DNA of 29,066 bases, taken from positions 1 to 29,066 of the IMG/VR virus record IMGVR_UViG_3300042549_002214; one strand, given 5' to 3'. This DNA is from a virus. A program made the position numbers and the translations under genes. The notes below the pieces were generated by a model. The model was given only the letters and a program-made list of their open reading frames with translations, had not been told where the DNA came from and made no database searches. Of the stretch, positions 1-29,066 are shown piece by piece (within the stretch, counting starts at the first letter, position 1; every line of letters begins with the position of its first letter).

Positions 1-127
1 GACGTTATCGGAGTAACAACACAAGCTTAAAATGAGTTACTATCCTTTGATTTCTATAATGCCAAAAGCTGCGGGGTTTGACCCAGACGCTCAAGCATTT
101 ATAACAGCGGCTGCAATTACTAACCCT
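1..127. repeat. Assembly overlap: direct copy of 28940-29066
   Basis: The first 127 bases are identical to the last 127 bases. The fibre gene runs through this junction and the 259-aa gene starts inside it, so the sequence closes into a circle of 28,939 bp. The length of 127 is a common maximum k-mer in short-read assemblers, so this is most simply an assembly overlap of a circular or circularly permuted genome. A true short terminal repeat cannot be excluded from sequence alone. Confidence 0.93.
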
Positions 128-811
128 ACTCAACAAAGTGCGATTAATACTTTGGTAGTATCTTTAAAAGGTTATTCAATTTGGACTAAGTTCAAAGCTA
201 TTTATCCAATAGTAGGGGGCGTAGCTTCAAGTCATGCGGTTAACCTTAAGACACCAGGCACGTTTAATTTGACTTTTGCGGTTGGTTGGACTCATTCAGC
301 AAATGGAATGACACCTTTAGTTACTTATGCAAATACAGCATTAATACCAAATACAACACTTACAATAAATTCAACGCATATAAGTTACTATTCAAGGACA
401 AATGTAGCTGAGGGAGTTTATGATATAGGTACTCAAACAGCGGGAATTGATTATTTAGTATTAAATGCAAGAAATCCAGCAAACAATTTTAGAATTTTAG
501 TTAATGATGGTGGTATTGGAGATTTTGCTAATTCAGATTCAAGAGGTTTATTTGTAGCAAATAGAACTGGTGCAATTGTTAGGAATAGTTTTGTAAATGG
601 AGTTAAAAAACTTAATGACACACAGGTGTCTGCATCAAGGTCAACAAATGCTATTTATTTAGGAGCTTTAAATAATGCTGGTTCTGCTGCTGCATATTCA
701 ACAAAACAATGTGCCTTTAGTTCAATTGGTGACGGCTTAACAGATACGGATGCAGCTAATTTTTACACAGCCGTACAAACATTTCAAACAACTTTATCAA
801 GACAAGTATAA
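32..811 (+). CDS. Tail appendage / adhesin-like structural protein (259 aa)
   Basis: This 259-aa protein is rich in Ala, Asn, Ser and Thr. It shows alternating hydrophobic beta-strand patterning and has no signal peptide. The middle (about residues 70-230) reads like a LamG/concanavalin-type beta-sandwich: short strands, an AIYLGALNNAG-type strand-turn near residue 210, and a closing helix (about 230-258) ending in LSRQV. The gene starts 1 nt after the stop of the fibre gene across the circular junction, and its own stop overlaps the next start as TAATG, so it is translationally coupled inside the tail module. A role in receptor binding or decoration of the tail tip is inferred from position and fold impression. 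No catalytic residues are recognisable. Confidence 0.6.
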   Translation: MSYYPLISIMPKAAGFDPDAQAFITAAAITNPTQQSAINTLVVSLKGYSIWTKFKAIYPIVGGVASSHAVNLKTPGTFNLTFAVGWTHSANGMTPLVTYANTALIPNTTLTINSTHISYYSRTNVAEGVYDIGTQTAGIDYLVLNARNPANNFRILVNDGGIGDFANSDSRGLFVANRTGAIVRNSFVNGVKKLNDTQVSASRSTNAIYLGALNNAGSAAAYSTKQCAFSSIGDGLTDTDAANFYTAVQTFQTTLSRQV

Positions 812-1041
812 TGGAGGGTAGAATAGTAACAAACCAACAAGCGGAAGATTTACAAGGTGTATTTTTTGACTCAGATACTTTCTTTAATTTTGTACAGGAT
901 ATTAACGATGTGTATTTTTTATTCTTAAGTGAACAAGATGCAGCGGATATTGCAGCAACTGAATACGCTTATTTATTAGATATACCTTTGAGTCCTTTCG
1001 AACCAAAACCAAACCCACCTTTTCCACCAATAGAAAACTAA
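811..1041 (+). CDS. Small acidic tail-module protein, unknown function (76 aa)
   Basis: This is a 76-aa acidic protein. Residues 1-60 are probably helical and rich in Asp and Phe; the C-terminus is a short proline-rich tail (PFEPKPNPPFPP). The ATG overlaps the preceding stop (TAATG), and its own stop overlaps the start of the next gene in the same way, so it belongs to one tightly coupled tail operon. It could be a small adaptor or chaperone for the adjacent appendage protein or the tail-tip protein. I do not recognise the family. Confidence 0.6.
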   Translation: MEGRIVTNQQAEDLQGVFFDSDTFFNFVQDINDVYFLFLSEQDAADIAATEYAYLLDIPLSPFEPKPNPPFPPIEN

Positions 1042-2540
1042 TGGCGATAACTTTAATAGCGCGACCGCAAGATATAACACCCGTTTACAACCCTGTTAAA
1101 TGGATTGTAGATTCGAACGTAAAAAATTACGATGGGTTTCGATATGTCTTTAAAATAAAAGATTCATTAAGCAACGTAATTGCCGAATATAGACTTTTGC
1201 CAAATTATGGCACTGGCTACGGTGAACAAGATTTATCTAAGCTATTAAGTAATTATGTATCTTTTGACTTGGACACCACTTCAACAAGTTACTATGCGGC
1301 AAATAATTCATTTTACACTTATAAAATTGAATTAGGCGAAGAGTACACTACCCGAGTTAGTTACACGTCAAGTTTAGTGGATAGCTCTGGAAATGTTCGT
1401 ATTAATGTTACAAATACTTTTGTAGCCGGTGACCGAATAAACATAAAACAAGCGGATAGCGGAACGGCAAACCCTTACATGGAAGGATTATTTACGGTTT
1501 TAAGTGCAACGGGTTCATATGTCGTTATCAATTCGCTTTGGTCACTTGTAACCGACCCGGTAATTGACGGTGTAATTACATACGCGGATAATAGAAAAAC
1601 TTATTCGTTTAGCGCTGAATATACAAAGGCGGTTTTCAACGGCGTTTTCAGATGGTTGGATTTTCCAACTTATGATTATACTGATTTCAGTTTAACGGCA
1701 AACACAAAAAGATTACTTACAAACCAACCGACAACCTTTTATAGTACATTAGGTCAGGATATGTATTTGAACGCGTTAAATCCAAGCGGAACGCCTGACT
1801 ATCTAATATTTAAAAACTCGGACGGTGAATATTTTTACAAATCAATTTCAGGAACTGAATTAGCTTATCAAATAGCGGTTGGACCAAACAATTACGGGGT
1901 GTTAATTCCAATAGGAGCGGCAACCCTGCCAATGATAAAAACGGATACAACATTCTATGAAGTTTATTACTCAAACGAAAACAGCGGAACACCCGCACAA
2001 AAGTCTTTAATTTATACAATTAACTTAGATACGAGGGTTCAAATTTCCGAATACCATTGTTTGTTTTTAGATAGGTTGGGTTCGTTTAATTCTTTTGCTT
2101 TTCAGCTTAAAAACTACGAACGAGGCGAAGTAACACGCGATGAGTATAATAAAGACGTTACAGGATTTATAAACACGGTTCCAACGGTTGACCAATGGAG
2201 TTACGGAACTATTGAAGATGGATTTAAGACTTTCAATATAAACGTAAAGAAAACAATTGATTTAAATACGAATTGGATGTCTGAGGAAATGAATCGATAT
2301 TTCGAAGAACTTATAACGTCACCGCAAGTTTATCTTAAATTAGCATCTTATACAAATACCGAGAATTGGTTATATCCTGAAGATGAAAGCGGTTGCCCGT
2401 TAAGGATACCCGAGTCAACCGAATACCAACCCGTAATAGTTACAAACACTAATTACGAAATATTCCAACAAAGAAATAAAAACCTTATCAAACATTCAAT
2501 CACCGTTCGTTTGGCAAACCAAGATAATATAAATGGTTAG
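1041..2540 (+). CDS. Distal tail / baseplate-type structural protein (499 aa)
   Basis: This 499-aa protein is rich in Tyr, Thr and Asn, with beta-strand patterning throughout. The opening (MAITLIARPQDITPVYNP) and the following immunoglobulin-like stretch match my memory of a family found in the tail modules of Bacteroidota phages and prophages. It lies between the appendage genes and the 926-aa tail-tip gene, upstream of the tape measure. That position fits a distal tail (Dit-like) or tail-tip component. Its stop overlaps the next gene by 8 nt (2533-2540). The assignment as a tail structural protein is firm from context; the precise role is inferred. Confidence 0.65.
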   Translation: MAITLIARPQDITPVYNPVKWIVDSNVKNYDGFRYVFKIKDSLSNVIAEYRLLPNYGTGYGEQDLSKLLSNYVSFDLDTTSTSYYAANNSFYTYKIELGEEYTTRVSYTSSLVDSSGNVRINVTNTFVAGDRINIKQADSGTANPYMEGLFTVLSATGSYVVINSLWSLVTDPVIDGVITYADNRKTYSFSAEYTKAVFNGVFRWLDFPTYDYTDFSLTANTKRLLTNQPTTFYSTLGQDMYLNALNPSGTPDYLIFKNSDGEYFYKSISGTELAYQIAVGPNNYGVLIPIGAATLPMIKTDTTFYEVYYSNENSGTPAQKSLIYTINLDTRVQISEYHCLFLDRLGSFNSFAFQLKNYERGEVTRDEYNKDVTGFINTVPTVDQWSYGTIEDGFKTFNINVKKTIDLNTNWMSEEMNRYFEELITSPQVYLKLASYTNTENWLYPEDESGCPLRIPESTEYQPVIVTNTNYEIFQQRNKNLIKHSITVRLANQDNING

Positions 2541-5313
2541 AATACAATTAGAAACCGGATATTTAGATGTTAAAGAGGGAACAAACTTTCCGCTTAACTT
2601 TCAGGTTGGCGACATACGCGATTTAACGCAGCGTAAAGGCACTTTCTCGAAGAGTATAACACTAAGCGGTACAAAGAACAACAACACGCTTTTAAACAAT
2701 TATTATGATATAAATATTAGTTCGGGTAATTTCGATATAAATAAATTAACTCGATGTTCGGTTCTTCAAAACGGTATTCCAATTGTTACAAACGCTTTAC
2801 TTCAGTTAGTAAATGTTAAAAAAGTTCAATTAACCGATGCATACGAGCAAGGATTAGAATACGAGGTTTTGGTACGTGATTCTCAAGCGGAATTTTACAC
2901 GGCAATTACAAACTTTGAATTAACGGATTTGGATTTCAGCGATTGCAACCATGATTTTGATATTACAGCGATAACGGATTCATGGAGCCACACTCAAAGC
3001 GACCATTATAAATATTTAATGCCGTATAATGACACGGCAAATTATACCGTTAACCATTTTAAACCGGCTATTTATGCAAAAAGTTACTTTGACCGTATAT
3101 TTGCTAATTCTGGGTTTACTTATAATTGGACAAACTTTTCGGATTCACATTTTGATAAACTTTTAATTCCTTATAATGGCGATGTAAACAATTTTGATTA
3201 TACGGATTACCGAGTAAATGCGTATGCAACCTATACAACAAATTACATTCAACCAAACATAGGATTTAACGCGGGTTTTTTACAAACATTAACAACATAT
3301 ACTGAAATACTTGACGTTCAAAACTTATTCAATCCGGCTACGGGTGTTTATGATATTCCATTCAACTCAAATGTAGACGAAGGACAAACGTATATTTTTA
3401 ATTTAACTTATGATTACGAGATATTTTTAGATAATACAAGTGGCAGCACCGCTGAATTGTTGGGAACTGATTACAACGGAAACGATATTCCCGCTAAACA
3501 AATCTATAAATTAATTTTTCGAGTAATTAAAAACGGTGTTATTTCAGGTACTTATCTTCAGGCTACGGATTCGATAACTTTTAATGGAAATGTAAGTAAT
3601 CCAATTTCAAATGGAATTACAACCTTATTAACAGCTTCGGGAACAAGTAGTTTGCCTTTTCCTGAATCGACAGTTTCAACCGATACATTACAACTTCAAG
3701 TTGGTATATTAGTTTATTTTCCACAAGACCAATTTTTGCAAGGTAATCCTGTTTGGAGAAATTCATCTTTTACAGCTGTTCAAGTAAACCCCCAAGTTGA
3801 TTTTTTATCTTTAAATGTAGACATAGTACCTACAAATAACATTCAATTAATTGGTGGTACGCAAATAGTAAACGATTTTATTCCTCAAAAGATTAAACAA
3901 TCGGATTTTGTTAAGGCAATATTTCAAATGTATAATCTTTACGCATATCCAAACACGAACCAACCGAATGAATTAATTTTAGTTCAACGCGATGAGTGGT
4001 ACGATTTAGGAACGGAAAAGGATTGGTCAACTAAATTAGCAAAAAACCAAGACCAAGAATTAATATTTTTACCGGATTTAAGCAAAAAGAAATTAAAACT
4101 AACTTACAAGCCAGATACCGATTCCGCAAATGAAGTTTACACACAGGCAACCGCTGAAACCTACGGGCAATTAGAATATACTTTTGATAATGAATACGTC
4201 AAAGATACCGACACAAAAGAACTTTTATTCTCGCCAACACCCGTAAATAAAACAAGTTTTGACGCTTACCTACCAATGATTAACGGAATATCGCCAAACA
4301 CGAACATAAGAATTCTTTACGATGCTGGATTAGAAACGTGCCAAGCATTCAATATATACGAACAAGGAACAACGGGAACAACTGGCTTAACTTCTTATCC
4401 TCAAACGGGACATTTTAACAATGCTTTAACCCCGACTTTTGATATAAACTTTGGCGTTTGTGATTACTACTTTTACCAAACAAGCGTTTTAACAAACAAT
4501 AATCTTTATAACCTATATTGGCGTAGAACGGTTAATCAAATCAATGTGGGCAAGATGCTAATAGCTTCTTTTCACCTTAACGAAGCGGATATCCAAACAT
4601 TAAAACTTAACGATAAAATACGCATTGATAATTCATGGTGGAATATTAACAAAGTAATTGATTACAATGCAAACAATGACACCTTAACAAAGGTTGAATT
4701 AATAAGCGTAGACACTGAGATTGAACTCGCGAATTTTCCTATTAAAATACCGATTGCAATTGGTGAAATTTTAGATTCAAAAGGTAAATCTGGATTGAAT
4801 AAAGTAATAACCACACAATCCAATGTTAATTTAAGCGAAGGGAATTTTCAAACGTATGGAATAGGTAACGTAATTCCAAGCGGTTTAAAAGGAATTGTTA
4901 TCGGTGATAATCAAAGCGTAACTGAAAGCGGTTTAACGACTACAAATTTACGAGTAACTGAAACAATAAACGGTGTTTCTGTAAATACAATAGTCCCAGC
5001 ATATCAAAAGTATATTGCTACAATTAGCCAAGCGGGAACATTTGACCCCACTGTTACAATACTTGAAAACACGATTGGTAATATTGTATGGACAAGAATA
5101 GCAGCCGGGCAATATGAGGGCACTTTAACAGGCGCATTTCCAAACTTAGATAAAACATATTGCATGATTAGTCAAGTTAATAGTTCGCAAGGTGTTTATT
5201 ATATAAATTGGACAAGTGCAAACACAATTCAAATTGAATGGTATGATTTTTCTTACACACAATTAGATTCAGTTTTGCTTTATAACACAATAGAAATAAG
5301 AGTTTACCCATAA
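2533..5313 (+). CDS. Large tail-tip / baseplate hub protein (926 aa)
   Basis: At 926 aa this is the largest protein in the genome. The N-terminus (residues 1-65) carries a VKEGTNFPLNFQVGDIRDL stretch followed by GTFSKSITLSGT, a pattern I associate with tail-tip proteins of Bacteroidota phages. Residues about 130-560 are beta-rich with conserved Trp and Tyr. Residues about 690-770 (LNDKIRIDNSWWNINKV) resemble the hub domain of tail-associated proteins, in which a target such as a beta-sandwich is stated to set residues. The C-terminal 160 residues look like an added beta-sandwich that may reach the cell surface. It sits directly upstream of the tape measure. No lysozyme or peptidase motif was seen. 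Confidence 0.65.
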   Translation: MVRIQLETGYLDVKEGTNFPLNFQVGDIRDLTQRKGTFSKSITLSGTKNNNTLLNNYYDINISSGNFDINKLTRCSVLQNGIPIVTNALLQLVNVKKVQLTDAYEQGLEYEVLVRDSQAEFYTAITNFELTDLDFSDCNHDFDITAITDSWSHTQSDHYKYLMPYNDTANYTVNHFKPAIYAKSYFDRIFANSGFTYNWTNFSDSHFDKLLIPYNGDVNNFDYTDYRVNAYATYTTNYIQPNIGFNAGFLQTLTTYTEILDVQNLFNPATGVYDIPFNSNVDEGQTYIFNLTYDYEIFLDNTSGSTAELLGTDYNGNDIPAKQIYKLIFRVIKNGVISGTYLQATDSITFNGNVSNPISNGITTLLTASGTSSLPFPESTVSTDTLQLQVGILVYFPQDQFLQGNPVWRNSSFTAVQVNPQVDFLSLNVDIVPTNNIQLIGGTQIVNDFIPQKIKQSDFVKAIFQMYNLYAYPNTNQPNELILVQRDEWYDLGTEKDWSTKLAKNQDQELIFLPDLSKKKLKLTYKPDTDSANEVYTQATAETYGQLEYTFDNEYVKDTDTKELLFSPTPVNKTSFDAYLPMINGISPNTNIRILYDAGLETCQAFNIYEQGTTGTTGLTSYPQTGHFNNALTPTFDINFGVCDYYFYQTSVLTNNNLYNLYWRRTVNQINVGKMLIASFHLNEADIQTLKLNDKIRIDNSWWNINKVIDYNANNDTLTKVELISVDTEIELANFPIKIPIAIGEILDSKGKSGLNKVITTQSNVNLSEGNFQTYGIGNVIPSGLKGIVIGDNQSVTESGLTTTNLRVTETINGVSVNTIVPAYQKYIATISQAGTFDPTVTILENTIGNIVWTRIAAGQYEGTLTGAFPNLDKTYCMISQVNSSQGVYYINWTSANTIQIEWYDFSYTQLDSVLLYNTIEIRVYP

Positions 5314-5317
5314 CGAT

Positions 5318-7468
5318 ATGAATGAAATAGAAGTTCCTTTAAAGATAACCGGTGTAACTGAAATAAGAAAACAGTTAAAAGATTTAAAATCGGAATACAT
5401 AAGCGCTACCGACCCGTCAAGAATGGCGGAAATTGCCGACCAAGCCGGAAATCTTCAAAAGAAATTAGATGGAGCGACAAAGGCTTTTGCTGGATTTACC
5501 GAGGGGACAAATTTAGAACAAACACAAAACGCTTTTACCAATTTGAAAGATTCAGTAATGAATTTAGATTTTGCAAAAGCTGGAAAACAAGCATCGGTTT
5601 TTAATCAAACTTTAAAGGCTTTAAAGCCTGAAGATTTCATGAGTCAAATTAGTGGACTTGGTAAAACTTTCATGGGGCTTGGTCAAACAATTGGTATTGT
5701 TTCAAAACAATTTATTGCTTTTGGTTTATCGCTTTTGGCAAACCCTATCTTTTTATTAGTTGCTGTTATTGTTGCAATTGTTGTGGCGATTCTTTTGGTA
5801 ATGCATAAAATGGGTATTCTTAAAAAAGTGATTGATGCTTTAATGAAACCGATTAACGACCTTATCCAAGGATTTAAAGACCTTACCGATTGGCTCGGAT
5901 TAACAAGCTATGCAGCTGAAGAAAACGCGGCTAAGATGCTCGAAGCCAACGAAAAGATAATGGAAAGTTCTAAGGAACGCCAAGAAACAATCGTGGGTAA
6001 TTTTGATTACGAAATACGAATGGCTAAAATTTACGGTCAGGATACTTTGGATTTGGAATTAAACAAAAGCAAAGCAATTGGTAGTGAAGCAAAAAAACGA
6101 TTATCTTCTTCGCAAAAAGCATTGGATGCGCAGTTAGCACTTGGCGACAAAGCGGATAAAGAAACCGTTAAGAAACTTAAAACGGCTATAAAAGAAGAAA
6201 ATAAAATAGTATTAGAACAGCGTCGCGACCGTAACGCTATTGTGGCTCAGGATAGGGTCGACAAACAAGCGGATGCAAAAAAGGAACTTGAAGAAGATAA
6301 GAAAAATAACAAAGAAAGACATAAAGCTGCTATTGATGCTGCTAAAAAACGAGCTGAAGACGAACGTAAATTTGCTGAAAACAGATTAGCCGCCGCGCGA
6401 TTAATAAAAGACATTGAAATTTCATTAATAAAAAGTGATGCAGATAGAGAAATTGTTGCAACGCAAGAAAAATATGCAAGATTACAAGAAGATTTAATTA
6501 AAAACGAAAACTATTCAGCTGAAGAAAAAATCAGACTAAAACAACTTTACCAACAACAACTTGAAGCCGAACTCGGAAAACAAGAACAAGTTGAAATTGA
6601 TGCTGAAAAGGCTAAACAAAAAGCGTTACTCGATGAATATAACGCCGGTTTAATTAAGCAATATGAAGAACAAGATAAACAATATTTAAAACTTCAGGAA
6701 TTAACACAATCACAAACCGAATTCGCAAAAACCCAACTTGCTCAAAAGTTTGATGCTGAAATTGCGGCAGCCGGTGAAAACCAAGAATTAATTAAAGCCT
6801 TAACAACTAAATATCAAACCGATTTAAATAAAATAGACCAAGATGCAGCGGATGCAAAAGTAAAACTTGCCGCGGATACTGAAGCTAAAATCCGAGCCGA
6901 ACAATTAGCAACGGCAAACAACGCCTTGGATATTTCCCAAAAATCAATTACATCAATTCAAAATCTTGGTGATATTGCTTTCGCAGCTAAAATGGCAAAA
7001 GTTAAAAAAGGTAGTAAAGAAGAAGAAGAAATCGCTAAAAAACAATTTAAGTTTAACAAAGCCATGCAATTAGCGGGTGCAATTGTTGACGCTGGGAAAG
7101 CGGTTACGGCATCACTTGCGGCAGCTCCATTAGCAATCGGTGTTGTTCCAAATCCAATTGGTATCGCATCACTTGCGGCGGCTGTTACAACTTCAGCATT
7201 AAACATTTCAAAGATAGCAGCAACACAATTCACTTCAACAGGTGGCGGTGGTGGTGGCGGTGGCATTCCTTCAGCATCTTCGACATCGACAACGGGAACG
7301 GCTACGCCTTCAGTTAATTTATTTGGTCAAGGTAATGACATGAATAACGTAGGCGCAAATGGTCAAACTCAAACCAATGAAATAACGGTTAACGCTATTG
7401 TAAGTGAAACCGAATTAACAAACACACAAAACAAAGTAGCCAAAATAAATAAAAACGCGACATTATGA
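5318..7468 (+). CDS. Tape measure protein (716 aa)
   Basis: This 716-aa protein has long coiled-coil segments (about residues 15-60, 205-330 and 330-530) rich in Lys, Glu, Ala and Gln. A strongly hydrophobic stretch lies at about residues 115-165 (one or two membrane-spanning helices), with a second apolar stretch at about 590-630. A run of eight glycines falls near residue 642. This layout is typical of siphovirus tape measure proteins, which set tail length and can cross the inner membrane during DNA entry. At the usual rule of about 0.15 nm per residue the tail would be near 105 nm. Its stop overlaps the next ATG by 4 nt (ATGA). Confidence 0.88.
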   Translation: MNEIEVPLKITGVTEIRKQLKDLKSEYISATDPSRMAEIADQAGNLQKKLDGATKAFAGFTEGTNLEQTQNAFTNLKDSVMNLDFAKAGKQASVFNQTLKALKPEDFMSQISGLGKTFMGLGQTIGIVSKQFIAFGLSLLANPIFLLVAVIVAIVVAILLVMHKMGILKKVIDALMKPINDLIQGFKDLTDWLGLTSYAAEENAAKMLEANEKIMESSKERQETIVGNFDYEIRMAKIYGQDTLDLELNKSKAIGSEAKKRLSSSQKALDAQLALGDKADKETVKKLKTAIKEENKIVLEQRRDRNAIVAQDRVDKQADAKKELEEDKKNNKERHKAAIDAAKKRAEDERKFAENRLAAARLIKDIEISLIKSDADREIVATQEKYARLQEDLIKNENYSAEEKIRLKQLYQQQLEAELGKQEQVEIDAEKAKQKALLDEYNAGLIKQYEEQDKQYLKLQELTQSQTEFAKTQLAQKFDAEIAAAGENQELIKALTTKYQTDLNKIDQDAADAKVKLAADTEAKIRAEQLATANNALDISQKSITSIQNLGDIAFAAKMAKVKKGSKEEEEIAKKQFKFNKAMQLAGAIVDAGKAVTASLAAAPLAIGVVPNPIGIASLAAAVTTSALNISKIAATQFTSTGGGGGGGGIPSASSTSTTGTATPSVNLFGQGNDMNNVGANGQTQTNEITVNAIVSETELTNTQNKVAKINKNATL

Positions 7469-7917
7469 TAAGTTATCAAAGTTTAATAAATAAGATTATC
7501 AATTTTTACGGTAATCATTTACAAGTAAAAAAAGTAGGTTCCGATTTTCGGGAGCAATTAGAAAACTTTGCAACTAAGGATGAAAAATATCCTTTGGTTT
7601 ATATTTGTCCCATTGATGCCGCACCGAGTGAAATGGGATTCACAACCGAGATTAATTTAGAAATCTATTGTTTTGATATTATACAAAAAGACCGAGCAAA
7701 CATTAACGTAATTTTAAGTGATTGCCACTTGATTTTAAATGACCTTTACAATTGGTTTTTAAACTCAGACGATTATAGTTTTGACATTATCGGAGTACCT
7801 ACAATGACACCGTTAAATAATGATTTATTAGATTATGCCGCAGGTTGGGTAATGACCGTTACTTGTTCAATAAATAATTATACAAATTGCCAAGTTCCCG
7901 AACAAACACAAGATTAA
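7465..7917 (+). CDS. Tail terminator / tail completion-like protein (150 aa)
   Basis: This 150-aa protein is coupled to the tape measure gene through an ATGA overlap. It has an N-terminal helix (MISYQSLINKIINFYGNH), then strands around YPLVYICPID and INLEIYCFDI, a helix with NVILSDCHLILNDLYNWF, and a final strand that includes WVMTVTCSI. This alpha/beta order resembles tail terminator or minor tail proteins of the lambda gpU / HK97 gp10-neighbour type. The gene also sits beside a gp10-like gene. The call rests on architecture and neighbourhood; there is no diagnostic motif. Confidence 0.5.
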   Translation: MISYQSLINKIINFYGNHLQVKKVGSDFREQLENFATKDEKYPLVYICPIDAAPSEMGFTTEINLEIYCFDIIQKDRANINVILSDCHLILNDLYNWFLNSDDYSFDIIGVPTMTPLNNDLLDYAAGWVMTVTCSINNYTNCQVPEQTQD

Positions 7918-7930
7918 AATTAATATAGTC
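7901..7930 (+). promoter_or_regulatory. Late bipartite element, copy 1
   Basis: AACAAA at 7901-7906, a 14-nt gap, then TAATATAGT at 7921-7929, one base before the ATG at 7931. It matches three other copies in spacing and in position relative to a start codon. It may be a phage-specific late promoter yielding a near-leaderless mRNA, or a translation-initiation element. Confidence 0.5.
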
Positions 7931-8344
7931 ATGCCGGATAAGGAATTTAAACTTAAATATAAGATACGAAACAAAGCCGCAAAGGTTTTGAAGCGAGTAA
8001 TTAAAGAAGATGCGTTAATCGATACCGGAACGCTTTACGAGTCAATCCGAATAAATGCTAAATTCACAACTGAAGGCAATTTAAGAATTGAAATTCTCGC
8101 GGCGTATTACTTTGGATTCTTAAATAATGGCACAATAAGCATCGAACCTTACAATATAGTTCGGTCATTCAATAAACAGTTAGAAATGGATGGTATTATT
8201 TCCGAAATGTACGCTGAATATATCGGATGGCTTTCGAGTAAATATCCACTTGTTCAGGTTGCAGGTATGCTTAGAAAAAAGCAAAATGTAATCTACGACT
8301 TTAATCCGTTATTCGGTGAGTTTTGGGCTGCGTTGGAATACTAA
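7931..8344 (+). CDS. HK97 gp10-like head-tail / neck protein (137 aa)
   Basis: This 137-aa basic protein contains the segment ALIDTGTLYESIRI (about residues 27-40), the signature of the HK97 gp10 / tail-completion family: a helix ending in DTG-x-L-x-x-S-I. A GFLNNGT turn near residue 63 is also typical. The start is preceded by the element at 7901-7930 and not coupled to the upstream gene, which ends 13 nt earlier. Its stop codon (8342-8344) overlaps the stop of the convergent minus-strand gene (8341-8343). In siphoviruses this family completes the head-tail joint. Confidence 0.62.
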   Translation: MPDKEFKLKYKIRNKAAKVLKRVIKEDALIDTGTLYESIRINAKFTTEGNLRIEILAAYYFGFLNNGTISIEPYNIVRSFNKQLEMDGIISEMYAEYIGWLSSKYPLVQVAGMLRKKQNVIYDFNPLFGEFWAALEY

Positions 8345-9081
8345 ACGCTCAATTCTTTTTTCATTCCTAAAAAGTTAAATACTAAGATTAACGGTAATTC
8401 ACAAACGGCGTGAAACTTAGTTAAATCTTCATTGCATAACGACCAAATAAGTTGTTCCCATGCCCATTTTTTCTGTTTCTTTTCTTCTTCAAGTTCTTTT
8501 TGTTCTTCGGAGTCCATGTTTTCAGATGGTTCGAAATCGTCTTCATAGGATTCGGACATTAAGTTTTTATATTGGTCGATAATATCCTCTCGGAATTTAA
8601 TGTATTCAGGTAGTAATCCGTAAACATCAGTAATCGGAAAATCTAAGAACCAATTTAAACGGTCATTAGAATGGTAATTGTAGCTTTCTAAGACGTTATC
8701 ACCCCATTCATTAACACGAACCCGCCTATAAAGAATTGCAACGATGTTAGGCAGCTTTTCAATGTAGTTATCAGAGAAATAAGATTCCAAACTAATGAAC
8801 TCGCCAAGGGTAATTTTATTAAATGGCTTTAATTGATAAACCCCAATTTCGTTTTTATAGTTTTTATGCGGTTCACCTTTGATAAACTTAACTTCGATTA
8901 ATAAATCTTCAAGTTCTTCGATTGTTATATCGTCCAAATCTTCAGGATAGCAGTCTAACAACGTACAAAGGACATCAATTTGATAATTAAAAACCCCATC
9001 TTCATCGGATAGGGTTCTAAGTTCAATGAAAGATTCAATCGTTATCTGATTCCACGCTTTCGGCAGCTTGTTTTTGAGCAT
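8341..9081 (-). CDS. Putative tail-assembly chaperone, downstream member (246 aa)
   Basis: This 246-aa, very acidic, Trp- and Tyr-rich helical protein is on the minus strand, opposite to all neighbouring late genes. The N-terminus (WNQITIESFIELRTL) and a segment near residue 90 (FNKITLGEFISLESYF) are two versions of one helix-forming motif. A charged region follows (about 180-210, EEQKELEEEKKQKKWAW), then an apolar end with LPLILVFNFLGMKKE. Such acidic helical proteins next to a partner overlapping in another frame are typical of tail-assembly chaperones (lambda G / G-T type), which coat the tape measure before tube assembly. The start at 9081 lies inside the upstream chaperone gene (47-nt overlap). 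The function is inferred from layout and composition. Confidence 0.5.
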   Translation of the reverse strand: MLKNKLPKAWNQITIESFIELRTLSDEDGVFNYQIDVLCTLLDCYPEDLDDITIEELEDLLIEVKFIKGEPHKNYKNEIGVYQLKPFNKITLGEFISLESYFSDNYIEKLPNIVAILYRRVRVNEWGDNVLESYNYHSNDRLNWFLDFPITDVYGLLPEYIKFREDIIDQYKNLMSESYEDDFEPSENMDSEEQKELEEEKKQKKWAWEQLIWSLCNEDLTKFHAVCELPLILVFNFLGMKKELSV

Positions 9082-9577
9082 GGTTTGAAATTGTTTGAGT
9101 TACAAAGTTTAAATACGGGATTGCAATTTCAGCGGCTTGTAATCTAAACAGCTTTGATTTATGTTTTAAGTGCGCGTTATCGTAGTGTTCCGTATTTGAA
9201 AGGTCACTTCGTTTAAACAACAAAGCCATGATATCAGAAACCGAGTGTTTGTTTTCCTTAACAATTATTTTTTCGATTAGCTTAGTGTCTTTTACCGATA
9301 AACGCATTTCAGCATTGTAAGTGAAACCGTCAATTTCTAAACTCGAAACAGGTTCTTTGTTTTCGTAATTATCACTATTAAATTCCTTTGTCTTTTGTAC
9401 AAAGTATTCAAAATCTTCCCATTCATCCTCTTCGATTCCAACAACTTCAAAAACTTTGATTTGTTTTTCGATGTTATCTAATTCCGGATTGTTATGGATA
9501 GCTGAAATCTTTTCGAATTCTTCGATATTAATTTCGTTCATTTTGTTGGCAATTTGCCTACCTAAAAATTCAATCAT
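9035..9577 (-). CDS. Putative tail-assembly chaperone, upstream member (180 aa)
   Basis: This 180-aa acidic helical protein is the first gene of the minus-strand pair. The segment INIEEFEKISAIHNNPELDNIEKQIKVFEVV (about 16-46, quoted here only as a guide) is followed by a beta-like region (EIDGFTYNAEMRLSV) and a C-terminal helix rich in Ala and Gln. A canonical Bacteroidota -7 box (TATATTTG, minus strand) lies 16 nt upstream of the start, so the pair has its own promoter. The final 47 nt overlap the 246-aa gene in the +1/-2 frame, and the overlap contains an A-run suited to frameshifting. The tail-chaperone call is inferred from the pair layout and the siphovirus context. Confidence 0.5.
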   Translation of the reverse strand: MIEFLGRQIANKMNEINIEEFEKISAIHNNPELDNIEKQIKVFEVVGIEEDEWEDFEYFVQKTKEFNSDNYENKEPVSSLEIDGFTYNAEMRLSVKDTKLIEKIIVKENKHSVSDIMALLFKRSDLSNTEHYDNAHLKHKSKLFRLQAAEIAIPYLNFVTQTISNHAQKQAAESVESDND

Positions 9578-9591
9578 GTTTATAATTTTTG

Positions 9592-9622
9592 AACAAATAT
9601 AAATAATATTTAATATAGTGAG
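9592..9622 (+). promoter_or_regulatory. Late bipartite element, copy 2
   Basis: AACAAA at 9592-9597, a 13-nt gap, then TAATATAGT at 9611-9619, three bases before the ATG at 9623. The upstream gene is divergent, so the protease-capsid unit must have its own start signal here. That favours a promoter function for the element. Confidence 0.55.
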
Positions 9623-9629
9623 ATGACAA
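9594..9629 (-). promoter_or_regulatory. Minus-strand host-type promoter for the chaperone pair
   Basis: On the minus strand TATATTTG (plus 9594-9601) matches the Bacteroidota -7 box TAnnTTTG. A TTG (plus CAA at 9627-9629) lies 25 nt further upstream, a little long for the -33 element. The -7 box overlaps the AACAAA half of the plus-strand late element at 9592-9619, so the divergent signals are interlocked. Confidence 0.55.
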
Positions 9630-10588
9630 AGGATTTACCAATCTATAAAATTACTATTGACCCCGAGTATTCGGACGGCGAAGATTTAGGAATTGAGCAA
9701 ATTGCTTTCACTTCGAACCCGGCTATTAAAGTCAAAGGAATGGCGTTTAATCATGAGGTTAAATTGTTATTTGCAGACGACTTGAAATATCGAGTTACAG
9801 CCCCGGCAATGATTCCAATGGAAATTTATAGGCGTGACGATGAAACCGGCGAATACTACGTTCAATTTACGGCTGAAACAATCGAGCAAATACACTCAAA
9901 GTTTATGCAAGATTTAAAGAACCGTGACATCTTTAATTTAGAACACGACCAAAGCCAACAAGTTCCGGCATATATTCTTGAATCATGGATTGTAGACAAC
10001 CCAAAAGAAGATAAAGCATTCAGCACGTTTGGAATTGAAGTCCCGAAAGGCACGTTAATGTTAACGGCTCAAATCACTAACCAAGAATATTATAACGAGT
10101 TAGTAAAAAACGAACAAATCGGGTTTTCAATCGAAGGGTTTTTAGGCTTAAAATTAAGTAATCAAATAAATAAATATAATATGAACAAATTACCAGACGG
10201 TGAACACCTAATCGAAGGTAAAATCTATGTCGTAAAAGGCGGTGAAATTATCGAGATTAAAGACGCACCAACAGAAGAAGTGGCTATGGAAAGCGACACG
10301 GTAGTTGAAGAAGAGGTAACAACCGAAACCGAACCTATTGACGAACAACCAGAACCCGAAGAAGTTGAAATGGCTGTCGATGTTGCAACGGATGCAGAAG
10401 CGGTTTTAGCAATCGTTACGCCTGTAATCGAAGAGCAAGTTAACAACCTATTAAAAATTATCGCTGACTTAAAAGCCCAAATGGAAGATATGTTAGCTGA
10501 AAGAACTGAAGACGAAATCGAATTAAAGTCTGAAGTAAAAATGAGTATTGCTGAAAAGTTCAGCGCATTAACTAAACTAAGTAATTAA
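9623..10588 (+). CDS. XkdF-like prohead protease with scaffold-like C-terminus (321 aa)
   Basis: This 321-aa protein has two parts. Residues 1-180 match the XkdF-like putative serine protease family: an SNPAIKVKGMAF opening, NLEHD with His108, the ESWIVDN strand at 120-126, and GFSIEGF with Ser169. His108 and Ser169 are the likely catalytic residues. Residues about 215-321 are highly acidic, then coiled-coil (LLKIIADLKAQMEDMLAERT), as in capsid scaffolds. The gene lies immediately upstream of the major capsid gene. Protease and scaffold therefore appear fused: the tail would nucleate the procapsid and the protease would then remove it. The protease call is well supported; the scaffold role is inferred. 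Confidence 0.78.
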   Translation: MTKDLPIYKITIDPEYSDGEDLGIEQIAFTSNPAIKVKGMAFNHEVKLLFADDLKYRVTAPAMIPMEIYRRDDETGEYYVQFTAETIEQIHSKFMQDLKNRDIFNLEHDQSQQVPAYILESWIVDNPKEDKAFSTFGIEVPKGTLMLTAQITNQEYYNELVKNEQIGFSIEGFLGLKLSNQINKYNMNKLPDGEHLIEGKIYVVKGGEIIEIKDAPTEEVAMESDTVVEEEVTTETEPIDEQPEPEEVEMAVDVATDAEAVLAIVTPVIEEQVNNLLKIIADLKAQMEDMLAERTEDEIELKSEVKMSIAEKFSALTKLSN

Positions 10589-10610
10589 TTAAAATCAAAT
10601 AAAAACAAAA

Positions 10611-11543
10611 ATGGAAAGAAAATTAAAATTTGATTTGGATATCGAAAATAACGCATTGTTATGTCCAAATCCTAATGAGTTCTATTCAAGAGCTTATTTA
10701 ACAGCTGATGTTGCGGATACTTACCGAGCTTTGCCGGGAATTAAATCACGTACACGTTTGGCAAATATTGCTTTTGGTTCAATCCTTAAGGCGTCAACTT
10801 GTAACTTCGAAGCTCCTACGGACACTTTGGATGCAATCGATATCGACGTTTGTGCATTCAGTGCAATGGCACAAATTTGTCAATTTGACTTGGAGCAATC
10901 TTTTGTAGCTTTGCAAATGACTCAAGGTTCAAACGGTGACTTTTCAGTTCCCGCATTCATGAACTACTATTGGGGTGAAATGGCAAAACAAATTGAAGAG
11001 GACATCGAGCTAATCAGATGGCAAGGTGACACAGAAAGCATTAATCCTTTACTTGCTCTTTGTGATGGTTACTTGAAAAAACTTTGTTTAGAAACAGGTA
11101 ATTTGGCTTATCAAAACGGCGGTGCTGTTGATTCAACAAATGTACTTGCAACAATGAATTTAGTTGTTAACGGTTTACCCGCATCAGTTAGATTTAAGAA
11201 AACAGATTTAAGAATCCGTGTTTCTTCAAATGTTGCTGCTGCTTATGAACTTGCTGCTGCTGCTGGAAATACTTTAACGTATGTTACAGCTCCATTGCAA
11301 ATGACTTATTTAGGAATTAAAGTTGTTGTTTGTGAGGGTATGCCTGATAACACAATCGTAGCTTCTTTACAAACTGATTTAATCTATGCGTTTGATGCTG
11401 AAGGCGATTCTAAAGCGTTGAAAGCTGTTAACTTAACTGATACTGTTGCAGAACCTTATATCCGCACACGTGCGAATGTAAAAGCAGGTTTCTTTTATGT
11501 AAACCCAGCGCAAATTTCAGTTTGGTCAGCTTGTTTTGACTAA
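10611..11543 (+). CDS. Major capsid protein, HK97 fold expected (310 aa)
   Basis: This 310-aa protein follows the protease/scaffold gene after 22 nt of A-rich leader, which lacks a Shine-Dalgarno site as is usual in Bacteroidota. The opening is basic/acidic (MERKLKFDLDIENN). Residues about 55-110 form an extended loop, about 120-150 a long helix (MNYYWGEMAKQIEEDIELI, the spine-helix position), and about 190-300 an alpha/beta A-domain-like region ending in a strand with FFYVNPAQISVW. Size, order and neighbours fit an HK97-type capsid protein of the kind found in Bacteroidota siphoviruses. A terminator-like hairpin follows directly, which may help this gene be expressed above those downstream. 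Confidence 0.82.
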   Translation: MERKLKFDLDIENNALLCPNPNEFYSRAYLTADVADTYRALPGIKSRTRLANIAFGSILKASTCNFEAPTDTLDAIDIDVCAFSAMAQICQFDLEQSFVALQMTQGSNGDFSVPAFMNYYWGEMAKQIEEDIELIRWQGDTESINPLLALCDGYLKKLCLETGNLAYQNGGAVDSTNVLATMNLVVNGLPASVRFKKTDLRIRVSSNVAAAYELAAAAGNTLTYVTAPLQMTYLGIKVVVCEGMPDNTIVASLQTDLIYAFDAEGDSKALKAVNLTDTVAEPYIRTRANVKAGFFYVNPAQISVWSACFD

Positions 11544-11554
11544 TCAAAAATAAT

Positions 11555-11579
11555 GGGGGTGTAAAAACCCCCTATTTTA
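11555..11579 (+). terminator. Weak terminator / attenuator after the capsid gene
   Basis: GGGGGT (11555-11560) pairs with ACCCCC (11567-11572) around a 6-nt loop. The following stretch is only moderately T-rich (TATTTTAT), so partial termination or mRNA-end protection is more likely than a full stop. Confidence 0.6.
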
Positions 11580-11602
11580 TAAACTAAAAAAATAATATAC
11601 AA

Positions 11603-12133
11603 ATGAGTTGTGAAGCATTAGAAGGTATTGTTAAGTCATGTGACAACAATTCCGGCGGCATATACAAAGTTTGGATTAACCAACAAGATAACATCGATTC
11701 ATTCACATTGAACCCGACGCTTTCTTGGACAGTTGATTCAATCACTTTGACCGACCCCGCAAACATATATACTGAATTCGAAATTCGCAGAAACACGGGT
11801 TCATATACTGAAGAAGCGGCTATTGATTTAATCAATGGTTCTTCTTATTACACTAAAACAATTACTTTAATGTTCCATCGACGTGACCAATCTAAGTCAC
11901 AAGCGATTAAAGTTTTGGGTGCCGGTCAACAGTATCTAAACGTAATCATTCAAGATGCAAACGGTAAGAATTGGTTTTTCCCTTTTATGCAATTAACGGG
12001 AGCTGCTGAAGGTTCCGGAACTGCCCGTGCGGATGGTTCTAAATATTCGGTTACGTTATTGTCTGAAGAGGAATACTTATCTTATGAGGTTACTGATGCA
12101 ACTGTTACTTCGGTAACAACGGTAGCGCCATAA
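11603..12133 (+). CDS. Major tail (tube) protein (176 aa)
   Basis: This 176-aa beta-rich protein has a central helix, the layout of siphovirus tube proteins. It has N-terminal strands with CEALEGIVKSC, a long loop, strands with ITLTDPANIYTEFEI, and a motif SYYTKTITLMFHRRDQ. This is followed by the helix SKSQAIKVLGAGQ, the strand YLNVIIQDANGKNWFFPFM, and an AEGSGTARADGSKYSVTLLSEE turn ending in a domain-closing strand. The GSGTARADGSKY loop before the last strand is reminiscent of tube proteins of Bacteroidota phages. The gene lies after the capsid gene and ends just before a strong terminator. I did not see an Ig-like addition. Confidence 0.7.
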   Translation: MSCEALEGIVKSCDNNSGGIYKVWINQQDNIDSFTLNPTLSWTVDSITLTDPANIYTEFEIRRNTGSYTEEAAIDLINGSSYYTKTITLMFHRRDQSKSQAIKVLGAGQQYLNVIIQDANGKNWFFPFMQLTGAAEGSGTARADGSKYSVTLLSEEEYLSYEVTDATVTSVTTVAP

Positions 12134-12161
12134 TTTTAAAAAACTCTTCTCCGAGAAAATC

Positions 12162-12189
12162 AGCATCCTTAACGGGGTGCTTTTTTTTT
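12162..12189 (+). terminator. Strong Rho-independent terminator after the tail-tube gene
   Basis: A 7-bp stem, AGCATCC (12162-12168) with GGGTGCT (12175-12181, one T-G wobble), encloses a 6-nt loop and is followed by a run of T (12181-12189). It closes the protease-capsid-tube unit, so the next gene at 12221 needs its own start signal. Confidence 0.85.
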
Positions 12190-12190
12190 A

Positions 12191-12220
12191 AACAAAAAGA
12201 CGTACTAACTTAATATAGTT
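12191..12220 (+). promoter_or_regulatory. Late bipartite element, copy 3
   Basis: AACAAA at 12191-12196, a 14-nt gap, then TAATATAGT at 12211-12219, one base before the GTG start at 12221. It lies immediately downstream of a strong terminator, which is the best positional argument that the element is a promoter. Confidence 0.6.
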
Positions 12221-12562
12221 GTGATATATATAAATAAAGATGAAGTAAATAATATCGTATTAACGCTTTCAGAGGTTAGTACCTTAACAAATCCTTTTTA
12301 TTTATTCGTATTTCAAAATGAAATGAACCCAGAAAGTGACCCTATTTTGTTTACTACTTTGGATATTTCAGCTTATCCGGAACGATACAATCAATTCTTA
12401 TTAGATGAACCCGTGGACGTTGAACTAATCAAAGGTCAATACTCATATTCGGTTTATGAATCGGTAACGCCACCTGTTGCAATTATAGACACAACAGGAA
12501 TAGTTATCGAAGAAGGTCGTATGGTCGTTTCAGGAACTATTATAAATTCAATTTACGACTAA
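12221..12562 (+). CDS. Conserved Bacteroidota phage structural-module protein (113 aa)
   Basis: This 113-aa, beta-rich, acidic protein uses a GTG start (read MIYINKDEVN). It has a TNPFYLFVFQNEM strand, a DISAYPERYNQF motif and a closing segment with GQYSYSVYES and an EEGRMVVSG turn. I associate this pattern with a small family coded next to portal or neck genes in Bacteroidota phages. The start is fixed by the late element one base upstream. The portal gene follows after 3 nt. A head decoration or neck role is possible. The function is not established from the sequence. Confidence 0.6.
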   Translation: MIYINKDEVNNIVLTLSEVSTLTNPFYLFVFQNEMNPESDPILFTTLDISAYPERYNQFLLDEPVDVELIKGQYSYSVYESVTPPVAIIDTTGIVIEEGRMVVSGTIINSIYD

Positions 12563-12565
12563 CTT

Positions 12566-13882
12566 ATGGCATGGTATAACATATTTAAACAAAGTGAAAA
12601 ACAAGGCGTTGAAATCGTTGAGGGTTATCAAAGTTTTTCTACTCCATTTGCTAAAATTGGCGGTGGAAATCTTGCTTTACCTTATGTGAATGGACGCTAC
12701 CAAGTATCTGGATACATTCCTTTTGGTTCGGATAACTTATATCCTGAAGTTTTAAACCAAATGTATTACAGTTCACCTTTACATGGTGCAATTGTAGACT
12801 ATAAAACAAACGCGGTTATCGGTGGCGGGTTTAATATTATCATTGATAAATTAACCAACGAGCAAAAACTCGAATTATATGCTTTTGAATCTAAATTGAA
12901 GTTGAAAAAAATGGCTTCAGTTGTTACAAAACAGCTTGTTATTCATAACCGAGTTTATTTTAAATTATGTTTTTCTGAAAAGGGTAAAATTTCTAAAATA
13001 GATAACCTTTCACCTGAAAAGTTAAGACGTTCACAGGATGGAAAAACTTATTTTATTTGTGACGATTGGGCATCGAGAATAGATGTTATTGAAATCAAAC
13101 CTTACCACCCATTAAATAAAGATTGCGAGCAACTATTTATTTATGAATTACCGTGTATTGGTCAAGATTACTACCCATTACCGCAGTATTCAAGTGCGTT
13201 AAACTTTGCTTTTTTAAGTGGTGAACTTAGTTATTTAGCAAAATCAAATATTCAAAACGCTGTTTTCCCGTCTTTTGCAATGATGTTCCCTAAACGCCCA
13301 CAAAGCGAAGAGGAAAAGAACATGATAAGAAGGACTATTGATAAGCTTAAAGGCGCTGAAAACGCCGGGAAGGCGGTTGCATTCTTTGCGAATAGTGCCG
13401 AACAAATGCCGAAAATAGAAAGTTTGCCTACGAATTCAAATGATAAGTTATTCCAAGAAGCATCGAACCTAAACACGGAGCAAATCTGTTTTTCACATAC
13501 AATCGACCCTATTTTAATGGGTGTTCGAACTACCGGTTCACTTGGTGGCGGTGCGGATATAAAACAAGCGTATGTTATATTTGAGAAAAACGTAGTTAAA
13601 CCACTCCGAGAAATTGTTGAAGATATATTTAATGAATTGTTGCATATTGCAAAGGTTAACGGAACGCTTAAAATCAATAACTTTCAAATCATTAATGAAA
13701 CTATTGTTGAGGTTGAGGAAAGCGCGTCGAAAACAAGCGATTCACTAAACGCTATGAGTCCTTTGGTGGCTACAAAAGTTTTAAGTTCAATGACACCAAA
13801 CGAAATACGAGCCTTGGCAGCGTTACCACCGGTTGCGGATGGCGATGTTGTTCCTATTGTTAAACCTGAAAATACTATATAA
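12566..13882 (+). CDS. Portal protein (438 aa)
   Basis: At 438 aa it has the usual length for siphovirus portals. The N-terminus has a flexible segment, then NLYPEVLNQMYYSSPLHGAIVDY, the typical SP-x-x-x-x-x-x-D/Y helix of portals (about residues 53-75). KTNAVIGGGF follows. Residues about 300-330 (EQICFSHTIDPILMGV) are the characteristic portal segment in which the phage genome channel helix begins, and the helix at about 340-365 (AYVIFEKNVVKPLREIVEDIF) is the long stem helix. The C-terminal part (LSSMTPNEIRALAALPPV) matches the common TxNEIRxxxGLPP end of portals. It forms the DNA entry ring. Its stop overlaps the next ATG (TAATG). Confidence 0.88.
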   Translation: MAWYNIFKQSEKQGVEIVEGYQSFSTPFAKIGGGNLALPYVNGRYQVSGYIPFGSDNLYPEVLNQMYYSSPLHGAIVDYKTNAVIGGGFNIIIDKLTNEQKLELYAFESKLKLKKMASVVTKQLVIHNRVYFKLCFSEKGKISKIDNLSPEKLRRSQDGKTYFICDDWASRIDVIEIKPYHPLNKDCEQLFIYELPCIGQDYYPLPQYSSALNFAFLSGELSYLAKSNIQNAVFPSFAMMFPKRPQSEEEKNMIRRTIDKLKGAENAGKAVAFFANSAEQMPKIESLPTNSNDKLFQEASNLNTEQICFSHTIDPILMGVRTTGSLGGGADIKQAYVIFEKNVVKPLREIVEDIFNELLHIAKVNGTLKINNFQIINETIVEVEESASKTSDSLNAMSPLVATKVLSSMTPNEIRALAALPPVADGDVVPIVKPENTI

Positions 13883-14442
13883 TGTTATATTTTATAACTG
13901 AAAATTATTTAAAAACAAACACACCGATAACGGCAAATGTTGATGTAACGGATGTAACGCCTTATATAGCAACACAGGCACAATTAAGGGTAATGCCTAT
14001 TTTAGGAACTACTTTCTTTAATTATATGCTGAATGTATATAACACCCAAGCGGCAGCGCCGGGGAGTCCTGAAGAAACACTAATCAAATTTATTCAACCT
14101 ATTGTTGCATGGCGAAGTGCTGAAGATGCTGTTTTCGGTTTAACATACCAACTTAAAAACAAAGGATTGCAAGTTCAAAGCGGTGATTATTCAAGTTCGG
14201 TAAGTCAACGCGAGGTTGCTTTTGGCATGGAGCATTACGCACAAAAGGCTTCATTCTTTGAAACACGATTAATAAGATACTTAGTAAAAAACAAAAATTT
14301 ATTTCCTGAATTTATTTCACATGAAAACAGGGACACGGATTTACGTCCTATGATTGATTGCCTTGGATGTTCAGGGTGTCACACGGGAACGTGTAACGGT
14401 GAAAACGGTAATGGATATAACAATCAAATTTTAATATTATGA
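13882..14442 (+). CDS. Head-tail adaptor / connector-like protein (186 aa)
   Basis: This 186-aa helical protein is coupled to the portal gene. It opens LYFITENYLKTNTPITANVDVTDVTPYI, then AQLRVMPILGTTFFNYML, helical segments with IKFIQPIVAWRSAEDAVF, and a C-terminal SGCHTGTCN segment with clustered cysteines (about residues 159-171: CLGCSGCHTGTC). Multi-helix proteins just downstream of the portal are usually adaptors (gp6/gp15-type) at the portal vertex. The cysteine cluster may bind a metal or may simply be a lineage feature. I recall this family from Bacteroidota phages near portals. Confidence 0.6.
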   Translation: MLYFITENYLKTNTPITANVDVTDVTPYIATQAQLRVMPILGTTFFNYMLNVYNTQAAAPGSPEETLIKFIQPIVAWRSAEDAVFGLTYQLKNKGLQVQSGDYSSSVSQREVAFGMEHYAQKASFFETRLIRYLVKNKNLFPEFISHENRDTDLRPMIDCLGCSGCHTGTCNGENGNGYNNQILIL

Positions 14443-14645
14443 ATGAATTTGTAGCGGCTATAAAAAAGAACGGCGCGGTTGGGGTTTTGGCGATGTGGTT
14501 ATGGTACACACACACCGAGGTGCAAGAATTAAAAATGCGTTTATATGAGTGCTATGGTAAGGACGGGCAAGTATCTAAAAACTTAATTGAAGATAATTCG
14601 TTTGTTGCTATAATTCCAAAAGACGAACTTAACGATACTTTATGA
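14439..14645 (+). CDS. Possible holin, one membrane segment (68 aa)
   Basis: This 68-aa protein has one apolar segment (about residues 12-24, AVGVLAMWLWYT) after a short basic N-terminus (AIKKNG). A charged amphipathic stretch (EVQELKMRLYECYGKDGQ) follows. The gene overlaps both neighbours by 4 nt (ATGA) and comes immediately before the endolysin, the place for a holin. The membrane segment is short, so a pinholin-like or lysis-accessory role is also possible. Confidence 0.5.
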   Translation: MNEFVAAIKKNGAVGVLAMWLWYTHTEVQELKMRLYECYGKDGQVSKNLIEDNSFVAIIPKDELNDTL

Positions 14646-15160
14646 GTTACGATTGGTTAAAACATGAAACAGCACCAAAAATATTGGTTGAAGCCGTTAA
14701 GCATATCGGAGTAAAAGAAATTATAGGGCGTTACCATAGTGAAACTATTATCGGTTGGGCGCAATCCTTAGACTTAGAAGATGTTTATACAAACGACGAA
14801 ATCCCTTGGTGCGGTTTATATATAGCATATTGTTGCCATGCTCAAAAATTAGACGTAGTTAAAAATCCATTGTGGGCTTTGAACTGGAATAAATACGGCA
14901 CAAAGACTGAAACACCTATGTTAGGCGATGTATTGACTTTTACTCGAAATGGCGGCGGTCACGTTGGTTTATATGTAGGTGAGGACATTACACATTACCA
15001 CGTATTAGGCGGTAATCAAAATAACATGGTAAGTGTTTCAAGAATTGCAAAAACACGATTGAATCAGGCACGTAGAACGGCGTGGAAAATAGCACAACCG
15101 GCAAATGTTCGGGTAATTAAATTAGAACCAAAAGGAGTAATAACAACAAACGAAAAATAA
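14642..15160 (+). CDS. Endolysin, NlpC/P60/CHAP-like (TIGR02594-type) peptidase (172 aa)
   Basis: This 172-aa protein has the papain-like arrangement of phage amidase/endopeptidases of the TIGR02594 type. EIPWCGLYIAYC gives catalytic Cys57, MLGDVLTF follows at 93-100, and GGGHVGLYVGE gives His107. The HVLGGNQNNMVSV segment (about 120-132) supplies the third part of the site. It has no signal peptide, so it depends on a holin for release, in keeping with the preceding 68-aa gene. It is expected to cut peptidoglycan cross-bridges or stem peptides at lysis. The reaction specificity cannot be read from sequence. Confidence 0.85.
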   Translation: MSYDWLKHETAPKILVEAVKHIGVKEIIGRYHSETIIGWAQSLDLEDVYTNDEIPWCGLYIAYCCHAQKLDVVKNPLWALNWNKYGTKTETPMLGDVLTFTRNGGGHVGLYVGEDITHYHVLGGNQNNMVSVSRIAKTRLNQARRTAWKIAQPANVRVIKLEPKGVITTNEK

Positions 15161-15161
15161 A

Positions 15162-15386
15162 ATGGCAAAGAAAAAAAAGATTGATGTTGAAATACAAGTT
15201 AACGATGCATCATTAGAAATTCACAGAGATGAAACAATAAGCGAGGTGAAATTAGATACTAAGAACTTAGATATCGAAGTTACAAAAACGGGTGACAAAA
15301 TCGAGGTGAAAGTCGATACGGATAAACCTTTTTGTGGTTTGGTAGGAAAAATTTTAGGAAGATACATTTCTAAAAGATTAAAATAG
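15162..15386 (+). CDS. Small basic protein downstream of the endolysin, unknown (74 aa)
   Basis: This 74-aa protein begins with a lysine cluster (MAKKKKID). It has alternating charged/apolar strands (VKLDTKNLDIEVTKTGDKIEVKVD) that could form a beta-meander, and ends with a short amphipathic basic helix (GLVGKILGRYISKRLK). It begins 1 nt after the endolysin stop and is the last gene before the terminator at 15434. A lysis-accessory role is conceivable from position. I do not recognise the family. Confidence 0.55.
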   Translation: MAKKKKIDVEIQVNDASLEIHRDETISEVKLDTKNLDIEVTKTGDKIEVKVDTDKPFCGLVGKILGRYISKRLK

Positions 15387-15433
15387 TATATTTGTATCGC
15401 ATAATTTCATAATTTTAGATTAATTGTTTTATT

Positions 15434-15460
15434 AAACCCTTGCTTCGGTAGGGGTTTTTT
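15434..15460 (+). terminator. Late-operon terminator with a UUCG tetraloop
   Basis: The stem 15434-15443 / 15448-15457 closes a C(TTCG)G tetraloop, one of the most stable RNA loops, and runs into a T tract (to 15460). There are two wobble pairs (T40-G51, G42-T49). It separates late from early transcription. Confidence 0.88.
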
Positions 15461-15487
15461 AGTTTTAGAAAAAATAAATTAAAATAA

Positions 15488-15535
15488 TTGTAACTATATT
15501 AAAAAGAATAACGTATATTTGTCAAAACAATTAAA
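15488..15535 (+). promoter_or_regulatory. Early promoter 1 with 16-bp operator
   Basis: TTG (15488-15490), a 23-nt spacer, and the -7 box TATATTTG (15514-15521). TATATTAAAAAGAATA fills 15495-15510, three bases before the -7 box. The leader contains AAACAATTAAA (15525-15535). It drives the seven small genes from 15545. Confidence 0.75.
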
Positions 15536-15544
15536 TACTAAACT

Positions 15545-15691
15545 ATGAAAAATTACTTTTTTGATTTATTAGACCAAGTCACACCGAGAACAGATGAGCA
15601 TAAAGACATTTTAAAGTGCTTTTTAGGCTTTTTCCCGTTATTTATAGTAACGATTGGTGCATTGTATTCACTTTTAATTTATATGCGATGA
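15545..15691 (+). CDS. 48-aa single-pass membrane protein, first early gene
   Basis: This 48-aa reading frame is too short for common gene callers. It starts 24 nt after the early -7 box and follows the shared AAACAATTAAA leader. Residues 1-24 are polar with several acidic positions; residues 25-46 form one apolar segment (CFLGFFPLFIVTIGALYSLL) that should span the inner membrane. Its stop overlaps the next start (ATGA at 15688-15691). As the first gene behind a strong host-type promoter it may act on the host envelope soon after entry, but this is inference. No family is recognised. Confidence 0.65.
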   Translation: MKNYFFDLLDQVTPRTDEHKDILKCFLGFFPLFIVTIGALYSLLIYMR

Positions 15692-15867
15692 GAACGGCTG
15701 AAAATAAGTGTTACACTTTATTAGAAATAATTAATTACTGGGAAGACCAAAAAGAAAAAAACACGGGTAAAATGAATATCGCGCATTACATGAATGTTTG
15801 TAGGGCAAAAGCTCGGATTTTACGATGGAATGATAACGATAAAACATGGACACAAATATTTAAATAA
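15688..15867 (+). CDS. Small early protein, unknown (59 aa)
   Basis: This 59-aa protein starts at the ATG at 15688. A longer frame from 15616 would run inside the membrane-protein gene, and only the 15688 start gives an ATGA overlap. The sequence opens MRTAENKCYTLLEIINYWED and ends with a basic, Trp-containing segment (RILRWNDNDKTWTQIFK). It looks like a compact helical protein, possibly nucleic-acid or host-protein binding. It belongs to the early unit behind the 15514 -7 box. Confidence 0.6.
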   Translation: MRTAENKCYTLLEIINYWEDQKEKNTGKMNIAHYMNVCRAKARILRWNDNDKTWTQIFK

Positions 15868-15868
15868 G

Positions 15869-16096
15869 ATGAAAGCAAAACACGTAACAGTTCAATTCGA
15901 ATATACTAACTTCGATACTTTGGAAATAATGTTAGATAGGTTAAAGTCCGAGTTAATGGAGGGCAAGGAATTCTTTGAGGATATGCAGATGTCCCCAAAT
16001 GGTCAAAAGTTCTATATACATTTTAAACAGGAATACAAAAGAAAGCGTAATTTTAAAATAGAAGAAAACGTAATTTTAGTAAAATCAAAAATATGA
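15869..16096 (+). CDS. Small early protein, unknown (75 aa)
   Basis: This 75-aa protein begins at the ATG at 15869, 1 nt after the previous stop. A longer frame from 15794 overlaps the upstream gene and is not needed. The layout is strand (KAKHVTVQFEY), helix (LEIMLDRLKSELMEGKEFF), then strands (KFYIHFKQEYKRKR), ending in a basic stretch. This beta-alpha-beta order is compatible with a ferredoxin-like small regulator. No recognised family. Confidence 0.6.
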   Translation: MKAKHVTVQFEYTNFDTLEIMLDRLKSELMEGKEFFEDMQMSPNGQKFYIHFKQEYKRKRNFKIEENVILVKSKI

Positions 16097-16275
16097 AAGC
16101 AGCAGAAGAAGCCCGAAACTTAGTTGAGCATTTTTGTTTTAAGTTAGGAATTAAAGATTACCAAAAGGCAAAATATTGCGCTATTTATTTGTCGCATATG
16201 TTAATTATGGAAACTTTGGACGTGGTTCGAATTAAGCACTGGAAAGAAGTTGTATCGGAAATCGAAAAATTATGA
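16093..16275 (+). CDS. Small helical early protein, member A of a duplicated pair (60 aa)
   Basis: This 60-aa helical protein opens KAAEEARNLVEHF, has QKAKYCAIYLSHMLIM in the middle, and ends WKEVVSEIEKL. The pattern (A-x-x-L-V-x-x-F, A-K-x-C-A, W-x-E-V-x-x-E-I-E-K-L) matches a small family I know from many Bacteroidota phages and prophages. The next gene has the same plan, including the same EIEKL end, so they are probably an old tandem duplication. It overlaps both neighbours by 4 nt. Function unknown. Confidence 0.62.
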   Translation: MKAAEEARNLVEHFCFKLGIKDYQKAKYCAIYLSHMLIMETLDVVRIKHWKEVVSEIEKL

Positions 16276-16502
16276 GCCCAAAAGATACTGCCAACGAATT
16301 AATTGACACTTACAGAGCTATGCTAATGAATGAGGACACTGAATGTGGTAATGAAATACTTTGTACTCTTATAGCTAAAAAAAGCGCGTTAATTTCGATT
16401 AATCAAATTAAGTTTTTTCATGAGAGTTTATTTTTCGTTAATGAGGGCAGCTTGTTTGATGACTATTTAAACAAAGTAAAAGACGAAATAGAAAAGTTAT
16501 GA
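16272..16502 (+). CDS. Small helical early protein, member B of a duplicated pair (76 aa)
   Basis: This 76-aa protein opens SPKDTANELIDTYRAMLM, has an ILCTLIAKKSALISINQI middle and ends YLNKVKDEIEKL. It parallels the preceding 60-aa protein in length of helices and shares its last five residues. It appears to keep the family's TPKxxAxELxxxF start better than member A. ATGA overlaps join it to the genes on both sides, so stoichiometric co-translation with member A is likely. Confidence 0.62.
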   Translation: MSPKDTANELIDTYRAMLMNEDTECGNEILCTLIAKKSALISINQIKFFHESLFFVNEGSLFDDYLNKVKDEIEKL

Positions 16503-16678
16503 AAAAATATAAAGTTTGGTTAGAAGATTCAGTTGAGCCATTAGGTGGTTTTTGGTGGCATTGTTATTTAGATGAAAATGGCTGTTTGCAGGATAACGAA
16601 CTAAAAGACGAAACACCCGACACGTTACAATGGCATTTAGATAATGGATATATAGTTATTGAAGATGAAAGTATTTAA
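16499..16678 (+). CDS. Small acidic Trp-rich protein, unknown (59 aa)
   Basis: This 59-aa frame is read from an ATGA overlap with the preceding gene and was identified from the sequence itself. It opens MKKYKVWLEDSVEPLGGFWWHCY and continues with LDENGCLQDNELKDETPD. There are five Trp or Tyr near the N-terminus and a net acidic charge with many Asp and Glu. Small, strongly acidic, aromatic phage proteins are sometimes DNA mimics or anti-defence proteins; that is a possibility here and nothing more. The last 14 nt overlap the next small gene. Confidence 0.55.
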   Translation: MKKYKVWLEDSVEPLGGFWWHCYLDENGCLQDNELKDETPDTLQWHLDNGYIVIEDESI

Positions 16679-16781
16679 ACTATACAACCCTAAACAAAAG
16701 ATAGACTACCGTAAAATAAAGCGGTGGAAGATTCGAGTTAATATATCAAATAATTATTTTAAGAATTTTGAGTTTGATTAA
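16665..16781 (+). CDS. Small basic protein, last gene of the early cluster (38 aa)
   Basis: This 38-aa frame overlaps the end of the 59-aa gene by 14 nt. It is strongly basic (KQKIDYRKIKRWKIRVN) and ends in NYFKNFEFD. The charge is opposite to that of its upstream neighbour, so they could interact. No family is recognised. The short length lowers confidence, although the ATG position and the lack of other coding content in the interval support it. Confidence 0.4.
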   Translation: MKVFKLYNPKQKIDYRKIKRWKIRVNISNNYFKNFEFD

Positions 16782-16800
16782 AAAATAATTGTTATATTTG
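16768..16800 (+). promoter_or_regulatory. Promoter of the structured RNA
   Basis: The -7 box is TATATTTG (16793-16800). There are two candidate upstream TTG triplets: 16768-16770 (22-nt spacer) and 16774-16776 (16-nt spacer). Unlike the four operator-bearing early promoters it lacks the 16-bp element, so it should be regulated differently. Confidence 0.7.
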
Positions 16801-16805
16801 TAAAC

Positions 16806-16897
16806 GGTTCCATCTGACATTATACGAACCTAAAGAAGTTATTAGCCTTTTAAATGAATGCGAAGTCAGATGCGCAGGATTTTGAAAGGCTTTTTTT
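16806..16897 (+). ncRNA. Candidate structured RNA with kissing loops and terminator
   Basis: GGTTC (16806-16810) pairs with GAACC (16826-16830) around a 15-nt loop that contains CATCTGAC (16811-16818). TGCG (16859-16862) pairs with CGCA (16873-16876) around a 10-nt loop that contains GTCAGATG (16865-16872), the exact complement of CATCTGAC. The second hairpin lies in the loop of a longer stem, AGCCTTTT (16844-16851) with GAAAGGCT (16884-16891), which runs into a T tract. An 8-bp loop-loop (kissing) interaction is therefore possible. It starts just after a host-type promoter and ends at a terminator, as a discrete RNA of about 90 nt or as an attenuating leader for 16919. I see no known riboswitch class. 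The 17-aa frame at 16854 is an alternative reading. Confidence 0.62.
16844..16897 (+). terminator. Terminator hairpin ending the structured RNA
   Basis: An 8-bp stem (16844-16851 / 16884-16891, one T-G pair) is followed by TTTTTTT (16891-16897). The loop is 32 nt and holds an inner hairpin, so the terminator can be modulated by the pairing of that inner loop. Confidence 0.7.
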
Positions 16898-16918
16898 ATT
16901 TACTTAATTTTTTAAGAT

Positions 16919-17095
16919 ATGCAATTTTTAATTAAAACACAAAATGAAGAAGGTGAAATAGAATTTTACAGAACAGGAGCTGGTGAATTAATGGTTTCAA
17001 TTATGAACGGTCATGGAACTAATTATTATACGTTGACTGAAAATGAAGTACAGGCTTTATTTGACTATATAAAATTGACAGATGAACGGATATGA
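16919..17095 (+). CDS. Small protein ahead of the replication gene, unknown (58 aa)
   Basis: This 58-aa protein is read from the ATG at 16919, downstream of the structured RNA and its terminator, and overlaps the replication gene start by 14 nt. The sequence is beta-like at the N-terminus (MQFLIKTQNEEGEIEFYRTG) and helical at the end (ENEVQALFDYIKL). A similar order of an edge strand and terminal helix is common in small phage regulators. Reaching it from the RNA promoter requires read-through of the terminator, so it may be attenuated. No family recognised. Confidence 0.55.
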   Translation: MQFLIKTQNEEGEIEFYRTGAGELMVSIMNGHGTNYYTLTENEVQALFDYIKLTDERI

Positions 17096-17747
17096 ATTAA
17101 GTAGAAAATGGTTCGACTGGAGCTTTGAGAATCCAGAACGAATCAATCCAAACCATACGGCACTTTATTTTTTTATAATAGAACACTGTAATCGTTTAGG
17201 TTGGAAAGAGAAATTTGGACTACCAACAACAATGGCAAAAGAAGCTATTGGAATAAGAAGCTATAACACTTATATAAATACGTTGAATGATTTAGTTGAG
17301 TTTGGGTTTATAAACTTAATTGAAAAAAGCAAAAATCAGTATTCGAGTAACATAGTCGCCCTATCAAATTTTGATAAAGCACTTGATAATGCACTTGATA
17401 AAGCATTGATAAAGCACACGACAAAGCAAGGTGAAAGCATTAGTAGTATAGATAAACAAGAAACAAATAAACAAATAACAATAGAAGAACGTAAAAGCAA
17501 GTTTTACTCTTCGCTTTCTTTATTTGTAGATGAATATCCGAAACAAATGTTACGTGACTTTTTTAATTACTGGAGTGAACACGGAGAAAATGATAAAAAA
17601 CTTAGATTTGAAAAGGAAAAAACATTCGGTATTAAACAAAGGTTGTCAACGTGGCATAGTAGAAACCCAAAACAATATGAAACCGAAGGTATTTCACCTG
17701 AAGAACTAAAAGCAATTAAACTCGGATTCTTAAAACCTAAACAATGA
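17082..17747 (+). CDS. Replication initiator-like protein (lambda O / DnaD-like) with internal iterons (221 aa)
   Basis: This 221-aa protein has a winged-helix-like N-terminus (about residues 1-95): HTALYFFIIEHCNRLGW, GLPTTMAKEAIGI, then TYINTLNDLVEFGFINLIEKS, a recognition helix and wing order seen in phage replication-initiation proteins. A low-complexity linker (about 95-145) follows. The C-terminal domain (FFNYWSEHGENDKKLRFEKEKTFGIKQRLSTW) is a helicase-loader-like domain common beside phage helicases of Bacteroidota. The linker DNA contains five tandem iterons at 17371-17428, the same arrangement as lambda ori inside gene O. An ATPase gene follows with an ATGA overlap. The exact mechanism is inferred. 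Confidence 0.65.
   Translation: MNGYELSRKWFDWSFENPERINPNHTALYFFIIEHCNRLGWKEKFGLPTTMAKEAIGIRSYNTYINTLNDLVEFGFINLIEKSKNQYSSNIVALSNFDKALDNALDKALIKHTTKQGESISSIDKQETNKQITIEERKSKFYSSLSLFVDEYPKQMLRDFFNYWSEHGENDKKLRFEKEKTFGIKQRLSTWHSRNPKQYETEGISPEELKAIKLGFLKPKQ
17371..17428 (+). repeat. Five tandem iterons, candidate replication origin
   Basis: The direct repeats run head to tail: TTGATAAAGCAC (17371), TTGATAATGCAC (17383), TTGATAAAGCA (17395), TTGATAAAGCAC (17406) and a weaker ACGACAAAGCA (17418-17428). Unit lengths are 12, 12, 11, 12 and 11, so the third breaks the reading frame. This implies selection on DNA rather than on the peptide. An A/T-rich stretch (17440-17500) follows, suitable for unwinding. 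Confidence 0.65.
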
Positions 17748-18712
17748 TAACTAAAGAGGGCGACAGCTTACAATATTTACTTGACTATAAAGACGGTAAA
17801 ATAAAAGACGGATTAGCAATAGGTTGCGCATTAGATGAATACCTAAGATTTAAACCTAATCAATTAAACATAATTTTAGGACACGATAACGTCGGTAAAA
17901 CGTATTGGATAAACTGGTATTTCTTAACACTTGCTTTGCAGCATAATTTAAAGTTTTGTATTTGGAGCGGTGAAAATAAGAAAGCAACAATACTTAGGGA
18001 TTTAATTCAAATGTATTACGGAATAAGATTTAAGGATTTAACCTACGACCAAATAAGAATAGGAATGACCGTTCTTGAGCAACAATTTATATTTTTAAAT
18101 AATGCAGAACTTTACAAACCTAAGGAGCTTTTGGATTTCTTTAAAGAATCAGAATGTAACGTAGCATTGATTGACCCATTTACAGGTTTAGATAGGCAAA
18201 TGGATTTTCAAAGCAACTATACTTTTTTAAATAGCTGCAGAACTTATTGTAATAAATACGGAATTACAATTTACATAAACACGCACCCAAACAGCGAAAG
18301 CGGAAGGAGTGGAAACATTTACCAAGAAGGAGAATACAAAGGGCACTTAAAAGCCCCATTAAAAGACCATATTGAAGGCGGTAAGGCGTTTACAAATAGA
18401 TGTGACGATATGTTTGTAATACATCGTTTAGTAAAACATGAATCAATGAAATATGTGACGTGGGTAAATGTTGAAAAGGTAAAAGATACAGATACTGGCG
18501 GAAAACATACTGGATTGAATGACCCTATTTTTTGTGAATACAACTATGGATTAGGATTGAAAATAAACGGAGTTGACCCATTAGAAAAATTCAGACCAAA
18601 AATATCAAATAGTTTTCCTGTTAAACAACTTCCTTTGAATGAGCCTGATATAGTAAACGGAAAAGAATTGATACCTTTCAGCCAAAAAATGAATCAACAA
18701 ACACCTTTTTAA
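17744..18712 (+). CDS. RecA/DnaB-fold ATPase, probable replicative helicase (322 aa)
   Basis: This 322-aa protein has a clear P-loop, GHDNVGKT (46-53), and a Walker B segment, NVALIDPF, with Asp144. It lacks an N-terminal primase or DnaB linker domain. LKFCIWSGENKK after the first strand and ITIYINTHP at about residue 185 match RecA/DnaB-like motor folds, including a sensor-type His. A helicase role in the phage replisome follows from its position directly behind the initiator-like gene (ATGA overlap). The C-terminal 60 residues are a divergent tail. A recombinase/ATPase role is the main alternative. Confidence 0.75.
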   Translation: MITKEGDSLQYLLDYKDGKIKDGLAIGCALDEYLRFKPNQLNIILGHDNVGKTYWINWYFLTLALQHNLKFCIWSGENKKATILRDLIQMYYGIRFKDLTYDQIRIGMTVLEQQFIFLNNAELYKPKELLDFFKESECNVALIDPFTGLDRQMDFQSNYTFLNSCRTYCNKYGITIYINTHPNSESGRSGNIYQEGEYKGHLKAPLKDHIEGGKAFTNRCDDMFVIHRLVKHESMKYVTWVNVEKVKDTDTGGKHTGLNDPIFCEYNYGLGLKINGVDPLEKFRPKISNSFPVKQLPLNEPDIVNGKELIPFSQKMNQQTPF

Positions 18713-18714
18713 TT

Positions 18715-19008
18715 ATGAATGAACTAACTATTATATCAGGCAAAGTAAACTTAGACACTACCTATTTAAAGATTAAAATTAGCCTTGAGGATATTAAAGA
18801 AAAACACGGACAAAGAACCGATTTAATTAATTCAATGGAGCGTAGCTTAGCAGACTTACAACAAGTTAAAATTAGTTACGATGCAATGGAAAAAGAATTA
18901 AGGGCAGCACTACAGCAAAACTTCAGACTTGAAAAGCTATTAATGGAGGAGAAGTTTAAAAACAAAGACTTGCAAGCTCAATTAAATTTTAAAAATATTG
19001 AATTATGA
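18715..19008 (+). CDS. Coiled-coil protein, unknown (97 aa)
   Basis: This 97-aa protein consists almost entirely of heptad-like helix. ISLEDIKEKHGQRTDLINSM and MEKELRAALQQNFRLEKLL carry Leu and Ile at a/d positions and an abundance of charged residues. There are no membrane segments. It starts 3 nt after the helicase gene and ends in an ATGA overlap with the methyltransferase gene. It could be a structural partner of the replication proteins. Function unknown. Confidence 0.6.
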   Translation: MNELTIISGKVNLDTTYLKIKISLEDIKEKHGQRTDLINSMERSLADLQQVKISYDAMEKELRAALQQNFRLEKLLMEEKFKNKDLQAQLNFKNIEL

Positions 19009-19673
19009 AATATAGGATTTTAAATTTATATGCGTGTTTAGGTGGCAACCGTTACAAATGGGATGAGGTAGCCGAAAACTTAGAAATAACAGCCGTTGAA
19101 CTTGACCCCGAAGCAGCACGTTTATATAAAGAGCGATTCCCAAAAGACGAAGTAATAGTAGCAGACGCACACCAATATTTATTAGACCATTATAAGGAGT
19201 TTGATTTTATTTGGAGCAGCCCACCGTGTCCGACACATAGCAAAGCAAGATTTTGGGGGAGTAAAGGCGGGCAATGCGATGTTGTTTACCCTGAAATGGG
19301 GTTGTATCAGGAAATAATATTTTTACAAAACTTTTTTAACGGCAAGTATTGTGTTGAAAATGTAAATGGGTATTATGAACCATTAATACCGGCTCAAAAA
19401 AGAGGAAGACATTTGTATTGGAGCAACTTTACATTGCCAAATATAATAAGTAAAAGGTTTGATGTGGCTATTAAAAGAGGAAAAAATGAATTAAAAAATC
19501 TCTGTGAATTTCATGAATACGATTTTTCACAATATAAAGGTGAACAGCCAAAGGTTAAAATGGCACGTAACTTGGTAGACTTCGAAGCAGGTAAAACAAT
19601 ACTTGAAACAGCGTTAAACATTTACAGAAAGACGAATATAAACCAAACTTCAATCTTTGATTATGAGGTGTAA
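19005..19673 (+). CDS. Compact cytosine-5 DNA methyltransferase (222 aa)
   Basis: The core motifs of C5 methyltransferases are present: motif I as LNLYACLGGNR (6-16), motif IV as SSPPCPTHS with catalytic Cys75 in PCP, motif VI as CVENV (116-120, Glu118), and motif VIII as QKRGRHLYW (131-139). At 222 aa it is shorter than most family members (usually over 300), and there is little room for a large target-recognition domain between motifs VIII and X. It should transfer a methyl group to cytosine in phage or host DNA. No partner nuclease gene is next to it, so it probably protects the phage from host restriction. Its target site cannot be read. Confidence 0.75.
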   Translation: MKYRILNLYACLGGNRYKWDEVAENLEITAVELDPEAARLYKERFPKDEVIVADAHQYLLDHYKEFDFIWSSPPCPTHSKARFWGSKGGQCDVVYPEMGLYQEIIFLQNFFNGKYCVENVNGYYEPLIPAQKRGRHLYWSNFTLPNIISKRFDVAIKRGKNELKNLCEFHEYDFSQYKGEQPKVKMARNLVDFEAGKTILETALNIYRKTNINQTSIFDYEV

Positions 19674-20184
19674 AAACTGCAAAGAGAAATTTGAGCCGAA
19701 AACATTTCTCCAAAAATATTGCTTAAAAGAACAATGTTTACGTGTTTTTGTAGCTGATGTAAAACAGAAAACTTGGCAAAAAACAAGAGCCAAAGCGAAG
19801 CTGGATTTAATGACTTTGAGTGACTACCTTAAATTAACTCAACAAGTGTTTAATAAATACATTCGACTCCGAGACAAAGACGAACTATGTATATCATGCC
19901 AAAATCCACCAAAAAAACAAAACGCTGGGCACTATTTTTCAAGTGGTGGTCATTCAAATGTAAGGTTTGATGAGGATAATGTACACCTACAATGTGAACA
20001 CTGCAATACTTTTTTGAGTGGCAATCTTTTGAACTACCAAATAGAAATAGAAAAACGAATCGGAGCTGAAAAACTAATCGAATTACAGGCAAAAGCACAC
20101 GTTGTTAAAAAATGGAGTATTGATGAGTTAAAACAATTAATGATTATTTATAAAAATAAAATAAAAGAAATAGACCTATATTAA
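19663..20184 (+). CDS. ninG: NinG / Rap-like recombination protein (173 aa)
   Basis: This 173-aa protein has an N-terminal zinc motif (MRCKNCKEKFEPK..YC..C). A C-terminal HNH-like segment contains CISCQNPPKK, NAGHYFSSGGHSNVRFDEDN, then LQCEHCN and NLLNYQIEIEKRIG. This Cys/His order is that of lambda NinG (Rap), which binds branched DNA and aids RecF- and RecBCD-pathway exchange. I chose the ATG at 19663 over the TTG at 19657 because it is a normal start and still overlaps the methyltransferase stop. The neighbouring ERF and exonuclease genes make a recombination role fitting. Confidence 0.78.
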   Translation: MRCKNCKEKFEPKTFLQKYCLKEQCLRVFVADVKQKTWQKTRAKAKLDLMTLSDYLKLTQQVFNKYIRLRDKDELCISCQNPPKKQNAGHYFSSGGHSNVRFDEDNVHLQCEHCNTFLSGNLLNYQIEIEKRIGAEKLIELQAKAHVVKKWSIDELKQLMIIYKNKIKEIDLY

Positions 20185-20213
20185 AAAGAATAGTTAATTT
20201 TGAGAAACAATTA
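20177..20213 (+). promoter_or_regulatory. Early promoter 2 with 16-bp operator
   Basis: TATATTAAAAAGAATA (20177-20192) stands two bases before the -7 box TAATTTTG (20195-20202). It is followed by AAACAATTAAA in the leader. A clear upstream TTG is missing, so this promoter may be weaker. Confidence 0.6.
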
Positions 20214-20224
20214 AAACTAAAATT

Positions 20225-20587
20225 ATGTCAGTTACAAACTTTGAAGAACACACGCACGAATTAACAAGCGAAGAAATGGAGATTTTACCTATTGTAGTTC
20301 ACGGATTCCGAAACTATAAAAAGGATTCACCGATAAAAGCTGAATTAATAGTAACTCGATTAAATGAATATTTAGTAGGCAGGGGTTTTAAAACACGAAT
20401 GACACAACCCAGACTTCGTAAAATGGTAAACTATATTCGTACAAACGGCATTATTCCGTTAATAGCTACGTCACACGGTTATTTTACAAGTGATTGCAAA
20501 GAAACTATCCAAGAGCAAATTAAAAGTCTTCAGGAACGCGCTAATTCAATTCAAAGGTGCGCAAATGGATTAAAGAAATTCTTATAA
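20225..20587 (+). CDS. Winged-helix-like early protein (120 aa)
   Basis: This 120-aa protein opens with an acidic stretch (EEHTHELTSEEMEILPIVV), then basic and hydrophobic helices (RNYKKDSPIKAELIVTRLNEYLV). A typical recognition segment follows (MTQPRLRKMVNYIRTNGIIPLIATSHGYF), in which a helix precedes a beta wing. The C-terminal 30 residues form a helix (IQEQIKSLQERANSIQRCANG). I know this pattern from a Bacteroidota phage family of small wHTH proteins. It has its own operator-bearing promoter (20177) and lies between NinG and ERF, so a replication/recombination-linked DNA-binding role is likely. Confidence 0.62.
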   Translation: MSVTNFEEHTHELTSEEMEILPIVVHGFRNYKKDSPIKAELIVTRLNEYLVGRGFKTRMTQPRLRKMVNYIRTNGIIPLIATSHGYFTSDCKETIQEQIKSLQERANSIQRCANGLKKFL

Positions 20588-20604
20588 ATATTTTTTGTTA
20601 TTCA

Positions 20605-20649
20605 TTGTTATATTAAAAAGAATAGTTATCTTTGTCAAAACAATTAAAT
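20605..20649 (+). promoter_or_regulatory. Early promoter 3 with 16-bp operator
   Basis: TTG (20605-20607), a 19-nt spacer and the -7 box TATCTTTG (20627-20634). TATATTAAAAAGAATA (20609-20624) ends two bases before the -7 box. The leader contains AAACAATTAAA. It feeds the recombination genes from 20658. Confidence 0.78.
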
Positions 20650-20657
20650 TTTACATT

Positions 20658-21224
20658 ATGAAACATTTATTTAAAGCATTGGCAGACTTTCAACAGGAAG
20701 TGCCAGTAATTCACAAAGGAACGCAAGGTTACGGATATTCGTATGCAGACCTTCCGAAAATCTTTGAAGTAATAAATCCATTGCTACAAAAAAACGGATT
20801 AGGATTTACTCAGTTAATTAACGGTCAACAAATAGTTACCGTATTATTTCACTTTGAAAGTGGAGAAAGTATTGAAAGTAAAACAGATATTCCGCAAGGC
20901 GTACAATTAAAAGGAATGAATGACTTTCAAGTATTAGGTTCTGCAATAACTTATTTAAGGCGTTACGCTTTGAGTTCTATTTTAGGAATCGTAACCGACA
21001 AAGACACGGACGCTGGAGGAGAACAAGTAAAAACCGTAAAGACGGAACCTAAGAAATTTACTGAAAGATTAGAAGAAGAAAAAAGCAAACAAAAAACTAA
21101 AATCGAGGGTGAACGCTTTTTAAAAGCTATTGAAGCAATCAGAAACGGTGAATTTACAGCTGAAGAACTACAAGCGAAGTTTGAATTAAACGAAGTACAA
21201 CAAAAAGCATTGTTACTAATATGA
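20658..21224 (+). CDS. erf: ERF-family single-strand annealing protein (188 aa)
   Basis: This 188-aa protein is read from the ATG at 20658. A longer frame from 20595 would include the promoter and add a spurious apolar leader. It has the ERF signature: KALADFQQEVPVI, YGYSYADLPKIFE (26-38), INPLLQKNGL (39-48), and GSAITYLRRYALSSILGI (94-111). A short Lys/Glu-rich linker and C-terminal helix follow. ERF proteins anneal complementary strands at phage DNA ends. The next gene, a processive exonuclease, overlaps the stop by 4 nt and completes a two-part recombination module. Confidence 0.88.
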   Translation: MKHLFKALADFQQEVPVIHKGTQGYGYSYADLPKIFEVINPLLQKNGLGFTQLINGQQIVTVLFHFESGESIESKTDIPQGVQLKGMNDFQVLGSAITYLRRYALSSILGIVTDKDTDAGGEQVKTVKTEPKKFTERLEEEKSKQKTKIEGERFLKAIEAIRNGEFTAEELQAKFELNEVQQKALLLI

Positions 21225-21892
21225 AAATACGAGCATCACAATTAGGCAAAATAATGACTTCCTCAAAAACAAAAGGGGAAGTTTTATCAAAGACTTGTAA
21301 AAGTTACATTCAGGAACTTGCAATTGAAAACACGTACGGAATCCGAAAAGAGTTTTGGAGTCGATATACTGACAAAGGCAACGAATGCGAAGAAGAAGCT
21401 ATCGAACTTGTTAACGATGTTTTGAATTTAGAATTTATCTTTAAAAATGAAGAGAATTTTAATAACGATTGGATAACGGGAACGCCAGACGTAAACACGA
21501 AAGAAATTCTTTTGGACGTAAAAACAAGCTGGGACGCTACAACTTTTCCTTTCTTTGAAACTGAAATACCAAACAAAGATTATTACTACCAATTACAAGG
21601 GTATATGTGGCTAACTGGAAAGACGGAATCACTTTTATGTTATTGCCTTGTAAATACACCATTTCAGATAGTTGAGGACGAAGTTAGGCGTGAACATTGG
21701 AAACAAGGTTTGATTGATGAAAATTTAGATGTAAGGGACTTTGTACAAAAGAAGCATAACTACGACCACATACCAAAAGAAAAGCGTGTCAAGGTCTTTA
21801 AAATAGCAAAAGACGAAGAAACAATTGAAAAGATTAAACAGCGCATTGAAGAATGTAGAGAATATTACAACGATTTATTAAATAACCTTTAA
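21221..21892 (+). CDS. YqaJ / lambda-type exonuclease, PD-(D/E)xK (223 aa)
   Basis: This 223-aa protein has the nuclease motifs of the YqaJ/lambda Exo family: a starting helix with KIRASQLGKIM, Glu near residue 57 (CEEEAIELV), GTPD (87-90), LLDVKTSW with Asp99 and Lys101, and YYYQLQGYMW (121-130). A C-terminal helical tail of about 50 residues completes it. It is expected to resect double-stranded ends 5' to 3', giving the single strands that the ERF protein anneals. It begins at 21221 with an ATGA overlap from ERF. The pair probably serves replication or end repair, since no integrase is present. Confidence 0.85.
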   Translation: MKIRASQLGKIMTSSKTKGEVLSKTCKSYIQELAIENTYGIRKEFWSRYTDKGNECEEEAIELVNDVLNLEFIFKNEENFNNDWITGTPDVNTKEILLDVKTSWDATTFPFFETEIPNKDYYYQLQGYMWLTGKTESLLCYCLVNTPFQIVEDEVRREHWKQGLIDENLDVRDFVQKKHNYDHIPKEKRVKVFKIAKDEETIEKIKQRIEECREYYNDLLNNL

Positions 21893-21904
21893 ACTAAAAT
21901 AAAA

Positions 21905-22096
21905 ATGAAAACAGAACAATTAAAAATTATGGCTAAGTATTACAATACGACACGCCCAGACCAAATCGTGCAAATTAAAGATATGAAAAGAAACATGATG
22001 TGGTACGAAACACTAAGACAAGATGACAAAAACACGATGACAGAATTCTGCTGCAGTCAAGAAAGATTCGTTCGTTTATATGCTGAGAAAAGATGA
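21905..22096 (+). CDS. Small protein after the exonuclease, unknown (63 aa)
   Basis: This 63-aa basic protein opens MKTEQLKIMAKYYNTTRPDQ and has a KDMKRNMMWYETLRQDD middle and a CCSQERFVRLY end. It is probably helical. The leader is A-rich (ACTAAAATAAAAATG), as for many Bacteroidota genes. It is followed by an ATGA overlap with the next short frame. No family is recognised and no catalytic motif is seen. Confidence 0.5.
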   Translation: MKTEQLKIMAKYYNTTRPDQIVQIKDMKRNMMWYETLRQDDKNTMTEFCCSQERFVRLYAEKR

Positions 22097-22173
22097 GTAA
22101 AACAAGTACAAAGAGTAAAATTGAAGTCTTAAAGATATGGCTTCAAAGTATTAAACCAATAAAATATATTTAA
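22093..22173 (+). CDS. Very small basic protein, tentative (26 aa)
   Basis: The 26-aa frame SKTSTKSKIEVLKIWLQSI.. is read from an ATGA overlap (22093). It is basic and amphipathic, and ends only 1 nt before the next gene's ATG. The overlap pattern supports translation; the short length keeps confidence low. It may instead be a leader or spacer. Confidence 0.35.
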   Translation: MSKTSTKSKIEVLKIWLQSIKPIKYI

Positions 22174-22174
22174 A

Positions 22175-22354
22175 ATGAAAACACAAGAACAAATTATTGA
22201 TTGTGACGGCGCTCCTTTTTGGAGAATGCAATGGGAGACAACGTTACCTAATTCGATAACAATTAAACAATGGCACGAAATACAAAACTACATTGATGAA
22301 AAAACACTTGAATTTATAAATGAGTCAACTGAAACACGAATAATAAATAAATAA
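22175..22354 (+). CDS. Small acidic protein, unknown (59 aa)
   Basis: This 59-aa frame starts at 22175 and was identified from the sequence directly. It opens MKTQEQIIDCDGAPFWRMQWETTLPN and ends in a helix (IKQWHEIQNYIDEKTLEFINEST). Acidic residues and Trp are frequent. The next gene starts 2 nt after its stop. It could be a small regulator or inhibitor. No family recognised. Confidence 0.5.
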   Translation: MKTQEQIIDCDGAPFWRMQWETTLPNSITIKQWHEIQNYIDEKTLEFINESTETRIINK

Positions 22355-22356
22355 AA

Positions 22357-22596
22357 ATGGAAGACAAAAAATGGAGCACTGGAGCCTGGAAAAAGCAAAC
22401 AGCAAAAGGTGAAGTAATTAATTTTACAATTAACGAAGTAAAGTATTCAATGTGGGTAAACAACTACAAAAAAGAAGAAAAACAACCTGATTTTAAAATA
22501 TTCGTTAACGACTTTAAACCAACGGAACAAACCCAAAGTGAAAAACCGAGCTACGGAAATAAAGATTTTGACGATTTTCTAAATGGAGTAAAATAA
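22357..22596 (+). CDS. Small protein with an acidic C-terminus, possible ssDNA-binding accessory (79 aa)
   Basis: This 79-aa protein begins MEDKKWSTGAWKKQTAKGE. Its beta-like middle (VINFTINEVKYSMWVNNYKKEEKQPDFKIFV) resembles the DUF736-type small phage proteins, and a short acidic apolar end (GNKDFDDFLNGVK) follows. The placement near recombination genes and the acidic tip recall single-strand-binding proteins, in which such a tip recruits partners, but the OB fold is not evident. It ends 3 nt before the XRE-type gene. Confidence 0.45.
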   Translation: MEDKKWSTGAWKKQTAKGEVINFTINEVKYSMWVNNYKKEEKQPDFKIFVNDFKPTEQTQSEKPSYGNKDFDDFLNGVK

Positions 22597-22599
22597 TTT

Positions 22600-22803
22600 A
22601 TGAAAGACCAGGCAAAAGTATTAAGCGAAGCGAATCAAATTACTCGTTTAATGGTTCGTCAACACTTACAAAAACACGAATTAAGTTTGAATGCTTTTTC
22701 TAAATTAGTTGAAGTTAGGCAGCCTAATTTACATAAGTTTATGAAAGGTCAAACCCTTTCGAGTAGGTCAATTGAAAAACTCGGATTGTTTTTTAGTAAA
22801 TAA
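22600..22803 (+). CDS. XRE-type transcriptional regulator (67 aa)
   Basis: This 67-aa protein carries one helix-turn-helix: LSLNAFSKLVEVRQPNLHKFMKGQTLSSRSIEKLGLFF. The second helix starts at AFSKLVEV and the recognition helix at RQPNLHKFMKG, the classic Cro/CI-type order with a short terminal helix. It is a single-domain protein with no dimerisation or cleavage domain, closer to Cro than to a full repressor. It is the best candidate to bind the 16-bp near-palindrome present in four early promoters, including the one just downstream at 22850. A terminator closes its transcript. Confidence 0.75.
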   Translation: MKDQAKVLSEANQITRLMVRQHLQKHELSLNAFSKLVEVRQPNLHKFMKGQTLSSRSIEKLGLFFSK

Positions 22804-22807
22804 ATTT

Positions 22808-22838
22808 AAGGCGGAACGTAAAAAATTCCGCTTTTTTT
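22808..22838 (+). terminator. Terminator after the XRE regulator
   Basis: GCGGAA (22811-22816) pairs with TTCCGC (22826-22831) around a 9-nt loop and runs into T7 (22832-22838). Flanking AAG/TTT pairs lengthen the stem. It separates the recombination unit from the next promoter. Confidence 0.9.
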
Positions 22839-22840
22839 GT

Positions 22841-22884
22841 TTGTAGTGTTATTCTTTTTAGTATATTTGTAGAAACAATTAAAC
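22841..22884 (+). promoter_or_regulatory. Early promoter 4 with inverted operator
   Basis: TTG (22841-22843), an 18-nt spacer and TATATTTG (22862-22869). The 16-bp element is present in inverted orientation (TATTCTTTTTAGTATA, 22850-22865, 15 of 16 positions) and overlaps the -7 box. The leader contains AAACAATTAAA. It drives the 22894-24600 genes, including the sigma-like factor. Confidence 0.75.
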
Positions 22885-22893
22885 AAAACAATT

Positions 22894-23247
22894 ATGAAAA
22901 ACCTATTAATGAATTGCTCGGAGTGTGACGGTAACGGATATGTAACTATTGATTTAAATGATACTCATATACCTTATGAACAAAAGGAAATGAATTTTAG
23001 TTGTATGTCATGTAGCGGAAAAGGTTACCAAATAAATAAAGACGAACTGAACGAGAAAATCGAAGCTATTAACGACATGATACAAGGAATGCAAGTTCGA
23101 ATGAGAATGCACTCTGATTTTATAATTCAGCTTAAAAAAGGAATGTTGGACGAATTAGCGGTGAAATACGTTTACAAGTTAGATATTTGTTCAATTGCAC
23201 TTGGTAGACTTTTGAACTATAAAAGAAAATTATATAACTTAGCCTAA
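22894..23247 (+). CDS. DnaJ-type zinc-finger protein, unknown role (117 aa)
   Basis: This 117-aa protein has two CxxCxGxG units, C8-C11 (CSECDGNGY) and C37-C40 (CMSCSGKGY), the half-repeats of DnaJ cysteine-rich domains. Together they form one zinc site. A mostly helical C-terminus (EKIEAINDMIQGMQVRMRM and further) follows. The J-domain and the rest of DnaJ are absent. It is probably a small zinc-binding adaptor or regulator. It is first in the fourth early unit. Confidence 0.65.
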   Translation: MKNLLMNCSECDGNGYVTIDLNDTHIPYEQKEMNFSCMSCSGKGYQINKDELNEKIEAINDMIQGMQVRMRMHSDFIIQLKKGMLDELAVKYVYKLDICSIALGRLLNYKRKLYNLA

Positions 23248-23256
23248 AATTTAAAC

Positions 23257-23511
23257 ATGGAGTTAATATTTATAATTGCAGTTGCTTGGTGGTTTGTTAA
23301 TTTCGAACCCTTGCAGCTGCTTTTTGATTTTATATTTAAACAAATTAATATTTCGCACCTTTCAGATTACATTCATTCGAGTTTAGGTTGCTGGAAATGT
23401 TGGTCTTTTTGGACAACTTTAATTTACACCGGTAGTTTTTTTATGTCATGTTTGGCGGCTTTAATTGCTTATTCTTTAGAATTATGTTTGAACAAGTTGA
23501 CATCCAAGTAA
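23257..23511 (+). CDS. Small membrane protein (84 aa)
   Basis: This 84-aa protein begins with an apolar stretch (residues 1-15, ELIFIIAVAWWFV) that can insert into the membrane. A second stretch (about 53-76, TTLIYTGSFFMSCLAALIAYSL) follows a LGCWKCWSFW motif. I recognise the GCWKCW-type motif from Bacteroidota phages, where it is always in a small two-pass membrane protein. Its function is unknown. It overlaps the next gene by 28 nt. Confidence 0.6.
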   Translation: MELIFIIAVAWWFVNFEPLQLLFDFIFKQINISHLSDYIHSSLGCWKCWSFWTTLIYTGSFFMSCLAALIAYSLELCLNKLTSK

Positions 23512-23687
23512 TAAAAGACATAGCGGCATCACAGGATGTTGTTAAGTATTCGAAAGTCAGTTTAAACAAGCTCAAAAAAATTAAGGAATTAAAAACAAGT
23601 AAAAAGGATGGAGAGTGTTTTTGTTCAAATGTCAGACGGCGCGTGTGGTTCAAAGATTTCATGCAGTGGTTTGAAAGCAATTCTTGA
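23484..23687 (+). CDS. Small protein, Cys/Arg-rich C-terminus (67 aa)
   Basis: This is a 67-aa protein if the ATG at 23484 is used (MFEQVDIQVIKDIAASQDVV). A longer frame from 23448 lies deeper in the preceding gene. The C-terminal part (CFCSNVRRRVWFKDFMQWFE) has a CxC next to basic residues and a helix, a pattern I associate with small Bacteroidota phage proteins. It is overlapped for 80 nt by the sigma-like gene. Function unknown. Confidence 0.52.
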   Translation: MFEQVDIQVIKDIAASQDVVKYSKVSLNKLKKIKELKTSKKDGECFCSNVRRRVWFKDFMQWFESNS

Positions 23688-24201
23688 CAAATACATTAAC
23701 ACGAATTACAACGAAATCAGAAAATACACTAATTATTTCTTGGTTCGAATGAGTAGCCCCATAAGTGCGGACACGGTTATAAACAATTCTTATCTATATT
23801 TAGTTAAGTTGAACCCAGATATAAACACGGAAAACGAAATCAAAAGCTACCTTTTAAACACCATTAAAAAACAAATCCTATGGAATACATCACAAAGTAA
23901 TAAAGACGACCTTGTAACCGCTTTAGAAAGTCATTCAAACGAAACAAACGACGATTCAGATTTAATATTTAAAATAGCACAGGAACAAAAATACCAACTT
24001 GAAAAATCCTGCATTGAAATTTACAGAAACACGATTAACGATAAAATTAAGTTAATTATATTTGAAGCGTACTACGACAAAGGATATGTAACAGCAAGGG
24101 CAATGGGTAGTTATTTTGATTTACCCTATACAACCGCTCACTACTGGATTAAAGAAATTAAAGAAGATTTACGTAAAATAAAACTTGAATATGAAAATTA
24201 A
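23608..24201 (+). CDS. Divergent sigma-70-like factor (197 aa)
   Basis: This 197-aa protein has a layout like small sigma factors. A helical region-2-like part (about 25-95) includes INNSYLYLVKLNPDINTENEIKSYLLNTIKKQILW. A low-complexity acidic linker follows (about 95-125), then a region-4-like helix-turn-helix (about 145-190): IKLIIFEAYYDKGYVTARAMGSYF then LPYTTAHYWIKEIKEDLRKI. It may redirect host RNA polymerase to late promoters; the late element could be its target. The start is uncertain: 23608 overlaps the previous gene by 80 nt, and later ATGs (e.g. 23629) are possible. It lies just ahead of the late genes. Confidence 0.6.
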   Translation: MESVFVQMSDGACGSKISCSGLKAILDKYINTNYNEIRKYTNYFLVRMSSPISADTVINNSYLYLVKLNPDINTENEIKSYLLNTIKKQILWNTSQSNKDDLVTALESHSNETNDDSDLIFKIAQEQKYQLEKSCIEIYRNTINDKIKLIIFEAYYDKGYVTARAMGSYFDLPYTTAHYWIKEIKEDLRKIKLEYEN

Positions 24202-24412
24202 AGAAGAATACAAAGGGAAAACGATAATAAAATACGATTCAATCCTCGGAGAAAAACGAATCATTGTAAATAATTTAGACCCTAAGCAATTTACTTATTA
24301 TCAATCAGTAGGACTTGGTTACTTATTTGAACCTGAAGCGATAAGTTACACAGGAATAGAACAAGAACCAACGGTTGAAAAACCGAAAAGACGAAGAAAA
24401 AAAAGTGAATGA
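24191..24412 (+). CDS. Small basic protein, unknown (73 aa)
   Basis: This 73-aa protein starts at the ATG at 24191. A TTG at 24185 would only add two residues. It has strand-like segments (KGKTIIKYDSILGEKRIIV), a DPKQFTYYQSVGLGYLFEP middle and a strongly basic C-terminus (KPKRRRKKSE) that may bind nucleic acid. It sits between the sigma-like factor and the methyltransferase. No family name can be given. Confidence 0.55.
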   Translation: MKIKEEYKGKTIIKYDSILGEKRIIVNNLDPKQFTYYQSVGLGYLFEPEAISYTGIEQEPTVEKPKRRRKKSE

Positions 24413-24609
24413 GCCTATATTTAAAAAGTGATTATTACATCGTGTTTATGAATCCATCAAAACATAAATCTGAATGGAAAGCGCTCAAACTAATCATGAA
24501 AGTAACCGAAATAAACTACGCTGTATTTATAGATTACAGACTTTACGACATGGAGGTTCACCCCGTAACAAAACACGAATACAACACGTACACTTATAAC
24601 CCTAATTAA
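24409..24609 (+). CDS. Small aromatic protein, unknown (66 aa)
   Basis: This 66-aa protein has an ATGA overlap with the previous gene and ends exactly where the methyltransferase begins. Tyr is frequent (YLKSDYYIVFMNPSKHKSEW, VTEINYAVFIDYRLYDME). The beta-like pattern suggests a small compact fold. No family recognised. Confidence 0.5.
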   Translation: MSLYLKSDYYIVFMNPSKHKSEWKALKLIMKVTEINYAVFIDYRLYDMEVHPVTKHEYNTYTYNPN

Positions 24610-25815
24610 ATGAAGTTAGTAAACATAAGCGAGGTTAAACCAAACCCAAAGAACCCCAGAATAATAAAAGACGCAAAATTCCAAAAGTTAGTTAAGTCTA
24701 TCCAAGAGTTTCCTGATATGCTAAATAAACGCCCGTTAATCGTATTTACAGACGTTGACGGTAAATACTGTGTTTTGGGCGGAAATATGCGCTTAAAAGC
24801 GTGCAAAGAAATAGGATTGAAAGAAATACCGATTATAGTAGCTGATGAATGGACGGAGGAACAAAAAAACGAATTCCTAATTAAAGATAACGTAGGTTTT
24901 GGTGAGTGGGATTGGGATAGTTTAGCAAATGAATGGGACACCGAAAAGTTAGACGATTGGGGGTTAGATTTGCCAGTTGATTTAAGCGTTCAAGAAGAAC
25001 TTGAAGCAGAAGAAGACAACTACGAAACACCTAACGAGATAAACACGGATATAGTATTAGGAGATTTATTTGAGATAGGAGAACATAGATTACTTTGTGG
25101 GGACAGTACAGATAGCGACCAAGTGGCAAAGCTAATGAACGGACAAAAGGCTGATGTGGTATTTACAAGTCCGCCTTATAATGCAAATACTAAAGCCGGT
25201 CAAGGAGATATATTTAATAAAAAGAAAAGCATTAAATTATATAACGAAGGTTATTCGGATAATTTAGATAGTGATAAATATATAGATTTTGTAGTAGAAG
25301 TATTAGATAATTGTTTTTTATATACAAATGGTTTTATATTTTGGAATGTAAGTTATAATGCAAACAGTAGATTTGAATACATTAAGCAAATATCAAATCA
25401 TTTAGAATTCCTTATTGAACAAATATGTTGGAAAAAATCTTCAACAATCCCATTTAAAGGCTCTTTAATGAGAGATTGGGAACCTATTTATTTATTTAGC
25501 ACTAATGGAGAAAAATTAGGCTTAGAAAATGTAGTTAGCAATCATTGGGAAGTATCTAATACAGGTAGCCAACAAGATAATCATAAAGCGTGTTTTCCTA
25601 TCGAATTGCCTTTTAAAGCAATAGAATTAGTAAAAATTTCTAATTTAATATTAGAACCTTTTTGTGGTTCAGGTTCTACAATGGTTGCAGCACATCAACT
25701 TAAACGCAAGTGCTACGGAATGGAACTTGACCCTAAATACTGCCAAGTAATAGTTGACAGAATGAAAAAACTTGACCCAAGTTTAATTATTAAGCGCAAC
25801 GGAGAAACAATGTAA
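24610..25815 (+). CDS. ParB/Srx-like domain fused to a DNA methyltransferase (401 aa)
   Basis: This 401-aa protein has two domains. Residues 1-110 are ParB/Srx-like, opening VNISEVKPNPKNPR and containing GGNMRLKA (a GxxRxxA motif). Residues 150-401 are a beta-class amino-methyltransferase: CGDST, TSPPYN with catalytic TSPPY (186-190), a variable recognition region (about 200-340), then EPFCGSGSTMVAA (about 347-359), the motif I. This order identifies the N4-cytosine/N6-adenine type. Many phages carry such ParB-methylase fusions next to terminase, as here. It most likely methylates phage DNA before packaging and protects it from host restriction. The recognition region is markedly more AT-rich than both flanks. 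Confidence 0.82.
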   Translation: MKLVNISEVKPNPKNPRIIKDAKFQKLVKSIQEFPDMLNKRPLIVFTDVDGKYCVLGGNMRLKACKEIGLKEIPIIVADEWTEEQKNEFLIKDNVGFGEWDWDSLANEWDTEKLDDWGLDLPVDLSVQEELEAEEDNYETPNEINTDIVLGDLFEIGEHRLLCGDSTDSDQVAKLMNGQKADVVFTSPPYNANTKAGQGDIFNKKKSIKLYNEGYSDNLDSDKYIDFVVEVLDNCFLYTNGFIFWNVSYNANSRFEYIKQISNHLEFLIEQICWKKSSTIPFKGSLMRDWEPIYLFSTNGEKLGLENVVSNHWEVSNTGSQQDNHKACFPIELPFKAIELVKISNLILEPFCGSGSTMVAAHQLKRKCYGMELDPKYCQVIVDRMKKLDPSLIIKRNGETM

Positions 25816-25825
25816 AAACAGAGTT

Positions 25826-26206
25826 ATGGAAGGTAAAAACGGAGGAACATTAAAACCATTTGAAAAAGGCGAAAGCGGAAACCCAAACGGAAGACCGAAA
25901 AAATATGTTTCAGCATTAAAGGAACAAGGCTATAAGAATTCAGAAATTAACGATTGTATTCTTGTAATGATTTCAATGGACTTAGACGAACTAAAAGAAG
26001 TTTGGCAAAACCCAAGAGCAACAATACTCGAAAAGACAATTGCAAACGCTTTAAGAAAGTCACTCGAGAAAGGTAGCTTATATTCAATTGAAGTGCTTTT
26101 AAGTAGGGCAGTAGGTAAACCAAAAGAAAGTATCGACCATACAACAAACGGTGAAACAATGCGGGATATTCAGGTAACAATAGTAAATGCAAATAAAGGC
26201 GACTAA
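25826..26206 (+). CDS. Terminase small subunit-like protein (126 aa)
   Basis: This 126-aa protein begins MEGKNGGTLKPFEKGESGN and contains FEKGESGNPNGRPKK (13-27), a DNA-contact motif typical of a family (DUF5681-like) found beside large terminase genes. Helical segments (KNSEINDCILVMISMDLDELKEVW; then ATILEKTIANALRKSLEKGS) could form the oligomerisation core. The large subunit overlaps its 3' end by 20 nt. It should recognise the packaging start on the genome. The family identification is firm in position, moderate in sequence. Confidence 0.7.
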   Translation: MEGKNGGTLKPFEKGESGNPNGRPKKYVSALKEQGYKNSEINDCILVMISMDLDELKEVWQNPRATILEKTIANALRKSLEKGSLYSIEVLLSRAVGKPKESIDHTTNGETMRDIQVTIVNANKGD

Positions 26207-27338
26207 CATATTCCAAAAGAACTTTGACGCGCTCCAAAATAACGGGGTGCGTTTTGTTATTAATGAGGGCGGTTCACGTTCAAGTAAAACTTATTCACTT
26301 TGTCAGTTGCTAATCGTTTACGCTTTACAAAACCCTCAAAAGGTTATTAGCATAATCAGAAAGACATTTCCAGCATTACGGGCAACGGTTATGCGTGACT
26401 TCTTAGAAATCTTAAAAGACTTAGATATATACTCACAAGAACGTCACAACAAGTCAGAACACATTTACACATTCGAAAACGGTTCTATTATAGAATTTTT
26501 TTCAGTTGACGACGAGCAAAAGATTCGAGGGCGCAAAAGGGACGTGGCGTGGTGTAATGAAGCTAATGAACTTTATTACGATGACTTTACCCAATTGAAT
26601 ATGCGAACGGAATTCAAACTGATATTTGATTATAACCCCTCTGAATCTTCAAGTTGGCTTTACGAACTACCTAAACATGAATCAATTTTAATTAAGTCTA
26701 CGTATCGTGACAACCCATTTTTACCGGATAGCATTAAAAAACAAATCGAGGATTTAAAACGAACCGACGAAGCATTATATCAAATCTATGCACTTGGGGA
26801 AAAGGCAATCAGTAAAAGTAATATTTACTCGAATTGGACTTTCTTAAATCACCGCCCCTCAAAGTTTGTGAATTTTGTTTATGGTTTGGATTTTGGATAT
26901 AATCACCCCACCGCATTAGTTCGGGTTTATTGGGTGGATAACGATATATTCATTGAAAAGGTAATTTATGAAAGCTATTTAACCACTACGAACCTAATTG
27001 ATAAAATGCTGAATCTGAATATAGAAAAACACGTAACCATTTTAGCGGATTACTCGCGACCTGAAATAATAGCCGAAATGAACAACGCCGGGTTTGACGT
27101 TCAAAACGCAAACAAGGTAGTTAAAAAAGGAATTGATAACATTAAAACCTTTGGTGTATTTTGCGAAGATAACAAAGAAATCAAAAAGGAATACGATAAC
27201 TACAAATGGAAAAAAGTAGGTGACATAATTACGGATGAACCGGTTAAACTATTTGACGATGCTATGGATGCGATTCGATACGCTGTGACCAATATACGGC
27301 AAGAATATTACACCGACGATTCATACTTTTCGTTCTAA
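26187..27338 (+). CDS. terL: Terminase large subunit, PBSX-type (383 aa)
   Basis: This 383-aa protein has the packaging ATPase and nuclease. Walker A is GGSRSSKT (28-35). The region with FFSVDDEQKIRGRKRDV (about 105-120) leads to Walker B DVAWCNEA (119-126). DYNPSESSSW (about 147-156) is the coupling motif. Nuclease residues are in GLDFGYNHPTALV (about 240), ILADYSRPEI (about 292) and DDAMDAIRYAV (about 360), the metal-binding acids of an RNase H-like fold. It cuts and threads the genome into the capsid. The small-subunit-like gene overlaps its start. A PBSX/Terminase_3-type large subunit usually means headful or cohesive packaging; which one is not visible. Confidence 0.92.
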   Translation: MQIKATNIFQKNFDALQNNGVRFVINEGGSRSSKTYSLCQLLIVYALQNPQKVISIIRKTFPALRATVMRDFLEILKDLDIYSQERHNKSEHIYTFENGSIIEFFSVDDEQKIRGRKRDVAWCNEANELYYDDFTQLNMRTEFKLIFDYNPSESSSWLYELPKHESILIKSTYRDNPFLPDSIKKQIEDLKRTDEALYQIYALGEKAISKSNIYSNWTFLNHRPSKFVNFVYGLDFGYNHPTALVRVYWVDNDIFIEKVIYESYLTTTNLIDKMLNLNIEKHVTILADYSRPEIIAEMNNAGFDVQNANKVVKKGIDNIKTFGVFCEDNKEIKKEYDNYKWKKVGDIITDEPVKLFDDAMDAIRYAVTNIRQEYYTDDSYFSF

Positions 27339-27367
27339 ACATAAACACGAATAAAAATAATATAGTC
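27338..27367 (+). promoter_or_regulatory. Late bipartite element, copy 4
   Basis: AACATA (27338-27343), a 14-nt gap, then TAATATAGT (27358-27366), one base before the ATG at 27368. The AACATA is one substitution away from the AACAAA of the other copies. It starts the fibre and tail region. Confidence 0.5.
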
Positions 27368-28969
27368 ATGGCATACCGAGAAAGACAAAAGATTAGTCAA
27401 ATGACACCCAAGGGTGCAAATCTTGAAGCTACCGATTTAATTGAAATCAGTGAATTAGTTAGTGGTTCTTATCAAACAAAATCCATTACAGGCCAAGAAA
27501 TAATTGACGCTGCGTCTGGTGGCACAACTCCAGATTTACAACAAGTAACAGATGTAGGTTCAACAACAACAAACAGCATATCGGTAACGGTTGGTGTTAA
27601 TGAATATAGCGCCGTAAATGCTTTAAATGTAACCACTGAAAATATAGCGGCAGATACACACGCAACGATTGAAAACACGGGAACATTATTATTAAAAACG
27701 GGAGCTGAAGAAAGTTCATTAAAAAACACGAACGTAACAAATCCAAGTGTAGTTTTAGAATTTCCAGACAAAGCAACCGGAAGTTATACAATAGCAACAA
27801 CAAGCGATTTAACAAGCGGAACGGTAACAAGCGTAGATTTAACCATGCCTTCAGCGTTTACGGTTTCAGGCAATCCAATAACAACGGCTGGAACATTAGC
27901 GGTTTCAGGGGCTGGAACAGCGTCACAATATGTAAGGGGAGACGGTACACTTGCAACTTTACCAAGTAGCGGCGGCGGTGGTTCTTCGGTCTTTTACTAT
28001 CTTAATGGCTCGGTGGCGGCTTCGGTTGCTACTTATAATCAAATGGACTTTAACGCTGTTATTGGATTGGGAACTAATTTTACTTTAGTAGGAAATGGTT
28101 TAATCGCTCAATTCTTAACAGATGTAGGAAACCCAAATAGGTTATTAATACCTGGTGGAGCTTGGAATTTTGAAATGTTTTTCTCAATGAGTTCAACGGG
28201 TGGAGCGCAAAAGTTTTACGTTGAATTATTAAAATACGACGGTGCTACTTTTACAAGTATTGCAAGTTCGTCAACAAACCCTGAAGCGATTACAGGCGGC
28301 ACAACAACTGATTTATATATTACTTCTTTAGCGGTTCCTTCAACGGTGTTATTAGCAACTGATAGACTTGCTGTTCGTGTTTACATAGTAGATAGTAGCG
28401 GCGGGAGAACAGCAACTTTACACACTGAAGACAACAATCTTTGCCAAATTATAACAACTTTCGCTGGTGGCGTTTCTTCTTTAAATGGCTTGACTGCAAA
28501 TACTCAAAGTTTTACTGTAGGAACAACGGGAACGGATTTTAATATAAGTTCGGTAACTGATATTCACACGTTTAATTTACCAACGGCTTCGGCTACAAAT
28601 CGAGGTGCGTTAAGTACAACCGATTGGAGCGCGTTTAATGCAAAGGCTTCTTATACACCGAGAGTTCAAAGCGTAACGAGTGCGGCAACGGTTACACCTG
28701 TAAACACGAATGACTTAGTTAAAATTACAGCACAAGCGGCGGCACTTGCTTTAGCTAATCCGACAGGAACATGGGACGAGGGGCAACCGTTAATGATTAG
28801 AATAAAAGACAACGGAACAGCAAGGGCAATTACCTACGATACAAATTACCGAGCGATAGGGGTGACACTACCCACGACAACCGTAATAAGCAAAACAACT
28901 TATTTAGGTTTAATTTATAATTCAACAGATACGAAGTGGGACGTTATCGGAGTAACAACACAAGCTTAA
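27368..28969 (+). CDS. Tail fibre / head-fibre-like protein (533 aa)
   Basis: This 533-aa protein has an N-terminal MAYRERQKISQMTPKGANLEATDLIEI stretch (virion-anchoring in Bacteroidota phage fibres), then long repetitive Thr/Ser/Asn beta-strands (about 70-190). A flexible hinge follows (SSGGGGSS, about 198-205), then a beta-sandwich (about 206-365: NQMDFNAVIGLGTNFTLV, GAWNFEMFFSMSSTG, VRVYIVDSSGGRTATLHTE) of C1q/TNF-like type. After it comes a triple-stranded-type stem (SSLNGLTANTQSFTVGTTG) and a terminal small domain (KYDTN-type strands). It probably binds the host surface. It is the last gene before the circular join. Confidence 0.7.
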   Translation: MAYRERQKISQMTPKGANLEATDLIEISELVSGSYQTKSITGQEIIDAASGGTTPDLQQVTDVGSTTTNSISVTVGVNEYSAVNALNVTTENIAADTHATIENTGTLLLKTGAEESSLKNTNVTNPSVVLEFPDKATGSYTIATTSDLTSGTVTSVDLTMPSAFTVSGNPITTAGTLAVSGAGTASQYVRGDGTLATLPSSGGGGSSVFYYLNGSVAASVATYNQMDFNAVIGLGTNFTLVGNGLIAQFLTDVGNPNRLLIPGGAWNFEMFFSMSSTGGAQKFYVELLKYDGATFTSIASSSTNPEAITGGTTTDLYITSLAVPSTVLLATDRLAVRVYIVDSSGGRTATLHTEDNNLCQIITTFAGGVSSLNGLTANTQSFTVGTTGTDFNISSVTDIHTFNLPTASATNRGALSTTDWSAFNAKASYTPRVQSVTSAATVTPVNTNDLVKITAQAAALALANPTGTWDEGQPLMIRIKDNGTARAITYDTNYRAIGVTLPTTTVISKTTYLGLIYNSTDTKWDVIGVTTQA

Positions 28970-29066
28970 AATGAGTTACTATCCTTTGATTTCTATAATG
29001 CCAAAAGCTGCGGGGTTTGACCCAGACGCTCAAGCATTTATAACAGCGGCTGCAATTACTAACCCT
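28940..29066. repeat. Second copy of the 127-base overlap, including the first 96 nt of the 259-aa gene
   Basis: This repeats 1-127 exactly. The 3' end of the fibre gene (stop at 28967-28969) and the start of the 259-aa appendage gene (28971-29066, truncated by the window end) are duplicated here. It should not be counted as a second gene. Confidence 0.93.

Follow-up and report, generated by a model that had tools for sequence, protein, structure and literature searches.

A kissing-loop RNA with its own promoter and terminator, possibly a leader of the replication genes, in phages of Flavobacterium and Polaribacter

Introduction

The gap between two small ORFs at positions 16782-16918 of a 29,066-bp phage record (the whole stretch analysed, hereafter the window) raises the question of what a promoter, two hairpins with complementary loops and a terminator are doing immediately ahead of a set of replication genes. 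The window encodes a terminase, an Erf-type recombinase, a replication-initiator-like protein and a primase/helicase. A sequence-only reading had proposed that the gap holds a small RNA matching no known riboswitch class, transcribed from a host-type promoter, in which loop-loop pairing could toggle termination, and which might be a regulatory leader, a free phage RNA or an RNA pairing with a host transcript. Here we examine these proposals by comparison with homologues in phages and with host genomes.

Results

Reading the sequence directly confirmed the kissing hairpins, the promoter and the terminator inside the gap (Table 1). From 5′ to 3′ the element is composed of the promoter, P1, kissing strand a, the loop tail, P1′, the linker J, P2, the internal loop, P3, kissing strand b, P3′, P2′ and the U-run, with two unpaired bases between the P3 5′ strand and strand b. 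The minimum free energy structure of the window RNA is the nested fold (−22.6 kcal/mol, z = −2.7, matched by 2 of 200 shuffles), to which the kiss duplex would add about −10 kcal/mol, and of 3000 dinucleotide-shuffled versions of the segment only 1 reached the same architecture score. As the earlier reading had proposed, the 3′ part is an intrinsic terminator, with an 11-bp covarying stem directly followed by T7, and a T-run lies 3′ of the stem in nearly all homologues; a generic terminator scan (loops of 3-8 nt) did not list it because its loop, longer than 8 nt, is the nested hairpin itself. A coding role for the segment, with a leader peptide starting at the ATG at 16854, was discarded since this frame is not conserved and, in one homologue (L128), runs for only four codons before a stop. 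On the minus strand, a search restricted to the TAnnTTTG promoter type revealed no antisense promoter near 16782-16918.

Table 1. Positions of the kissing-loop RNA, its parts and the adjoining genes in the window
Feature	Position	Strand	Remarks
Upstream small ORF, 38 aa, stopping 11 nt 5′ of the −7 element	16665..16781	+	Read from the sequence
Bacteroidota-type −7 promoter element TATATTTG	16793..16800	+	Conserved upstream of homologues
Predicted RNA, ~93 nt (about 95)	16805..16897	+	Ends placed by means of the promoter (5′) and the terminator (3′)
P1 5′ strand GGTTC	16806..16810	+	5/5 P1 pairs co-vary
Kissing strand a CATCTGAC, immediately 3′ of the P1 5′ strand	16811..16818	+	Partner is 16865-16872
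Loop-1 3′ tail ATTATAC (consensus AYNATA)	16819..16825	+	Conserved unpaired segment
P1 3′ strand GAACC	16826..16830	+	Co-varying pairs
Linker J TAAAGAAGTTATT, consensus AAAGNNNUUAUU, 12-13 nt	16831..16843	+	109 parsed homologues
P2 (terminator stem) 5′ strand AGCCTTTTAAA	16844..16854	+	Double changes in 9/10 counted P2 pairs
Internal loop, 5′ side UGAA	16855..16858	+	UGAA in 105/109
P3 5′ strand TGCG	16859..16862	+	4/4 pairs co-vary
Kissing strand b GTCAGATG, immediately 5′ of the P3 3′ strand	16865..16872	+	Pairs with strand a
P3 3′ strand CGCA	16873..16876	+	Co-varying pairs
Internal loop, 3′ side GGAU	16877..16880	+	GGAU in 92/109
P2 (terminator stem) 3′ strand TTTGAAAGGCT	16881..16891	+	Co-varying pairs
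Terminator U-run T7, first T doubling as last paired base	16891..16897	+	Read from the sequence
First ORF 3′ of the terminator, 58 aa, beginning 21 nt past the U-run	16919..17095	+	ORF list
Replication-initiator-like protein	17082..17747	+	Weak PHROG matches
Replicative primase/helicase-type ATPase	17744..18712	+	PHROG DNA primase/helicase, 1e-18

Candidate loci were collected by means of the helicase and initiator proteins, and about 80 of these proved to contain the RNA when searched by blastn with the intergenic segment; homologues are now known from more than 100 phage contigs. Their alignment displays compensating changes in all helices. Among 30 homologues, 97.4% of the cells were paired versus 73.8% after shuffling, the covariation score was 0.690 versus 0.222 (0/500), and 22 of the 27 pairs had changed on both sides; sliding the partners by a single column made all these measures collapse. 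A covariance model built on the nested helices alone, with the kiss left out, was run against the loci, and in the 80 distinct sequences aligned by this kiss-free model the kiss helix was 95% paired, with six of its eight pairs double-changed. The covariance model R1 matches the window at 16801-16896 (104.6 bits, E 1.4e-19).

A second parse, blind to complementarity, compared the first eight bases of loop 1 with the last eight of loop 3 and gave a perfect 8/8 kiss in fixed register in 97 of 109 parsed RNAs, the rest being mostly one base off register in the parsing (for example GAGTCTCA/TGAGACTC). All parsed RNAs of this first type (type I) display 22 distinct perfect 8-mer pairs, or kissing alleles. 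The compensating loop changes that the earlier reading had called for in related phages are therefore strongly present. Helix sequences vary freely among the 109 parsed homologues, in which P1 has 5-6 bp, P2 about 11 bp and P3 4-5 bp, and what is conserved is J, the loop tail and the internal loop.

The family extends beyond these sequences. An architecture scanner, which asks for a promoter and for complementarity of the P1 loop to a terminator hairpin's apical loop, detected about 200 places with a score of 32 or more in phage loci, versus one in reversed sequence and none in host loci. It also exposed a second type (type II), in which the loops measure 6-8 nt and the internal loop, AGUA/GAAA, resembles the loop-E (bulged-G) motif. 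Locus L228:4579, which combines an 8-nt type-I kiss with a type-II AGUA/GAA loop, links the two types. A pattern specifying only the type-II promoter, internal loop and P3, with the loop sequence left free, matched 109 stretches in viral contigs. Of 81 unique examples, 80 had 6 or more bases of the unspecified loop pairing with the 5′ loop, a level reached by 3 of 83 shuffled loops. Type II comprises 28 kissing alleles, and in its commonest geometry one unpaired base lies 5′ of the kiss and none 3′. Complementary apical loops kept by compensatory change, as expected of a kissing-loop RNA, thus occur in both types. At the level of sequence, these dozens of loop pairs, altered on both sides so as to stay matched, show that the kiss matters.

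The promoter proved to be of the host type, as had been proposed, its TA being conserved in 99% and its TTTG in 99-100% of the sequences upstream of 134 homologues, with no conserved TTG at a fixed −33 position. Intergenic TAnnTTTG promoters in the early region of the window include those at 15514, 16793, 20195, 20627 and 22862. The one at 16793 is the sole intergenic example between 15514 and 20195, and hence the replication genes at 16919-20184 sit behind the terminator of the RNA. These genes, with an initiator-like protein and a primase/helicase among them, bear out the proposed position before replication functions. The best PHROG match of the 17082-17747 product is phrog_19415, of unknown function, and its weak matches include replication initiation O-like (0.0012) and replication initiation protein (0.0099). 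Other promoters of the window differ from that of the RNA: TATATTAAAAAGAATA is found 5′ of TAnnTTTG at three of the positions 15514, 20195, 20627 and 22862, and a leader AAACAATTAAA precedes the ATG downstream of all four. Neither sequence is present at the promoter of the RNA, an indication that promoters of two classes exist in this phage. Further upstream, the adjacent small ORFs at 16093-16275 and 16272-16502 both match phrog_21441 and are probably a tandem duplication.

In deduplicated contexts a same-strand ORF typically starts 18-22 nt past the RNA, so that the RNA occupies the 5′ leader position of a gene that it could regulate. A search with only the RNA pattern, hence without selection for neighbours, yielded 94 type-I loci with 1.5 kb or more of downstream sequence. 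In 76 of these, the first 1.3 kb behind the RNA contains a gene of the replication-initiator type, a class partly seeded with proteins from downstream of the RNA and partly defined by weak PHROG matches; some of the seed proteins match replication PHROGs clearly (a DnaD-like helicase loader at 7e-32) and some weakly. For type II (64 loci) the downstream genes are of the replication-initiator type in 24 cases, HNH/NUMOD4 endonucleases in 12 and ParB-like in 4, and about one third of the copies are followed by a gene of no recognised class.

Several features of these neighbourhoods deserve mention. Initiators behind type-I RNAs look modular, with varied N-terminal domains (MNGYDL.., MKRDSM.., MREGFN.., MSKELP..) joined to a common phrog_19415-like C-terminal region. 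A distance of about 11 nt often separates a type-II RNA from a following NUMOD4/HNH homing-endonuclease gene (L505, L515, L533, L548, L549, L569 and others), and a few type-II RNAs precede GIY-YIG-like genes (L538, L556, L590). In some phages there are two kissing RNAs, each with its own loop pair (L132/L134, at 2576 and 4297; L235-L239, L152, L157, L283, L349), the second copy being located in several cases before ParB-like/methyltransferase genes (MLEIKEEFKKLIP) or homing endonucleases.

Four cultured phages carry the element. The initiator protein, together with the architecture scanner, led to these relatives; direct DNA similarity searches in cultured phages returned promoter or low-complexity matches only, or none. 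The element is located at 28564- in Polaribacter phage Danklef_1, at 33629- in Flavobacterium phage 11b, at about 37483-37585 of KM873719 in Flavobacterium phage FCL-2 and at 34469 on the minus strand of Polaribacter phage P12002L, with stem sequences unrelated to those of the window. In FCL-2 and P12002L it lies directly before a gene matching replication-initiation PHROGs, annotated as 'replication protein' in P12002L, and in 11b and Danklef a short ORF intervenes before a relative of the window's initiator. The scanner found no element in the searched parts of Riemerella PT33, Cellulophaga phi19:3 and phi38:1 and Bacteroides LoVEphage. Searching viral contigs for the literal pattern CATCTGAC..GTCAGATG gave matches that were mostly due to chance.

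Host genomes were searched as well. The strict pattern had no match, and the loose one matched 89 stretches, none of them real according to the covariance model among the 80 listed. A search of 400 Flavobacterium genomes, run with stricter filters that could miss weak relatives, returned four weak matches, which were rejected: they lack kissing loops and are palindromes next to a recombinase-like gene. In these four genomes (L488-L491, near position 1500) a near-perfect palindrome of about 44 bp, ACCTTTTTAATGAGTAGAAGTTAACTTCTACTCATTAAAAAGGT, adjoins that gene. The type-II pattern was absent from 396 Bacteroidota genomes, and the positive control for the host search recovered 8 of 8 phage records. 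Overall, about 800 Bacteroidota genomes yielded no convincing copy, and the kissing RNA thus looks like a property of phages.

The proposal that the RNA belongs to no known class was upheld: Rfam 15 gave no gathering match in the window or in six type-II and cultured-phage loci, and a permissive search of the element returned chance matches only. A literature search, of incomplete coverage, found no earlier description of the RNA and no infection RNA-seq of FCL-2; the only FCL-2-related RNA-seq found was made without phage (PMC8092290). Judged on sequence comparison, this is a previously uncatalogued family of structured RNAs, of the terminated-leader or phage regulatory RNA kind, which no named family fits.

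Discussion

Our findings point, with slightly more confidence than doubt, to a terminated leader (attenuator) in front of the replication operon, from which a short RNA of about 93 nt would also be released. Host RNA polymerase would start at TATATTTG, at the 5′ end of a regulatory unit heading the operon, and synthesize a transcript made of the 5′ hairpin P1, the A/U-rich linker J and the terminator hairpin P2 with P3 nested in it. The P1 and P3 loops would pair over 8 bp in the same RNA, giving a compact, locked fold that includes the terminator. Such pairing within one molecule, as we infer it, is favoured by the fixed linker J, whose constant length and sequence fit an intramolecular fold. 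Most transcripts would probably end at the U-run as the ~93-nt RNA and the remaining ones read through into the replication-initiator genes, and in this manner the leader could set the amount or timing of replication proteins. Partial or regulated termination, its tuning by the kiss and the reading of any signal would be further properties of such a leader.

Comparison of homologues establishes the predicted helices, the kiss, the promoter, the terminator and the position on which the leader model builds. It is favoured by the covariation of kiss and stems, by the conservation of the promoter immediately 5′ of the RNA and by the identical placement in four cultured phages with unrelated stems, as well as by the start of the next ORF about 20 nt past the U-run, which leaves no room for another promoter. 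Against it, the genes downstream differ among copies, no alternative antiterminator pairing is conserved, and the dense arrangement of phage genomes may be enough to account for the gap of about 20 nt between RNA and ORF. Recurrence before other genes (HNH, ParB-like), sometimes within one phage, is nevertheless what would be expected of a reusable leader.

The main rival, which we regard as rather unlikely, is a stand-alone, fully terminated phage sRNA acting in trans on a host or phage protein, as decoy or scaffold, or on an mRNA, its position reflecting the synteny of packed genomes. All forms of the RNA have their own promoter and terminator, the downstream genes vary, the covarying fold is compact, and the conserved unpaired J and loop tail could offer a protein-binding surface. 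However, a free sRNA would leave the next genes without a promoter of their own and behind a terminator, unrelated phages have the RNA in the same place ahead of replication genes, and the conserved unpaired stretches are A/U-rich and thus poor for target pairing, so that the suggested pairing with a host transcript found no support either. Position and the lack of a nearer promoter favour the terminated leader over a free RNA. Markedly less probable is a kiss-gated switch, in which kissing and termination would be alternative outcomes set by kinetics or a ligand. The order of segments would allow the kiss to arise ahead of synthesis of the terminator's 3′ strand, and one hairpin is common to both structures, but P1, the kiss, P3 and the terminator stem are all mutually compatible and conserved together. 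Potential competing helices, formed by the 5′ part with one or the other strand of the terminator, were no longer than in shuffled sequences (5.6 versus 6.0 bp and 5.0 versus 5.1 bp), and the mutually exclusive terminator and antiterminator folds typical of riboswitches and attenuators were not found. The earlier idea that loop pairing toggles termination is thus unsupported in that form; the kiss leaves the terminator stem intact and would at most tune speed or stability.

Two further roles appear far less plausible. The association with replication initiators could suggest that the RNA itself takes part in replication, as a primer or at a transcription-activated origin beside the initiator gene. 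We consider this very unlikely, given that there is no GC-skew turn at 16.8 kb, that the RNA also precedes HNH and ParB-like genes and that a terminator lies directly at its end. Intermolecular kissing, by which RNAs would join as dimers or rings like the phi29 pRNA, seems more improbable still. Two complementary loops in one RNA would permit it, and paralogues within one phage differ in their loop pairs; such differences are expected anyway given the number of alleles, the linker is conserved in length and sequence as an intramolecular fold needs, and the RNA has no link to packaging genes.

Returning to the terminated leader, we put forward more tentatively a wider proposal, namely that this RNA represents a widespread new leader class of Bacteroidota phages with the terminator built into the kissing fold, serving as a common control before replication-initiator and other DNA-processing genes; RNA polymerase or a phage factor would recognise the fold rather than its sequence. 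Covariation is unusually strong (22 + 28 kissing alleles) for a recurrent structured RNA without an Rfam entry, and the RNA spans uncultured as well as cultured Flavobacterium and Polaribacter phages. These data point to RNA-level control of phage DNA replication, a subject that to our knowledge has been little studied outside E. coli phages. Since four cultured phages carry the RNA, including FCL-2 on Flavobacterium columnare, its function is directly testable.

Several known systems share parts of this design. The lysine riboswitch contains kissing loops and a loop-E motif. Kissing loops, a terminator and, in type II, the loop-E-like AGUA/GAAA internal loop recall it; here, in contrast, there is no multi-helix junction, the terminator lies inside the kissing hairpin and Rfam gives no match. 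The c4 antisense RNA (RF01695; PMC2864571) is likewise a small phage regulatory RNA, but it pairs with a separate target, and the window RNA does not match its Rfam family or any other. In phi29 pRNA and the far larger GOLLD and ROOL, which are also phage-linked, loop pairings build multimers (PMC12286853), whereas the present evidence favours pairing within one short RNA, which is not near packaging genes as would befit the pRNA of the phi29 packaging motor. Leader attenuation of plasmid rep genes (pT181, pIP501) and ColE1 RNAI/RNAII similarly place RNA structure with a terminator or kissing loops before replication functions; in the window, no antisense gene with a TAnnTTTG promoter is seen and both complementary loops belong to one RNA. 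In phage lambda, pR′, the 6S RNA and tR′ form a series of promoter, short RNA and terminator followed by an operon reached only by read-through. The window element has the same layout of promoter, short RNA, terminator and operon, with the differences that no antiterminator protein is known for it, that the short RNA is a conserved kissing-loop fold and that the genes behind it are early or replication genes rather than late ones.
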